Below, one piece after another: positions 1 through 64,000 of a stretch of 64,000 nucleotides of DNA; within the stretch, counting starts at the first letter, position 1; every line of letters starts with the position of its first letter. This DNA is from Sulfurovum sp. TSL1 (lineage in GTDB: Bacteria > Campylobacterota > Campylobacteria > Campylobacterales > Sulfurovaceae). The position numbers and the translations under genes were made by a program. The stretch covers positions 975,106-1,039,105 of the forward strand of contig NZ_BPFI01000001.1 in NCBI RefSeq assembly GCF_019972135.1, read 5' to 3'. A model generated the notes under the pieces. It was not told the origin of the DNA, made no database searches, and was given only the letters and a program-made list of their open reading frames with translations.

Positions 1-1052
1 AAATTCATTAGACTAGCATACACTTCCCCATGCTTCTTCGCAATACTTTTTATAGAATAATTCTCAATAATTTTCTTCTGAAGTTTTTCTGCTTTGATTG
101 CTGCTTCTTCATAATGGTTAAATACATACTTCATAGTTTCACAAAACATATCTTCTTTTGCCAAATATCCGTTAGATTCATCTATTATTGACGGAATAGC
201 TCCTACGGGAGTCGAGACCACTGGTAGCCTACTTGCTCCTGCTTCGAGGATCGAAAGGGGCATACCTTCCCAGAGTGAAGGTACTACCAGACAATGTGAT
301 TTACTTAACAGTTCAGAAACATTATTCTGTGAGCCTTTTAAGTATACATATTTTTCAAGTCCTAAGTCACTCACTTGTTTTTCCAATAGTACTTTATCTT
401 TTCCTCCACCAATGATGAGTAATTGAAAGTCAAAGCTTTTTCTCAATTCATTAGCACAGTCTATAAGAAACGGGTAATTTTTTGCTTCTTTTATATTGCC
501 CACTGCTATGAAAGTGAACTTCTCAAACTTTTCAATATCTACATTAAAATCTACAACTCTTATGCCATTAGGTATGACCTTATAATTCTCCTTATTGAAC
601 CATTGTTTCATATTTTCAGAAAATAATATATCTATTTCTCTAAATGGTTTCAAAAGAAAAATGATACCTTCTCTTAGTTTATTTCCAAAATGAACACTAT
701 GAGGTGTAAATACAACTTTTAACTTTGGAAATCTCATTCTTAAAATAACAGCAACTATCATAGCATGAGACATATGTGCATGGATAATATCAATCTCTTG
801 GTTTTTTATGTATGTACTTATTTCAAGTATCATTTTATAAAAGTTTTGAAATGATTTCTTTCTATGTAAAACAGTGACATTAATACCATTTTTTTCAAAT
901 TCAGATAAAAGTGCTGTTTCGTTTGAAAATGACACAATATAATTTTCAATATTTTTGTTTTTCTTAAATTCTATAGACATATCAAGTAGTACTTTTTCAG
1001 CACCACCTTGACCAAGACCGGAAATAAGGTGCAGGGAATTAATATCTTTCAT
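1..1052 (-). CDS. Glycosyltransferase family 4 (C-terminus cut by window edge)
   Basis: Cytoplasmic retaining glycosyltransferase of the GT-B/GT4 type, expected to add a sugar from a nucleotide donor to the lipid-linked repeat unit. My translation of the minus strand is open from an ATG at 1052 to the window edge. It starts MKDINSLHLISGLGQGGAEK, the usual glycine-rich acceptor-side loop. It carries a HAHMSHA motif, VIPNGI in the linker and the donor-site block SLWEGMPLSILEAGA, followed by PVVSTPVGAIPSII. About 350 residues are seen and the last few are missing. It is the most distal visible gene of the polysaccharide operon. A short remnant of another GT4 C-terminus ends 4 bp upstream of its start. 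The sugar specificity cannot be read from the sequence. Confidence 0.9.
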   Translation of the reverse strand, partial: MKDINSLHLISGLGQGGAEKVLLDMSIEFKKNKNIENYIVSFSNETALLSEFEKNGINVTVLHRKKSFQNFYKMILEISTYIKNQEIDIIHAHMSHAMIVAVILRMRFPKLKVVFTPHSVHFGNKLREGIIFLLKPFREIDILFSENMKQWFNKENYKVIPNGIRVVDFNVDIEKFEKFTFIAVGNIKEAKNYPFLIDCANELRKSFDFQLLIIGGGKDKVLLEKQVSDLGLEKYVYLKGSQNNVSELLSKSHCLVVPSLWEGMPLSILEAGASRLPVVSTPVGAIPSIIDESNGYLAKEDMFCETMKYVFNHYEEAAIKAEKLQKKIIENYSIKSIAKKHGEVYASLMN

Positions 1053-1055
1053 TTT

Positions 1056-1229
1056 TTAAACTCTAAAAACTTTTTCAAGTCTTTCTCCTGGAATCATTTC
1101 AGAAAAAGTTTCAATAATGCATGATCTTGCACGTTTTTCAATTTCATATCTTAGTTTTTCATCTTTTAAGCGCATTTCAAATTCCCTACATGCACTTAGT
1201 TGATATTTGGCACAAAATTTGTTTTTGGA
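1056..1229 (-). pseudogene. Remnant of a second GT4 glycosyltransferase (C-terminal ~57 codons)
   Basis: Between the GT2 gene and the last GT4 gene lies an open minus-strand frame of about 57 codons with no proper start. It is bounded upstream by TGA at 1230-1232 and ends in TAA at 1056-1058. It reads like the C-terminal helix region of GT4 enzymes: REFEMRLKDEKLRYEIEKRA, then SCIIETFSEMIPGERLEKVF. No N-terminal or donor-site part is present. I infer a gene lost by deletion or recombination between neighbouring glycosyltransferase genes. A short real peptide from the internal ATG is possible but unlikely. Confidence 0.6.
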
Positions 1230-1247
1230 TCATTCATTTTATTCTCA

Positions 1248-2051
1248 TTATGTTCTAATTTTTGAAACAATAAGCATTCGCAAGAATTTTAAACTTCTAT
1301 ATATTACAAGAATCACATATAGAAAAAAACCAATGAGTTTTTCATTTAATAAAATTTTATAATTTACTAGCCCACCTTTGTACATATTAAACATATTACC
1401 CGACAAACCAGATACTCCATATTCAGCTTTAAAAAGGTAGGTAAGTTTAGACTTCAAAAGTATTGCATCATTACCATTTAATACAATTTCAAGCCATAAT
1501 AAATAATCCTCAGAATATTTCTTGAATTCTCTAAATCTAGAAAGAAAACCTCTTTTAAGCATTACTGTTGGTGTACTGAATCTATTACTGAATAACAACT
1601 TACTTTTTGTAATTTTTTCTATTTCATCAATTTTCTTCGACTCAATTAAAACATTATTTGCATCTACCACTTCATACAAGTGCCCACTCAATACAACGTC
1701 AGGATGTTCAGACATATAATTGTACTGAAGTTCTAACTTTTGTGGATGCCATGAGTCATCCGCATCCAAGAAGGCAATATATTCTCCCTTCGCATTGTCC
1801 CATCCCACATTCCTGGCTTTTGCCGGTCCTGCATTTTTGTCAAGTTCTATGAGCTTGATTGGTACGTTTTTTTCTTGTTCTTTAGCATAGCTTTTTATAA
1901 TATCACATGAATTATCCATGCTTTTATCATCCACTATAACAACCTCCAAAGGTAGTAAAGTTTGGTTCACTATGGAATCCAATGCCCTTACTATTGTCTT
2001 TTCAGCATTGTAACAAGGTATCACTACACTCACATTTGCTCTGTCAATCAT
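1248..2051 (-). CDS. Glycosyltransferase family 2
   Basis: Inverting GT-A glycosyltransferase of family 2, 267 residues, probably acting on the cytoplasmic face of the inner membrane in repeat-unit assembly. The N-terminus VSVVIPCYNAEKTIVRALDS is the classic nucleotide-binding start. VVIVDDKSMDNS and GEYIAFLDADDSWHPQKL give the two Asp motifs, with DAD around residue 97 as the metal/nucleotide site. A hydrophobic stretch near residues 235-255 (IGFFLYVILVIYRSL) suggests membrane association. The start overlaps the stop of the EpsG-like gene by one base, so the two are translationally linked. Acceptor and donor are unknown. Confidence 0.9.
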   Translation of the reverse strand: MIDRANVSVVIPCYNAEKTIVRALDSIVNQTLLPLEVVIVDDKSMDNSCDIIKSYAKEQEKNVPIKLIELDKNAGPAKARNVGWDNAKGEYIAFLDADDSWHPQKLELQYNYMSEHPDVVLSGHLYEVVDANNVLIESKKIDEIEKITKSKLLFSNRFSTPTVMLKRGFLSRFREFKKYSEDYLLWLEIVLNGNDAILLKSKLTYLFKAEYGVSGLSGNMFNMYKGGLVNYKILLNEKLIGFFLYVILVIYRSLKFLRMLIVSKIRT

Positions 2052-3148
2052 TAAGATATCTCCAGATCTTGAAAGATTCTTCCTGTATAGGTTTGCAGGA
2101 AGAGTACATTTAAACCTAGCAACAAAAGGATAAATAATGTTGCATACTTTTTACTAACAGTACGAACAATCATATAACTTACAATCGGTAAGATAAGCCA
2201 GGAAAAAATAGCAAATCTATCATTGAAAATAACAAAAGAAAATAGATGGTAAATACTATTGAGTAACATATAGATTGAAAGCCAGTTATGAACTGTCACT
2301 TTTTGATCGCTACTAATTTTTTTTCTTAAAAAAACATATAAAAATATGGGGAAAAAAGAAAAGAGCGCAAAATCCAACCGAAACCCTGTTCTATAATTGA
2401 TTTCTTCAAATCTATCATCCAGGTAAGCACTATACCTTGCCTCCGAGGCCAACATTTCCCCCAGAGGACCCGAAATCACCTCGTTGATGCCTAAGACAGA
2501 TAGCACCACACTCCCAGCCAGAATGGCTGATGATATTTTCAGGAGTCCTCTCTCTTTGAATAATATAAACAAAGTCGCAAAAGGTAAAACTAGAAACATG
2601 CCGCTGTGCATCAAACCAGAAATAAGTAAGAAAAAAAATGCCTTTCTGTTTTTATCCTCCATCAGATAGCTTATGGCCAGTATCATGAACATCAATCCCA
2701 AACCTTGCCGTTTTCCATTGACGATGTAAAAAAGAAAATAGGGATAAAGCACATAAAAAGAAAATACGATATATCTTTCAAACGTGGGGAAAATATTTTT
2801 CAGTGCTTTATGAAAAGTCAGGATGGCGATCAGATATATAACTAGAAATAAAATATGCGGATTATCGGTAAACTGTCCTACTGTCCAGTTCAATAATCTA
2901 AAAAGATATTCTCCTGTTTGATAGGTAAACACCTCATCAAATGAAAACTCCCGAAACTTCAAAAACCCCATAGCATAACGGTACGAGTCACCTGCAAAAG
3001 GCTGAACTGTTATTACTATACCAAGTAGTATAAGCGAGAGAAGAAGTACAAAGACTGTCCCTGCACGACCCAAATTGTTCCTTCTATCCGATAGAAAGGT
3101 CAGAGTAAGAAGCATAAATAATGCATAGGGAACCAAAAGATAATGCAC
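2051..3148 (-). CDS. EpsG-family polysaccharide polymerase/membrane protein
   Basis: Polytopic inner-membrane protein of 365 residues with about ten hydrophobic segments and a hydrophilic loop FAGDSYRYAMGFLKFREFSF between early helices. The arrangement GDSYRY..., GEYLFRLLNW..., LFLVIYLIA and the YPYFLFYIVNGKRQGLGLMF block are typical of the EpsG family, which is proposed to polymerise exopolysaccharide or O-antigen repeat units in the periplasm. It sits among glycosyltransferases and a flippase and is the only Wzy-like candidate here, so I infer it is the polymerase of this locus. Direct proof of the activity of this family is limited. Confidence 0.8.
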   Translation of the reverse strand: MHYLLVPYALFMLLTLTFLSDRRNNLGRAGTVFVLLLSLILLGIVITVQPFAGDSYRYAMGFLKFREFSFDEVFTYQTGEYLFRLLNWTVGQFTDNPHILFLVIYLIAILTFHKALKNIFPTFERYIVFSFYVLYPYFLFYIVNGKRQGLGLMFMILAISYLMEDKNRKAFFFLLISGLMHSGMFLVLPFATLFILFKERGLLKISSAILAGSVVLSVLGINEVISGPLGEMLASEARYSAYLDDRFEEINYRTGFRLDFALFSFFPIFLYVFLRKKISSDQKVTVHNWLSIYMLLNSIYHLFSFVIFNDRFAIFSWLILPIVSYMIVRTVSKKYATLFILLLLGLNVLFLQTYTGRIFQDLEIS

Positions 3149-3151
3149 CTA

Positions 3152-4060
3152 TTACTCCTTCACTCTGTAATTACCGCATACTGCAGGTTCCAATCCTGAT
3201 TTTCGTCCAGCTTTTATCCCTTGAATAGTTGCTAGTAAAGGATTCAACGATCTATCAGCTCTTGAGTAAGAAACTCCAAGTAACACCAACCTCATAAATG
3301 CTGTCATTCTGTGATACCATTTTAGGTGTCTTGTGATTACCAAACTTCTGTTGTGTGCAAGTCCTCTCATGTATCCGGGGATATCACTTAACACTCTACA
3401 ACCACCTGTATCTGCAGCTAAATGTAACAGTCTCGCATCTGCTTTAAAAAGTATTTTATAGCTTAACTTTTTTATCCTTAACGACAGGTCTGTCTCTTCA
3501 TACAAAGCTGCACCTACATTGAGTACCTCATCAACACCATTCACTTTTTCCATAACTTCTTTTCTGACACTAAAGTTCCCACCCGGAACGTGTGAAACGA
3601 TTTGATCATGTTTGCTGGCAAACCCTCTATGAGGAGTGCATGTCCATGGATGAAAACTCCCTGATGGTTCCCTCGCATCAAGGCCTCTGTGTTGTTCATC
3701 TATTCCCCCGCCTACAAGACCAACCTCAGGATCTTCATAACAGCTTGCATGATTTTTAATAAGAAACTCGTTACTTCTTATATCATCATCTATGTATAAA
3801 ATAATTTCATATTTGGCATTTTGCCAGCCAAAATTTCTTGCCTGAGGCAGACCTTTAAATCCAAGGTTTCTAAAGTATCTTATTTTGCCAGGTGTGTTTT
3901 TTACCAGCTCTTCCACCTTTTCGTTGATATTATCTGATTGGTCAACCACAAGGATCTCATATTTTTCAAAATCCTGATGTAGCATGTCATTAATAGAATC
4001 ATATAAAAACTCATCCCTATTTAAAGTAGGGATTACCACACTTACTCCGAGTTCATTCAT
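3152..4060 (-). CDS. Glycosyltransferase family 2
   Basis: GT2-family enzyme of 302 residues. The start LGVSVVIPTLNRDEFLYDSI and the motif EILVVDQSDN form the nucleotide-binding half. The metal site is in YEIILYIDDDIRSN, near residue 93. EETDLSLRIKK (around residue 188) matches the conserved ED/ETDL acceptor-side motif with the catalytic acid. No clear transmembrane helix is visible apart from a weak hydrophobic patch near residue 258. It overlaps the upstream GT4 gene by 4 bp (ATGA), a sign of translational coupling. It probably adds one sugar of the repeat unit; linkage unknown. Confidence 0.88.
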   Translation of the reverse strand: MNELGVSVVIPTLNRDEFLYDSINDMLHQDFEKYEILVVDQSDNINEKVEELVKNTPGKIRYFRNLGFKGLPQARNFGWQNAKYEIILYIDDDIRSNEFLIKNHASCYEDPEVGLVGGGIDEQHRGLDAREPSGSFHPWTCTPHRGFASKHDQIVSHVPGGNFSVRKEVMEKVNGVDEVLNVGAALYEETDLSLRIKKLSYKILFKADARLLHLAADTGGCRVLSDIPGYMRGLAHNRSLVITRHLKWYHRMTAFMRLVLLGVSYSRADRSLNPLLATIQGIKAGRKSGLEPAVCGNYRVKE

Positions 4061-5193
4061 ACATTTTCCTCTATCGCCTTAAATACTTTTTCACTAAAGT
4101 GTTTCCAGGTTGCTTCATTAAGTACTCGCTGTCTGGCTTTCATTCCCTCTTGTTTGAAAACCTGTGGTTCAACTACAAGTTGTTTGAAATAGTGAGCCAA
4201 TTGATGATAATCATTCCTTTCTATCAGCCAACCACCATTTTGATGCTTGACAGCATCAGGTATACCCCCCTGATTTGAACCGATAGCAGGAATTCCCGAA
4301 GACTGCGCTTCTAAAAATACCAGTCCAAATCCTTCAACTGACTTTTGATCTTTTTCCTCTCTGGTACACAAAACAAAAAGATCACTTGCCTGATATACTT
4401 TAGGTAGATCATCCTCTTCGATAAATCCATACCAATGGATGTACTGATCAACGTTTAGTTCAATAGCCAGTTTTTTTAACTCTTTCAGATAACTACCTCG
4501 ACCTATGATACAATAACAGAGCTCATCCAGGGTTTTATGATCTAAAAGTGCCAATGCCCTTAGTACAGCATCATGAGCTTTATGCTTAACGATTCGTGAA
4601 GTTGTGAGAATGATCTTTTTATCTATCGGTAAATTTAACTCTTCTCTAACACTTTTTTTATCCTCAACTGGGTAAAACCTCTGTTCATCTACACCTAGTG
4701 TACATACTGTAGTATTGACAGTTGGAAACTGCTCTAAAATGGTGTTTTGAGTATAGTGGCTGTTACATATGACTAGTTTGGCTCTTGAGAGTACATATTT
4801 TCTCAACCAAGATAAAATAGTGTTTTTGAATGTTTTTTCGCCTTGCATGATATCATTACCATGAGCTAAGACTACCACATTTTTATAGCCTGAAAGTACC
4901 GCGATGAGTGCTTCAGGATGCCAGACTCCCGTGATGACCAATGTATCTTTAGGATACTTTCTTAAAAGCTTATAAGATTCAAACTCTTTTAAAAACCTTT
5001 TGGGTGAAACCCGCTTTATGGGATATAGATCATCTCTGTATCCTTTTTCTATCTCTCTTTCCTGACTTATCACTTCTACATCCCACCCGTTATGTATAAA
5101 CTGCTTGACGATCTCATCACAAAGCCTTGATATACCACCCTCTAGTGGTGGAAAGTCATAACTGAAAAATAAAAGTTTATTTTTTATCATCAT
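4057..5193 (-). CDS. Glycosyltransferase family 4
   Basis: GT-B fold glycosyltransferase, 378 residues. The N-terminal acceptor loop is FFSYDFPPLEGGISRLCDEI. The donor domain contains TTSRIVKHKAHDAVLRALA, VIGRGSYLKELKKLA, and the nucleotide-sugar site DLFVLCTREEKDQKSVEGFG followed by LVFLEAQSSGIPAIGS, with the E-x7-E spacing of GT4. It resembles PimB/mannosyltransferase-like enzymes. As manC lies in the same operon, GDP-mannose is one plausible donor, but this is inference. It overlaps the next upstream gene by 17 bp, unusually deep, yet both reading frames are intact. Confidence 0.9.
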   Translation of the reverse strand: MMIKNKLLFFSYDFPPLEGGISRLCDEIVKQFIHNGWDVEVISQEREIEKGYRDDLYPIKRVSPKRFLKEFESYKLLRKYPKDTLVITGVWHPEALIAVLSGYKNVVVLAHGNDIMQGEKTFKNTILSWLRKYVLSRAKLVICNSHYTQNTILEQFPTVNTTVCTLGVDEQRFYPVEDKKSVREELNLPIDKKIILTTSRIVKHKAHDAVLRALALLDHKTLDELCYCIIGRGSYLKELKKLAIELNVDQYIHWYGFIEEDDLPKVYQASDLFVLCTREEKDQKSVEGFGLVFLEAQSSGIPAIGSNQGGIPDAVKHQNGGWLIERNDYHQLAHYFKQLVVEPQVFKQEGMKARQRVLNEATWKHFSEKVFKAIEENV

Positions 5194-6541
5194 TCATCCC
5201 TAATAGGTTGTCAAACACTTCAACAAAAGATTTTACTTGAGATGAAGAAAGATATCTTTTGTAGTATTCATTTTCAGATTGAAAGTCATCAATAGTTTTT
5301 TCCATATGGTCAGTCACTATTTTTATATCGTTATCCAAATTTTTTGTTAAAAAAATACCTTTCCCTGTTTTTTCAAGTTCTTTTTTGGCTTCGCTTGACT
5401 CATAAACATCGGAAATCACATATTTCTGTAATGCTATATAATCAACCATCTTAGCAAAATTGCACCACCAAAAATTTTCACCACCTGTTAACAATATACA
5501 GCTATGTGCATTTTTGATTTCCTTATAAAGCTCAAGTTGAGGAATATGATCTATAAATTCAATAGCTTGATTTACATATTTGTATTGATCCATATATTTC
5601 GATATATTTTTAAAATTGATCTCTTTTCTTCCTATGATTTTAATCTTAAATTGAATATTTTCTTTTTCTACGACATTATCCAAAACTTTAAATATGTAAT
5701 CATCGTACTTTTCTTGAAATTCACCTACAAATATTAAATACTTTTCTTCATTATCCATTAACCTTGTATCATCAATATACTCATCATCTATTCCGGTAGG
5801 TATAAATTGAAATTTATTTGATTGTATATGATATAAATCTTTGAATATTTGTTCATAAGAAGAAGATAATCCGGTGATTTTATCAGCTATATTCATAGAT
5901 CTTAAATGTAGATTTTTTATATTTTCATCTATCAGTTTATGGTGGGTATTATACCTTTCTCCATATCCAAGAGGATCACGAAAGTCAGAAATCCATTTAA
6001 TAGCATTTTTTGACTTCAAATTTAAACCTATTTTTAGTACCGAATCAGGATTTGTAGTAGTATAAACTAATTTGATATTATGTTTTTTTATCAGCTCATT
6101 AGATACTTTGGTTGCAGGATCCACCCATGTCCAGTAGGCATCAGGTATAGTTTTAAAAAAATTTTGTATATCTGATTTTAATTTTTTTAAAAAGCTGGTT
6201 TTTGTTATCCTGTTACTGTCACTATCATTTGAAGAATTCATCTTGATATTTTTCTTCATAGCTTTAAAAGTTCTATCCTTACCACCTAAAGCCATTCTTA
6301 AGCCTCTTATTGTGGGCTCTATATATCTTACTCTATGTATCTCTACATCCTCTGTAAGTTCATCTAATAAATTTAGATCTTCATTATAGTTGTAGTTTAT
6401 ATCTGTAGTGACGACAATAGGTTTATAACCATATTGAGGCAAATATTTCACAAGTTTATGCACTCTAAACATCGCGGCATGTGACTGGGGTGCAAAAAAG
6501 GGCGCGATGATCAAAATAGGGATTTTCTTATTTGAATTCAT
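5177..6541 (-). CDS. GT4-like glycosyltransferase (divergent)
   Basis: A 454-residue protein starting IPILIIAPFFAPQSHAAMFR, which is the acceptor-side loop of GT4-like proteins of the 'glycosyltransferase 4-like' N-domain. It has an internal low-complexity Asn/Ser stretch (KMNSSNDSDSNRI, around residue 105). The C-terminal half has FVGEFQEKYDDYIFKVLDNV, IKIIGRK and a weak ILLTGGENFWWCNFAKMVDY block where the E-x7-E donor motif is normally found; the canonical glutamate pair is not clear. It is AT-richer and lysine/asparagine-richer than its neighbours, suggesting separate acquisition. It may be a catalytically divergent GT4. Confidence 0.75.
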   Translation of the reverse strand: MNSNKKIPILIIAPFFAPQSHAAMFRVHKLVKYLPQYGYKPIVVTTDINYNYNEDLNLLDELTEDVEIHRVRYIEPTIRGLRMALGGKDRTFKAMKKNIKMNSSNDSDSNRITKTSFLKKLKSDIQNFFKTIPDAYWTWVDPATKVSNELIKKHNIKLVYTTTNPDSVLKIGLNLKSKNAIKWISDFRDPLGYGERYNTHHKLIDENIKNLHLRSMNIADKITGLSSSYEQIFKDLYHIQSNKFQFIPTGIDDEYIDDTRLMDNEEKYLIFVGEFQEKYDDYIFKVLDNVVEKENIQFKIKIIGRKEINFKNISKYMDQYKYVNQAIEFIDHIPQLELYKEIKNAHSCILLTGGENFWWCNFAKMVDYIALQKYVISDVYESSEAKKELEKTGKGIFLTKNLDNDIKIVTDHMEKTIDDFQSENEYYKRYLSSSQVKSFVEVFDNLLGMNDDKK

Positions 6542-7658
6542 TGATACAACTTTTGTAATATTTGATATTTTCTTTTAACTTTTCTTCTATATTAAAATAT
6601 TTTACTATATCTTTTCTATTTTCAATTCCAATATACTCTGTATCATTACTATCCAATAGAGAAAGAATTTTTTCTGCTACATCTATGATATTGTCAGGGT
6701 CAATTATCTCTAAATGATGTGCAACTTTTTTCAACTCTTCCCCTGAAGTTCTATTTGAATAAATGGTTGGTAATTTCAAAGCCATTGCTTCCAAAGGTGC
6801 CAAACTAAATGCTTCTGCATAAGACGGATAAATGGCCACATCTGACTCTACCAACATTGCCTCCATTGACTCTTTCGACACATGCCCTGTAAACTCGAGT
6901 AAATCATGATACTGTTTATCTACCAAACTGTAAATCTTTTCTTTTATCGAGATACCATCTTCGAAGGTATCTTTCCCTATAAACCTTAGTTTTGCTTCAG
7001 GCCTTTTCTCTTTTACCATGTTCCACGCTTTCGCAAGGGAGAGTACCCCTTTTTTACGCATCAGTGAACCGCTAAAACTCACTAGATAGTTTTTTGTAAA
7101 CTCTTTTTTACATCTATTTTCATCCGGTATTTTGACCCCGTTGTAAATCGTTGTAATATTTTTATCTAAGTTAAATATCTTTTTGGTCTTTTGCGCAGTA
7201 TAGTCACTGACGGAACAGATATAGTCTGATTTTTGCAATGCTCTTTTTTCGATCAGAAATGTTAACTTCGAAACTCTAGTACCCATCTCTTTTGCAAAAT
7301 AGGTGACTGAACCATGTAGTCTTATGATCACAGGTATCGTCAACTTTGGCCAGAATGCTGATACCCCTTCAAAATCGACAGATTCAACTATGTCTAGGTC
7401 TTCTTCTTTGATCAAACTTTTTATTTGATATCCTAGTCTAGTGCTATTGGTAAAAAATGCCGTTTTACCTCCCCATGACTTAAGTCTTACCACCCTGACA
7501 CCTTCTATCTCTTTATCTTCTTCTATATCAGGATAGATACCTACTACTATAACACGATGCCCGCTTTTTCTCAGTGAAGTAGCCAACTCATAAGTAAAAG
7601 TACCTATACCTCCACATTTATAGGGAGGATATTCATTACATACTAAACAGATATTCAT
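6528..7658 (-). CDS. Glycosyltransferase family 4
   Basis: GT4 enzyme of 376 residues from the ATG at 7658. I chose this start because its ATGA overlaps the stop of the acyltransferase gene, and because family homology begins at MNICLVCNEYPPYKCGGIGT; a longer frame to 7694 would add 12 unlikely residues. Domains: acceptor loop GGIGTFTYELATSL, linker TIYNGVKIP, donor domain SFSGSLMRKKGVLSLAKAW, FIGKD, and DVAIYPSYAEAFSLAPLEAM with the E-x7-E motif. It probably contributes one sugar to the same repeat unit as its neighbours. It overlaps the downstream GT4-like gene by 14 bp. Confidence 0.9.
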   Translation of the reverse strand: MNICLVCNEYPPYKCGGIGTFTYELATSLRKSGHRVIVVGIYPDIEEDKEIEGVRVVRLKSWGGKTAFFTNSTRLGYQIKSLIKEEDLDIVESVDFEGVSAFWPKLTIPVIIRLHGSVTYFAKEMGTRVSKLTFLIEKRALQKSDYICSVSDYTAQKTKKIFNLDKNITTIYNGVKIPDENRCKKEFTKNYLVSFSGSLMRKKGVLSLAKAWNMVKEKRPEAKLRFIGKDTFEDGISIKEKIYSLVDKQYHDLLEFTGHVSKESMEAMLVESDVAIYPSYAEAFSLAPLEAMALKLPTIYSNRTSGEELKKVAHHLEIIDPDNIIDVAEKILSLLDSNDTEYIGIENRKDIVKYFNIEEKLKENIKYYKSCINEFK

Positions 7659-8719
7659 ACTGTATACTCTTTTTTGGAAAATTTTAACGAGCAATATTTT
7701 TTACTCCAGTCTATACATGGCTTTTCTATTAAGTGATAACAGAGCACTGGTAATACTAATAAACTAGCTAAAAAGACTGTCCATCCTAAAAAGGTTGCTC
7801 CAAATAATTCAAAACCAAGATAAATAGCAAGCATATGCGTAAGATAAATTCCATATGAATACTTTGAGATAATTTCAGTAAGTTTTTTTAGCCAGTGCCC
7901 ATAATTATCATTCATGAGTACCAAAGTAAATCCAATTAGTATTGCACTAAACACTTGTATAAAAAAATGATAATTAATCATTCTGGCAAATAAAATAATT
8001 ACGATAACTACCAAAATATATTGGGACGGAATGATCTTTCCTTCGTATTCTTTTTGCGCGTAATAAGCACCCACTCCAGGTATGAAACATAACCCCCATT
8101 TGGCATAGTCTGGAATTTGTATATATAGTAACAACTTATTCACAGAATCAACTTTCGTTTTAAGCACAAAAAAAAGCAAAAGAAGAATGAAAAACAAAAA
8201 AATCATTTTCCATTTTGTATCTGTATCCTTGATATAATAAAACAATATAGGAAGAAAAAAATACATTTGAAACTCATAGGGCAAGCTCCATAATGGCCCT
8301 AAAATATCTGGCGGTATAGTAAAGTTTTGGATGAGTAACAAATTTTGAATAAAACCACTAAAAGATATTTCCGGATAACGAAAATATATTCCATTTTCAA
8401 AATAAGAAGGAACTTGTGTCAAATAATAGAATAGAACCACAATAAGAGATAATGGATAAATACGGAAAAATCTTCTCAGCATAAAGTCCGTATATAAATG
8501 TTCACTTTTTTCCCTTAGTCTTTCCAATGACATCATAAGTACATAGCTTGTTAACACAAAAAAGATTGCTACACCTGTGCTTCCCAATAAACTAGGTTCA
8601 AAAACTCCCAAAAAAACTGGATTTCCCCACCAAAGTAAGGTATGTGCTACTACAACCAAAAGTACTGCTACTGAACGCCATAAATCAACTAATGAATACA
8701 TATAAGGTTGGTGGGTCAT
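7655..8719 (-). CDS. Acyltransferase family 3 (OafA/YrhL-like membrane O-acyltransferase)
   Basis: Integral membrane acyltransferase of 354 residues with about ten helices, expected to transfer an acetyl or similar group to a sugar hydroxyl of the polysaccharide. The N-terminus shows SLVDLWRSVAVLLVVVAHTL, whose RxxAVLLVVxxH pattern contains the conserved His of family 3. The second conserved part is RRFFRIYPLS (around residue 92). It lacks the C-terminal SGNH periplasmic domain found in longer relatives. It overlaps both neighbours by 4 bp (ATGA), so it is part of the same translational unit. Confidence 0.9.
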   Translation of the reverse strand: MTHQPYMYSLVDLWRSVAVLLVVVAHTLLWWGNPVFLGVFEPSLLGSTGVAIFFVLTSYVLMMSLERLREKSEHLYTDFMLRRFFRIYPLSLIVVLFYYLTQVPSYFENGIYFRYPEISFSGFIQNLLLIQNFTIPPDILGPLWSLPYEFQMYFFLPILFYYIKDTDTKWKMIFLFFILLLLFFVLKTKVDSVNKLLLYIQIPDYAKWGLCFIPGVGAYYAQKEYEGKIIPSQYILVVIVIILFARMINYHFFIQVFSAILIGFTLVLMNDNYGHWLKKLTEIISKYSYGIYLTHMLAIYLGFELFGATFLGWTVFLASLLVLPVLCYHLIEKPCIDWSKKYCSLKFSKKEYTV

Positions 8720-10146
8720 TTAGAGTCCTTGGTGAATATAATTAAATTTTTTAACTTGTTTTTGTAAATCACATATAAAAAAGTAATATACAGACAAAGT
8801 ACTGTTGTCGCTTTCAAAAGGATAATTAAATAGCTATTCTCTAAACTCAAATATATATCCATACTTTTAACAAGTATGAAAGTAAGAACTCCGGAACCTA
8901 GTATCGGCAAAAGAGGTGCAAAACTTTCTTTCACATGAATATCAGCTGCTTCATGTGCTTTTCTCAGTCCTACGTATACAAAAATCAATCCCATCACGAT
9001 CGAATATGATATTGCAACACCTATTGCTCCCCATTGAACTCCCACTAAGAAAGCAACACTCAAAATAATAGAGGAAACCACTCCCCAATGAAACATCTCC
9101 TTGCTTTTCCCAATCGCAGTATAAACCCAACCCATAGTGTTATATAAAGGTTGTGTTATCGCTGCGATAGACAATATTTGCAATAATTGAACACTTCCTT
9201 CCCAGTTCGGACCATAAAAAAGTAATATAGGATCTTCAGGGAACAATAAAAAATAACCAGTGATAGGAAGCGTAACCACAAAGATCATACGTAAAACATT
9301 GGCATAAACTTCTTGAAATTTGTCAGGATCATCCTGTACTTTGGCTAATACGGATACCATTAACCCTGTAAGTGCACCGGTGATCAACATACTCGGCAAA
9401 AACATCAGAAAGTAGGCTTTGGTATAAAGTGCCAATTCTACTGCTCCAACAAACTTCCCGATCAATACATTATCGAGGTTTCTTGCAAAATAATTCACTA
9501 TACCGAAACCAATAAGTCCAACACCAAAATGCATCATTGGTTTTATCGGTGTTTTAAACTGATATAACCCTATCGGCATTTTTGCCATCATGATTAGTAA
9601 AATACACTGGACAAATGCTTTAACAAGTGCCAGAATAACCAAGGACCAATATCCATAGTCAAAATATGCTGCGGCTATCGCAGATACCCCACCGATAGTT
9701 GTGGATAAAAGATTGATAATAGTGATTTTTTTAAACTCTAACTCTCTTTTCATCCACATCAGAAATGGTGTAGATAGTCCAGTAAGCACAAAGACAAATC
9801 CCAGTGCTTTCAAAACGTCTTCTACTTCCGGTGTCTGATAAAAACTACTGACATAAGGTGCACTAATCCAGGTCAATATCCACAACATCAATCCGAGCGA
9901 TACATTGACCCATGATAGGTTAATCACTGCTTCATGCCTAATGTACTTTTCCCTTACAATAGACCACACTATCCCACCATCTGCAAAAATGATAAAAAAA
10001 GCTGTAATAGTCTGTGCTTGATTTACGATTCCATATTCATAAGGCAAAACCATACGGGCAAGAAAAATGGTAAAGATTAGAGATAGCCCATAGTTTGCAA
10101 ATTGTGATAATATAGACCAGAAAATATTTGAATTAAAGTTTTTCAT
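8716..10146 (-). CDS. Polysaccharide flippase, MOP superfamily (Wzx-like)
   Basis: Inner-membrane oligosaccharide flippase of 476 residues with 12-14 hydrophobic segments, expected to move the undecaprenyl-linked repeat unit to the periplasm. The N-terminus NIFWSILSQFANYGLSLIFT and the following ILARMVLPYEYGIV resemble the WzxC/polysaccharide-synthesis-protein branch. RNLDNVLIGKFVGAVELALY is the well-conserved repeat-half motif of that branch. It lies after manC with a 4-bp overlap. Together with the EpsG-like protein it points to a Wzx/Wzy-type pathway. No wzz, wza or initiating phosphoglycosyltransferase is present in this window. Confidence 0.92.
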   Translation of the reverse strand: MKNFNSNIFWSILSQFANYGLSLIFTIFLARMVLPYEYGIVNQAQTITAFFIIFADGGIVWSIVREKYIRHEAVINLSWVNVSLGLMLWILTWISAPYVSSFYQTPEVEDVLKALGFVFVLTGLSTPFLMWMKRELEFKKITIINLLSTTIGGVSAIAAAYFDYGYWSLVILALVKAFVQCILLIMMAKMPIGLYQFKTPIKPMMHFGVGLIGFGIVNYFARNLDNVLIGKFVGAVELALYTKAYFLMFLPSMLITGALTGLMVSVLAKVQDDPDKFQEVYANVLRMIFVVTLPITGYFLLFPEDPILLFYGPNWEGSVQLLQILSIAAITQPLYNTMGWVYTAIGKSKEMFHWGVVSSIILSVAFLVGVQWGAIGVAISYSIVMGLIFVYVGLRKAHEAADIHVKESFAPLLPILGSGVLTFILVKSMDIYLSLENSYLIILLKATTVLCLYITFLYVIYKNKLKNLIIFTKDSK

Positions 10147-10822
10147 GATTCTCGTTCAAAATCATCTTCAAATCTTACAATATCGTCTTCTCCAACATAT
10201 TCACCCACCTGTGCTTCAATCATAATTAGTGGTATTTTTCCCATATTCTCAAGGCGGTGGATCTCGCCCATAGGGATATAGGTCGATTCGTTGGTACGTA
10301 CCGTGTACTCTTTGGTCCCATTTACCACCAGTGCGGTACCGCTTACGACGATCCAGTGTTCAGAACGATGATGATGCTTCTGTAGGGAAAGACGTTTGCC
10401 TGGTTTGACCACGATACGTTTGACCTTATAACCGTTTGACTCGTCTAGTATCGTGTAGGTCCCCCATGGCCTGTGTGCTGTAACATAGATATTTGGGAGT
10501 TCAGAATTTTCTTCTTTGAGTCTTTTGACTACCTCTTTGACCTTTTGGGGTGAACCTTTTTTAGAAATAAGCAATGCATCTGCTGTGTCAATGATAATAA
10601 GATCATCCACATCGATAGTTGCTACCTGCTTAGGTGAAAGGACCAAGTTATTGGTAGAATCTATACTGATCACATTATCGCTTGACTCTATCTCTTCATC
10701 TAAAGATTCAAAGCTTCCAAGGTCGCTCCAGGCAATGTCTGAAGGGATCACTTTTACCTTGTCACTTTCTTCCATCACAACATAGTCTATACTGTCTTCC
10801 GGAATTGCACTCATACATTCGT

Positions 10823-10857
10823 GCATAATCCGTAATTGGTGATCCGTAATTGGTATT
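10823..10857. repeat. Heptanucleotide array in manC (1)
   Basis: Five 7-bp units; on the minus strand ATTACGG and ATCACCA alternate, so the 14-bp pair repeats. It encodes KIPITDHQLRIMH, not a ManC-like segment. Confidence 0.7.
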
Positions 10858-10968
10858 TTGTTTTCAAAAGCAATTTTTGAAGCTTCATAGATCTCAGATG
10901 AATACTTTTTTAACTCTTCAAGGAAGACACCTGCTTTAAAACAGTACATCCCGGAGTTCCAGTAGAAC

Positions 10969-11003
10969 TTTAGTGCTAAGTGTTCAACGCTAAGTGCTAC
11001 GTT
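10969..11003. repeat. Heptanucleotide array in manC (2)
   Basis: Five units, minus strand CACTTAG / CGTTGAA / CACTTAG type. Encodes VALSVEHLALKF, an unusual insert before the YWNSGMYCF block. Confidence 0.7.
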
Positions 11004-11069
11004 TTCAGCAAGATAGCCTTGGGCTGTTTTGAAATCAGGTTTTTCTTTAAAAGAAACAACATCCAATCC

Positions 11070-11104
11070 ATCATTCGTAGCACGTAACCCGTAATCCGTA
11101 GCAC
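11070..11104. repeat. Heptanucleotide array in manC (3)
   Basis: Five units, plus strand GTAGCAC, GTAACCC. Encodes RSATDYGLRATNDG in the enzyme. Confidence 0.75.
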
Positions 11105-11346
11105 TTCTTTCAGGCTCTGCCTGAATATACCCAAATCCTGTCTCCGGATAGTGTGGTGTGATACCAAACGTCACAAGATTATTTGCCTGCGCTAAAGCCT
11201 TTGCTTTACTGATAGCTTCAAGATAGGCTATCTCATTTTTTATAAGATGATCTGAAGGTGTCACCAGTACGATCTCTTTAGGATCCAGAGCCAAACAGGC
11301 AAGCGCTATGGCCGGTGCTGTGTTACGACCTACCGGTTCAAGAAGA

Positions 11347-11381
11347 TATTGTGATCGGTGATGAGCGATTAGTGATTTGTT
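11347..11381. repeat. Heptanucleotide array in manC (4)
   Basis: Five units, plus strand ATCGGTG, ATGAGCG, the same theme as the other arrays. Encodes NKSLIAHHRSQY. Confidence 0.7.
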
Positions 11382-11593
11382 TGCCATAAGCTCTTCTATC
11401 TGGTCCACAGCAAGAAAGTACTGTTCCTCATTGGAGACGATGAGCTGTGCATCACAGGCTTTTTGGTTACGCTGGACTGTCTTTTGAAAAAGAGATTCAC
11501 CCTCAAAAGCTTGACAAACTGTTTTGGCATAAGTGTACGACTAAGCGGCCAAAGTCGTGTACCGTTACCCCCACATAAGATTATGTTTGTCAT

Positions 11594-12634
11594 TTATTTA
11601 CTATTTCTTCCAATACTGTCTATATACCACTCGATAGCCTCTTCCATCCCCTGATAGATATCATGTGTTGGAGCATACCCTACAAAGTTCTGTGCTTTTG
11701 AAATGTTGGCATTGGAGTGACGAATATCCCCTGCTCTAAAATCACGGTAAATGGCTTCTTTTTCAGTAAAAGAAGATATGTGAGCATTTAATTCTTTGTT
11801 GATAAGTGCATAAAGTTCGTTAAGTGTGTTTCTTCCGCCTACTGCAACGTTGAACGCTTCACCGAATGCTTCTGTGTTGTCTGTGGTTCCTGCAAGGAGG
11901 TTCATCTGTATTACGTTGTCTATGTAGGTGAAGTCACGGCTGGTTTCTCCATCACCGTTGATGTACACATCTTCACCTTCAAGAAGCGAACCAACCCACT
12001 TAGGGATGACCGCAGCATAAGCACCATTTGGGTCTTGACGACGTCCAAACACATTGAAATAGCGAAGCCCCAGTGTCTCCATCCCATAAGTACGTTTAAA
12101 TACACCTGCGTAAAGTTCATTGGTCATTTTCATCGCTGCATACGGGGAGAGAAGATTACCCGTACGTTCCTCTACTTTGGGAAGTTCCTGTGAATCACCG
12201 TAGACAGAACTTGAAGATGCATAGACAAAACGCTTGATGCCTGCATCTTTGGCTGCGGTGAGCATATTGAGAAAGCCCGTCACATTGGAGCGGTTGGAAG
12301 TCACAGGATCATCGATAGAGCGTGGTACAGAACCAAGGGCTGCTTGATGTAAAACGATGTCCACTCCTTCACATACCTTTACGCAGGTGTCAAAATCAGC
12401 GATGTCACCTTCGATGAAAGTAAAGTTCTTCGCAGCCTCTTCACCTACCTGACCCAATACATCATCGATATTATGCTGATACCCTGTAGAAAAGTTATCT
12501 AACCCCACTACCTTTTGGTTATGTTTGAGTAAGAACTCTGCTAAATTCGAACCGATGAAACCGGCATTACCAGTGACAAGCCATGTTTTCTGTTCTGTTT
12601 TAAAATTTTCTAATAATTGTTCAAATGCAGTCAT
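11594..12634 (-). CDS. wbpP: UDP-N-acetylglucosamine 4-epimerase, WbpP/TviC-type SDR
   Basis: Extended short-chain dehydrogenase of 346 residues that interconverts UDP-GlcNAc and UDP-GalNAc (and, in this family, the uronic acid forms). The N-terminal extension [20 protein letters not shown] before [16 protein letters not shown] (the NAD-binding GxxGxxG) is typical of WbpP. Catalytic residues are in [11 protein letters not shown] and [13 protein letters not shown] (YxxxK). [20 protein letters not shown] matches group 3 epimerases, which prefer N-acetylated sugars. The gene overlaps tviB/wbpO by one base. Together the pair would make UDP-GalNAc and UDP-GalNAcA. Confidence 0.93.
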
Positions 12635-13890
12635 TAAAGCTTCCCGTCACTTTTTTCAAGTTTTGATTTAATGTCATACACTACAGTATCATTTCCATTT
12701 CTAATGGCTTCTATATCAAGTGCATCAAATTTATCATGAGCTACCGCTAAAACAATTGCATCATATGTTGAATTGAGAGAATCGATAAGATCTAATCCAT
12801 ATTCACGCTTCACTTCTTCAGGATCAGCCCATGGGTCATACACTTCAACAGTTGTTCCAAACTCTTGAAGTTCTCTGATCACATCGATCACACGAGAGTT
12901 TCTAATGTCTGGACAGTTCTCTTTAAAGGTGATCCCTAAAACTAATACTTTTGCACCAAAGATCTTATGTTCTTTCTGGATCATCAGTTTGAGTACCTGG
13001 TTGGCTACATACATTCCCATGTTGTCATTGAGACGGCGTCCTGCAAGGATGATCTCAGGGTTATACCCTACCTCCTGTGCCTTGTGTGTCAAGTAGTATG
13101 GATCAACACCGATACAGTGTCCACCTACTAGCCCTGGACGGAAAGGAAGGAAATTCCACTTCGTTCCTGCGGCTTGGAGTACTGCTTCTGTGTCGATGCC
13201 AAGTTTGTTGAAGATGATCGCAAGTTCATTGACAAAAGCAATGTTAATGTCACGTTGAGAGTTTTCGATAACCTTTGCCGCTTCTGCGACTTTGATGGAA
13301 GGAGCTAAGTGTGTACCTGCAGTGATCACGCTTGCATAAAGCTCATCTACCTTTTGGCCTATCTCAGGTGTAGAACCGGAAGTAACTTTAAGTATCTTAG
13401 TCACCGTATGTTCTTTGTCACCCGGGTTGATACGCTCAGGAGAATACCCACAGAAGAAATCTTCATTGAATTTCAATCCAGAGAACTTTTCAAGTACCGG
13501 TACACAGTCTTCTTCTGTCGCTCCAGGATACACGGTAGACTCGTAAATGACAATGTCATCTTTTTTAAGTACTTTACCGATGGACTCACTGGCTTTAAGT
13601 AGTGGTGTGAGGTCAGGACGTTTATGCTCATCGATAGGTGTTGGCACAGTCACCACATAGACGTTACAGTCAGCTATCTCATCTAAAACATTCGTAAATT
13701 TCATACCATTTGCCAATGCTTCATTGACTTGATCTTCATTGAGTTCCAACGTGCGGTCTACACCGGAGTTAAGCTCATCGATACGCCACTGGGCGATGTC
13801 AAATCCGACTACCTCGTATTTCTCCGAAAATGCATGTGCCAAAGGCAAACCTACGTAACCAAGTCCGATAACCGCTATCTTATATGACAT
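12634..13890 (-). CDS. tviB: UDP-N-acetyl-D-glucosamine/galactosamine 6-dehydrogenase (TviB/WbpO)
   Basis: Nucleotide-sugar dehydrogenase of 418 residues that oxidises UDP-HexNAc twice to the uronic acid with NAD. The Rossmann start is [30 protein letters not shown] and [13 protein letters not shown] contain the active-site Cys and the usual binding residues. [14 protein letters not shown] is the C-terminal domain signature. The [11 protein letters not shown] segment fits the TviB/VipA/WbpO branch rather than UDP-glucose dehydrogenase. First gene of the long operon; a promoter is visible just upstream (13920-13948). Product with WbpP is most likely UDP-GalNAcA. Confidence 0.93.
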
Positions 13891-13919
13891 ATTAATAATT
13901 CCTTATTTAAATAGATGAT

Positions 13920-13948
13920 ATTCTACCAAAAAGGCAGTTAGAACCTAA
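13920..13948 (-). promoter_or_regulatory. Putative sigma-70 promoter of the tviB operon
   Basis: On the minus strand TTAGGT (13943-13948) and TAGAAT (13920-13925) are 17 bp apart, and the tviB ATG is about 30 bp downstream of the -10. The match to consensus is modest for the -35. Confidence rises because the same architecture recurs at galE within a duplicated sequence block. Confidence 0.5.
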
Positions 13949-14029
13949 TGACCTGATACCCAAAACAAATACCCATCTCTTATAAAGATGAGTTTATATT
14001 ATATTAAAAAGATGTTATATTTTGTATCA
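13936..14029 (-). repeat. Upstream regulatory block, copy A (paralogous to 17882-17970)
   Basis: About 90 bp upstream of and including the tviB -35 region that can be aligned almost base by base with the block upstream of galE. Shared stretches include AATGACCTGA, CAAAACAAA, ACCCATCTCT, TATAAAGA and TAAAAAGATGT. Both copies have the same orientation relative to a downstream polysaccharide gene. I infer a duplicated promoter/regulator-binding region that co-controls both operons, comparable in role (not sequence) to JUMPstart elements. Confidence 0.7.
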
Positions 14030-14212
14030 CTTACTAATTAGTTTCAAGAGTGCAAGTATCAGAAGTACCTTCTGATATTTTAGTGACAAAGTGAATTCTG
14101 ATACAGAATTCATAGAGTACGTAATATAAGCCAATGAATAAGGATATATTAAAAATATACTCCTAAGATTCTATGTCCCGTTTCCTCATGCTAAAATGAT
14201 ATTCTTTATGTT

Positions 14213-15373
14213 TTACCTCTGTATGGAACTGTTCATTTTTAAAAATTCTATAACTTTTTGACATGCATGTCCATCCCCATACGGATTACTGGCTTGACTC
14301 ATCTTTGCATATGCCTTTTGATCGTCTATAAGTTCTTGAGCCTCTTTGATTATGAGCTCAGTATCTGTTCCAACAAGTTTAACCGTACCTGCTTCTAATG
14401 CTTCGGGACGTTCAGTCGTATCTCTCATGACTAACACTGGCTTGCCTAAAGAAGGGGCTTCCTCCTGCACTCCGCCACTGTCTGTAATGATGAAATAGGA
14501 CTTCTCCATCATATAGATAAACTGTTCATACTGCAATGGTGGTATGAGATAGATGTTTGGTACATCTGAAAGCAGTTCTTTGACCGGTTTTTGCACATTA
14601 GGATTTAAATGTACAGGATAGACGATATCGATATCTGGATTGGAAAGTGCGATCTCTTTCAGTGCATTGCAGATATTGATAAAACCTTGACCGTGATTCT
14701 CGCGGCGGTGTCCCGTCACGAGAATCAATTTTGAATTTTGAATGTTGAATGTTGAATTGTTCACTGCTTTATCGATTGTTTTAATGATCTCTTGTTCTAA
14801 TGTTTGATCATTTCTAATCTTCGCTAGAGCCAAAAAAAGTGCGTCGATGACCGTATTGCCGGTGACTTCTATACTTCGTTCATCCACATTCTCTTTAAGC
14901 AAATTCTCTTTAGATGTGGCAGTCGGTGCAAAGTGATAGGCAGTGATCTGTGAGGTGAGTTTACGGTTGGCTTCTTCTGGCCACGGGGAGTAAATATCTC
15001 CCGTTCTAAGCCCCGCCTCAATGTGAGCAACTTTGATCTGCTGATAAAAGGCTGCCAAAGCCGCAGTAAAGGTCGTCGATGTGTCACCATGGACAAAAAC
15101 TACATCAGGTTTATACTCTTCAAGTACAGGCTTCAACCCGAGAAGCACATTAGATGTCACATCATAAAGGTCCTGCCCTGGCTTCATGATGTCTAGATCG
15201 TAATCAGGCACAATCTCAAAGAGTTCAAGCACCTGGTCAAGCATCTCTCTATGCTGCGCAGTCACACATACTTTGGTTTCAAAAGTATCAGAATGTTTCT
15301 GAAACTCTTTGACCAGCGGTGCCATTTTTATGGCTTCGGGACGGGTGCCAAAAACGATAAGAATTTTTTTCAT
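14213..15373 (-). CDS. wecB: UDP-N-acetylglucosamine 2-epimerase (non-hydrolysing)
   Basis: Makes UDP-ManNAc from UDP-GlcNAc. From the ATG at 15373 it has 386 residues, the usual length, beginning [20 protein letters not shown]. Motifs are [39 protein letters not shown] (substrate/allosteric site), [20 protein letters not shown] and the C-terminal [12 protein letters not shown] longer frame starts at 15430 with an unusually good AGGAGG site 5 nt before it, but the added 19 residues are not family-like and overlap the remnant upstream gene; the Shine-Dalgarno is then chance or a relic. A heptanucleotide array at 14725-14759 encodes the odd insert [10 protein letters not shown] just before the TGHRREN motif. 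Confidence 0.93.
14725..14759. repeat. Heptanucleotide array in wecB
   Basis: Five units of TGAATTT / TGAATGT type, near-perfect. Encodes [10 protein letters not shown] inside wecB. Confidence 0.8.
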
Positions 15374-15419
15374 GAAAAAATACTTTGGATTTTGGCGTAT
15401 GGTGTTAAGAAGTTTTGGA

Positions 15420-15962
15420 TCATTTGACATGATACCCTCCTGTCTTTGGACTACCTCTAAACTCTATTTTATCTTCATCTTTACGTTGTTTGATATCTCT
15501 CTCTACACTTCGCAATGGTATATTTATAGATTCGCTTATTTGCTTCGCACTTATGTTTTGGTTTTGTGAGATGAAAGCATATACTTCTTTTACTCCGCCA
15601 CTTACTCCCTCAATACTTTTATAAAAAATATTTTTCATGAAATTTTGAGATATTTTGAAGCTTTCTTTGCCATACACCTTTAAAATCCTATCGAGTCCGG
15701 AACCAAAATGTTCGACTATCACTTCAAAAAGCCCAAGACATGAGGGTGAGATGTTATGCTTGAGTTTATCTTTTATTTTGAGCTGTATTTCATCAGTGTT
15801 TGAAAGTCCGATAACTTTTCCACCATTACTGATACCAAGATAAATATTGCCGCCCTCTTTGGAGTTTAAAAAAGCGACGACCTCTTTTCCAAAACCGTCC
15901 GCAAGCGTTTTTTTTATACTCTACTCTATGCGATTCACTCAACTCACTTCCTCAAATACCAT
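15420..15962 (-). pseudogene. Decayed AlbA_2-domain HTH protein (RecG-like transcriptional regulator family)
   Basis: Fragments of one gene can be read in shifting frames from an ATG at 15962. MVFEEV is followed by a TGA in that frame. LSESHRVEYKK is in a second frame, broken at a run of eight A. TLADGFGKEVVAFLNSKEGG and NIYLGISNGGKVIGLSNTDE then belong to the AlbA_2 ATP-binding-like domain. The next part jumps to HFGSGLDRILKVYGKESF, normally about 200 residues further on, and to a winged-helix tail (AKQISESINIPLRSVERDIK). So there are two frameshifts and one large internal deletion. It separates galU from wecB and has no function I can support. Confidence 0.8.
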
Positions 15963-15971
15963 GCGATCGTC

Positions 15972-16811
15972 TCATTTTTCTGAAACCTTTTGGGCATCAT
16001 AAAAATAATTTGTCGCTTCGACAAACCCATCTACAGAACCACAGTCAAATCTTTGCCCCTTGAATTTATAGGCAATGACTTTACCGTTCTTAGCCTGCTC
16101 AAGAAGGGCATCGGTGATCTGAATCTCTCCGTTTTTACCCGGTTTGGTTTCTCTAAGGATGTCAAAGATGTCTGGTGTAAGAATGTAACGCCCGATAATG
16201 GCCATGTTGGTAGGTGCATCTTTTGGATCTGGTTTTTCAACCATATCTGTCACTCTATAGGTATCGTCAGTATTATCGACCAGGTTTCCGGCTATGACAC
16301 CGTACTTATGCGTCTGATCCATAGGCACTTCTTCTATGGCTATGATGGAGCATTGGTATTTTTCATAGACCTTTATCATCTGCTTGAGTACACCATCGTT
16401 TTCATTGGTACAGAGATCATCTGCCAGGATCACGGCAAAGGGTTCATTCCCTATAAGTGTTTCACCTGTAAGGATCGCATGCCCCAAACCTTTCATCTCT
16501 ACCTGTCTGGTGTAGGAGAAAGTACATTGGCTGATGAGAGCACAGATCTCATCAAGAAGATGTTCCTTGCTTGTACCCTTGATCTGGTGTTCAAGTTCAT
16601 ACATGATATCAAAATGGTCTTCTATGGCACGTTTACCGCGCCCTGTGATGATAGCCATTGTGTTGAGACCCGCTTCCAGTGCTTCTTCCACCCCGTACTG
16701 GATGAGCGGTTTGGTGAGGACTGGCAGCATCTCTTTGGGTGTCGCTTTAGTTGCCGGAAGGAAACGGGTACCGTAACCTGCTGCAGGGAATAGACATTTT
16801 TTGATTTTCAT
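15972..16811 (-). CDS. galU: UTP--glucose-1-phosphate uridylyltransferase
   Basis: Forms UDP-glucose from UTP and glucose-1-phosphate. 279 residues from the ATG at 16811, whose ATGA overlaps the galE stop; a frame reaching 16826 would add MGEKN only. The start IKKCLFPAAGYGTRFLPATK is the nucleotidyltransferase signature, followed by PKEMLPVLTKPLIQYGVEEA. FAVILADDLC provides the metal-binding Asp. VDNTDDTYRVTDMVEKP, NGEIQITDAL and KGQRFDCG are conserved GalU blocks. It works with GalE to supply UDP-Glc and UDP-Gal for the polysaccharide. Confidence 0.95.
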   Translation of the reverse strand: MKIKKCLFPAAGYGTRFLPATKATPKEMLPVLTKPLIQYGVEEALEAGLNTMAIITGRGKRAIEDHFDIMYELEHQIKGTSKEHLLDEICALISQCTFSYTRQVEMKGLGHAILTGETLIGNEPFAVILADDLCTNENDGVLKQMIKVYEKYQCSIIAIEEVPMDQTHKYGVIAGNLVDNTDDTYRVTDMVEKPDPKDAPTNMAIIGRYILTPDIFDILRETKPGKNGEIQITDALLEQAKNGKVIAYKFKGQRFDCGSVDGFVEATNYFYDAQKVSEK

Positions 16812-17830
16812 ATTTTTTTCTCCCATTCTAATGTGGTTTGACAGATGACTTCCAGGTCATCATAGCGCGGTTGCCAATGCATGGCATTTTTGATCTTTGT
16901 ATTGTCAGAGATGAGGATGGCAGGGTCACCTGCGCGTCTTTCTTTGATCTCCACTGTGAAATCAACACCGGAGACTTTTTTCATGGTATCGATGACCTCT
17001 TTGACTGAGAAGCCTCGACTGTACCCTACGTTAAACACATCACTTTCATGCGCTTCAAGATACGCCAAAGCCTCTATATGCGCCTGGGCAAGGTCCACCA
17101 CATGGATGTAGTCACGGATGCCCGTACCATCAGGAGTAGGATAGTCCTCTCCAAAGATATACATTTTGTCACGTTTGCCTGTGGCAGCTTCTGCCGCTAC
17201 TTTGATGAGCAGTGTCGCATTTTCAGTGGACTGACCTATGCGACCATCAGGATCAGAACCCGCTACATTGAAATAGCGCAGTGCGGCATACTTGAAGTCA
17301 TCATTGGCAAAGGCGGTGTCTTTGAGCACTCTTTCACTCATGAGCTTGCTCATCCCGTAAGGATTGATAGGCTCTGTCGGATCACTCTCTTTCAGCCCGG
17401 TCTCCAAGTTCACAACCGTTGCATCAGGCTCTCCGTAGGTGGCTGCAGTGGAGGAGAAGATGAATTTTTTGACCCCATTTTCTGTGGCATACTTGATCAG
17501 ATTGGCTGTATTGGCAGTGTTATTGAGATAGTACTTTAAAGGGTTTTCCACACTTTCCGGTACGACAAGAGAAGCAGCAAAATGGATAATAGCATCGAAA
17601 TGATTTTCGTTCATGATCTTTTCGATCTTCTTAAAATCTGAAAGGTCTTCTTTGATGAAATTTAGGTTTACACCATTTTCTTTTGCAATGGTTGCTAAGG
17701 TATCAACAGTCTTCTGAAAGCCTGTCACAAGATTATCTAAAATGGTGATCTCGTGATCGCTGTTTTCAAGCAGTAATTTGACCACATGGCTGCCGATGTA
17801 CCCCGCTCCACCTGTCACTAAAATCTTCAT
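16808..17830 (-). CDS. galE: UDP-glucose 4-epimerase
   Basis: Interconverts UDP-glucose and UDP-galactose with bound NAD. 340 residues with the SDR start KILVTGGAGYIGSHVVKLLL. FIFSSTAATYGEP and NPYGMSKLMSERV (YxxxK) give the catalytic residues, and LRYFNVAGSDPDGRIGQ is the canonical GalE substrate loop. The tail YDDLEVICQTTLEWEKKI is typical. It heads a two-gene operon with galU and has a good promoter 37 bp upstream. Confidence 0.95.
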   Translation of the reverse strand: MKILVTGGAGYIGSHVVKLLLENSDHEITILDNLVTGFQKTVDTLATIAKENGVNLNFIKEDLSDFKKIEKIMNENHFDAIIHFAASLVVPESVENPLKYYLNNTANTANLIKYATENGVKKFIFSSTAATYGEPDATVVNLETGLKESDPTEPINPYGMSKLMSERVLKDTAFANDDFKYAALRYFNVAGSDPDGRIGQSTENATLLIKVAAEAATGKRDKMYIFGEDYPTPDGTGIRDYIHVVDLAQAHIEALAYLEAHESDVFNVGYSRGFSVKEVIDTMKKVSGVDFTVEIKERRAGDPAILISDNTKIKNAMHWQPRYDDLEVICQTTLEWEKKI

Positions 17831-17866
17831 GAGTTATTTCCTTGATGGTATCTATTGAATGGAAGT

Positions 17867-17894
17867 ATTATAGCAAAATGGAGTTAGACTCCAA
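17867..17894 (-). promoter_or_regulatory. Putative sigma-70 promoter of galE-galU with overlapping palindrome
   Basis: On the minus strand TTGGAG (17889-17894), a 16-bp spacer and a perfect TATAAT (17867-17872), about 37 bp before the galE ATG. The spacer carries a perfect inverted repeat, TGGAGT-N3-ACTCCA (17879-17893), overlapping the -35, a place where a repressor could act. Confidence 0.6.
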
Positions 17895-17970
17895 TGACCT
17901 GACACGCAAAACAAACACCCATCTCTTTATAAAGACGAAATTGTACTAAAAAGATGTCATATTTGTGTCA
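17882..17970 (-). repeat. Upstream regulatory block, copy B (paralogous to 13936-14029)
   Basis: Block upstream of the galE promoter that aligns with the one before tviB, with a few substitutions and short indels. See copy A for the shared motifs. It holds no gene. Confidence 0.7.
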
Positions 17971-18111
17971 TATTATATCCCTCGTCATTCTCGACTCGGC
18001 CGGGAATCTACACAGTGATTATGCTCATTTGCATGTGGACCCCATGTACCCATAGAAAATGGCCCTTAGAATGAAAGCACTAGGAGACGATGGACAGGGT
18101 ATGGTGTATCT
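17895..18111. other. Rest of the galE - TPS cluster intergenic region
   Basis: Beyond the galE promoter, 217 bases without a gene. The stretch at about 17983-18013 (CTCGTCATTCTCGACTCGGC and on to GGGAATCTAC) looks like one of the short dispersed GTCATTCTCG...GGGAATC intergenic repeats seen in many proteobacteria. I cannot confirm it with a second copy here. The remainder shows no motif I recognise. Confidence 0.3.
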
Positions 18112-18690
18112 TTATGGGGCCAACTGTACGATATCCCTCACTGTTACCTTAGAGATCACATCGATGTGACCACGTTCATCCTCCAGATTTGCTTTTTCTT
18201 CACCTGCTTTTGTAAACATCGCAAGCTCGTTGAGTGTCTTACCGAAGATGCCATCTTTAAAAGGCTTCAGCTCTTTTTGCGTATTGGTGTAGACAACAGT
18301 ATCGCCTTTACGTATCGTTATCGTTCTGTCTATGGCCGGAGCACTGACTGATACCGATCCCATGTTAAAATTACGCAGATAATTGAACTCTAGATCCAGA
18401 GTCAGGCACGATGGTGTACCTTGACAAGATCTCCCTGCCTGTTTCAGATATTTTTCTATATCCTCTTTAAAGAATCCAGCCAACTCTTTTGCATCCGGAT
18501 AGTGCTTTTCTTCTTCGCTATAGTCATAGAAAACATGATCGGCCAATGTGACATTCATCTGCCCAACCTGATACCCTTCTGCACTTTTCAGTGTCTGTTT
18601 TGCTTCTGTACTTGGGGATGAGCCTGCACATCCAGAGAGTCCCAAAAGTACCACCGTTACCGCTACCCATTTCATTGAATTTTTAACCAT
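18112..18690 (-). CDS. Putative lipoprotein, TPS cluster
   Basis: 192-residue protein not recognised as a named family. A signal peptide with lipobox (VAVTVVLLGLSGC) predicts a lipoprotein whose Cys follows LSG. The ATG at codon 6 (MKWVAV) may be the true start. The mature part has Ser-rich SSPST, a YDYSEEEKHYPDAKELAGFF region, two cysteines in RSCQGTPSCLTLDLEF that may pair, and a beta-rich middle (VSVSAPAIDRTITIRKGDTV). It is the last gene of the minus-strand run that starts with tpsB. Role unknown; periplasmic or outer-membrane location is likely. Confidence 0.65.
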   Translation of the reverse strand: MVKNSMKWVAVTVVLLGLSGCAGSSPSTEAKQTLKSAEGYQVGQMNVTLADHVFYDYSEEEKHYPDAKELAGFFKEDIEKYLKQAGRSCQGTPSCLTLDLEFNYLRNFNMGSVSVSAPAIDRTITIRKGDTVVYTNTQKELKPFKDGIFGKTLNELAMFTKAGEEKANLEDERGHIDVISKVTVRDIVQLAP

Positions 18691-18702
18691 TATTTTCTCC
18701 TG

Positions 18703-18927
18703 TTATTGTATGACTATATTTTGATTTGTAATACGGTTGAACTCTGAGAGTGTCATGAGCCTGTTTTGATAATAGACATATCCTTTAGGTGGCGTGATAC
18801 CTTTGTCTCCACATCCTATGGAACAGGGGTAGATCGTGGTGTCTTTATAATACGAAGCACATCCCTGCAAGAGCAGTACTACAGATAATGTACCTATACC
18901 AATGATTATTTTCAATTGTTTTTTCAT
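18703..18927 (-). CDS. Small lipoprotein with IGCG motif
   Basis: 74 residues with signal peptide and lipobox: MKKQLKIIIGIGTLSVVLLL followed by QGC. The mature part contains YPCSIGCGDKGITPPKGYVY. A related CQIGCGENG motif occurs in the 99-residue product encoded at 21259-21558, so the two small genes are probably distant paralogues at the two ends of the lipoprotein array. Its first codons (MKKQLKI) equal those of the 20514-21236 lipoprotein, suggesting exchange of signal-peptide DNA. Function unknown. Confidence 0.6.
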   Translation of the reverse strand: MKKQLKIIIGIGTLSVVLLLQGCASYYKDTTIYPCSIGCGDKGITPPKGYVYYQNRLMTLSEFNRITNQNIVIQ

Positions 18928-19038
18928 TCTTTCTCCTTTATTTTTATTTAACTTTATCTTTCAACTACACGCTCTTTAATCCTCTGATATTCAACATATT
19001 TTCCTACCTACCTCCCCTCTCCTTTGATTTATTTTTCA

Positions 19039-19761
19039 TTACCACTCGTCTTTGATGTAGAGACTGTCAAGCATTCTTTTGGCTCTGCTTTTTAGATCTT
19101 TGTAGGTGTATTCTTTGGCCAGGATTTTGTATTTGGCTGGGAGGTTTGGGGATTTGGTATAGAGCAGTTTTATGTTTACACTTTTATATTTCGTATGAGA
19201 AGGATTGAATTTATAACAGTCATATACATTAAATCTTATTCCACTGCCTTGTCTCCTTATAAATTCCGAAACCTCACATGTATAATTTTCCTTACCATGG
19301 TATTCTATTCTTAACTTATCTTTATTGGTTACTTTTCTATGTGTAAAAATATATCTTAAATCTTTATTCTCAATCGCTCTCTGCATCTTCCCATACTCTC
19401 CAACCCGAGAGGAAATATTGATGGCGTAGCCAAGTAGGTTACCAATTTTTTTATTATCAGGATTATCCATACCAATACCTATACCTCCATAGATATAAGC
19501 TCCATTCCATCCACTCATCTTACTCCAATCTCTTTCTTTGGTTAAAGGCATAGTAAAAGAGTAGTCCTTATGCTGCATCACGTATCCGTTAGCTCTATAA
19601 GATGATGAAAATGCAAAGAATTGTGGGGGTTTATTTCCAGACGTGGCTATTAAGGCTTTGTCTATGGCATTACTTAATGTATGGGATGGCGTATTTGAAT
19701 TACAACCAGATAGAGTAAAAAGCATTATAGCTACCAAGCCTATCTTAAAGTATTTTTTCAT
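19039..19761 (-). CDS. Tandem lipoprotein paralogue 1 (putative immunity protein)
   Basis: 240-residue lipoprotein: MKKYFKIGLVAIMLFTLSGC with the lipid-accepting Cys in LSGC. It belongs to a three-gene tandem family with 19769-20506 and 20514-21236, sharing SNAIDKALIATSGNKP, the YAIN(I/V)SS(R/S)VGEYG block and the tail RAKRMLDSLYIKDEW. Its C-terminal half (RIEYHGKENY, NPSHTKYKSVNIKL, PNLPAKYK) is closer to copy 3 than to copy 2. It is downstream of the giant TpsA gene and co-directional. I do not recognise the family; by analogy with periplasmic lipoprotein immunities of lipase effectors I infer an immunity role. Confidence 0.6.
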   Translation of the reverse strand: MKKYFKIGLVAIMLFTLSGCNSNTPSHTLSNAIDKALIATSGNKPPQFFAFSSSYRANGYVMQHKDYSFTMPLTKERDWSKMSGWNGAYIYGGIGIGMDNPDNKKIGNLLGYAINISSRVGEYGKMQRAIENKDLRYIFTHRKVTNKDKLRIEYHGKENYTCEVSEFIRRQGSGIRFNVYDCYKFNPSHTKYKSVNIKLLYTKSPNLPAKYKILAKEYTYKDLKSRAKRMLDSLYIKDEW

Positions 19762-19768
19762 TGATCTT

Positions 19769-20506
19769 CTACCACTCGTCCTTGATGTAGAGACTGTCGA
19801 GCATTCTTTTGGCCCTCTTTTGCAGATCTTTATAGGTGTATTCTTTGGCTAAATGTTTGTATTTTTCTGGTAGGTTTGGGGATTTGGTGTAGGTTAGAGT
19901 TATGCTTACACTTTTATATTTATTACGAATAGTATTAAATTTATAACAACCATAGCTTTGAGTGATAGTACCTGGTACTAAAGTTTTAGGATTAATGACT
20001 TCATTAACGATACATGGATAATTCTCTTTCCCATGTGTTTCATAATACGTTTTTGAATTTTTCGAATATTGATATTTTTTACGTACATTCTCTATATATG
20101 ACTTATCTCTTGTCTCTATTGCTTTGGCTCTTTCTCCATACTCCCCAACGGAAGAGGAAACATTTATGGCGTAACTCAATAAGTCACCATATTCTAATGC
20201 ATCTTTAAAATACAATATAAGCTCTGCTCCCTGAAAATCCTCCACTCCCCGCCAACCACTCATTTTAACCCAGTCTTTTTGATAAGTTGTTGGAGCATTC
20301 ATTTTGTAATTCTTATTAGAAAAATACCATCTATTGATATATTCTGGTCCTGTAAAATGAAAACGGCTTGCAGGTTTATTCCCAGATGTTACTACTAAGG
20401 CTTTGTCTATGGCATCACTTAAAGCATGGGATGCAGTATTTGAATTACAACCAGATAGCGTAATCCATATTATAGCTACCAAGCCTATCTTAAAGTATTT
20501 TTTCAT
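19769..20506 (-). CDS. Tandem lipoprotein paralogue 2 (putative immunity protein)
   Basis: 245 residues from the ATG at 20506 (MKKYFKIGLVAIIWITLSGC). The longer frame to 20545 would add 13 residues encoded by the end of the preceding gene, so I reject it; the gap to that gene is then 7 bp. The N-terminal ~107 mature residues are nearly identical to copy 3 (about eight differences; TGPEYINRWYFSNKNYKMNA in both). Its middle part (KYQYSKNSKTYYETHGKENY, NPKTLVPGTITQSYGCYKFN) is its own. The signal peptide matches copy 1. This mosaic pattern indicates recombination among the copies. Confidence 0.6.
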   Translation of the reverse strand: MKKYFKIGLVAIIWITLSGCNSNTASHALSDAIDKALVVTSGNKPASRFHFTGPEYINRWYFSNKNYKMNAPTTYQKDWVKMSGWRGVEDFQGAELILYFKDALEYGDLLSYAINVSSSVGEYGERAKAIETRDKSYIENVRKKYQYSKNSKTYYETHGKENYPCIVNEVINPKTLVPGTITQSYGCYKFNTIRNKYKSVSITLTYTKSPNLPEKYKHLAKEYTYKDLQKRAKRMLDSLYIKDEW

Positions 20507-20513
20507 TGATCTT

Positions 20514-21236
20514 CTACCACTCGTCCTTGATGTAGAGGCTGTCAAGCATTCTTTTGGCCCTGTTTTGCAGGTCTTGGTAAGTGTATTCTTTGGCTAAGTG
20601 TTTGTATTTGGCTGGGAGATTTGGGGCTTTCGTGTAGATGAGTTTTATGTTCACACTTTTATATTTAGTATGAGAAGGATTGAATTTGTAACAGGTATAG
20701 CCAATGAATTTATTACTTTTATATTTTTGTTTAGTATATTCCATAACTTTACAAACATAATTCTCCTTTCCATGATATTCTATTCTTAATTTATCATTTG
20801 TATCTATACGGATATGAGATCTTATATATTCCAAATCTTTATTCTCAATCGCTCTTTGCATCTCCCCATACTCTCCAATAGAAGATGAGACGTTAATAGC
20901 GTAGCTAAATAAGTCACCGTATTCTAATACATCCTTAAAATACAATACAAGTTCTGTTCCCTGAAAATCTTCTACTCCCTGCCAACCACTCATTTTAATC
21001 CAATCTTTTTGATATGTTGATGGAGCATTCATTTTATAATTCTTATTGGAAAAATACCATCTATTGATATATTCTGGTCCTGTAAAATGAAAACGGCTTG
21101 CAGGTTTATTCCCAGATGTTACTACTAAGGCTTTGTCTATGGCATCACTTAAAGCATGGGATGCAGTATTTGAATTACAACCAGATAGAACGGACCATGC
21201 TATAATCAAAAAAGTTATTTTTAATTGTTTTTTCAT
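20514..21236 (-). CDS. Tandem lipoprotein paralogue 3 (putative immunity protein)
   Basis: 240-residue lipoprotein starting MKKQLKITFLIIAWSVLSGC. Its N-terminal half is almost the same as copy 2, while its C-terminal half (MQRAIENKDL, KLRIEYHGKENY, NPSHTKYKSVNIKL) matches copy 1. It is the first of the three copies, 22 bp after the 99-residue gene. The conserved Cys pair (near KENYVCKV and YTCYKF) may form a disulfide in the periplasm, as would suit an exported binding protein. Confidence 0.6.
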   Translation of the reverse strand: MKKQLKITFLIIAWSVLSGCNSNTASHALSDAIDKALVVTSGNKPASRFHFTGPEYINRWYFSNKNYKMNAPSTYQKDWIKMSGWQGVEDFQGTELVLYFKDVLEYGDLFSYAINVSSSIGEYGEMQRAIENKDLEYIRSHIRIDTNDKLRIEYHGKENYVCKVMEYTKQKYKSNKFIGYTCYKFNPSHTKYKSVNIKLIYTKAPNLPAKYKHLAKEYTYQDLQNRAKRMLDSLYIKDEW

Positions 21237-21258
21237 AAATTTATATCCTTCTTTATCT

Positions 21259-21558
21259 TTATTGCATAATTGGGTTTTCCATTGTTGAATCAGAACCCTT
21301 TGTATTAGTATTATTAGCCTTTAAAGGATCAAGACCCATATCGATATAAAAATTCCTTATTGGATCAAATTCTCCTGTTTGGGTATTATATATCTGATCT
21401 TTCTTCCCTGTGGAACCATTCTCTCCACATCCGATCTGACACCCATACCCAGAATGCGGTGAAGGTAATTTCTGTTTGCCATCATCCCCTACAGGAGAAC
21501 ATGGGTATCTTTTAGAGGTGACAGTAATATCTAAGACAATAATATTGATCATTACCAC
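21259..21558 (-). CDS. Small Cys-rich protein of the TPS cluster
   Basis: 99 residues, unrecognised. The start MVMINIIVLDITVTSKRYPC has a hydrophobic but weak N-terminus. The middle HSGYGCQIGCGENGSTGKKD shares C-x-IGCG with the small lipoprotein at 18703-18927. The start overlaps the end of the upstream lipoprotein gene by 7 bp, so it is in the same transcript. The export route is unclear because no lipobox is seen; a shorter true frame or a lost signal peptide is possible. Confidence 0.5.
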   Translation of the reverse strand: MVMINIIVLDITVTSKRYPCSPVGDDGKQKLPSPHSGYGCQIGCGENGSTGKKDQIYNTQTGEFDPIRNFYIDMGLDPLKANNTNTKGSDSTMENPIMQ

Positions 21559-22247
21559 TTAGTAGATTCAAACTTTCTATTCGGATGAAGCAGTCCTTCT
21601 CTTCTCATACGAGGAATATCCATATTTTTTATCTTGAGTGTAGAAATTGCTTTTTTGACTGCGTATTTTAACTCTTGTTCATAGTCTGCTTCTGGAGAGT
21701 AGGTGTATCTGTAGTCTATCTCCAATATTCTTTTCCCATTGTTATTTACTTCGGTGGTATCATAATAGCCACATGAAATACTATAAAACTTCAAAGATTT
21801 AGGAGCATAACTTCCTCCAAACCCTCTGGAAAATACGCCTCCTTGACACTTTAAGCCGTTAATATAAGTAGCCCAAGATTTTCGATAAGTAACACCTGTC
21901 TCTTTATTGTTTTTAGTAAATTTAGCTTCATAATTAATGCCACTTTCATTGTAGCGTGCATTCTTTTTAAAAAATTTCTTTTGATTAAATCCACCGTAAC
22001 TACTGGTGTATATTTTAAATTGCATTCCTCTTTTGTTGAAATCAATTAGTCTCAACTGTTTGTTGTGAATGTTGTCTTTTGGACTTGAATATTCTTTATC
22101 TATTTGAAATTGTGTATTAGGGGAAACAAAGGAGATATCCTTATTCTGTACAATTTCATTAGGGTTAGTAAGTCTATAGGGTGACCCACATGACGCAATC
22201 AAGAAAGATATCACTATCAATATCAGTGTATAATGTGCTGTTTTCAT
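21552..22247 (-). CDS. Lipoprotein directly coupled to tpsA
   Basis: 231 residues with signal peptide and lipobox (LILIVISFLIASC). The ATG overlaps the tpsA stop (ATGA at 22244-22247), so translation is coupled to the giant exoprotein. The mature part is Lys/Tyr-rich with YRLTNPNEI, a central GFNQKKFFKKNARYNESGIN region and a C-terminus ending in STKW. The final Trp and the layout resemble the three tandem paralogues, but sequence similarity is weak. Coupling to the toxin-like gene makes it the best candidate for cognate immunity. This is inference; no family is recognised. Confidence 0.6.
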   Translation of the reverse strand: MKTAHYTLILIVISFLIASCGSPYRLTNPNEIVQNKDISFVSPNTQFQIDKEYSSPKDNIHNKQLRLIDFNKRGMQFKIYTSSYGGFNQKKFFKKNARYNESGINYEAKFTKNNKETGVTYRKSWATYINGLKCQGGVFSRGFGGSYAPKSLKFYSISCGYYDTTEVNNNGKRILEIDYRYTYSPEADYEQELKYAVKKAISTLKIKNMDIPRMRREGLLHPNRKFESTKW

Positions 22248-25200
22248 GGTCTGTCTCCACAGATTTGCCCTTTGCTTGGGTCGCAGTTATATCTACCATG
22301 AGGAGAAGGAGTAGGTAAAACGTCAAAAAGCAGTGCTGCATTATAAAGATTTAGTTTCTTTAATATAGTTGCACTCCCATTGTGTCCTGTATTGGCCCCT
22401 ATACCTTCTCCTACATAATCATTTTCATTCGTAAAGTTTCCTGTAAACTCAAAGCCGGTTTCAACAAATAACTTGTTCATTGTATCGTACGACATAGGAC
22501 TTCCAAAACCAGTTACGCTTGGCAGACCATCCTTTTGTTCATCTTCTGCTTTAGATAAGTCTATGAAATACGCTGCTTCATCAAATCCACTCGTAGCATT
22601 AATATAGTTTACTCCTGCATATACCAAGGCATTTCCTTGTGAATGGTTTGCAAAGTTGGCACCGCTTGTTCCTCTTGCATGGGTTACATCATACATAAAC
22701 TCTCCTGTTTGTCTTGCAATACCGGTGGTTCCACCATTTTTATCTACCCCAGACTCAATTAAATCTCCTAAAAATCCATGTGTTGGATTATAGTTAAGGG
22801 TTCCATTGATATTTGTATCCCCTTCTACATGTGTTTGTGTTATCATATTCCTTAGAGCTTGTATTTCATTGTTCATCATCCCATTGGTTCCATTTTGATA
22901 GGTTGCATTATTTGCATCTATCACTACAGGTGCTTTTGAGACATAGAGGTTTCCTAACGCATCCAAAGCATCTCTGTCTTCTTGGGATACACTTTTATAA
23001 TATTCACTCTCTTTCATCGGGATAAAGTCATTTTTATTCTCCTCGGTCAACATACTCTCTGATTTTACTTGTAATACCTTATGCTCAATATCATTATCCC
23101 CAAATAGTATAGGAATATTTCCTAAAAGTCCACCATTCGTTTCTTCACTTGGTGTGATGCCTGCTGTAGCATAAGATAGGGTATCAAGTACCGTACCTAA
23201 TGCAGAAAGAATGACATTATCATCACTTGCTGAAGGAAGGGTAGAGGTAACTATTTGTGTACTTTCTCCTACTTTTTCCATATCTTCTTTTATCTCAGCT
23301 TGACCATCCTCACTTAACAACCTATGATCCACAGTAAGGTCAACATATCCTTGTTGTTGTGTCACAGAGTAAATCTCTTTATCTATAGTGTCTGTATTAC
23401 GGTTAAGTGTACTGTCTGCTTCTGTCTCTACGCTTCCTATGATGACTGTACCTTCTCCTAAGGTTGCCAGTGTTTTTGTTTTGCTAGTGGTTTGTGTGTT
23501 ACTTGCTGTTACTTGGCTTGAGTTTATGTTCAGGTCTGTTTGATCTGTGCTTGTTGGGTCTTGTGGGTTGGCAGGTTGGTTATTGATGCTTACATTTGTG
23601 TTTAGGCTTGCTGATGTAGAACTTTCATAACTTGTGTTAGAAAAGTCTGAGTGTGTAAGGGTACCTGTGTTGAGGGTAAGTTGTCCATTGTCTATAAAGT
23701 TACCCTCTTCATCTACCTCTCCTGCTACTATCTGTGCCCCTTTGAGGTCTGTGTTTCCTGTGGTGTTAATGTTTACTGTAGCACCTGCGATACTTGTAAG
23801 TACAGTCTCTTTGCTTCTACTTCTTCCGTTGGCTGTGTTTGATCCTGCATTGGTTCCATTTATGTTTGATACTCCGGACTCATTTTGGTTTTCACCTGTA
23901 GTCATCGGGTTATCCAATCCTGTACTTCCGCTTATCCCCGCACTGGCTCCCACAGAGTTATTGGTTGTTCTTGTTCTGTTTTGCACAGAGGCGATGTTTA
24001 GGTCTCCACCTACATTTAGGTTAGTCTCTTTAGTGCCATGTATGTTTGCACCTTTGATGTTTGCATCTTGGGTGGTGGTGAGGTTGATGGTATTTGCGTT
24101 TAGAGTGGAGTTGCTGTAAGTCGTTTGGTTTTCTCGGCTGTGTGATTTGTCTGCACTGACACTGGCTGAGTATCCTCCTGCTGTACTTACTGAAGCATGG
24201 GCGCTGATGTGTTCTGACTCTGTCTCTGAACGGTAAGTATCTTTACTTGCTACTATATTTAACTCTTCTGTCTCTACATTGATACTATTACCTGCTTGTA
24301 GGTGTGAACTTTGTATGAGGACTTGCTGTCCCTCTCCTATACCTGTAGTGATGTTTATGGTGTTGCCCACTTGTATCGTACTGGCTGTAGAGCTTGTGCT
24401 TTGTGTGTTTGTGTTTGTTTTAGTGCCATCTACATCTAAGTCCAAACTTGCTGAGAAACCTGCCGTTCCTGCACTTGCTGCTGCTCCTTTTAAGGCTTGG
24501 GCTGCCTGAGTGGTTTTAGAAACGAGGTTTGCTCCTGCTGCTTCGATGCTTGCAGTGTAGTATTTTTCATCTTCTTTACTTTCAGTTATAAGCTCTGTGA
24601 GCTCATCTATATCTTCTTGACTTACTCCGGGTTTAACTTCTTGTAGTTCCTGTTGGAGCGTTGCTAGTGTGGATTCATGGTTTTTAAGTTCTTTTTTGTA
24701 CTTACGATAGTCACGCGCAGCTTGTTTGACTTGGTTCTTTGCATCATTGACCCCTTGTACTGCTACTGCTGCTTGTGCTGCACTATGTGTAACAGAAACG
24801 GACACTTCCGCTGTAGCATGCATCTCATCCAAAGTAGAGTCCATCGTATCTTTGGCTTCAGTGATAAGTACATCACCTTGTGCATCTAGAGTTACATCTC
24901 CTCCTGCGGCTATGTTGGAGCCTTGGATTTTAATGTCTTCAACAGAGGTGAGTTGTACTGTACCGCCTGCTTGAAGGTTTGAGCTACTTGAAGTAGTATA
25001 GTTCTCAGTGAGTTCTTCTTTATCATAACTGGCAGATGCAACTGTCACTTTTGCTTTACCGTCTTCTACTTTGGCTCCTCCAAACTTAAGATCAATGTTC
25101 AACTCTTCATGTGTCTCTTTATTACCGTGTTGTTCTTTAGCTTCTTTAACTTCTATGCTTCCTACATCTGTTTTAACTACAATGTGCTCTGCTGCTTGGA

Positions 25201-28200
25201 TGTTAGAACCTATGACTTCTGCACTTCCTGCATCTATCACTACTGAAGATGCAGATTTAATGCTAGAAGCTTTAGCACTCTCATCATAAGTCACTGTCTC
25301 ATCTGTTTTTGCCTGGTAGAGATGTCCGCCTTGTAAGAGTCCGCTCTCTTCTCTGATATGTCTTTCGCTTCGAGACTCCATACCTGAAAGGATATTGACA
25401 TTTTCAGTGGCAGAGAGTTTGATGCCTCCGTTCGCCGTTTCCAGGTTCGTGGCGATAAGATTGACATTTTTACCCGCCACAACGATCTGGCTCTCTGCCG
25501 ATGCAGAGGAATCGGCCAAAAGCGTTTCACTTACTTCATCTACCGAACGTGAACTGATAAGCCCTCCAAGTATAGAGTCGCTCTCTTCATGGTAGCTTGC
25601 ATTACTGTAGCTCTTGGCTGTAAAGTCCACATTTCCTTTACCTGAACTGATACTTACTGCCTCTGTTGCGGTCAAACGCGCAGACTCCAGTACAATGCCC
25701 TCTTCGCCTTTTATCTGGACGATACCCGTATCGACCGTTGTCCCTTTGACCGACTGCTGCAAGGAGGCATCTGCCACAGAAGCACTTGAAAGCAGATCAT
25801 CACTCTCAAAATAGGAAGTACTGTAACTGCTGTCTGTTACAGCTGTAAAGTTCACTTTATCCTCTGCATCGATACGTACATTTTCCGCTTTGATATTTGC
25901 AGCTTCCAGGTGGGCATTCGCACCTGTCTGGATATCGAGCAATCCCTCTGTTTGAATGTTGCTTTGCAAATGTGCAATGCTTTCGCCTTTGGCGTAACCG
26001 TTCTCAAAGGTGTACTCATAAGATCTCTCCTCTTTGAGGGTTTTGACGGTGATATCTTCTCCTGCCTGAAGAGTGATGCCATCTTTACCCCTAAGGTCTG
26101 CACCTATCGTATCGATGTTCTTGGCTGCATTTATCACAAGTGTGCCTTTGGTGGCTTTGATGGATGCCGTTTTGTCTAAGAGCGTGTACTCTTCTGACCC
26201 TACACTATGCTCTATCTCCAGCTTTTTACTTAAGGTTTTGTTGAGGATGTTCCCTTGGGTACTGTGAAGCACAACCGTACCCCCTTTCAGACTCCCCGAG
26301 AGATTTTTGATATCACCTACGGCAGAGAGATGCATACTTGATCCTGCTTCTATGTTTCCTCTGCTGTTTGTCATGGTACCAGTACGCAGCTGCATCTCCT
26401 CTCTGGTCTGCAGGTTGCCACTGTTTGCCAAATGTCCGTCTACAATGAGATCCATGCGGTCAGCTGAAATACTCGCACCTGTTGACTTTTTGTACGCTTT
26501 AGCCAGATAGAGTACCGGTACCAGAACATGCTTCCCTTGAATGACCTTCTCTTCCATCCATACCACGTCTTCTTTAAGATTTTTAAGCTGCAAGGCTGTC
26601 GGAGGCACACCCAACTCCAGCCCTACCTCTTGCGCATACTCTATACCTGCATTCATCAGATCGGTATATTGTTCCTTATCATTCTGTGACGTACCGATGA
26701 AACGCTCTCCTGTCATAGCTATGATCGCATCACGAATGAGCTGTGTCTCATACATCGCATCACCCAAGCGTCGCACTTGACTTCTGCCATCATACCCCAA
26801 ACGCTCCAACATATAGTCAGAACTGACAAAGTGGCTGTAATGGGTGTACTCGGGATTGGACTCTATAAGCGGTCCAACGGGATCTTGCGACAAAACAAAT
26901 ACTCCATAAGGATCGTCTGGAAGTGCCATACCTTCTTGACTCGGATCATAAACCTGTGGGGTAAGGGCCAAAGCCGTGCTTTCAATGGCATCCTGATCGA
27001 TATTCGTTTGGTTTGTAATTGTATCTGTAAGAGTTTGCTGTGTCTCATTTGCAGTCTGGGTACTTGTGGAGATCGTCGGTGCATTAGGGTCGGTATTGAC
27101 TGAAGCACCTGATTCCATCCCGTTTTGCAGCACACCAAAATTTCCACTCAACATGCCTCCCGCCATAATTTTGGAAGGTATGCCTTCTGTATCACGTATC
27201 TCACTTTTGGAAATAGGCAGTTGCCCTTGACCGCCGTCACTTTTATGTTTCCACGAATAGTTGATCGTTGCATCTATGGATTCTGTCGTTTCTACACCGA
27301 TATTGAAGAGATCTCCATTGATAGCTATGTCATTGGCGGCTGCGATGAGACTGGTTCTATTGGTAACGGTAGCGGCATCCATGAAAAGATCATGCCCGGA
27401 GATGATCTCTCCCTCTTTATGGTTGGCCAGAGAAACCGGGTCGACCACCTCTTTTGTGACCGCATAGTCCACTTTTCTGAACTCCTCTTTCTTGTGCGGT
27501 TTTGTCCGTTTGACGATCATTGCATTGCTCTCAAGTGATGCGGTCAGTTCGTAAAAATAAAGTGTATCCGATGTCGTTTTGGTATCTTTATACATGTTCA
27601 AAATGTACGCTTCCCTGTCTTCCTGGATCATTCGCTCAGTGAGTAGATCCTGTAGTTCACTCTCGCTTAACGTCACACCCTTATCACTATACTCCTGCAG
27701 GATCTCTGCCTTGATGGCCATCAGGTCGGTCTCCAGAGGTATGGCCAGTGCAGGGCAGGAAAAACTCTCCCATATATCACAGGTGATGTCGATCCTGCCA
27801 TTTACTTTTTGCAACGTGGTCGTGATCTCTGTAGCCGAAATATTGCTGATCTCTTCGGCTGCGATATACATATCTGCAGCTGATTCGATCCTCCCCGAGA
27901 TGTTTTCCACTCTTCTGGTCTTACCACCATCAGCATCTGAGGCTATGCGTAAGTGATTGCCCGCATAGATAGTGGCATCTTCATTATTGGCCAGCAGATC
28001 GGCAATATACAAATCCATATCCGTACCTGAAAGCAGTGTCTGGTAATTGTAAAGGTTAGCACTATTCAGGGTCAGACCATAGGCTGCTGCTATACCGGCA
28101 TAGTTGTTGATAGTGGATGCTGTGATCTCCAGGTCTCCCGAAGAGGTAAGAAATCCATGATTATTGAGATCACCATGAAGCAGGATGGTTGAAAGGTAGC

Positions 28201-30571
28201 CTCCTCTTATGCTTGCACCTGTACCGTTGGCATTGTTGGTAAGCGTGTCGGCAACTATGCCCAGTGAACCATTGGCAGTGATACTTCCCTCGTTATCGAG
28301 ATCGCCATGTACTATGATATTTCCCGTACCGTTGGCAAGTATCTCTCCATGATGCACAAGGTCTCCTGCAAAGTCCAGATCCATAGCATTGGCCGAAAGG
28401 AATTTTGTAGCTGTATCGATCGTTGAAATATTTGAGCTCACCTCCAAATGCTCTCCCGCAAAGAACCGTGAACCCTCTATCTGTAAATGATCACTTGTGA
28501 CACCCAAAGTGTTTCCTGCTTCGAGTTCGCCGTTCCGGTTGTCCAAATTCGGTGTATTCACTACAAGGTTTCCGTTCGCAGAGATCAGACCATGGCTATT
28601 GTCCAGTGCATCTGTAGCAGTAATGTTCAAGGTACCGCCTGCAGCATATAAATAGCTATCGGCATTGTGCAATGTTCCGGTATGGATCTGCATCTGTGCA
28701 GCAGAAAGTATGCTCTCTTTATTGTTAAAAGTGCCCGCAGTGATGGTACCTCTATGCTGTGCCCATAACGAAGTGTTATTGAGATTGAGAGTTTGTGTGT
28801 CTATACTCATATCATGATAGGCGTATAGGGCAGTGTTTGTCAGCGTCGTATCTCCGCTTGAGTGAATATCCAATCCTGCCGTAGAGAGGATGGTGGCATG
28901 ATTACTTTGCATACCGGAAGTATGGACCGTCACACCCTCGCCTGAGATCGTTCCGTTATCTCCATTGAGACTGAAAAGATCCAGGAGAACCGATTTGCCC
29001 GAGCCGATGAACCCCTCTTCATTATGCAGTGACCCTGCCTTCACCGCTGTGCCGGCACCAGAGTAGAGTGTTCCTCTTGTGTTCTCTATCTCCCCTGCAC
29101 TACCTACGCTCAACGCTCCGTCCGCCTGTAGGGTGCCTTCTGTATTATCCAGTGTTTCCGCTGTGAGTGTAAGTGCATGACCGGCAAAAAGCGATCCACC
29201 GTTATTTAAAAATCCATTGGCAATACTGAAATGAACGCTCTCTAAACCTTCTATCGTCCCCTGAGTGTTGTCAAAGCTCCCGGCAGTGAGTTGCATCAGA
29301 TCCTTTGCATGGATAAGCCCTGCATTTCTTAAGGTTTCTGAAGCATGTACCGTCAGTGTGCCGGTGATCACTTCTGACTGATCCGCATTGAAAAAATGTT
29401 TCGTCTCTATCGCAGCACCCGTTAAACCATAGAGCATACCGACATTCTTGATACTTTCTGCAAAATCCAGACTGAGATGCCCCTCTTGTGCCTGGGTAAA
29501 ATCGGTGTGTACCCCTGCTGCGATGAGACCATCGTTCGTAAGACTGTCCCCCTGAAGTGTAAGATCGCCTGTTGCACCGGTATTTCCATGCAGGGTGATA
29601 TCGCTCAAAGCTTTCAGCTCAAGCGTCTCCGCATGTACTCCTTTATGTACTTCGATGGAACTGCCCTGCGAATGGATGTTTGCTTTGTTTTGAACAGAAA
29701 CCGTTCCCAAAATGATCCTGCCATCGGCAGACAGCTCCAGCCTGTCCTGCACCAGCATCTCTGAAGGGAGATTCACCCCTACACCCTTTTGTGTACCTAC
29801 AAGAGAGATGGCATTCGCATAGATACCGCCAAGTGCCGTAGAGTCTATGGAGAACAAAGGTCTCTTCTTCTCTGCATTGTCCCTGCTTGTCACTGCACCA
29901 TCCGCATCGATATGGTTCAAGCCCGTAACGACCTTCAGGTCATTGGTGTAGAGTTTAGCATTGAGCTTGATCGCCTGTGTATAGAGTTCCAGACTGCTGG
30001 TACCACTTGCATCCAAACCTTTGTCATCGATGAAAATATCCCCGCCTTCTATATCAAAAACAGGTTTACCACCATTGAAGCTGACCTTTCCTGTAGTCAG
30101 TGTCGCTTTGGGAATATTTATGAAACCTGCTCCGTTTACCGTCACACCGTTAGGGTTAGCGACAATGACATCTGCACTCTTACCTGCAACTTCCAAGTAG
30201 CCGTTAAGACGGGATCGGTTGGTTCCTGAGACTTCATTGAGTATCAGTGTGGCAGAGCCGTCACGCATATTCTCATTCCCGTAAATGTATCCTGCCAGCT
30301 GTGTATTGACCTCCTGACCGGCATTGTTGAGTATCGTTCCCTGTGTCGGCACGTTGAATTCTATATAGGTATTATGCGAGACACCGTTGGTATTGGGTCT
30401 TGCGATATTCACGACCGTAGTCCCATTGGGTGCCGTATCCACAGACGTATGTTGATCGGTGCGTGTCGTATCAACGACTATATCTGCAGCCATCACAGGC
30501 GGAGAGATCAAAAGAGAAGAGATTCCCAGAGTGAGAAACTGTTTAGCGTAGCTTGGTTTCATCGTATGCAT
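22244..30571 (-). CDS. TpsA exoprotein: CdiA/FhaB-like filamentous hemagglutinin with C-terminal lipase-like domain
   Basis: Secreted giant protein, about 2,775 residues from the ATG at 30571, which has AAGGTG placed six bases before it; a GTG three codons earlier also fits. After a signal peptide ending PPVMA comes the TPS secretion domain with VIVANPNGVTVNGAGFINIP. Long beta-helix repeats of the FHA-1 type follow. Next comes a middle segment, HYSHFVSSDYMLERLGYDGR, typical of CdiA/FhaB proteins, then FHA-2 style hemagglutinin repeats (GGDVTLDAQGDVLI, AGNSIN) and a coiled coil near 1900-1970. No VENN motif is seen. The last ~225 residues look like an alpha/beta-hydrolase: NHSQGN with Ser ~2647, Asp in NENDYVGEGIG ~2721 and His in SPHGRYNC ~2761 (numbered from the GTG). 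Secreted by the adjacent TpsB. Confidence 0.88.
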   Translation of the reverse strand: MHTMKPSYAKQFLTLGISSLLISPPVMAADIVVDTTRTDQHTSVDTAPNGTTVVNIARPNTNGVSHNTYIEFNVPTQGTILNNAGQEVNTQLAGYIYGNENMRDGSATLILNEVSGTNRSRLNGYLEVAGKSADVIVANPNGVTVNGAGFINIPKATLTTGKVSFNGGKPVFDIEGGDIFIDDKGLDASGTSSLELYTQAIKLNAKLYTNDLKVVTGLNHIDADGAVTSRDNAEKKRPLFSIDSTALGGIYANAISLVGTQKGVGVNLPSEMLVQDRLELSADGRIILGTVSVQNKANIHSQGSSIEVHKGVHAETLELKALSDITLHGNTGATGDLTLQGDSLTNDGLIAAGVHTDFTQAQEGHLSLDFAESIKNVGMLYGLTGAAIETKHFFNADQSEVITGTLTVHASETLRNAGLIHAKDLMQLTAGSFDNTQGTIEGLESVHFSIANGFLNNGGSLFAGHALTLTAETLDNTEGTLQADGALSVGSAGEIENTRGTLYSGAGTAVKAGSLHNEEGFIGSGKSVLLDLFSLNGDNGTISGEGVTVHTSGMQSNHATILSTAGLDIHSSGDTTLTNTALYAYHDMSIDTQTLNLNNTSLWAQHRGTITAGTFNNKESILSAAQMQIHTGTLHNADSYLYAAGGTLNITATDALDNSHGLISANGNLVVNTPNLDNRNGELEAGNTLGVTSDHLQIEGSRFFAGEHLEVSSNISTIDTATKFLSANAMDLDFAGDLVHHGEILANGTGNIIVHGDLDNEGSITANGSLGIVADTLTNNANGTGASIRGGYLSTILLHGDLNNHGFLTSSGDLEITASTINNYAGIAAAYGLTLNSANLYNYQTLLSGTDMDLYIADLLANNEDATIYAGNHLRIASDADGGKTRRVENISGRIESAADMYIAAEEISNISATEITTTLQKVNGRIDITCDIWESFSCPALAIPLETDLMAIKAEILQEYSDKGVTLSESELQDLLTERMIQEDREAYILNMYKDTKTTSDTLYFYELTASLESNAMIVKRTKPHKKEEFRKVDYAVTKEVVDPVSLANHKEGEIISGHDLFMDAATVTNRTSLIAAANDIAINGDLFNIGVETTESIDATINYSWKHKSDGGQGQLPISKSEIRDTEGIPSKIMAGGMLSGNFGVLQNGMESGASVNTDPNAPTISTSTQTANETQQTLTDTITNQTNIDQDAIESTALALTPQVYDPSQEGMALPDDPYGVFVLSQDPVGPLIESNPEYTHYSHFVSSDYMLERLGYDGRSQVRRLGDAMYETQLIRDAIIAMTGERFIGTSQNDKEQYTDLMNAGIEYAQEVGLELGVPPTALQLKNLKEDVVWMEEKVIQGKHVLVPVLYLAKAYKKSTGASISADRMDLIVDGHLANSGNLQTREEMQLRTGTMTNSRGNIEAGSSMHLSAVGDIKNLSGSLKGGTVVLHSTQGNILNKTLSKKLEIEHSVGSEEYTLLDKTASIKATKGTLVINAAKNIDTIGADLRGKDGITLQAGEDITVKTLKEERSYEYTFENGYAKGESIAHLQSNIQTEGLLDIQTGANAHLEAANIKAENVRIDAEDKVNFTAVTDSSYSTSYFESDDLLSSASVADASLQQSVKGTTVDTGIVQIKGEEGIVLESARLTATEAVSISSGKGNVDFTAKSYSNASYHEESDSILGGLISSRSVDEVSETLLADSSASAESQIVVAGKNVNLIATNLETANGGIKLSATENVNILSGMESRSERHIREESGLLQGGHLYQAKTDETVTYDESAKASSIKSASSVVIDAGSAEVIGSNIQAAEHIVVKTDVGSIEVKEAKEQHGNKETHEELNIDLKFGGAKVEDGKAKVTVASASYDKEELTENYTTSSSSNLQAGGTVQLTSVEDIKIQGSNIAAGGDVTLDAQGDVLITEAKDTMDSTLDEMHATAEVSVSVTHSAAQAAVAVQGVNDAKNQVKQAARDYRKYKKELKNHESTLATLQQELQEVKPGVSQEDIDELTELITESKEDEKYYTASIEAAGANLVSKTTQAAQALKGAAASAGTAGFSASLDLDVDGTKTNTNTQSTSSTASTIQVGNTINITTGIGEGQQVLIQSSHLQAGNSINVETEELNIVASKDTYRSETESEHISAHASVSTAGGYSASVSADKSHSRENQTTYSNSTLNANTINLTTTQDANIKGANIHGTKETNLNVGGDLNIASVQNRTRTTNNSVGASAGISGSTGLDNPMTTGENQNESGVSNINGTNAGSNTANGRSRSKETVLTSIAGATVNINTTGNTDLKGAQIVAGEVDEEGNFIDNGQLTLNTGTLTHSDFSNTSYESSTSASLNTNVSINNQPANPQDPTSTDQTDLNINSSQVTASNTQTTSKTKTLATLGEGTVIIGSVETEADSTLNRNTDTIDKEIYSVTQQQGYVDLTVDHRLLSEDGQAEIKEDMEKVGESTQIVTSTLPSASDDNVILSALGTVLDTLSYATAGITPSEETNGGLLGNIPILFGDNDIEHKVLQVKSESMLTEENKNDFIPMKESEYYKSVSQEDRDALDALGNLYVSKAPVVIDANNATYQNGTNGMMNNEIQALRNMITQTHVEGDTNINGTLNYNPTHGFLGDLIESGVDKNGGTTGIARQTGEFMYDVTHARGTSGANFANHSQGNALVYAGVNYINATSGFDEAAYFIDLSKAEDEQKDGLPSVTGFGSPMSYDTMNKLFVETGFEFTGNFTNENDYVGEGIGANTGHNGSATILKKLNLYNAALLFDVLPTPSPHGRYNCDPSKGQICGDRP

Positions 30572-30583
30572 CGGTTTCACCTT

Positions 30584-32275
30584 TTAAAATCTATAAGAGA
30601 GACTGAAGCCAGTCAAACCATCATTTGTTTTACGTATTTCATCACCATTGGTGGCATACGTGACTTCATTGGAATCTATCAGGGGAAAGGACCGTGAGAG
30701 ATCCAAAGACCATTGATCAAAGGTAACCCTGCAGCCGACAGCAGCCCCTACGATATGACCGCCATAACTCTCCTCATTACGGCTGACCACACCATAATCC
30801 AGAGCCAGATAGGGGCTGACGGTACCTTTTGCATATGCCTTGTGCGTTGCCAGTTCATTACGCAGATAGAAACCCCTGTTCCCGGAGATCTGGCTTTCAT
30901 TCTCAAAGCCTCTGACACTGTACGGACCCCCGATCCCTATCTGTTCGGAGCCTACGATCCCTTGTTGGGCATACTGTCCATAAAAGGAAAAATGGTAGAA
31001 GAGAGGCAGGAATGCATTTTTGTACTGTTTGCTGTAACTGAGGTCTAAGGTAGTTTTATCAAAAGTCGCATCGGCCAAAGAGCCTGTTTTGGCACCCATC
31101 CAGTCCAATCCCCGATGGTATTTTAAGGTAGCATACCCATCCCATGCAGCCCCACTGTAATGATGCGTATAAGAGAGCTGCAGTATCGTTAATGTACTGC
31201 TTGAGGTATCCAGATAGACACCTGCGAGATAGTTATCATTCTCTTTACGCAGCAAAGAGAGATCGAACTTTCCTCTTTGTGTTTTGGTATGGAAAAGTTT
31301 GTACTCCGATCTGATCTGAAATGCCTCACTCTCGCCATTGGAAAGATACTCCCTGTTGAGCCCGTTCACGATCTGATCATACTCAAACCTGGAATAGATG
31401 AACTCCAGATAGGCTCTTCCGACCGGCAATCCATACGAGATGCTGTTACCCAGTGAATTATTGTCACTGTCCTGTTTGTCTGTAGTGTTCAGATTCAGTG
31501 TCAACAGATCGTTGATCCCCAAAGGGTTGTCCCACCCGACAGAACCGCTGAACTGATATTTGCCTGACTTGACCGTCCCGTAGTTATTGGCCCCCAGGGA
31601 ACCATGCAGGGCAGACCCTATTTTTTTGCCCTTGATCTCTACCTGTGAAAACCCCTCTTCCTTCCCCGGGTTTATGCTCATCGTTGCCTGCATGGACTGC
31701 AGACGGTTCAGCTGCTCCAGACCTGTTTCGAGATCCCTGAGATTGAGAAATTCATTTTTAATAAAAGGGAAAACCAATCCCGTAGAGATATTGTTTCCTC
31801 TTACGGATTCGACTTTGCCTTCCATCGCAGCGATCACAAGATGACCTTCGGAGAGATCCTGAAGTTTGATGTACGCTCTTGAAGTGATATAGGCTTTTTC
31901 TATATAAATATTATTGATCTTCTTCACGAGCGTGTTGATATCGTGCATCGTATCACATCTGTGAAGGTAGGGTTCCTTAAGTGCTTCCAGAACTTCTTTG
32001 TCGATCAGTGTGATCTCTGTCGTATCGATACTTTCGATCCGGATACAGGCTTGTGTTGCGTTACTCTCTTGCGATAAGGGGATAGGTGTGAGTTCCGTAT
32101 AGATCGCTTCTGGCGTTTCACGTGCTTTGGTCTGCTCTTCATAGATCTTTTTTTGTTCTTCATAACGTAGGATGTCATCTACCTGTTTGGGTATAGGTAA
32201 GGCTTGTAGGAAGTGTGTTTGAAGCAATAAAGTACCGATGTATAGTCTCAAAGGCTTGTATCGTATGTTTTGCAT
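30584..32275 (-). CDS. TpsB outer-membrane transporter (ShlB/FhaC/CdiB family)
   Basis: Two-partner secretion pore of 563 residues in the outer membrane. The signal peptide (LYIGTLLLQTHFLQA) is followed by a helix with KQVDDILRYEEQKKIYEEQT, as in CdiB H1. A POTRA-type domain runs at about 70-150 (ACIRIESIDTTEITLIDKE, RCDTMHDINTLVKKINNIYI, then EGKVESV). The ShlB-like barrel has GGPYSVRGFENESQISGNRG near 465, the conserved VRGF lid-lock motif. It ends in a phenylalanine (SLSYRF), the usual signal for Bam-dependent insertion. The stop is 3 bp before the first possible tpsA start codon, so both are one operon. Confidence 0.93.
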   Translation of the reverse strand: MQNIRYKPLRLYIGTLLLQTHFLQALPIPKQVDDILRYEEQKKIYEEQTKARETPEAIYTELTPIPLSQESNATQACIRIESIDTTEITLIDKEVLEALKEPYLHRCDTMHDINTLVKKINNIYIEKAYITSRAYIKLQDLSEGHLVIAAMEGKVESVRGNNISTGLVFPFIKNEFLNLRDLETGLEQLNRLQSMQATMSINPGKEEGFSQVEIKGKKIGSALHGSLGANNYGTVKSGKYQFSGSVGWDNPLGINDLLTLNLNTTDKQDSDNNSLGNSISYGLPVGRAYLEFIYSRFEYDQIVNGLNREYLSNGESEAFQIRSEYKLFHTKTQRGKFDLSLLRKENDNYLAGVYLDTSSSTLTILQLSYTHHYSGAAWDGYATLKYHRGLDWMGAKTGSLADATFDKTTLDLSYSKQYKNAFLPLFYHFSFYGQYAQQGIVGSEQIGIGGPYSVRGFENESQISGNRGFYLRNELATHKAYAKGTVSPYLALDYGVVSRNEESYGGHIVGAAVGCRVTFDQWSLDLSRSFPLIDSNEVTYATNGDEIRKTNDGLTGFSLSYRF

Positions 32276-32390
32276 AAAATAAATAGCCCTTCAACTCGTA
32301 GTGCGGGATTGTATCTAAGATTATTTTAAGTATTACTTATAATATTAAAATATTTTAAAAAATTATAGTTTTTTATATTTTACACTGCTG

Positions 32391-33050
32391 CTACAGCAAT
32401 CCCTCATCGGAAAAACTGTAATAGCCCTCTTTTGCCAGGATGACATGATCGAGCAACTCTATGCCGACCAGTGCTGCTACCTCTTTGAGCCTTTGGGTGA
32501 TCTGAATATCTGCCCTGCTTGCTGCCAGGGTGCCTGAGGGATGGTTATGGGCCACGATGATTCCCGCGGCCCTGTCGGCTATGGCATCGGCAAAGACCTC
32601 TCTGGGATGGACCAGGCTCTGGTTGAGCGTGCCTATGAAGACGGTCCGTGTATTGATGATATGGGAAGCGCCGTCGAGGGTCATCACCAGAAAATGTTCC
32701 TGGGATTTGCAGCTGAAAGGTTTGAGTTCATGGTAGACATCTTCTGCAGAAGTGATGCGTTTATTATGCTGTATCAGATAGCGTCTGCTTAACTCTATGG
32801 AGGCCAGTATCTGTGAAGCTTTTGCGCTGCCCAGGCCATGGATGCCACAAAGTGTATCAAGGCTTAACGTCTCGAAATCACTGTCCAGCATACAGATGAT
32901 CTCTCTGGCCAACTTCCGTACATCTTTACCCTGTACACCAGATCCAAGCACTATCGCCAGCAGTTCATCGTTTTTAAGCCCCGCCGCACCTCTGGCTGCC
33001 AGCTTCTCTCTAGGCTTGTCATGTTTATGTAATTCTCTGATACTTTTCAT
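32391..33050 (-). CDS. radC: RadC-family JAB/MPN domain protein
   Basis: 219 residues, the full RadC length. N-terminal UPF0758 part: KPREKLAARGAAGLKNDELL, then a helix-hairpin-helix at GIHGLGSAKASQILASIELS. The C-terminal JAMM metalloprotease-like domain has HNHPSGTLAASRADIQIT (His-x-His...Asp), which would bind zinc. The biochemical role is unproven; RadC proteins are common on mobile islands and near defence genes. A perfect palindrome about 60 bp upstream (33109-33123) recurs before the KilA-N gene. Confidence 0.93.
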   Translation of the reverse strand: MKSIRELHKHDKPREKLAARGAAGLKNDELLAIVLGSGVQGKDVRKLAREIICMLDSDFETLSLDTLCGIHGLGSAKASQILASIELSRRYLIQHNKRITSAEDVYHELKPFSCKSQEHFLVMTLDGASHIINTRTVFIGTLNQSLVHPREVFADAIADRAAGIIVAHNHPSGTLAASRADIQITQRLKEVAALVGIELLDHVILAKEGYYSFSDEGLL

Positions 33051-33108
33051 CGCTTCACCTGCCTTATAGAAAGCAGTATAGGAGATTTTGAAGATTGCTT
33101 ATGAAAAA

Positions 33109-33123
33109 ATGTCAAATTGACAT
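33109..33123. promoter_or_regulatory. Palindrome ATGTCAAATTGACAT, copy 1 (upstream of radC)
   Basis: Perfect 7-bp arms around one central base. Each arm includes TTGACA on one strand, so it could be a bidirectional -35 or an operator. It lies about 60 bp before the radC start. The second copy (34041-34057) lies a similar distance before the KilA-N gene, which suggests a shared regulator of the island. Confidence 0.55.
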
Positions 33124-33180
33124 GTTTTGAATGATTAGAAACAAACAGCAAAATTATTTCTCTTACTGTCGAGATAATTT

Positions 33181-33984
33181 TTATTTTTCCAATATGTCAA
33201 TATTTTTATCCATTAAGAGTATCTTCATCTGTTTGATCGCAAGCTCATTTAGTTTTTTCAGTCGTTCTTCTTGATTCAAACCTTCACCAATAAACAATGC
33301 ATTTAACGTTTCAAGATTTGCCAGACAGACAAGTTGTGAAACGTTTGCTTCATCTCGTATGTTACCATTCTTATCTCTATTCTTCTCTCTCCATTCTTTT
33401 GCAGTCATTCCAAAAAGTGCAACATTTAAAATGTCTGCTTCATTAGCATAAATAGAAGAAACTTGTGAGGGATTTACTATTTTAGGTATGAGGTTTTCTT
33501 TAATCGATTCTGTATGGATCCTATAGTTTATTTTGGTAAGATTTCGTTTTATATCCCAACCAAGTTGTTTTTGTTCGTCTTCTTTTAATCTTTGAAACTC
33601 TTTTATAAGATATATTTTAAACTCTGCACTGATCCACATTCCAAATTCAAATGCTATATCTTTATGAGCATAGGTTCCTCCATATCTTCCTGCTTTTGCT
33701 ACAAGTCCGATAGCATTCGTTTTCTCTGTCCACTCCTTGACACTGATCTTATAATTGTTCAGTCCCACCTTGGATGTAATTATGGCATATTCGCCATAAT
33801 TAAAATCAGGGTTATGTATTCTTTCTCAAATTCCGAGATATTCAACCGTATTTCTATTGCGCAACCAATCCGATATAAAAAAGTCTCCATCCTTAGCTTT
33901 TAGCATATCTGTGAGTGAAATATAATCATTATCTTTTACAGTTATTACATTGATGTCTTTTTCTCGTACTGTTATTTTTGCCAT
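33181..33984 (-). pseudogene. KilA-N domain protein with in-frame nonsense codon
   Basis: From the ATG at 33984 the frame encodes MAKITVREKDINVITVKDND, then ISLTDMLKAKDGDFFISDWL and NRNTVEYLGI. It meets TGA at 33826-33828 (codon 53), and resumes as ERIHNPDFNYGEYA, then GLVAKAGRYGGTYAHKDIAF and EFGMWISAEFKIYLIKEFQR. Family proteins have Trp at this point (LGIWE/LGLWE), so TGG to TGA is the likely single change. The C-terminal tail LNVALFGMTAKEWREKN is usual for chromosomal KilA-N proteins. A GTG restart just after the break (33768) would give a 195-residue partial product without the N-terminal strands. KilA-N domains bind DNA in phages and islands. Confidence 0.85.
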
Positions 33985-34040
33985 GAAGTTACCTTTTACT
34001 TTTGTATATCGTAACGACTAAAAACACATATACTTAAAAA

Positions 34041-34057
34041 AATGTCAAATTGACATT
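34041..34057. promoter_or_regulatory. Palindrome AATGTCAAATTGACATT, copy 2 (upstream of KilA-N gene)
   Basis: Perfect 8-bp arms with one central base, about 57 bp before the KilA-N ATG. The core is identical to copy 1 near radC. Likely operator of an island-encoded regulator. Confidence 0.55.
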
Positions 34058-34089
34058 TTTTAACATATTCAACATATAAGAGATACATT

Positions 34090-34605
34090 TCACTGTTCAG
34101 GCTGGATAAACCCTATGGTCTTGCTCTGGGCTGCTTTGGATTCTTCTATCAGTTCGTCCAGCGCTTTGGTCAGCTCCTTGTACTGTCTGTCGCTTTTGCG
34201 CTCCACTTCGATGATCTTCTTGGCTAAAGCATTGTAGTGTTTGCTGAACTCTCTCAGTTTGGTAAATGTTCGCATAATGGCGATATTAACCTCTATAGCC
34301 ACATCACTTTTTAAAACAGTTGCCAACATATAAACACCCTGCTCCGTAAAAGCATAAGGATTAACCGATGAGTGCTTTAAAGTTTTAAACCGGTCACATT
34401 TTGTGACCAGTTCATTTTTCTCAGCGTCATTAAGCTGAAACATAAAGTCACTTGGGAATCTTTTTATATTTCTTTTTACTGCCTGGTTCAGTACTTTAGT
34501 TTCTACTTTATAAATTGCTGCCAGATCCCTATCAAGCATCACTTGTTCACCACGTATAGTATAGATACGACTACTGATCTCACCCTGTACCATCATCTCA
34601 TCCAT
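34090..34605 (-). CDS. ORF6N domain protein
   Basis: 171 residues. The N-terminal ORF6N domain is clear: SSRIYTIRGEQVMLDRDLAA, IYKVETKVLNQAVKRNIKRF, PSDFMFQLNDAEKNELVTK and the tail YAFTEQGVYMLATVLKSDVA. A C-terminal coiled coil (KKIIEVERKSDRQYKELTKA) follows. The family is found in phages and chromosomal islands and is thought to bind DNA in gene regulation. It is separate from the KilA-N gene but lies next to it, as is common. A short intact gene with no sign of decay. Confidence 0.9.
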   Translation of the reverse strand: MDEMMVQGEISSRIYTIRGEQVMLDRDLAAIYKVETKVLNQAVKRNIKRFPSDFMFQLNDAEKNELVTKCDRFKTLKHSSVNPYAFTEQGVYMLATVLKSDVAIEVNIAIMRTFTKLREFSKHYNALAKKIIEVERKSDRQYKELTKALDELIEESKAAQSKTIGFIQPEQ

Positions 34606-34716
34606 CTATGACTCCTTCATATTGATAAGTCAGTGTAATATATAAAACGATGGATGTTGAAAAATATGGGCCCTGAACAAAGAGAGGAAATGCCCTTGGG
34701 GTGCAAATTGGCATAT

Positions 34717-35270
34717 TTAACAGTTTTTCGTATACTCGCAGGCAGAAAGGACTTCCACCTCATCGAACAAATCATCCTTGAAATGGACTTCCAGCAGCCG
34801 GTAGGTTTCGCTGTTTTGTGTGGTAGTGATGTCTAGAAAGACGGTGCGTATAGGTTTAGGTTCTTCCAGGATCGAGCGAAGATAGATCAAGGGGTAGTAG
34901 AGTTGCAGGAGAGAAAAGTTCGTGAAGGGCCTCTCTCCTGTTTTTGCTTCAAAGAGTATGATCTCATCCCTGTTCTCAAGCACAAGGTCGATCTCAAACT
35001 GAAACCCGGAATTGATGGATTTGCTTCCTTTGCTTGTTTTGAACTGTAAGGGGTTGGTGAGTTTGATCTTTCCGAACTGGCCATAAAGCAGCCGTTTGTG
35101 GTCTCCTGTCCCGATCACCTATTCAAACACTGCAAGTCCGCTCTCATCAAGAAAATGATTGATGTAGCCAAGTGCGATGGCCTTGTTCAAATAGGCATTT
35201 TCATTTCTCTGAAATTTTGCTTTGAGTGTGGCGGGGACATAACTCTATGGGATGTATCTTACTGGTATCG
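34717..35270 (-). pseudogene. Decayed PD-(D/E)XK nuclease-like gene
   Basis: The longest open piece (35118 down to 34717) encodes FGKIKLTNPLQFKTSKGSKS and FQFEIDLVLENRDEIILFEA, with the nuclease-like pattern D-x(n)-E-A-K (EIDLV...LFEAKTG). Directly upstream in the same frame, after a TAG at about 35118-35120, is NENAYLNKAIALGYINHFLD plus ESGLAVFE. Further up, IDTSKIHPIELC is in another frame. So the gene has at least one nonsense codon and one frameshift, and the 5' end is not visible. The domain family is not named with certainty. The region 35271-35412 beyond it is AT-rich and featureless. Confidence 0.6.
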
Positions 35271-35412
35271 ATCTTCTCAAAATCAGTACTGTTCGAACTT
35301 CATATTTTATTTGATAACCTATATGTTATTTCCACAATTTTTATAATTCATTTGATACCCTATGGGAGAAATAAAAAATATATTACAAGCATGTACCTAC
35401 GATAAAATATTA

Positions 35413-38400
35413 TTAACCTACTGACATTTTTGCTATATTCTTCCATAAAAATGGCGGAATTTCATGTTCAAGTTCCCATGTAATACTCATTGGTTGACTT
35501 CCATAATGAGATTTATAAAAGACCTTACCTAAGCAAACATAGGTCATAACATTTTTGTTTTCATCGTGATTTGTTTCTCTAACAAATAGAATTATATTTT
35601 TGCCATTTCGTTGATGGTTGATGTAACTTTGACCTTTTGGAGATTCAGGTTTAGTTGAATTTTGTGATTGCCAATGAAACAGTTTTTCATTGATCGCATA
35701 ATCATCGTACATTGTAGTTGGAGAATATTTTTCTTCTGTTTTTTCAAGCGTCACAAAAAGAAGTTCTGTATTTTTATCTTTGATATCTAAAACGCCTTCA
35801 CGACTACTTGATTTTTTATCGAAACTATGAACACCAAAGCCAGCTAAAATTTGTTCTCTTGTATATCTTGAGTGGACTTTAATTGGCGTTTGAAAAGGAA
35901 GGTTTAAATCATATTCAATATAGTTTATTTTTTCACATAAAAGTTCTAAAACCTCTTTTAACTCATCACTTAATAGTTTATTCTCTCCAATATAGTTTAT
36001 ACCTTCCTCTAAATTATCAAATTCATTTGGTTCTTGAAAAAAATCATAATATAGCATTAGCGCCATTTGTTTTTCTTCTTCACAATCTGAATTAAATTTA
36101 AAATTCTTTTGAATGAGATCTAAAATAAATTTAAAATATTTGTAAGATTTTGTGAGTAACCACTTTTTTGTAATTGCTCTTACAAGCTCTTTTTCATTAA
36201 TCTCACTAAATTCTTTTACTACATCTGCTTCATAACATAATTTTGTAAAGCTATCATTTTTATAGAGTTTTTCTAAAGGAATATGATTTACTATTGTAAA
36301 ATTTCTGATTGTAAGTGGTAAGTTTGTGTAATTTTGAAAGTTTTGAATTTTATTGATAAGTTTTCTTTTTCCAAGCATTGTTGCCTTTTTAATATTATTT
36401 AAAATATGCTCTTTTGCTTTTTTTTCTAAAACAATAGAACAACCTAAAGGAAGATGTGGAAATTCATTTTCTATTTCATCTTTTACAGAAGTTGATGTTT
36501 TACCAATTAATCCTCTAAATTTTCCTTCAAAATCATATTCTTCTCTTGAATTTCCAACAAAATCTAAAACGGTTAAACACTCTTTATTATCAGCAAACCT
36601 AAGTCCACGACCTAACTGTTGTAAAAAAACAGTTAGACTCTCAGTTGGTCGCAAAAATAATATAGTATCAATTTCAGGAATATCTACACCTTCATTAAAA
36701 ATATCAACCACAAAAAGATAATTAATCTCTTTATTTAGTAGTTTATATTTAATATCATCACGATTTTTATTGCCACTAATAAGATAATCAGCTTTTAATC
36801 CAGCTTTACAAAAATTTTCACTCATAAATTGAGCATGTTCTTGTGAAACACAAAATCCTAAGGCAATAACATCATTTATATCCGTTAAATACTCTTCACA
36901 TTTTTGTAATATATCACCAACTCTTTGTGTAGTTGATAAAGCATCATTGAGTTCGTTTACCTGATATTTTCCATTTTGCCATTTTATATTTTGTAAATTA
37001 ACATTATCGCTAATACCAAAATATTGAAAAGGGCAAAGAAGTTTTCTATTCAGAGCTTCCGGAAGTCTTATTTCAGCTGCAATCACATCGCAAAAATCAT
37101 TTAAAATATTTTCATTATCCATACGCTCAGGTGTTGCAGTAAGACCTAAAAGTATTTTTGGATTAAATTTTTCTAAAATCGGTCGATAGCTTTTTGCTGC
37201 AATATGATGCACTTCATCAATAATGATAAAATCGAAGTAGTCTGATGATAGTTGAAGTGCTTCAATATTGTTTTGTAAAGTTTGAACCGATGCAAAAAGG
37301 TATTCATAACTACTTGGTTCTATCCCATCTACCCAAAGCTCACCAAAGTTATTATCTCTTAAAATTGATTGAAATGTCGCACGTGCTTGAAGTAAAATCT
37401 CTTTACGATGAGCAACAAATAGCAATTTACTGTTTTGGTTATTATTTTTGAACCTCTTATAGTCAAATGCACTTATTACCGTTTTTCCTGTACCTGTTGC
37501 GGCAACAACTAAATTTTTAAAACGTTTATGTATATCTCTTTGCGTTTGTAATTCTTCAAGAATCTCTTCTTGATAATGAAAAGGTCTAATATCAAAAAAA
37601 GTTGAAAATTTATTCTGGTTTTCAATTGAATCATTTTTTAAAGCTAGTTGGAGCTTTTCTTTTTGCTCACCTGTAAAAAGTTCAAACTCTTTATCTTCCC
37701 AGTATGTTTCAAAAGTCTTTTCAAATTTTTTAATAATATGTGAAATTTCTACTGTAGTAACTTTTAAATTCCATTCTAAACCACTTGTTAAAGCACTTTT
37801 AGAAATATTAGAAGAACCTATATATCCTGTATGAAAACCAGTGTTTCTAAAAAATAGATATGATTTTGCATGAAGTCTTTCATTTGCTGTGTTATAGGAA
37901 ACTTTAATTTCAGTATTAGGTAAACTCGCTAAAAACTCAACTGCTTTTAAATCTGTTGCACCCATATATGAAGTAGTGATGATTTTTAGTTTGTTGCCTT
38001 TGCTTGTAAATTCACGAAGTTCTTTTTCAAATATTCTTATTCCAGACCATTTTATAAAAGAGACAAGAAGATATATTTTGTGTGAAGATCTAATCTCTTT
38101 TTTAATTTCACTTTCTAATGAAATTCCTACATTACTTCCAGTAAACAGTTCACTTTGTGTAAGCCTAGTGTATGGGGTAATTTCTTTGATATATTTATCA
38201 AAATCAGAAATATTGGAATCCATTTTTGAAAATATTGCATTTAATATTCTTCCGTTTGTTGCTATTAGGTCATTATCGAATTCACTATTGTTTAACTCAT
38301 TTTTTAAAAGTAAAATAATTTTATTAGATATAGAAATTTGTTTCTCAATACTCTCTTCATCTGTTACCATATTTAGTGCAAATTTAATAACCTTTAATAA

Positions 38401-38538
38401 ATAATGACTTAAAAATTGAGCTGCTTCATGTTTTTCTATAATAGATTGTTGAATGTAAAATTTTTCATTATCAAATTTACTAAGTTTCGATGAGATAAGT
38501 TGATTGATGAGCTGTTCATAGATTCCAAGTTCTTCCAA
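35413..38538 (-). CDS. PLD-nuclease / SF2 helicase / DUF3427 fusion (defence-type)
   Basis: Large 1,041-residue protein. Residues about 140-270 are a phospholipase-D-like nuclease with one HxK motif (ERLHAKSYLFFR, His 223, Lys 225, then GYIGSSNISKSAL). From about 315 there is a superfamily 2 helicase: Walker A ATGTGKT 347-353, Walker B/motif II DEVHH 441-445, motif III LTATP 467-470, motif V NEGVDIPEIDT and motif VI QQLGRGLR 640-647. The C-terminus (LDIKDKNTELLFVTLEKTEE onwards) is DUF3427-like. This architecture occurs in restriction/defence islands. It probably loads on DNA, translocates with ATP and cleaves. It is AT-rich compared with its neighbours, which suggests transfer. Confidence 0.88.
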   Translation of the reverse strand: MEELGIYEQLINQLISSKLSKFDNEKFYIQQSIIEKHEAAQFLSHYLLKVIKFALNMVTDEESIEKQISISNKIILLLKNELNNSEFDNDLIATNGRILNAIFSKMDSNISDFDKYIKEITPYTRLTQSELFTGSNVGISLESEIKKEIRSSHKIYLLVSFIKWSGIRIFEKELREFTSKGNKLKIITTSYMGATDLKAVEFLASLPNTEIKVSYNTANERLHAKSYLFFRNTGFHTGYIGSSNISKSALTSGLEWNLKVTTVEISHIIKKFEKTFETYWEDKEFELFTGEQKEKLQLALKNDSIENQNKFSTFFDIRPFHYQEEILEELQTQRDIHKRFKNLVVAATGTGKTVISAFDYKRFKNNNQNSKLLFVAHRKEILLQARATFQSILRDNNFGELWVDGIEPSSYEYLFASVQTLQNNIEALQLSSDYFDFIIIDEVHHIAAKSYRPILEKFNPKILLGLTATPERMDNENILNDFCDVIAAEIRLPEALNRKLLCPFQYFGISDNVNLQNIKWQNGKYQVNELNDALSTTQRVGDILQKCEEYLTDINDVIALGFCVSQEHAQFMSENFCKAGLKADYLISGNKNRDDIKYKLLNKEINYLFVVDIFNEGVDIPEIDTILFLRPTESLTVFLQQLGRGLRFADNKECLTVLDFVGNSREEYDFEGKFRGLIGKTSTSVKDEIENEFPHLPLGCSIVLEKKAKEHILNNIKKATMLGKRKLINKIQNFQNYTNLPLTIRNFTIVNHIPLEKLYKNDSFTKLCYEADVVKEFSEINEKELVRAITKKWLLTKSYKYFKFILDLIQKNFKFNSDCEEEKQMALMLYYDFFQEPNEFDNLEEGINYIGENKLLSDELKEVLELLCEKINYIEYDLNLPFQTPIKVHSRYTREQILAGFGVHSFDKKSSSREGVLDIKDKNTELLFVTLEKTEEKYSPTTMYDDYAINEKLFHWQSQNSTKPESPKGQSYINHQRNGKNIILFVRETNHDENKNVMTYVCLGKVFYKSHYGSQPMSITWELEHEIPPFLWKNIAKMSVG

Positions 38539-38644
38539 TTTTACACCTTATGTAAATAATATTTTTTTACTTTAAACTACTCATTTTCAACACTTAATTA
38601 AGGAATTTACCTTCTAATTCATAGCCTATCTTCAAATATAACAA

Positions 38645-39532
38645 TCAATACGTCTGTACCCCAAACTTCAAAAGCATTTTAGGAAGAACATCATCAAGAT
38701 TGAAGACGTCCTCATCGGTAAGCTCAATTAATTTAAAATTATACTTTTCATAGATTTCTTTTTTTACACGCTTGCGCTCACTATATTTAGGATCATTTTC
38801 TAAACCCCAAAATTCAATATAAATCTTACCGGTAGGAATATAAAAATCACAGTAGACTTCTTCTTCAATAGGAAGACGACGTTCATATGCATGTACAATT
38901 TCAGCCATATAAAGCCAATTGTCTATAAGCATCTCTGCTTTACTACGGACAAAATGTCCATCTGTTGCTCGGTGTTTAGCTTCAAATTTGGTACGGAAGT
39001 CATTATTATCTGACTTATCTACTTTCTCTTGAGTTTCTTCGCCTGCATTACCCTGAACTTCATTTATGACTGCTTTAAATGCATGACTATCAAATATACT
39101 CTCAGGCCATTCTACGTAAGGTATGCCACTGCGTGTGTTCTCTTTTTCAATACCACCATTCTTTTTACCCAATTCGGTAATAGTCCAACCTTTTAGATAG
39201 CGCTCTATCCAGCCAATCTCAGAAAGCATCATATTGATCTTACGTGCTGAAAGATTATACTTAGTTGCTATATTTGTAGCATTCAAATATTCTTTGTTTT
39301 GTGTAATAGCATCGTTAGGAAATGAAATATTTTCAGGCCAAACAATGTAGGTTCCAAATTTCGCGTGTGTATGCCAACAGCCACCATTTTCTTCACCTTT
39401 TTTTGTCAATTTAAAGCCTTCATTAGCCTTTTCAATAAAACCAGAAGATATGAGAATTTGATCGAGACTGTTTTTTGGTATTGAAAGTTTTTTAGAAAGG
39501 GCACTAGTTGAAATAAGTTTAATATTTGACAT
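38645..39532 (-). CDS. Duplicated HTH domain plus Vsr/PD-(D/E)XK-like nuclease domain protein
   Basis: 295 residues from the ATG at 39532 (MSNIKL; a TTG just before gives a second possible start). Two tandem repeats at ~8-70 and ~85-147 share the pattern ISTSALSKKLSIPKNSLDQI / LNATNIATKYNLSARKINMM, then GF/GW, LTKKGEENGG / ITELGKKNGG and (V/E)WPE(N/S)I: small winged-helix-like modules. The C-terminal domain has RSKAEMLIDNWLYMAEIVHA (Glu 201), YCDFYIP (Asp 230) and IYIEFWGLE (Glu 241), the core of a restriction-endonuclease fold. It sits 106 bp before the PLD-helicase gene in the same direction. I infer a two-gene nuclease/helicase defence module; not characterised. Confidence 0.7.
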   Translation of the reverse strand: MSNIKLISTSALSKKLSIPKNSLDQILISSGFIEKANEGFKLTKKGEENGGCWHTHAKFGTYIVWPENISFPNDAITQNKEYLNATNIATKYNLSARKINMMLSEIGWIERYLKGWTITELGKKNGGIEKENTRSGIPYVEWPESIFDSHAFKAVINEVQGNAGEETQEKVDKSDNNDFRTKFEAKHRATDGHFVRSKAEMLIDNWLYMAEIVHAYERRLPIEEEVYCDFYIPTGKIYIEFWGLENDPKYSERKRVKKEIYEKYNFKLIELTDEDVFNLDDVLPKMLLKFGVQTY

Positions 39533-39733
39533 CAATTTCTCTTTTGAATTAATTTTTTAATTATAATGCAATCAATGATAGCAAAGAACTTTAAGAAAAA
39601 CTTTAAATAAATCAATACTTAATATCCCTTTACTGAAAAGAGGATAGAAACAAAAAAATTACGTTAGTGATGAGAATTTCTGTTTTATAAAAGTTGTTAT
39701 AGATTTTATATTTTTTGGATTATTTTTATGAAG

Positions 39734-39808
39734 TGGCTCCGGCACGAGGATTCGAACCTCGGACCAAATGATTAACAGTCATCTACTCTACCGCTGAGCT
39801 ATGCCGGA
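39734..39808 (-). tRNA. tRNA-Asn (GTT)
   Basis: The minus-strand sequence folds as a tRNA. Acceptor arms TCCGGCA/TGCCGGA pair perfectly, followed by G and an encoded CCA. The D arm contains TAGCTCAGCGGTAGAG. The anticodon loop CTGTTAA gives anticodon GTT. The T arm CCGAGGTTCGAATCCTCG is canonical. 75 nt including CCA. The 3' end faces the accessory island at 32391-39535, a usual integration geometry. I find no second copy of its 3' end in the window. Confidence 0.95.
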
Positions 39809-39884
39809 ACAATGATTGAAAAAGCTGTGTGCTTGTTTCGTGGGTGAGATTATAGGGAAAAAGTCCTTTAATGTCAAGAGTTTT

Positions 39885-40841
39885 TCAGGCTTTTTTGTAA
39901 AATTCTACGCCATTTGTTGAAACTTGCTTTATTTTCTTTTTATGTAGAAGATCCTGGACTCTCTTCTGGCTCTCTTCATCAAAAAGTGCTTCGATGTCTT
40001 CTGCCGTCAAAGGACGTTTAGATAAAGTTTCCAGTATCTCCTCTTCACTGTAGCTGGAAGCCGAGATCTCGGCTTTTTTACGTGAAGCGATGTAGACCGG
40101 CAAAGAGCTGTCAAAAAGATGGCTGATCTCCAGCAGTTTTTCATAACTGACAGGCTTTACCTCATACGCAGGCGGTCTGTCTATGGTGCCTATGTCTATG
40201 CGTGTGGGTTGCAGTTTGAGCAGGTACTCGTTGAGCTTGGCGATCTCCTCTTTGGAGTCATTGAGCGTCTTGACAATGAGTATCTCTATGACGAGCGGTC
40301 CCTTGTATCTGCTTTTGAACGCTAACATCCCTGACTTGATATTTTCTACATCGATCCCCTTATGGGAACGGTCAAGTTTTTGCAAACATTTTTGAGTCGC
40401 ACAGTCCAAAGAGAGTTTCACTTCATCCAGTTTCAAAAGTGCATCCTGTACCTTCACATCGTCGATATTGGCCGCGTTGGAGAGGATGAGCGTCTTGGTG
40501 CTGCCCTTAAAGCTGTTGATCTCGTCTATAAGCTCTGAGAGATACGGGTAGAGTGTGGGTTCCCCATTGGCCGTGAGCGTGATGAAGTCTACATCACCAT
40601 GCTCTCCCAGTGCTGCTTTCAGTGCAGTGGTCACCTCTTCTACACTCACAACATCATCATAGGCATCCATCGTCTTGGCCGGGTCAAGTTCGCAGTAGAG
40701 ACAGTCAAAGTTACACTGCTTTTTACCGGGACTGAGGTCAACCCCTAAAGACTTGCCGAATCGGCGTGAATGGATGGGACCGAAGATCACCTTTGGTGAG
40801 TGTTCAGCGTTAAGCGTTAAGCATTCAGTTGTATCAGACAT
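39885..40841 (-). CDS. Radical SAM protein, COG0731 (TYW1/wyosine-like) family
   Basis: About 318 residues from the ATG at 40841; a GTG one codon earlier is also possible. The cluster-binding motif is KKQCNFDCLYCEL (CxxxCxxC). Before it, VIFGPIHSRRFGKSLGVDLS is the family signature, and after it come TLTANGEPTLYPYLSELIDE and LSLDCATQKCLQKLDRSHKG. The C-terminal part (RPLTAEDIEALFDEESQKRV) is a small winged-helix-like tail. Substrate unknown for bacterial members. A heptanucleotide array (40796-40830) encodes the N-terminal segment TTECLTLNAEHS, so the start region is unlike relatives. It overlaps the HD gene by about 8 bp. Confidence 0.88.
   Translation of the reverse strand: MSDTTECLTLNAEHSPKVIFGPIHSRRFGKSLGVDLSPGKKQCNFDCLYCELDPAKTMDAYDDVVSVEEVTTALKAALGEHGDVDFITLTANGEPTLYPYLSELIDEINSFKGSTKTLILSNAANIDDVKVQDALLKLDEVKLSLDCATQKCLQKLDRSHKGIDVENIKSGMLAFKSRYKGPLVIEILIVKTLNDSKEEIAKLNEYLLKLQPTRIDIGTIDRPPAYEVKPVSYEKLLEISHLFDSSLPVYIASRKKAEISASSYSEEEILETLSKRPLTAEDIEALFDEESQKRVQDLLHKKKIKQVSTNGVEFYKKA
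40796..40830. repeat. Heptanucleotide array at the start of the radical SAM gene
   Basis: Five units of TTCAGCG / TTAAGCG type covering codons ~5-16. Confidence 0.75.
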
Positions 40842-42243
40842 CACTTCTCTTTGTTAGTAATCTTTGACTCTTTTTTTTCAACTTTTTTTCAAAAGAATCT
40901 ACCGTGTTCTTGTCAACCAGTTTATCACGGTTTTCCAGTTTATACCCCAGCTTTGCTTCAAACTTCAAGAGCGCGATTTTTTTATAGAGTTCCATGATCT
41001 TCAGATTGGTCAATCCTCCCAGAAAATTTCGCATGAGACTCAGCTTCTCTCTTAGATAAGCTTCCTTATCTAACTCACTCTTCTGCAATACTGTGAGCTT
41101 CTCTTTATAGGTATTACTGTCGATCAGCTCGATGTCGAACTCTTTGTTGATAAAATAGTCCGCTACGGTCGTAAAATAGTGGCTGAAAGGCTTCTTGATA
41201 TTCTGTACCTTTTTGGAACCCCACAGATACTTTGCCGCGACCTTTTGGAACTCTTTTCTTAAGGCTTCGATCTCTTCGTCCACTGGTACAAGTTTGCCGT
41301 CTTCGCGTAATCGAAAGTTCCTGTTAAACGCCATGGAGATAGCATTCATGATATTTTGAAACTCCGTTTTGGCATTGCTTGAGCGGTTCAGCAGAGCGAT
41401 CAGCAGCTCTTTGATCTTCATCTTGTCATAGTGCACGCTCTCATAGCCGGGCACAGTGAGTGTTTTTAGATGGACCAGTTTGCGTAGATCTTTGACCCGC
41501 ACTTCACTCTTGACGGAACGCAGCAGGATCTCCTGAAGTTTTTCTATCGAATAGATGTTGAGCGAATCGATGATGTCTGTCACCCGGTACCTGTTCTCAT
41601 CTGCCAGGTCCATCGCCTGGCACAGAATGGTTTTGCCTGTACTGTTTTGGATCGTGATCCCTTTGGACCCAAGATATTTCTCTTCCAGCGCAATGGCATC
41701 CTGAACATACTGCTTTAGATAGAGATACTCCGGATACTCTTCAAGTTCATGCACACGCTTGACCAAAGAAGCAAAGGCATACTGTTTGACATCTTCCGGG
41801 AGATTGTCATAAAATCCGTACTTGAGGATACGTCTGAAGTTATTGAGGTTGGCGTTGAACCTTAGAGGCGTATCGAAAGAAGCAGAAGCCTTTTGCAGCA
41901 TCTTGTCCAAAATGGTTTCACCGTCATGGCTAAATGCCGTATGGCCAATGTCATGCAGAAGTCCTACGATCTTTCCTATCTTGAAAAAATTCAGATCGAC
42001 ATCATTTCCGAGTTGTCTGCTGATATGGTTGAGTATATACTCTGTGCTTAATCCTACTTCAACAGAGTGGCTATAGCGGTTTCGTATGCTGTCTTTGGTA
42101 CGTTTAGAGAGATACATCGGGATATCTTTGAGACGTACGAACACTTTGTGCCCTACGATCCCAAGTTCACACTCCTCGACGGTTTGGAGCGCCTTGGGCG
42201 AGAGTTGAGTATTGAGCGTTGAGCGTTGAGAATGACTATGCAT
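40834..42243 (-). CDS. HD-domain dNTPase-like phosphohydrolase (dGTPase family)
   Basis: 469 residues. The HD-superfamily metal motif is spread as H...HD...D: RNRYSHSVEVGLSTEYIL, then KIGKIVGLLHDIGHTAFSHD. LADENRYRVTDIIDSLNIYS also fits the dGTP triphosphohydrolase family, where a later Asp completes the site. The Lys-rich C-terminus ends KKLKKKSQRLLTKRSDV. The likely role is dNTP hydrolysis; a nucleic-acid or defence role is known for relatives. A heptanucleotide array (42201-42235) covers its first codons (SHSQRSTLNTQLS), so its native start may be the later MYLS or the HKVF part. Confidence 0.8.
   Translation of the reverse strand: MHSHSQRSTLNTQLSPKALQTVEECELGIVGHKVFVRLKDIPMYLSKRTKDSIRNRYSHSVEVGLSTEYILNHISRQLGNDVDLNFFKIGKIVGLLHDIGHTAFSHDGETILDKMLQKASASFDTPLRFNANLNNFRRILKYGFYDNLPEDVKQYAFASLVKRVHELEEYPEYLYLKQYVQDAIALEEKYLGSKGITIQNSTGKTILCQAMDLADENRYRVTDIIDSLNIYSIEKLQEILLRSVKSEVRVKDLRKLVHLKTLTVPGYESVHYDKMKIKELLIALLNRSSNAKTEFQNIMNAISMAFNRNFRLREDGKLVPVDEEIEALRKEFQKVAAKYLWGSKKVQNIKKPFSHYFTTVADYFINKEFDIELIDSNTYKEKLTVLQKSELDKEAYLREKLSLMRNFLGGLTNLKIMELYKKIALLKFEAKLGYKLENRDKLVDKNTVDSFEKKLKKKSQRLLTKRSDV
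42201..42235. repeat. Heptanucleotide array at the start of the HD gene
   Basis: Five units of AGCGTTG / AGTATTG type over its first codons. Confidence 0.8.
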
Positions 42244-42255
42244 AAAGTTCCTTTA

Positions 42256-42290
42256 TGGTGCTACGTATTACGTGTTAGGTGTTACGATTT
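42256..42290. repeat. Heptanucleotide array downstream of S23 gene (distal)
   Basis: Five units of ACGTATT / ACGTGTT type, intergenic. Confidence 0.75.
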
Positions 42291-42320
42291 TGTATATGTG
42301 TCTGGCGCGCCTTTGGGGAG

Positions 42321-42355
42321 AACTGAGTGTTGAGCTCTGAGCGTTGAGAATTACT
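42321..42355. repeat. Heptanucleotide array overlapping S23 gene stop
   Basis: Five units of TGTTGAG / CGTTGAG type; the last covers the S23 stop codon. Confidence 0.8.
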
Positions 42356-42692
42356 CTGCATAATTTTTCTTTAATGAACCAAGCATTCTTAATAACTCTT
42401 TTATTTCTTTCACCCATGACATACCGATATTTTTATCGATATATCCGATTTCTATGCCAATATAGGTTTGTGTGATGAGTTCTGCACCCGAACCTTTGGC
42501 AATTTCAATATAACGTATTTTTTCCCTAGAAGATTCTTTTTCAAGGCCTTCTGCAATATTACTGGCGATGGAAAGGGAACTACGGGTAATTTGATCTTTA
42601 AAACCAAAATCTTTTGAATCAGAAAATAATTTATATACTTCTACAGATAAACGACAGGATCGTTTCCAGACATCCAGTCTCTCACATCGCAT
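42351..42692 (-). CDS. Four-helix-bundle protein, S23 / 23S rRNA-intervening-sequence family
   Basis: 113 residues, the usual length. Typical blocks: ERLDVWKRSCRLSVEVYKLF, FGFKDQITRSSLSIASNIAE, GLEKESSREKIRYIEIAKGS and the GAELITQTYIGIEIGYI helix. Members form pentameric helical barrels; some lie in 23S rRNA intervening sequences and the Avd protein of diversity-generating retroelements is related. Here the gene stands between hemE and the HD gene. It has heptanucleotide arrays on both sides: three downstream (42201-42355, the last overlapping its own stop) and a nine-unit one upstream (42703-42765). The function is unknown; the association with the repeats is the interesting point. Confidence 0.9.
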   Translation of the reverse strand: MRCERLDVWKRSCRLSVEVYKLFSDSKDFGFKDQITRSSLSIASNIAEGLEKESSREKIRYIEIAKGSGAELITQTYIGIEIGYIDKNIGMSWVKEIKELLRMLGSLKKNYAE

Positions 42693-42702
42693 ATTGCCCC
42701 TT

Positions 42703-42765
42703 TCTCATCGCTCAACGCTCATCTCTCAGCACTGTGCTAAAGAGCTCTAGCGCTTAGCACTCACT
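42703..42765. repeat. Nine-unit heptanucleotide array between S23 gene and hemE 3' end
   Basis: Longest array: nine 7-bp units (GCTCAAC, GCTCATC, TCTCAGC type), running into the last codons of hemE. Confidence 0.8.
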
Positions 42766-43796
42766 CTCTGGCACTCGCTAACGAAATGTTTTGCGTTCTC
42801 TACCGGTACATCAGGTAAAATACCGTGTCCGAGATTGAAGATGTGTCTTTTACCGCCCATAGTCTCCTGGATGGATTCTACACACTTTGTTGTTGCCTCT
42901 TGAGAGTAGAGTCTGCATGGCTCCATGTTTCCTTGAAGGACGTATTTGTCGCCCAATTTCTCTTTGGCCAAAGCCATAGGCGTTCCCCAGTCTACACCGA
43001 AGACATCAAAGTTTCCATACACCAAGCCGCGCTCGATAAAGGCTGCCACACCCTTAGGGAACATGATCACAGGAATATGCGGATACTTCTCTTTCAGATA
43101 CTCAGCGATCTCTACCATGTATTTCCATGAAAATTCATCATAGTTACCAGGCTCGATAGCTGCTGCCCAGGAGTCAAAGATCTGTACGACATCTACACCC
43201 GCTTGTATCTGTTTTTCCATATACAGTTTCACGACCTCGGTGACTTTTCTAAGGATGTTATGGAGAAGTTCAGGGTTAGAGTACATCATCTTCTTACAGA
43301 TATTGTAGGTTTTGGTTCCTTGTCCTTCTATCATATAGGTAGCCAAGGTCCATGGGGCACCGGTAAAGCCTATAAGTGCTTTATCGTCACCTCTTTCGTC
43401 CAGCTGTTCTCTAAGCAGTGCTATCGTCTCATAGACATAGGTGAGTTTACTGGCTGCTTCTTCACCGCCGATGAGTCTGTCCAAGTCTTCCTGTGAAGTT
43501 AAAGGATCAGAAAATTTTGGTCCCTCCCCTTTCACAAAGCTCAAATCCATACCCATCTCATCCGGAATAACCAGAATATCTGAAAATAAAATAGCCGCGT
43601 CCACACCCACGATATCCAGCGGCTGGATCGTGACTTCTGCTGCTTTTTTAGGATCATGGCACAAATTAAGAAAGTTTCCTGCTTCTGCTCTTACTTTCAT
43701 ATATTCCGGCAGGTAACGTCCTGCCTGTCTCATCATCCATACCGGTGTGTATGGTGTCTCTTTTCCCAAACATGCATCTACAAATATCTTACCCAT
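42747..43796 (-). CDS. hemE: Uroporphyrinogen decarboxylase
   Basis: Haem synthesis: removes four carboxyls from uroporphyrinogen III to give coproporphyrinogen III in the cytoplasm. 349 residues. The signature [20 protein letters not shown] holds the substrate Arg residues. [20 protein letters not shown] contains the catalytic Asp, and [20 protein letters not shown] and [20 protein letters not shown] are conserved. The final residues VSAKR come from the heptanucleotide array at the 3' end, so its tail differs from relatives without harm. The start overlaps the stop of the yqhA-like gene by one base. Confidence 0.96.
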
Positions 43797-44308
43797 TAGT
43801 GTTTACCTACTTTTCCTAAAAAATACAATCCTGCTGCCAATGCCGTGATAGAGAGTGCAAAATAGAGCATCTCCAACGGTGTCGCAAACTCCGTATGCAA
43901 TACCCTTTGGAAAAAGTTCACCACCAGGACCATCACGATGACCTTTGCGATCTTGTCCTTGAGCTGGTCAAGTGACTGGATAGCCAGTAATTTGCTGCCA
44001 TTCTTTCCAGTGGCCTCATCAATGTCTGAAATAAAGAGTTCATAAAGCCCGAATGAGAAGATGAACATTACCACAGCGATCAGATAGAGATCCACTGCTC
44101 CGATAATGCCGGCAACCACGTCTTCGTGAAAATGTTCAGGATGCGGTATGGCATGTGTCACTACCTGGAATGATGTAACTGCAACAGTCCAAATGTCCAT
44201 GGAAGCTACCACGAAAAGTATGATGGCACCCAGCAGACCAAAGATCACTGCCAAAAGTACTATAAACCTGCTTCTCCAGATCGCTCCTTCAAATAACGAT
44301 TCCAACAT
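43796..44308 (-). CDS. YqhA/UPF0114 family membrane protein
   Basis: 170-residue inner-membrane protein with about four helices: [56 protein letters not shown] and [19 protein letters not shown]. The block [13 protein letters not shown] followed by [20 protein letters not shown] is the UPF0114/YqhA signature. No function is established for the family. Its start and stop overlap asd and hemE by one base each, so asd-yqhA-hemE form one translational chain. Confidence 0.88.
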
Positions 44309-45345
44309 TATGCGTTCTCCTCAAGTTTGATCCATTTTTGTGCGATTCTTACTGCATTGGTCGCAGCGCCTACTCTTACCTGGTCTGCGACACCCCAAAG
44401 ATGAAGGATATTTTTTGCATAGATATCTTTTCTGATACGTCCGACATACGTATCATCCGTATCGGTTGCCGTCAGAGGCATAGGATACTCGTTTTTAGAC
44501 ATATCGTCTACCACTTTCACATTTTCAAAGTTGCCCAATGCTTCTCTGGCTTTATCTACATCCACATCTACTTTGTCTCCAAATGTGATCGTGATAGATT
44601 CTGAGTGGCTTCTTAACACCGGTACACGTACACAGGTTGCAGAGACTGCAAAGTCACTGTGCATGATCTTGTTGGTCTCGTTGACCATTTTCATCTCTTC
44701 TTTTGTGTAACCGTTTTCCTGAGGCACATCGATATGGGGAATGACATTCAATGCAATGCGGTGGGCAAATGCTTCTACTTTCGCATCATCCAGTGTGAAG
44801 TTGAAGAAAGCCTGCATTTGTCGTACGAGCTCTTCCATCCCTTTTTTACCTGCACCACTTACCGCCTGGTAGGTACTGACATCCACTCTTTTGATCCCGT
44901 AAAGGTCATGAAGAGGCTTAAGAAGCTGTACCATTTGGATGGTAGAACAGTTGGGGTTGGCGATAATGCCTGACTCTTTCCAAAGTGCGATGTCTTCAGG
45001 GTTCACTTCAGGCACCACCAACGGTATATTTGGGTCCATTCTGAAGTGGGATGTGTTGTCAATGACCACTGCTCCGGATTCTACTGCATACTTTGCATAG
45101 TAAGCAGAGATGCTTCCACCCGCTGAAAAGAATGCGATATCTATATTGCGTCCTTCAAATACCTCTTCGGTGAGTTCCTCTATCCTATACTCTTCCCCTT
45201 GAAACTCTATGGTTTCTCCTGCCGATCTTGCACTTGCCAAAGGCAATAGGTCTTCTACTGGGAATTTTACCTCTTCCAACACTCTAAAAAGCTCTTCACC
45301 TACGGCACCGCTTGCACCGACTACTGCTACGTTATATTTTCTCAC
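44308..45345 (-). CDS. asd: Aspartate-semialdehyde dehydrogenase
   Basis: Second step of the aspartate pathway (lysine/diaminopimelate, threonine, methionine): reduces aspartyl phosphate with NADPH. 345 residues. Start YNVAVVGASGAVGEELFRVL binds NADP. IANPNCSTIQMVQLLKPLHD holds the catalytic Cys. SGAGKKGMEEL and VPVLRSHSESITITFG provide the substrate residues, with the catalytic His in AFAHRIALNVIPHID. Starts 2 bp after the gyrA stop, so gyrA and asd are probably cotranscribed. Confidence 0.96.
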   Translation of the reverse strand: MRKYNVAVVGASGAVGEELFRVLEEVKFPVEDLLPLASARSAGETIEFQGEEYRIEELTEEVFEGRNIDIAFFSAGGSISAYYAKYAVESGAVVIDNTSHFRMDPNIPLVVPEVNPEDIALWKESGIIANPNCSTIQMVQLLKPLHDLYGIKRVDVSTYQAVSGAGKKGMEELVRQMQAFFNFTLDDAKVEAFAHRIALNVIPHIDVPQENGYTKEEMKMVNETNKIMHSDFAVSATCVRVPVLRSHSESITITFGDKVDVDVDKAREALGNFENVKVVDDMSKNEYPMPLTATDTDDTYVGRIRKDIYAKNILHLWGVADQVRVGAATNAVRIAQKWIKLEENA

Positions 45346-45346
45346 C

Positions 45347-47848
<2,502 letters not shown>

Positions 47849-47980
47849 GCATTTCCTTGTTGTGTAAAAAATTGTATTGATTGTATCTAACATCGGCTTA
47901 AATAAAAAGGCTAAAAAGCGCTTAAAATCGACGCTAGGTATCTTAAAATGGATTTAACATAGTTTTAACACTAGATTCTA

Positions 47981-47986
47981 TATAAT
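47981..47986 (+). promoter_or_regulatory. -10 box of the exbB-exbD promoter
   Basis: Perfect TATAAT 31 bp before the GTG start of exbB. There is no clear -35, which is common in Campylobacterota where sigma-70 promoters rely on the -10 and upstream T-rich periodic sequence (here ATTTAACATAGTTTTAACAC). Confidence 0.55.
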
Positions 47987-48016
47987 GCAGACAAAATTAA
48001 CAGATGAGGAAAAATA

Positions 48017-48457
48017 GTGCCAATTGAACAACTGAAAGATATCGTAGATTATGGGATCATAGGATTTCTCTTTTTCTTGAGTTTCATTACCTTTGCCTTT
48101 GCTATCGAGAGAGTACTTTTCTACCGTGGTCTCAAAGTGACAGACTACAAAAATAAAACCGCGTTGGAACTGGATATTTCAAAACGTTTGGCGACCATTG
48201 CCTCTATCGGTTCAAATGCACCCTATATAGGACTGCTGGGTACGGTACTTGCTATTATCCTTACGTTTTATATCATAGGTGACCAACAGGATACGATCAA
48301 CCCTGGTGAGGTGATGAAACACCTGGCCCTGGCACTGAAAGCGACCGCAGCAGGACTGGTCGTGGCGATCCCTGCAACCGTGATCTACAATGCACTGCTT
48401 ACAAGGGTCGATACGATCCTGGCCCAATGGGAAATCGCACAGGATACTAACGCATAA
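48017..48457 (+). CDS. exbB: ExbB/TolQ-family proton channel protein
   Basis: 146 residues, the short form usual in this phylum. The GTG start at 48017 has GATGAGGA upstream as ribosome site. Helices: IIGFLFFLSFITFAFAIERV near the N-terminus, then YIGLLGTVLAIILTFYIIGD and LALALKATAAGLVVAIPATV. APYIGLLGTV is the family signature and the conserved TM3 Ala/Thr region lines the proton path. With ExbD and a TonB it would energise outer-membrane transport. The next gene overlaps by one base. Confidence 0.92.
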   Translation: MPIEQLKDIVDYGIIGFLFFLSFITFAFAIERVLFYRGLKVTDYKNKTALELDISKRLATIASIGSNAPYIGLLGTVLAIILTFYIIGDQQDTINPGEVMKHLALALKATAAGLVVAIPATVIYNALLTRVDTILAQWEIAQDTNA

Positions 48458-48834
48458 TGAGGAGAGAACGCTTTGACAAAATGAATGTCGTTCCCTTCAT
48501 CGACATCGTGCTGGTACTGCTGGTCATCGTACTTGCCACAGCAACGTTCGTAGAAAATCAAGCGATCAAAGTAGACCTTCCATCTGCCAGTTCCAAAAAA
48601 AGCGAAGAGAAGAAAAATATCCAAATTGCAGTCGATAAAGAGGGAGTCTATTCCTATGAAAAAGAAGTATTGAGTCTTGAGCTTATCAAAGAAAAACTGA
48701 TGAAGCTTGATCCTAAAAAGGATCTTATTTCACTGCGTATGGATAAAAGCAGTGAATTTCAGTACTTTGTAGATATTATCGATATCCTTAAAACCAAAGG
48801 GTTTGAGAATATTTCGATCATTACGAAACAGTAA
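48457..48834 (+). CDS. exbD: ExbD/TolR-family biopolymer transport protein
   Basis: 125 residues: a short basic N-terminus, one helix NVVPFIDIVLVLLVIVLATA with the conserved membrane Asp (FIDIVLVLL) that takes protons, then a periplasmic domain (VDLPSASSKKSEEKKNIQIA, VDKEGVYSYEKEVLSLELIK, FQYFVDIIDILKTKGFENIS). It is translationally linked to exbB (TAATG). No tonB gene follows; the next 477 bp are the inverted-repeat element. Confidence 0.93.
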   Translation: MRRERFDKMNVVPFIDIVLVLLVIVLATATFVENQAIKVDLPSASSKKSEEKKNIQIAVDKEGVYSYEKEVLSLELIKEKLMKLDPKKDLISLRMDKSSEFQYFVDIIDILKTKGFENISIITKQ

Positions 48835-48992
48835 CGACTTCAGCATTTATGATCCTCGTATTTGTACGGGGATATCTAACCCCTAACCCAATCATTATTA
48901 CCATTTCTGACATTTTAATTGAACTTCCTAAACATTCAAACTGCGGTATTGCTACCCTCTTCATTTTTTTAGAAAAAACGAAGCAAAAAAGC

Positions 48993-49038
48993 GTCATGGC
49001 TCTCGAATCGCGTTGCTTTCAAGGGCGTTCGCCATGAC
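48993..49038 (+). repeat. 46-nt stem-loop, copy 1
   Basis: Stem GTCATGGC (48993-49000) pairs with GCCATGAC (49031-49038); the 30-nt loop contains TCTCGAATCGC and GCTTTCAAGGGCGTTC. Copy 2 on the other strand has the same length, nearly the same loop and a different but still perfectly pairing stem. Confidence 0.75.
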
Positions 49039-49124
49039 ATGGGCGCACATTCGTGCGATCAATAACAGGAAAAGCATAAGTATCGTTTACGATACCCTTC
49101 ATCAATCGTACACAGTACGCTTCT

Positions 49125-49170
49125 GACACTACGAACACCCTTGAAAGCGGAGCGATTTGAGAGTAGTGTC
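49125..49170 (-). repeat. 46-nt stem-loop, copy 2 (inverted)
   Basis: Read on the minus strand, stem GACACTAC pairs with GTAGTGTC and the 30-nt loop has TCTCAAATCGC and GCTTTCAAGGGTGTTC, matching copy 1. The stem differs from copy 1 at several positions with pairing kept, which is covariation evidence for a selected fold. Confidence 0.75.
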
Positions 49171-49311
49171 GACTTTTGCATACTTTTCTAGAAAAGTATG
49201 AGGGAAATAACGCCACAGTTATGGATGGTTAGGAAGTTCAGTAAAACTTTCAAAAGTCTCATCATGCTTAGCAAGAAAATTCACAAATCAAGTTGAAGAT
49301 ACAAACTTCCA

Positions 49312-49629
49312 CTATTCCGTCATCATCGTATACGGCCGCTTCAACTTCTCCGTTAACTGATGCATACTGACCGAGCGTCCTTCTCTGGCAAACTCGTGTC
49401 CGTCCATGAAAACGATCATCGTAGGGACTGAAAAGACTTGAAAGTGTGCGGAGATCTGCGGGTTTTCATGCGCATCCAAATAGATCTGTTTTAGCAGAGG
49501 AAAGTGTTCATCAAAGACCTCTTTGAACTTGGGTCTGAGTGCATGGCAGACACTACAGTGTTCTCCGGAGAAATAGAGTAAAACCCCTACTTCACTTTTT
49601 ATCGTGTTTTGCAGTTCTTCGAGTGTCAT
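49312..49629 (-). CDS. Thioredoxin-family protein
   Basis: 105 residues with the thioredoxin fold. Active site FSGEHCSVCHALRPKFKEVF, a CxxC with Ser-Val between the cysteines, unlike the CGPC of classic Trx. The cis-Pro region is FSVPTMIVFMDGHEFARE. No signal peptide, so cytoplasmic. It probably acts as a thiol reductant or oxidase; partner unknown. It lies between the inverted-repeat element and selO on the same strand as selO, 35 bp after it. Confidence 0.9.
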   Translation of the reverse strand: MTLEELQNTIKSEVGVLLYFSGEHCSVCHALRPKFKEVFDEHFPLLKQIYLDAHENPQISAHFQVFSVPTMIVFMDGHEFAREGRSVSMHQLTEKLKRPYTMMTE

Positions 49630-49664
49630 AGATTATCCTTGAATCATTTATAAAATTATAACTT

Positions 49665-51101
49665 TTACGAACTGCAACTCAGCTTCTGATTTTTAAATGC
49701 ATCCGGGGTAGCTCCTGCCCATCTTTCATGTGCCTCATGTTCGGCATAGGGACCCTGTGCTATCTTGAACAAGGTATCCACCACACTAAAGTCACCCTTT
49801 TCCGCCGCTTCAATGGCTTCCTGGAGCATATAATTTTTGAGTACGAACTTTGGGTTGGTCTGCAACATCACATTGCGTCTCTCTTCAGTAGTGGAGGTAT
49901 TTGCTTTGAGTCTCTCATCATACCTGTCCAGCCACTCATTCATAGGCTTATGGTACAGACCCAGTTCCAACAGAGCTGTTCTCTCTCCCTCATAACGGCT
50001 GAGTGTTCTAAAGAAAAGTGTATAGTCTATAGCGAGTCCCTGCATCATCCCCAATAATTGTTTGATAAGTTCCAGGTCCTCATCTCTCAGAACATCCAAG
50101 CCTAACTTGTGACCCATCACTTCAAGATATCTACTGGTGTAGAGCTCTGCATAGTGTGCCAATGCTTTTTCCAACTTGAATAGTTGGACCATCGGTGAGA
50201 GAGTATGCATCAGTGCCTGCAGGTTCCATTCCCCTATATTGGGCTGATTTCCAAAGCTGTAACGTCCGCCCTGGTCCGTATGGTTGCAGATATAGTCATA
50301 GTCATAGTCATCCAGGAAGGCATAGGGACCATAGTCTATGGTAAGCCCTGCGATAGACATATTGTCTGTGTTCATCACGCCGTGGTTAAAGCCTACGGCC
50401 TGCCACTCGGCCATAAGTCTGGCTGTTTTGGTTACGACTTCTGTAAAGAACTGCAGATATTTGTTCGGTACATCTGTCAGGTGCGGGTAACTCTCCGCGA
50501 TCGCATAGTCAGCCAAAGCTTCCAACTCTTCATATCGCTTTTTATGTGCAAAGTACTCAAAGGTACCAAAACGTATCCATGAGGGAGAGACACGAAGCAC
50601 GATGGCCCCGGTCTCCCACTTTTCTCTGTATACTTTGTGCTCTGAACCTATGAGAGCCAGGGCTCTTGTACTTTCTATACCCAGTCCATGCATCGCTTCG
50701 CTCATCAGATACTCACGGATGGAAGAGCGAAGTACCGCACGCCCGTCACCGAAACGTGAGTAACGTGTCTGGCCTGCCCCTTTAAGCTGCAGGTGCCACT
50801 GTTTGATCGTCCCTATGTTGATGGCCCGTCCGTCTCCCAGACGTGGGACAAAGTGTCCGAACTGATGCCCTGCATAACACATCGCAAAAGGATCTGACCC
50901 TGTAAGTTCCCATGCACCATTGACGAATTCAACAAAAGCATCACTGTAGAGCTCTTCGCAGTCTATATCCAACAGCTTGGCCACTTCTTCATTGGCATGG
51001 ATCAAAAAAACATTCTCCAGTGGTGTAGGCTTGACTCTTGTATAGCACTCTTCCGGTAATGCCAGATAGGGATTGGTCAGTTTTATTTCATTCAGTTTCA
51101 T
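49665..51101 (-). CDS. selO: Protein adenylyltransferase SelO (YdiU)
   Basis: 478-residue pseudokinase-fold enzyme that transfers AMP from ATP to Ser/Thr/Tyr of proteins. Signature blocks: YAGHQFGHFVPRLGDGRAIN, QLKGAGQTRYSRFGDGRAVL and RSSIREYLMSEAMHGLGIES. The metal/ATP site is in FNHGVMNTDNMSIAGLTIDY with the catalytic-type Asp, then GPYAFLDDYD. The C-terminus KLSCSS keeps the Cys that is a selenocysteine in some eukaryotic relatives. Likely acts in redox stress response. Confidence 0.95.
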   Translation of the reverse strand: MKLNEIKLTNPYLALPEECYTRVKPTPLENVFLIHANEEVAKLLDIDCEELYSDAFVEFVNGAWELTGSDPFAMCYAGHQFGHFVPRLGDGRAINIGTIKQWHLQLKGAGQTRYSRFGDGRAVLRSSIREYLMSEAMHGLGIESTRALALIGSEHKVYREKWETGAIVLRVSPSWIRFGTFEYFAHKKRYEELEALADYAIAESYPHLTDVPNKYLQFFTEVVTKTARLMAEWQAVGFNHGVMNTDNMSIAGLTIDYGPYAFLDDYDYDYICNHTDQGGRYSFGNQPNIGEWNLQALMHTLSPMVQLFKLEKALAHYAELYTSRYLEVMGHKLGLDVLRDEDLELIKQLLGMMQGLAIDYTLFFRTLSRYEGERTALLELGLYHKPMNEWLDRYDERLKANTSTTEERRNVMLQTNPKFVLKNYMLQEAIEAAEKGDFSVVDTLFKIAQGPYAEHEAHERWAGATPDAFKNQKLSCSS

Positions 51102-51186
51102 AGTTAAATTCTACACAGCAGGGCTTTGATGCTACTTAAGCCAAATAGGAGTATAATCACACAATTCAATTTGTAAGGAATCACGA

Positions 51187-51924
51187 ATGGGTAGAGCGTT
51201 TGAATACCGTAAAGCAGCGAAAATGAAAAGATGGGGAACCATGTCAAGACTTTTCCCAAAATTAGGAAAGATCATCACTATGGCAGCCAAAGAAGGCGGT
51301 CAGGATCCTGACATGAACCCTAAACTGCGTACAGCGATTCTCAATGCCAAAGCGCAAAATATGCCTAAAGACAACATCGATGCAGCGATCAAAAGAGCTT
51401 CGGCAAAAGATGCTGCGGATATCAAAGAGTTGACATATGATGTCAAAGCTCTACATGGTGTGCAGATGATCGTAGAGTGTGCAACAGACAACAATACAAG
51501 AACGGTTGCCAATGTCAAGGCCATACTTACCAGAAACGGTGGAGAGATGTTGACATCGGGTTCATTGAACTTCATGTTCACACGTAAATGTGTGTTTGTA
51601 TTTAACAAAACGGAAGATATGGACCTCGAAGAGCTGGAATTAGAACTCATTGACTTTGGTTTGGAAGAGATAGAAGAAGATATCGAGCCTCAAGAGGTAG
51701 GTGATGATATCAAGATCGTCAGAGTGTATGGTGATTTTACTGCATTTGGTGAACTGAGTAAAGCATTGGAAGATATGAATATAGAAGTGAAAAAAGCGAC
51801 ACTTGAATATATTGCCAATACGCCGATAGAGCTCAGTGACGAACAGATGGAAGAGGTCGATACGCTGATCGATAAACTTGAAGAAGATGAAGACGTGCAA
51901 TCTGTCTTTACAAATATCGCCTAA
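51187..51924 (+). CDS. yebC: YebC/PmpR-family transcriptional regulator / translation factor
   Basis: 245 residues, the normal size. Start [20 protein letters not shown] is the family signature. The middle [40 protein letters not shown] and [12 protein letters not shown] continue it; the later part is the acidic three-domain body. AAGGAATCACG before the ATG is a good ribosome site. Family members are DNA-binding regulators or, for some, ribosome-associated factors for proline-rich stretches. Stands alone on the plus strand, followed by a hairpin shared with the converging peptide genes. Confidence 0.95.
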
Positions 51925-51967
51925 AGCCTCATATATCTCATAATACTTACGATAGAGACAGAGGGAA

Positions 51968-51995
51968 AAGCATATCCGTCATGGTGGATATGCTT
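51968..51995. terminator. Terminator-like hairpin between yebC and the micro-peptide genes
   Basis: Perfect 10-bp stem AAGCATATCC/GGATATGCTT with an 8-nt loop. On the minus strand it is followed by TTTTCCC, so it best serves as terminator of the two peptide genes that end at 52014. It may also end yebC, whose stop is 43 bp before it. Confidence 0.65.
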
Positions 51996-52013
51996 AGGAG
52001 AGTGGAGCTTTTC

Positions 52014-52151
52014 TTAATAAAATGTCATCAATAGATGCGGTGAATCCTCATCAATATAGATCCCTGCAGTATCAGACTGTGCCATATGATGTGCCGATGC
52101 ACTTGATGCCAAACCGATAGCCAAAAGCAATAGTGTTGCTAATCTTTTCAT
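52014..52151 (-). CDS. Secreted micro-peptide A (45 aa)
   Basis: 45-residue product: MKRLATLLLLAIGLASSASA is a textbook signal peptide with cleavage after ASA, leaving HHMAQSDTAGIYIDEDSPHL and LMTFY. ATG at 52151 with a GGA-containing leader (AAGGATTGATATG on the minus strand). Almost identical to peptide B just upstream, so a recent tandem duplication under protein-level constraint. The mature His-His start and acidic DED segment may bind metal. No family recognised. Confidence 0.75.
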   Translation of the reverse strand: MKRLATLLLLAIGLASSASAHHMAQSDTAGIYIDEDSPHLLMTFY

Positions 52152-52167
52152 ATCAATCCTTATTCAA

Positions 52168-52302
52168 TTAAAATGTCATCAAAAGATGCGGTGAATCTTC
52201 ATCGATATAGATACCTGCAGTATCAGACTGTGCCATGTGATGTGCCGATGCACTTGATGCCAAACCGATAGCCATTAGTAATAGTGTGATTAATTTTTTC
52301 AT
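52168..52302 (-). CDS. Secreted micro-peptide B (44 aa)
   Basis: 44 residues: signal peptide MKKLITLLLMAIGLASSASA, then HHMAQSDTAGIYIDEDSPHL and LMTF. The mature part equals that of peptide A except for the final Tyr. ATG at 52302 with AAAGGA nearby. A longer frame to 52419 exists, but the signal peptide sets this start. The two genes are 16 bp apart and share a downstream hairpin. Likely periplasmic or released; function unknown. Confidence 0.75.
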   Translation of the reverse strand: MKKLITLLLMAIGLASSASAHHMAQSDTAGIYIDEDSPHLLMTF

Positions 52303-52389
52303 TCTTTGAATCCTTTCTTTTTTAAAGATGAGGAAGTATAGAATAAAAGTATGAAGAGAGTGTGAAGAGATATCGGATAGTGTTGTGTG

Positions 52390-52419
52390 ATGATCACAGC
52401 CTGGATAGTCTGTGATCAT
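52390..52419. terminator. Hairpin downstream of the ABC-F gene
   Basis: Perfect 10-bp stem ATGATCACAG/CTGTGATCAT with a 10-nt loop, 16 bp past the ABC-F stop. There is no T run on either strand, so it may be a 3'-end stabiliser, a weak terminator or a regulator site (TGTGATC-N-GATCACA-like) for the peptide genes just beyond. Confidence 0.4.
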
Positions 52420-52434
52420 AGAGAGAGGAAAAGC

Positions 52435-54030
52435 TTACTGTTCGTGTTGTTCTACGAACGCCTCGTAGCCGCCTTCAAAATCGATCATCGTCCCATCTTC
52501 GTTGAGTTTGATGATACGGTTTGCAAATGCATCGATGAGTTCTCTATCGTGAGAAACACAGATCGCACCCCCCTGGTAGTTATGTAACGCTTCGCCTAAA
52601 GCAACGATCGCCTCAAGGTCCAAGTGGTTGTTCGGCTCATCCATCACGAGGAAGTTCGAAGCATCCATCATGATCTTGGAAAGCATGACACGGTGTTTTT
52701 CCCCACCTGAACATGCATTCACTTTCTTTTTCTGCTCTTCACCGCTAAAAAGCATACGACCCAAGGTTTTTCTAATATCATCGATATGCCATTTAGGATC
52801 AAACCCTTGTATCCACTGTGGCAACTCTTCATCACCTACGACAAGGTCTGTCGTATTTTGCGGGAAGTAACTGGTGGTAATGGTCTGTCCCCATTTAAAC
52901 GTACCAGCATCAGGTTCGACATCTCCCATAAGAATTTTAAGCAGCGTGGTTTTTCCTACACCGTTGGTACCGATCAAGGCAATTTTGTCACCTTTGTTTA
53001 CCTTGAAAGTAAGATTTTCAAAAACGGTTTCCCCTTCATAGCTTTTGGAAAGTCCTTCCACTTCAAGTACTTCATTACCGATCTCTCGGTGTGCCTTGAA
53101 CATAATGGAAGGGTCACGTCTTGATGAGAGTTTGATCTCACTGACATCGAGTTTGTCCAATTGCTTTTGACGGCTGGTTGCCTGTTTCGCTTTGGAGGCA
53201 TTTGCAGAGAATCTCGCGATGAACTTTTCAAGCTCGTCTTTCTCTTTCAGTGCCTTGCCTCTATCTGCTTCTGCCTGTTTGGCGATAAGGTTGGCTGCAA
53301 TGTACCACTCATCATAGTTCCCTGTAAACTCACGGATATTCTGGAAATCAAGATCAAGAATGTGTGTCACGACACCGTTAAGGAAGTGTCTGTCGTGAGA
53401 GATCACAAGCAGTGTACCTTCATGACGTTTCAGTTCATTTTCCAACCATGTGATCGTATCCATATCCAGGTTGTTCGTAGGCTCATCCAGAAGCAATACA
53501 TCTGGTTTGAGGAAGAGTACCTGTGCAAGGAGGATCTTGAATTTGTCCCCTCCCGTCAGCGTAGACATCAGATCATCATGTTGTGATGCGGGAAAACCTA
53601 GCGCTTCAAGCAGTTTTTCTATCTTGACATCTGATTCATAGGTAGGGTCTTCATCTGCACAGATCATTTCAAGTTCGGCCAAACGGTTGTTGACCTCATC
53701 ACTCTCAAAGTCACCTTCCATGTAGAGTTTCTCTTTCTCTTTTTGTGCATCAAAAAGTTTTTTGTTTCCATAGAGTACGGCATCTTTGAGCGTATAATTT
53801 TCAAACGCATACTGGTTTTGACTCAAAACACCCAGTTTGAGTCCAGGCTGAAGCTGTACTTCACCGTCACTTGGTTCTATCTCACCCGAAAGAATTTTGA
53901 GGAATGTTGACTTTCCTGCACCGTTTGCCCCGATCAGGCCATAACGCTTCCCTGCATCTAAAGTGATATTGATCTTATCAAAAAGCACTCTTTTTCCATA
54001 GCGCTGTGTTAAATTGACTGTACTAAGCAT
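52435..54030 (-). CDS. ABC-F family ATPase (YbiT-like)
   Basis: 531 residues with two ABC domains and no membrane part. Domain 1: Walker A GLIGANGAGKSTFLKI, signature LTGGDKFKILLAQVL (variant), Walker B VLLLDEPTNNLDMDT. Linker with Lys-rich helices FIARFSANASKAKQATSRQK, the P-site tRNA interaction motif. Domain 2: ALIGTNGVGKTTLLKIL, signature CSGGEKHRVMLSKIM, LVMDEPNNHLDLEA. ABC-F proteins act on ribosomes (translation rescue or antibiotic protection). The KATSRQKQLD pattern and short arm fit the YbiT subgroup. Confidence 0.93.
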   Translation of the reverse strand: MLSTVNLTQRYGKRVLFDKINITLDAGKRYGLIGANGAGKSTFLKILSGEIEPSDGEVQLQPGLKLGVLSQNQYAFENYTLKDAVLYGNKKLFDAQKEKEKLYMEGDFESDEVNNRLAELEMICADEDPTYESDVKIEKLLEALGFPASQHDDLMSTLTGGDKFKILLAQVLFLKPDVLLLDEPTNNLDMDTITWLENELKRHEGTLLVISHDRHFLNGVVTHILDLDFQNIREFTGNYDEWYIAANLIAKQAEADRGKALKEKDELEKFIARFSANASKAKQATSRQKQLDKLDVSEIKLSSRRDPSIMFKAHREIGNEVLEVEGLSKSYEGETVFENLTFKVNKGDKIALIGTNGVGKTTLLKILMGDVEPDAGTFKWGQTITTSYFPQNTTDLVVGDEELPQWIQGFDPKWHIDDIRKTLGRMLFSGEEQKKKVNACSGGEKHRVMLSKIMMDASNFLVMDEPNNHLDLEAIVALGEALHNYQGGAICVSHDRELIDAFANRIIKLNEDGTMIDFEGGYEAFVEQHEQ

Positions 54031-54139
54031 ATCTGATCCTTGTAAATAATGATTGGAATTTTAACATAATGGTCTGAAAGTGGCAGAAAGTATGGGTGAA
54101 AGGGTCTTTATCACCATAAAACCCTTTAGCCAGAGAAGA

Positions 54140-54490
54140 TCAATCAAGCAGATCGATAATATTTTCAATAGGACGACCGATAGCCGCTTTGCCATCTTTG
54201 ATCACGATAGGTCTCTCGATGAGCTTGGGATTTTCTACCATGGCCTCTATGAGTTTCTCCTCATCTGTCTCTTCTTTCAGATTCAACTCTTTATAGAGAT
54301 CCTCTTTGGTCCGCATCAGTTCTCTAGCCGAGATACCCAGCATTTTAAGCACTGCTTTTAGTTCCTCTCTGCTCGGAGGTGTATCCAGGTATTTGACGAC
54401 CTCTGCTTCAATACCTTTTTCTTCTAAAAGTGCCGCTGCGTTTCTTGATTTTGAGCATCTTGGGTTATGCCATATGGTTACATTTGCCAT
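54140..54490 (-). CDS. arsC: Arsenate reductase, ArsC (glutaredoxin-dependent type)
   Basis: 116 residues. WHNPRCSKSRNAAALLEEKG contains the active Cys (residue 12), and ENPKLIERPIVIKDGKAAIG has the conserved RPI cis-Pro loop and downstream Arg that bind arsenate. TPPSREELKAVLKMLGIS and LMRTKEDLYKELNL complete the fold. Reduces arsenate to arsenite; alternative members act as Spx/YffB-like regulators, less likely here. The first 26 bp overlap the end of ppk2, an unusually deep overlap. Confidence 0.9.
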   Translation of the reverse strand: MANVTIWHNPRCSKSRNAAALLEEKGIEAEVVKYLDTPPSREELKAVLKMLGISARELMRTKEDLYKELNLKEETDEEKLIEAMVENPKLIERPIVIKDGKAAIGRPIENIIDLLD

Positions 54491-55313
54491 AATATTCTCC
54501 TTTGCTATGTAATGTGACTATCTTTTTATCTACCCCGTTAATAAGCGTTTTATCTTTACCTGTATACGCTATGTTCAAGAGTAAGTACCGGATAGCATTG
54601 AGGCGTGCTCTTTTTTTGTCATTGGCATCCAGTTCACACCAAGGGGCATGCTCTGTACCGGAGAGTTTGAACATTTTATCACGTAACACTGCATAGGTAT
54701 CATAGGCATCCAGTGACAGGTAGTCCAATTTAGAAAGTTTCCAGCCTTTAAGCGGATCATTTTCTCTGTCTTTAAGACGCTTTTTTTCTGTTTCATGTGT
54801 GATGTTCAAATAAAACTTGAAAATCAACACACCATCATCTATCAGCATCTCCTCTACACCGTTCACCTGTCTGTAAAAGTGATCATGTTGTTCTTGTGTA
54901 CAGAAACCGAAGACCTGTTCTATGCCGGCTCTATTGTACCAGCTTCTGTCAAAAAATACGATCTCACCGGCATTGGGTATCTGTTTTAAATGACGCTGGA
55001 AATACCACTGCCCCAACTCTTTTGAGTTTGGTTTGGGCAGGGCGACCGAACGCGCTTCTCTCGGGTTGAGATAGTTATTGAACTCTTTAATGCTGGAGCT
55101 TTTTCCTGCCGAATCCATACCTTCGAAGATCACTAAAACTCTTTTGTTGTTATCGATCACCCATTTTTGAAATTTGACCAGTTCATACTGAAGCCTAAGG
55201 GCCTCTTTTTCATAAAAGTCTCGTTCTATCTTTCCAGACTTCTTGAAAACTTTGGAAGGCTTCTTCTGATACTCTGGAAGCTCTTTTGTATAGATAATCT
55301 TTTGTTTAGTCAT
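54465..55313 (-). CDS. ppk2: Polyphosphate kinase 2
   Basis: 282 residues, a single-domain PPK2 of the class that phosphorylates nucleoside diphosphates or monophosphates with polyphosphate. Walker A VIFEGMDSAGKSSSIKEFNN, GQWYFQRHLKQIPNAGEIVF, then the Walker B and lid FFDRSWYNRAGIEQVFGFCT. KDRENDPLKGWKLSKLDYLS is the family C-terminal block. It overlaps rmuC by 8 bp and arsC by 26 bp, so the three form a dense operon. Confidence 0.94.
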   Translation of the reverse strand: MTKQKIIYTKELPEYQKKPSKVFKKSGKIERDFYEKEALRLQYELVKFQKWVIDNNKRVLVIFEGMDSAGKSSSIKEFNNYLNPREARSVALPKPNSKELGQWYFQRHLKQIPNAGEIVFFDRSWYNRAGIEQVFGFCTQEQHDHFYRQVNGVEEMLIDDGVLIFKFYLNITHETEKKRLKDRENDPLKGWKLSKLDYLSLDAYDTYAVLRDKMFKLSGTEHAPWCELDANDKKRARLNAIRYLLLNIAYTGKDKTLINGVDKKIVTLHSKGEYYGKCNHMA

Positions 55314-56856
55314 CTTTATCTCCGTTCAGGCCTTTAGGGATACACTTGTTGGTCTGCGCACCCATTTCTTTGAGTTGTTCCACTTGTCTTACAAGGTTTC
55401 CTTTACCGTCACTCAATTTGTTTCGCGCGGCAGAGAAACTGTTCTGTATACCGTCGATCTGTTTGGATATTTTCATCAGGTCTTCAGAGAAACCGACAAA
55501 CTTGTCATACATGGCACCTGCTCTTCTGGCTATCTCTTGCGCATTTTGGTTTTGACGTTCATATTTCCAAACATTTTCAACCGCTCTCATTGCTACCAGC
55601 AGTGTGGTCGGTCCGACAAGCAGTATCTTGTTTTTAAAAGCATTGTCATAAATACTGCTGTCATGTTCCAGTGCCACAGCCAGGGCACCCTCTATAGGCA
55701 TGAACATAAAAATGAAATCCAAGGTATTGACCTCTTTGAGTCGTTCATAATTCTTGTTGGCAAGTCCTTCGACATGTGCTCTGATGGAATTTAAGTGTGT
55801 AGCAAGATGCAACGCTCTGGCATCATCATCTCCGGCATTCACGAAACGTTCATAGGCTACAAGCGACGTCTTCGCATCAATGATCACATCTCTCTTGTCC
55901 GGTAGATGTACCACTACGTCCGGTCGCAGGATCTCATTTTCATCCGTACGCAGACTCACTTCACGTTCAAATTCATATCCTTTACGCAGTCCTGAAGCTT
56001 CCAGTACACTTTCAAGTACCATTTCACCCCAGACGCCCTGCCGTTTGCTGTCACCTTTGAGTGCATTGGTAAGATTGATCGCATCTTTACTGATCTTTTT
56101 ATTGAGCTCTTTGAGTGAATTGATCTCATTTTTCAACACTGCCCTGTCCTGGCTCTCCGTGTTATAGGTGTCCGCTACCTGTTTTTTAAACTCTGAGATC
56201 TGTGTTTGAAGCGGTTTGATCATGTTGTCCAGGTTCTCTTTGGAGAACTCTGCGAACTTTTGGGAATTTCCGTCAAACACTTTTTTGGCCAGCGCTTCCA
56301 ACTCATCTTTGATCTCTTTTTTATGGTTGAGCATCATCTCTTTTTGAGAGGATGCATGCCTCTCTTCACTCTCAAGCTTCATCAGTAAACGTGCATTGTT
56401 CGTGCGGTACTTACTGTTCTCCTCAAGGATGGCGTCCTGACGGCCTTTAAGCATATTATGCTCTTCTAACAGTGCTGCATGGACCCCTTGGGCACTTTCA
56501 AGCTGTGCTTTTGTCTGGCTGAGTGTTTTTTCCAATTCATTGTATTTCCCTTGTAAATTGGTCAGTGTTTCATTGGTCGACCTCAGTGCCTCTTTCGTTT
56601 CTGAAAACTGTTGCAACTCCTGCTCATTGCTTGCATTTTTGATCTTATAGGCTTGAAGCTCATGCTCCAATGCAGAGATATATTCCGTTTTCTCCTGGTT
56701 ATCGACCTTGGTGTTCCAAAACCTGTCTTTGTATATTTTGACCTTCATGGCAGACACTACGACTACAAGCACAATGACCAGGAGTACGACCAGTGCCAGA
56801 CCTGCCATCAGCATTAATGTAGAATCATTCTCTATTTTCATCACTAACTCTTGCAT
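55306..56856 (-). CDS. rmuC: DNA recombination protein RmuC
   Basis: 516 residues. An N-terminal membrane helix (LMAGLALVVLLVIVLVVVVS) is followed by a long coiled coil (~50-200) and the RmuC nuclease-like domain: KRQGVWGEMVLESVLEASGL, RPDVVVHLPDKRDVIIDAKT (Asp...DAKT active site) and LVGPTTLLVAMRAVENVWKY. Thought to limit inversions at short inverted repeats, which is notable given how many such repeats this window holds. Two bp after the lolA gene's coordinates, same strand. Confidence 0.93.
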   Translation of the reverse strand: MQELVMKIENDSTLMLMAGLALVVLLVIVLVVVVSAMKVKIYKDRFWNTKVDNQEKTEYISALEHELQAYKIKNASNEQELQQFSETKEALRSTNETLTNLQGKYNELEKTLSQTKAQLESAQGVHAALLEEHNMLKGRQDAILEENSKYRTNNARLLMKLESEERHASSQKEMMLNHKKEIKDELEALAKKVFDGNSQKFAEFSKENLDNMIKPLQTQISEFKKQVADTYNTESQDRAVLKNEINSLKELNKKISKDAINLTNALKGDSKRQGVWGEMVLESVLEASGLRKGYEFEREVSLRTDENEILRPDVVVHLPDKRDVIIDAKTSLVAYERFVNAGDDDARALHLATHLNSIRAHVEGLANKNYERLKEVNTLDFIFMFMPIEGALAVALEHDSSIYDNAFKNKILLVGPTTLLVAMRAVENVWKYERQNQNAQEIARRAGAMYDKFVGFSEDLMKISKQIDGIQNSFSAARNKLSDGKGNLVRQVEQLKEMGAQTNKCIPKGLNGDKDD

Positions 56857-56858
56857 AC

Positions 56859-57380
56859 TTATCCTTGAATCATGTCATAGTCTATAGGGTAATTACATTT
56901 CATGCTTTGTGCAGGTAAATTTCCTTTTCCATACCGCATCTGTTTGAAGAGTATCTGTACTTTGTTATCCAGGTCATCAAAATAGGCGATACTGTGCAGT
57001 TTTTTTTGTGCATCGACCTGTATGGTATATTTTTTATTTTCATACTCTGCTACATAGATATTTTTACGGTGCAGTTTTGCTTGTTTTACTATCTTGGCAA
57101 TATGGATTCCGTTTGATATACGATAGGCAGAAACCTGCTCCAGATCATGATCTACCACAAGCAGCTCCAAGCCATCGGTACATACCTCTTTTTGTGTAGG
57201 TTCTTTATAGCTCCATTTGAAAAGTGTCTCATTGGAGAAACGTACGTTGCCGCTGTAGGTGATCACTTTGTTTTTTGTATTGGTGATTGTCTGTATGAAA
57301 TCTGCTTGGAAATTTTCTGGCAGTTCTATGCTTGCAGAGAGCAGAGAAGATGCCAATAACAGTAACGATAATAGTCTCAT
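56859..57380 (-). CDS. lolA: Outer-membrane lipoprotein carrier protein LolA
   Basis: 173 residues. Signal peptide MRLLSLLLLASSLLSA. The mature protein starts with LPENFQADFIQTITNTKNKV, the usual LolA opening (F-x-AxFxQxI), then YSGNVRFSNETLFKWSYKEP, LLVVDHDLEQVSAYRI and a hydrophobic core that holds the acyl chains. It carries lipoproteins through the periplasm from LolCDE to the outer membrane. Fits with the lolC/E gene nearby. Divergent from secA with 78 bp between (to the longest secA frame). Confidence 0.92.
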   Translation of the reverse strand: MRLLSLLLLASSLLSASIELPENFQADFIQTITNTKNKVITYSGNVRFSNETLFKWSYKEPTQKEVCTDGLELLVVDHDLEQVSAYRISNGIHIAKIVKQAKLHRKNIYVAEYENKKYTIQVDAQKKLHSIAYFDDLDNKVQILFKQMRYGKGNLPAQSMKCNYPIDYDMIQG

Positions 57381-57554
57381 TCTTTTTCCTTTAATAACTT
57401 GAAATATACCAAAATAGCACTTGTACCGTGTTAATATCTGTCATATTGTCATAAAATTGTGAAACAAGCGTGTGAAGCACTCACCTTTTCTTTACGGAAT
57501 ATTAATCGCTATTTGGATAAAATAATCCTAATTTATGCAAAGGCACAACCTACA

Positions 57555-60194
57555 ATGATAAAAAGCGTACTTAAACTCTTTGGCACACAAAATGACAAGA
57601 TCGTAAAAAACTACCTCAAAAAAGTAAAAAACATCAATCAACTTGAACCTCAATATGAAGCGTTGGATGATGAAGCACTCAGAGCTGCATTTGAAACATT
57701 GAAAAATGAAGTGCAAAGTGGCACCAAAACACTCGATGATGTACTGTATGACTCTTTTGCCATCACCAGAGAAGCGGCGAAACGGGCTTTAGGGATGAGA
57801 CATTATGATGTACAGATGGTCGGGGGACTGGTACTCAACGACGGGAACATTGCAGAGATGAAAACAGGTGAAGGTAAAACACTTGTAGCCACACTGGCTG
57901 TCGTGCTTAATGCTATGACAGGGAAAGGTGTACATGTCGTAACGGTCAATGACTACCTTGCAAAAAGAGACTCCGAAGAGATGGGTCAGCTCTATGCGTT
58001 TCTAGGATACAGCGTCGGATGCATTACGGCGGACATCCATGATGATATGGGTAGAAAAGCGCAGTACGCTGCGGATATCACCTATGGTACGAACAACGAG
58101 TATGGTTTTGACTACCTTCGTGACAATATGAAGGTAAGAGTGGAAGAAAAAGTACAGCGAGAACACCATTTCGCTATCGTGGATGAAGTAGACTCCATCC
58201 TGATAGATGAAGCCAGAACACCGCTGATCATCTCAGGACCAACACAGCGTGACCATAACCATTATGCCCGTGCAGATGCCATTGCCAAGCAGATGGTACG
58301 CGGAGAAAAGATAGACACAAAACCGGGTGAACCGGAGCAGACCACGGGTGACTTCATCGTCGATGAGAAGAACAGAACCATAGTCATGACAGAAGACGGG
58401 CTGCAAAAAGCGCAAGATCTCTTTGAAGTAGAAAATCTTTACAATCTGGAAAATGCTGTACTTTCGCATCACCTTGACCAGGCGCTCAAAGCACACTACA
58501 TCTTTGAAAAAGATGTCGACTATGTCGTACAGAACAATGAGATCATCATCGTGGATGAGTTTACAGGGAGACTCTCTGAGGGGCGTAGATATTCGGAAGG
58601 ATTGCACCAGGCACTCGAAGCCAAGGAAGGTGTAGAAGTGCAGGAAGAGTCACAGACTCTGGCAGAGATCACCTACCAAAACTACTTCAGACTCTATGAT
58701 AAACTTGCCGGTATGACAGGTACGGCACAGACTGAAGCTACGGAATTCTCACAGATCTATAACCTGGATGTCATCTCCATACCGACCAATCTGCCTGTTG
58801 CCAGACTGGACAAAAATGACCTGATCTATAACACGGAACGTGAAAAGATGGACGCTGTGGTAAGCCGGATCAAAGAGCTCAATGAAAAAGGACAGCCCGT
58901 ACTCATAGGTACGGCTTCCATAGAAAAGTCTGAAATGATCCATGAGAGACTCAAAAAAGAGAAGATCGCGCACAACATCCTCAATGCGAAAAATCATGCA
59001 CAAGAAGCAGAGATCATCGTCAATGCCGGACAAAAAGGTGCAGTAACCGTTGCTACCAATATGGCAGGTCGCGGGGTTGACATCAAGATCGAGGATGAAG
59101 TAAGAAGCCTTGGCGGGCTCGTGATACTGGGTACAGAGCGTCATGAGAGCAGACGTATAGACAATCAGCTCAGAGGTCGTTCCGGACGTCAGGGGGACCC
59201 GGGAGAGAGTCAGTTCTTCCTCAGTCTTGATGACAACCTGCTTCGTATCTTCGGCGGGGAGAAGATCAGAAATATCATGAACAGACTTGGGGTTGAAGAC
59301 GGCGAATACATTGACTCCAAGATCGTGACACGCTCGGTAGAGAAAGCACAGAAAAAAGTAGAGAACCAGCACTATGAGTCAAGAAAACATATCCTGGAAT
59401 ATGATGATGTGGCGAACCACCAAAGAAAAGCGATCTATGCATTCAGAAATCAACTCCTTGATCCACAGTTTGACATCGCTGCCAAGATCAAAGAGAACCG
59501 TGCAGAGTATATAGAGTACCTTTTAGGAGAAGCTGAGATCTTTGCAGGGATGCCTACGGAAGATTTTGATGTAGAGAGACTTGCTGCATTGATCAAAGAA
59601 GAGCTGCGTATTGAAGTGAAAAGTGAACAATTCAAAGAGAAAGAAATGGAAGCGCTCACTGCTATGATCACTGAAATGATGGAGAACCTCTACGAACGCA
59701 AAATGTCCCAGATCGACCCTGAACAAAGACAGGAGATAGAACGTATCTTATACCTCCAGGTGCTTGATCCTCAGTGGAGAGACCACCTGTATGAAATGGA
59801 TGTACTTAAAACAGGTATCGGGCTTAGAGGGTACAATCAAAAAGACCCGTTAACGGAGTACAAACAGGACAGCTATAAACTCTTTACAGATCTTGTCTCA
59901 CGTATCAAGATAGAAGCGGTCAAAGTACTTCAGCTTGTACAGTTTGACTTTGAATCGCCTGAGGAAGAGGAAGCTGCAGTGGAGCAGATCAGAGAAGAGT
60001 TAGAGAACGATGTTGCCAATACGACACTCAACCAGTCTTTTGAAGAAGGTGTCATTGCTGAAGATTCATCAAAACTCAGTCCTATCACAGGCACAAAAAA
60101 ACCAAAAAGAAATGATCCGTGTCCCTGCGGTTCGGGTAAAAAATATAAAAACTGTTGTGGACAGAGCGGACCTAAAAAAGGTCTTTTGGCATAA
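57555..60194 (+). CDS. secA: Protein translocase ATPase SecA
   Basis: Preprotein translocation motor, 879 residues from the ATG at 57555 ([20 protein letters not shown]); a frame reaching 57459 adds 32 non-family residues. Walker [52 protein letters not shown] (motif II), NMAGRGVDI and [20 protein letters not shown]. The C-terminal zinc/SecB site is [17 protein letters not shown] with four metal ligands. The stop overlaps the lolC/E start by one base (TAATG), so the two are coupled. Confidence 0.97.
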
Positions 60195-61420
60195 TGTCCA
60201 CACCTGCCAGAATCTCCTCGCCTAATAAAAAGTTTATTAGGCATATCATCAAACACTACCTCAAATATGATAAAGAGAACCCTTTTATCTTTATCTCTGC
60301 AATGTTGGCTTTCTTGGGTATCGCTGCAGGTGTAATGGTACTGATGATCGCCATGGGGATCATGAACGGGACACAAAAAGAGTTCACCAAAAAACTTTTT
60401 GTGATGAACTACCCTCTGACCATACTTCCACTGGAAGAAGATACCGTCAATGATGCACTGATCACTAGATTGGGAGAAAAGTTTCCCCATCTTCAGTTCA
60501 GTCCCTATTATACCACTCAGGTCATCACAAAAAATGACGGTGCCGTGCAAGGCTCTTTGGTCTATGGTGTGGATTTTGATAAAGAGAGCAAGATCAACGC
60601 CATCTTTAAAGAGGCAACAGGCCATGAAACAAGCAAGTTCAGGGTGGTGATAGGTGAAGGGCTCTCTTTTGAAATGAATGCGCCTAAAGGGGAAAAGGTC
60701 ACACTCTATTTTTCAGAGCAGCAGGCTATCGGTTTTGGGACCATGCCGCTCCAAAAACGTTTTATCGTAGACGGTATTTTCAAATCCGGTCTTAAAGCCT
60801 ATGACAAAGCGATCATGTATACCTCTTTGGAAGCGTTTGAAAAACTTCTGGACCGTAAACATGGAAGCTATGACGGTCTGCATATCTATACCGAAAATCC
60901 TCTGGATGAGATAGACGCCATACGAAGCGTACTGCCTGAAATGGTCGTCATAGAAGGCTGGTGGCAGCAGAACGGAAATTTCTTTGCAGCGATGGAAATG
61001 GAAAAAAAGGCGCTCTTCCTGGTGTTGCTTCTTATCATCCTTGTCGCCTCGCTCAATATCATCTCTTCTTTGCTGATGACAGTGATGAGCCGAAGAAGAG
61101 AGATCGCCCTGATGCGTACACTGGGTGCCACGAAAGTAGAGATCAAAGCGATCTTCTTTAGATTAGGCCTTATTATAGGGAGTGCGGGTATCGTAGCGGG
61201 TACCCTCCTTGGCGGACTGGGTATCTGGGTACTCACAACCTTTGACATCATCTCCATGCCTGCGGATGTTTACGGTACTTCGAAACTGCCGGTTGATCTG
61301 ACGTTCCATGATTTTGGATTGATCATACTAGGTACCAGTATCATTATACTGCTTTCTGCCCTCTACCCTGCAAAAAAAGCATCTCAGACGGACCCTTTAA
61401 CGGTACTCAGAAATGAGTAA
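60194..61420 (+). CDS. LolC/LolE-family lipoprotein-releasing ABC permease
   Basis: 408 residues of the FtsX-like family. The first helix AMLAFLGIAAGVMVLMIAMG is preceded by YDKENPFIFIS; a large periplasmic MacB-type loop follows (~60-260). Then come three helices: LFLVLLLIILVASLNIISSL, IIGSAGIVAGTLLGGLGIWV and LIILGTSIIILLSALYPAKK. VMSRRREIALMRTLGATKVE is the LolC/E coupling motif. With LolD it extracts lipoproteins to LolA. A single gene here may do the job of both LolC and LolE (LolF-type); that is inference. Confidence 0.9.
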   Translation: MSTPARISSPNKKFIRHIIKHYLKYDKENPFIFISAMLAFLGIAAGVMVLMIAMGIMNGTQKEFTKKLFVMNYPLTILPLEEDTVNDALITRLGEKFPHLQFSPYYTTQVITKNDGAVQGSLVYGVDFDKESKINAIFKEATGHETSKFRVVIGEGLSFEMNAPKGEKVTLYFSEQQAIGFGTMPLQKRFIVDGIFKSGLKAYDKAIMYTSLEAFEKLLDRKHGSYDGLHIYTENPLDEIDAIRSVLPEMVVIEGWWQQNGNFFAAMEMEKKALFLVLLLIILVASLNIISSLLMTVMSRRREIALMRTLGATKVEIKAIFFRLGLIIGSAGIVAGTLLGGLGIWVLTTFDIISMPADVYGTSKLPVDLTFHDFGLIILGTSIIILLSALYPAKKASQTDPLTVLRNE

Positions 61421-61455
61421 TATAAAAGTGCGTCCCATCAGACAAATCCACCATT

Positions 61456-64000
61456 CTATTCGTTGATGATATGCTCCGGTGACTCCAGTGCTCTTTTGAG
61501 TATTTTGAGAGGTAATGAGAGTATATCCCCGCCCGCGGATGTCTTGACCTTTGGATCGTCTAATGTTCCTGTAATTTGGAGTCCGAAGGTCATACTCTTA
61601 TCTTTTCCCATCAAAATATAACCTACCAGAGGCAAACTTCCTACCAGTTTACCCAACTCTCTTGCCGATTGGATAGCAAGATTGATATCGATGGTTTTTT
61701 TCTCAAGATCGATCTCTCCTGTTCCTGCGATCGTTGCCGATGTACCTTTAATATAAATGGAATCAAACAGGATCTTATCCTGTTTGATCATTCTATATTC
61801 GACGACTCCCTTCTCTATCGTAAAGCCTTTGTCGGAATAACCGGGGTTTTGTAAAGAGGCTAAGGCAGGTATGGTATTGATAAAGGCCAAAGTGTTATTG
61901 TAGACCTTGAAATCCTTCATCACCCCGCCCTCAACAATGATCTCACCTTGCATGGTCTTTTTAGGGTCACCTGAAAGTTTTAATGTATAGCGTCCATGCT
62001 GTAAACCCTTAAAATTTATAAGGGGATGCAGTGCATTATCCTGTATACGCAATGCCCGTATAGAGAAGATATCTTTCTCTTTAGAAAATTTGATAATATC
62101 TCCGGCTGAACTTCCTATGGCCTGAATGTCTCCATTGGGTTTCACTTCCACATCGTAACTGTCCGTCACCAAGCTATACTCACCATATCTTAATTGGCTG
62201 TTCTCACCTAAAATGATCAAACTTTTTGCTTCTTTGGTGTCATCCTTTTTCGTCGTCTTTTCGCTTTTTTCTTTTTCTGCTTCTAGCGTCAAGAATTTTT
62301 CAAGATCAAAATTGAGGTTGGTGAGTTTAATGCGTGAATTGGCTTTACTGTAATAAAAACGTTTATCAAAAGCATAGAAATCCAACGCATTGGATGTGAC
62401 GGTACCCTCAAAAGGCACTCTTGTTTTACATTGATCATCTTTTTCATAAAGAAAACATGATTCCCTTTTCAACATGCCATCAAAGGTATAGGTGTTAAAA
62501 TCTTTTGTTTTAATATTTACTTTCCCGCCATTCTCAATGGGACCTGGATCCGGCAGATAGGGTTTGATCTTATTCAGGTCACTCAACTGGATGGAGGTTT
62601 CATTGCTCTCATTGGTAAGTTTCATAGAGAGCTTGGGTATCTTGATATGGATATTTTTCTCATAGTTGAGTGTAAAAGGCAGTGTTTTATTCTCTAAGTT
62701 AAAAAATGTCTCTTTTTCATCTCCAAGCGTGATACGCTTGGCATCAAAGATGAAATCTGCTTTTTTCTTTTGCATATCCAACGTACCATCGAGCTTGCCT
62801 TCATAGAACGTATCTTCCAAATAGATATTTTTAAATGTGATCAGGCCTTTGTGATACTGTACATTCCCTCTTACGATAGGAAGTTTGACTTTTTCCAGTA
62901 ATACATCGCCTCTATCAAAATCCACATTGACAAAATAATCCTGATAACTGTTCTTCAAGGCCAGATCTGCCATGAACAACACATTGACTTTCCCGCTTTG
63001 CTGATCCAGGGGCAACACAATATCATAGGCTTTAAGTAAGTTCTGCATGGTGACGTCAAACCGGTGATCGGCTTTTATTTTCAGTTTTAGGTTCGTGTCT
63101 GCATTAAGTAGATTGAGTATGCTTACCTTGCTGCCATCTAAACTGATGCCTTCATAGGTCGGCTCCTTCAGGTCAAAATAGAGTCCGCCATTGTGATAGG
63201 TCAATAGTAAACTTGGGGCTAAAACCGGCGGCAGGTTCTCTTTAAAATGTATGTGCGTATCTGAAAAGAGCACTTCGCCGTTCAGTGCATCAAAGTCCAT
63301 TTTAAAGGTGCCGTTTTCCAAGCTTCCTTTACCCGTCAAGGAGCGCAGTGTATAATGGTCTGCTTTGACCTTATCGACGATCCAGCTTCGCACACTTTCC
63401 CTAAGATCAAACATATCAACGATACTTTTCAGATCACGGAAACTGTCACTCTCCAGTCCAAAATCGATCTTATTGCCATCTTTGATCGCGTGAAATCTTC
63501 CCAATGCATCATAAAGTTTAAAAAAGCCTTCTGTTGACAATATCTTTTCATGCAGATCGTAGGTCAGTTTTCCACTCATCGTTACATTATGTTTTTTCAA
63601 AAAAAGCAGAGGGATCGTTGCTTTTAACATCTTCCCTTCACGTTTTGCTGAGCCTATGATCTCATACTCTTTACTTGAAAGCCCTAAGAAATCATCCTTA
63701 AATCTAATACTCATGGTGTTATTATTGAAGGTGATATTTTTCACTACGATGGATTCGAAAAAGGTTAGTAGATATTTGATACGCTCAAATGTCTCATGTA
63801 CACTGCTAAAAGAAGGTTTGGCTTTACTCTGGGGGAGAATGACATGATCCGCTTTTACTATAAGCTTTTTATCGAGTTTAATGTATAATCCCTCTACATT
63901 GTAACCAGCGACTTTAATGGTATCCAATTTGATACCTACCATTAGCCACATAAAAAAAGCGATAAAAAGGACCACCAGGAAGATGAGTGTATTACGTAAA
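61456..64000 (-). CDS. AsmA/YhdP-like (DUF3971) membrane-anchored protein, 5' end outside window
   Basis: At least 848 residues; the frame runs off the window end (minus-strand reading starts LRNTLIFLVVLFIAFFMWLM). A single N-terminal helix is followed by long beta-rich repeats (TLDTIKVAGYNVEGLYIKLD, GKLDGTLDMQKKKADFIFDA) typical of AsmA/TamB-like lipid-transfer proteins. The late block GEIVEGGVMKDFKVYNNTLA-like region, then INTIPALASLQNPGYSDKGF, IAGTGEIDLEKKTIDINLAI and LVGYILMGKDKSMTFGLQIT, is the DUF3971/YhdP C-terminus. Likely bridges inner and outer membrane for phospholipid transport. Confidence 0.85.
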   Translation of the reverse strand, partial: LRNTLIFLVVLFIAFFMWLMVGIKLDTIKVAGYNVEGLYIKLDKKLIVKADHVILPQSKAKPSFSSVHETFERIKYLLTFFESIVVKNITFNNNTMSIRFKDDFLGLSSKEYEIIGSAKREGKMLKATIPLLFLKKHNVTMSGKLTYDLHEKILSTEGFFKLYDALGRFHAIKDGNKIDFGLESDSFRDLKSIVDMFDLRESVRSWIVDKVKADHYTLRSLTGKGSLENGTFKMDFDALNGEVLFSDTHIHFKENLPPVLAPSLLLTYHNGGLYFDLKEPTYEGISLDGSKVSILNLLNADTNLKLKIKADHRFDVTMQNLLKAYDIVLPLDQQSGKVNVLFMADLALKNSYQDYFVNVDFDRGDVLLEKVKLPIVRGNVQYHKGLITFKNIYLEDTFYEGKLDGTLDMQKKKADFIFDAKRITLGDEKETFFNLENKTLPFTLNYEKNIHIKIPKLSMKLTNESNETSIQLSDLNKIKPYLPDPGPIENGGKVNIKTKDFNTYTFDGMLKRESCFLYEKDDQCKTRVPFEGTVTSNALDFYAFDKRFYYSKANSRIKLTNLNFDLEKFLTLEAEKEKSEKTTKKDDTKEAKSLIILGENSQLRYGEYSLVTDSYDVEVKPNGDIQAIGSSAGDIIKFSKEKDIFSIRALRIQDNALHPLINFKGLQHGRYTLKLSGDPKKTMQGEIIVEGGVMKDFKVYNNTLAFINTIPALASLQNPGYSDKGFTIEKGVVEYRMIKQDKILFDSIYIKGTSATIAGTGEIDLEKKTIDINLAIQSARELGKLVGSLPLVGYILMGKDKSMTFGLQITGTLDDPKVKTSAGGDILSLPLKILKRALESPEHIINE

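Follow-up and report, generated by a model that had tools for sequence, protein, structure and literature searches.

The window, by which we mean the whole 64-kb stretch of DNA that was analysed, carries two adjacent genes for nearly identical peptides. They belong to a real, previously uncatalogued family of peptides, predicted to be exported, of sulphur-oxidising Campylobacterota. The peptide genes are very probably members of a regulon, and the best explanation of this regulon would be a small envelope-stress regulon with the peptides as its exported effectors. As read from the DNA, its half-site differs from lineage to lineage along with the linked two-component system, and the peptide and DUF2202 genes keep sharing one half-site.

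Two tandem peptide genes in the window

Both peptide genes lie where the sequence-only reading had placed two adjacent genes with near-identical mature peptides. They are on the minus strand and are supported by sequence, relatives, and codon comparison. Gene 1 (52168..52302) encodes 44 residues, with the signal peptide codons at 52302-52243, the mature peptide HHMAQSDTAGIYIDEDSPHLLMTF at 52242-52171, and the stop codon at 52170-52168. Gene 2 (52014..52151) encodes 45 residues, with the signal peptide codons at 52151-52092, the mature peptide HHMAQSDTAGIYIDEDSPHLLMTFY at 52091-52017, and the stop codon at 52016-52014. Each is preceded by a Shine-Dalgarno-like AAGGA, located on the minus strand at 52311..52315 for gene 1 and 52157..52161 for gene 2, which is kept in relatives. 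The two open reading frames form a 134-nt direct repeat of 91% identity, 151 bp apart, and are the only two copies in this genome. Both precursors are of the Sec type, and the predicted cleavage between ASA and HH gives mature peptides of 24–25 residues. In the AlphaFold model of the precursor, a helix covers the signal part, and the mature part is of low confidence without a confident fold.

The mature parts agree at 24 of 24 residues and are separated by five synonymous and no nonsynonymous differences (dS 0.46, dN 0). The signal peptides differ by three synonymous and four nonsynonymous changes.

Behind gene 2, a terminator-like hairpin (AAGCATATCC-N8-GGATATGCTT, then TTCCC) was found by folding at 51968..51995 on the minus strand. 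It has a 10-bp stem, a folding energy of -13.7 kcal/mol, and a z of -2.5. The hairpin noted earlier after the genes is present, though its T tail is weak and a strict terminator scan did not list it. Similar hairpins lie 3' of the peptide genes in three relatives (G003, G004, and G027). On the other side, a 13-bp inverted repeat (ATGATCACAGCCT/AGTCTGTGATCAT, 52390-52419) lies between an ABC-F ATPase gene and the peptide promoter. It is probably the terminator of the ATPase gene, and related genomes have similar hairpins at the matching place. The span first proposed for the locus, 52014-52302, holds both genes but leaves outside the promoter box at 52334-52366, which is its most informative part.

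Distribution and conservation of the peptide family

Homologues occur in 10 of 78 Sulfurovum genomes with one to six copies each, one of the ten (G098) being degraded. When 397 genomes from across the phylum were searched with a profile, the peptides were detected only in the window's genus and in one other family of the order, which we infer to be Sulfurimonadaceae; a closer search of this second family found them in 24 of 200 genomes from six genera. The homologues to be looked for elsewhere in Campylobacterota are thus at hand, and because of them the pair of open reading frames is more than chance. From 59 gene contexts we collected 51 different precursors, which represent 42 different mature peptides. 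Weak matches (E of at least 0.04 in the first genus search and at least 0.001 in the second) were left aside, because they mostly cover the signal-peptide part of larger open frames. Searches of Pfam, NCBIfam, PHROGs, PADLOC, and PDB sequences, and of viral, plasmid, and phage collections, yielded no relative of the peptides, and Rfam gave only chance-level matches for the peptide locus.

The mature peptides are 24–29 residues long across the family. His1, His2, Ala9, Gly10, Ser17, and His19 are invariant in all 42, the invariance of His1, Ala9, and Gly10 being partly owed to the collecting pattern. Position 7 is Asp or Glu in 41 of the 42 peptides, position 20 is Leu or Trp, and position 24 is Phe in 38. 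Lys, Arg, and Cys are absent throughout, and all 42 peptides are acidic with a net charge of -1 to -6 without counting His. A cleavage of the AxA/HH type, predicted from the sequence, would leave a free His at the mature N-terminus, the residue that coordinates Cu in N-terminal His copper sites. Among the subtypes are HHMAQSDTAGxxIDEDSPHLLMTF, HHMAxY(D/E)DAGxxIPxxSPHLxMxF, HHxSPSxxAGGNMSxxSGHLxLxF, and HHPAPVDQAGSGIPDNSGHWDA.

In the AQSDTAG subfamily, pN/pS is 0.13 for the mature part and 0.39 for the signal peptide. Together with the dN of 0 between the two window copies, this ratio upholds the earlier suggestion that selection acts on the mature part. In the HHM groups, the mature part is clearly under stronger selection than the signal peptide; in the HHxSPS group the difference is slight, and the HHPAPV group does not show it. 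The start, the Shine-Dalgarno sequence, and the signal-peptide architecture are conserved across the two families.

Across more than 25 different neighbourhoods, the peptide genes occur by themselves or in tandem, and the genes around them vary. They are dispersed and, except for one case in G437, unlinked to the kinase. In the neighbourhoods examined, no gene for immunity, modification, or export is found next to them repeatedly, which speaks against modified peptides and bacteriocins, because such peptides normally have partner genes. We rejected a mobile element as the source of the dispersed copies, because no such element was recognised and the genes nearby differ. The degraded HHPAPV-type copy of G098 (L069, G098:C72, about 3870-4100) has lost its whole signal peptide and one half-site of the box, and its mature part is intact. 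In G564 (L201 and L213, G564:C1:2169514-2170759), a two-gene unit of HHMSVYDD and HHPSPSDT types occurs as two consecutive copies, which makes four peptide genes.

A promoter box shared with DUF2202 genes

The promoter box upstream of gene 1, TTCACAC-N4-TTCATAC-N8-TATACT, occupies 52334..52366 on the minus strand. Its half-sites, 52366-52360 and 52355-52349, are 11 bp apart in the place of the -35 element, and the -10 element is at 52340-52335. OmpR-type regulators use half-sites 11 bp apart in place of a -35 element. The box is conserved in relatives and shared with DUF2202 genes; its pattern has this sole match in the window and none in 100 shuffles. When three mismatches were allowed, four genomes yielded the box at 23 places and the reversed pattern at none. 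The box places that we looked at belong to peptide genes, to DUF2202 genes, or to the stretch separating small secreted-protein genes from a two-component system, TCS-1. The strict box, a pattern written after the sites had been seen, is present in 46 of 55 peptide upstream regions versus 0.42 in shuffles, and the remaining nine regions belong to second tandem genes or are near misses. We also considered a phosphate (Pho) box on account of the 11-bp repeats, and dropped it because the box matches lead to DUF2202 and secreted proteins.

The half-site depends on lineage: the window's group has TTCAY, G029 and G065 have GTAACA, and the second family has CTAACA. The leader from box to start measures 71–74 nt in the HHPAPVDQAG-type genes (L020-L024, L058-L062, and L071-L075), versus 26–35 nt in nearly all others. 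At unrelated loci of one genome, genes of this same type are flanked by almost the same sequence. The second family has other 11-bp direct-repeat boxes with T-rich half-sites, which precede genes named by eye as SoxX-like, DUF302-like, and NosL-like; the loose box matched them at L161, L162, L166, L169, L170, L174, L177, and L178. Those before SoxX-like, DUF302-like, and some NosL-like genes probably belong to other OmpR-type regulons.

Linked two-component systems and DUF2202

TCS-1 consists of an OmpR-type response regulator and a kinase (L102:8202-10042). In the window's own genome, the TCS-1 regulator is encoded at C1:623201-623872. Fifteen genomes of the genus have an orthologue of the regulator with at least 70% identity, and a box of TTCAY-N6-TTCAY type adjoins the regulator in 15 of 15, the only copy at L119 being weak. 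Peptides are missing from ten of these genomes, three of which are at least 99% complete; conversely, TCS-1 is absent from G029 and G065, which do have peptides. In the latter two, the GTAACA box precedes a DUF2202 gene located directly behind a different response regulator/histidine kinase pair, with a NosL gene adjoining; in G065, the DUF2202 box and the peptide box agree in their first 20 bases. The second family has the CTAACA box before both peptide genes and DUF2202, and at a locus with a similar regulator/kinase pair and similar neighbours, CTAACA often stands ahead of the regulator or of a gene for a small secreted protein. Because the GTAACA and CTAACA boxes precede both genes in these lineages, the peptide and DUF2202 genes have their box in common even where the system is another one. 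Three box settings of DUF2202 were found (L102/L103, L104, and L105), with DUF2202 assigned by Pfam. In G004 and G063, both incomplete genomes, the DUF2202 genes examined lack a clear box, and TCS-1 has no close orthologue.

DUF2202 (PF09968) has a solved homologue, MJ0754, which is ferritin-like. Several DUF2202 precursors begin with a twin-arginine-like leader (RRSFL or RRGFI, read from the sequence). By gene content alone, the peptide–DUF2202 association is weak: DUF2202 is present in all ten peptide genomes of the genus versus 52 of 78 overall (hypergeometric p about 0.013). The peptide is dispensable for DUF2202, as 42 of the 68 genus genomes without peptide have DUF2202 as well.

The DUF2202 clusters also contain single-haem Cyc2-like proteins, a small c-type cytochrome, and a LuxR-type gene. 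The Cyc2-like proteins (430–460 aa, without a Pfam match) adjoin DUF2202 clusters of two families and are encoded at L102:4651-5949, L182:1517-4234, L184:6254-8956, and L185:1543-4241. Cyc2 is defined by AXPXFAR[Q/K][T/Y] before one CXXCH, PXL after it, and a length of at least 365 aa (PMC8406198). Compared by motif alone, the L182 protein has AVPAFARQT...CFACH and that of the window's own genome has ALPAFATQT...CKACH, with the proline of PXL replaced. At L102:2605-4562, a choice-of-anchor F protein with a JDVT-CTERM sorting signal is encoded, and its gene adjoins a gene that we read by eye as CPBP-type membrane protease-like.

Proposed role of the peptides and alternatives

We propose that genes 1 and 2 form one transcription unit, which would be activated by an OmpR-type response regulator binding the two half-sites that replace the -35 element. 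The same regulon would provide the exported ferritin-like DUF2202 protein and the small secreted proteins. After export, signal peptidase would release an acidic peptide with a free N-terminal His-His, which may act in the periplasm or at the surface. There it would bind a metal, most likely copper or iron, via His1, His2, His19, and Asp/Glu, and could serve as a cheap metal buffer or carrier alongside DUF2202. Metal binding is the simplest reading because the peptides combine a predicted N-terminal His-His, the invariant His19, acidic residues, and an export signal. Of the three functions that the sequence-only reading had offered, this one has the composition of the peptides and the co-regulation with ferritin-like DUF2202 in its favour, and it keeps the standing of a suggestion. 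For the whole explanation, namely the regulon plus an exported metal-binding peptide, we consider the chances even. Its most specific form is tentative and somewhat doubtful: Cys-free, unmodified metallopeptides, encoded by dispersed genes in multiple copies, would buffer or carry metal for an exported ferritin-like protein and would stay co-regulated with it while two-component system and half-site are exchanged between lineages.

Rather than a metal, the peptides might bind a protein partner outside the membrane. DUF2202, a porin-cytochrome, and the outer-membrane assembly machinery are examples of such a partner, and the conserved S-P-H-L-L-M-x-F end would be the strand used for recognition. 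This would agree with the C-terminal half being conserved like the N-terminus (Ser17, His19, Leu/Trp20, and Phe24 in 38 of 42) and with the control shared with DUF2202. However, most DUF2202 genomes are without peptides, and a protein partner alone leaves the invariant N-terminal His-His unexplained; we regard this reading as unlikely.

Lower still we place the view that the peptides serve as signals outside the cell or modulate, by feedback, the histidine kinase that controls them. They are small predicted exported products under two-component control, multicopy, and variable in sequence between lineages, which makes the signalling role suggested earlier possible. It is less likely because peptide and TCS-1 each occur without the other, in the two and the ten genomes described above, and the genes are dispersed away from the kinase locus in all but the G437 case. 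We judge it quite improbable.

The bacteriocin-like role fared worse. Secreted antimicrobial peptides directed against neighbours would fit short exported peptides with several sequence types per genome, and one peptide gene, in G412 only, is divergent to a TolC-MacA-MacB-like operon. Such a role is disfavoured because the peptides are acidic without Lys or Arg (42 of 42) and no partner gene for immunity, maturation, modification, or export recurs next to them; moreover, selection is purifying, not diversifying. It is very unlikely. That the locus is untranslated, as a regulatory RNA or spurious frames in repeated DNA, would suit a short transcription unit with a hairpin behind, but is hardly credible given the codon-level selection, the translation and signal-peptide architecture kept across two families, and Rfam matches at chance level only.

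Peptides, DUF2202, and small secreted proteins thus define a small regulon of widespread sulphur oxidisers, and its DNA box can be read from the sequence. What DUF2202 does and what signal DccRS-like systems respond to thereby become directly testable. The regulon also looks like a clean case of one that holds together while its regulator and half-site change.

Comparison with known systems

Cationic antimicrobial peptides and bacteriocins carry positive charge, whereas our peptides have -1 to -6 without His; this acidic charge further speaks against a typical antimicrobial peptide. The HvfA/bufferin metallophores, which are RiPPs, are alike in their short Sec-type precursor and metal-related setting. 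They differ in having modified core Cys, absent from the 42 mature peptides, and a modification enzyme next to the precursor, absent beside the peptide genes examined. Three members weakly resemble HvfA/bufferin-type entries of NCBIfam (E 0.084), a resemblance that probably comes from the signal peptide. As to PF09968 with MJ0754, the co-regulated partner genes are members and the peptides are not.

CrdA, a target of the CrdRS system, is a secreted protein. In its description, an OmpR-type system with a secreted target, it resembles our case. CrdRS of Helicobacter pylori is an OmpR-type system that acts in copper homeostasis and nitrosative stress (PMC9449129).

The closest known arrangement, by analogy, appears to be the DccRS regulon of Campylobacter jejuni (Cj1223c-Cj1222c). 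It differs in two respects: among 397 genomes across the phylum, the peptides were found only in the window's genus and one other family, and the half-site is not TTCAC-like in the other peptide lineages. According to Wosten in 2010, the DccRS box is reportedly WTTCAC-N6-TTCACW over the -35 region. This box resembles TTCAC-N6-TTCAY of the window and TCS-1 relatives. DccRS, an OmpR-type system, switches on a small number of genes whose products are periplasmic or membrane proteins (PMC9449129; PMC7118207), and here too the candidate targets are predicted exported peptides, DUF2202 proteins with export signals, and small secreted proteins. MacABC is linked to DccRS in C. jejuni (PMC11365321); here, a TolC-MacA-MacB-like operon lies divergent to one peptide gene, in G412 only.
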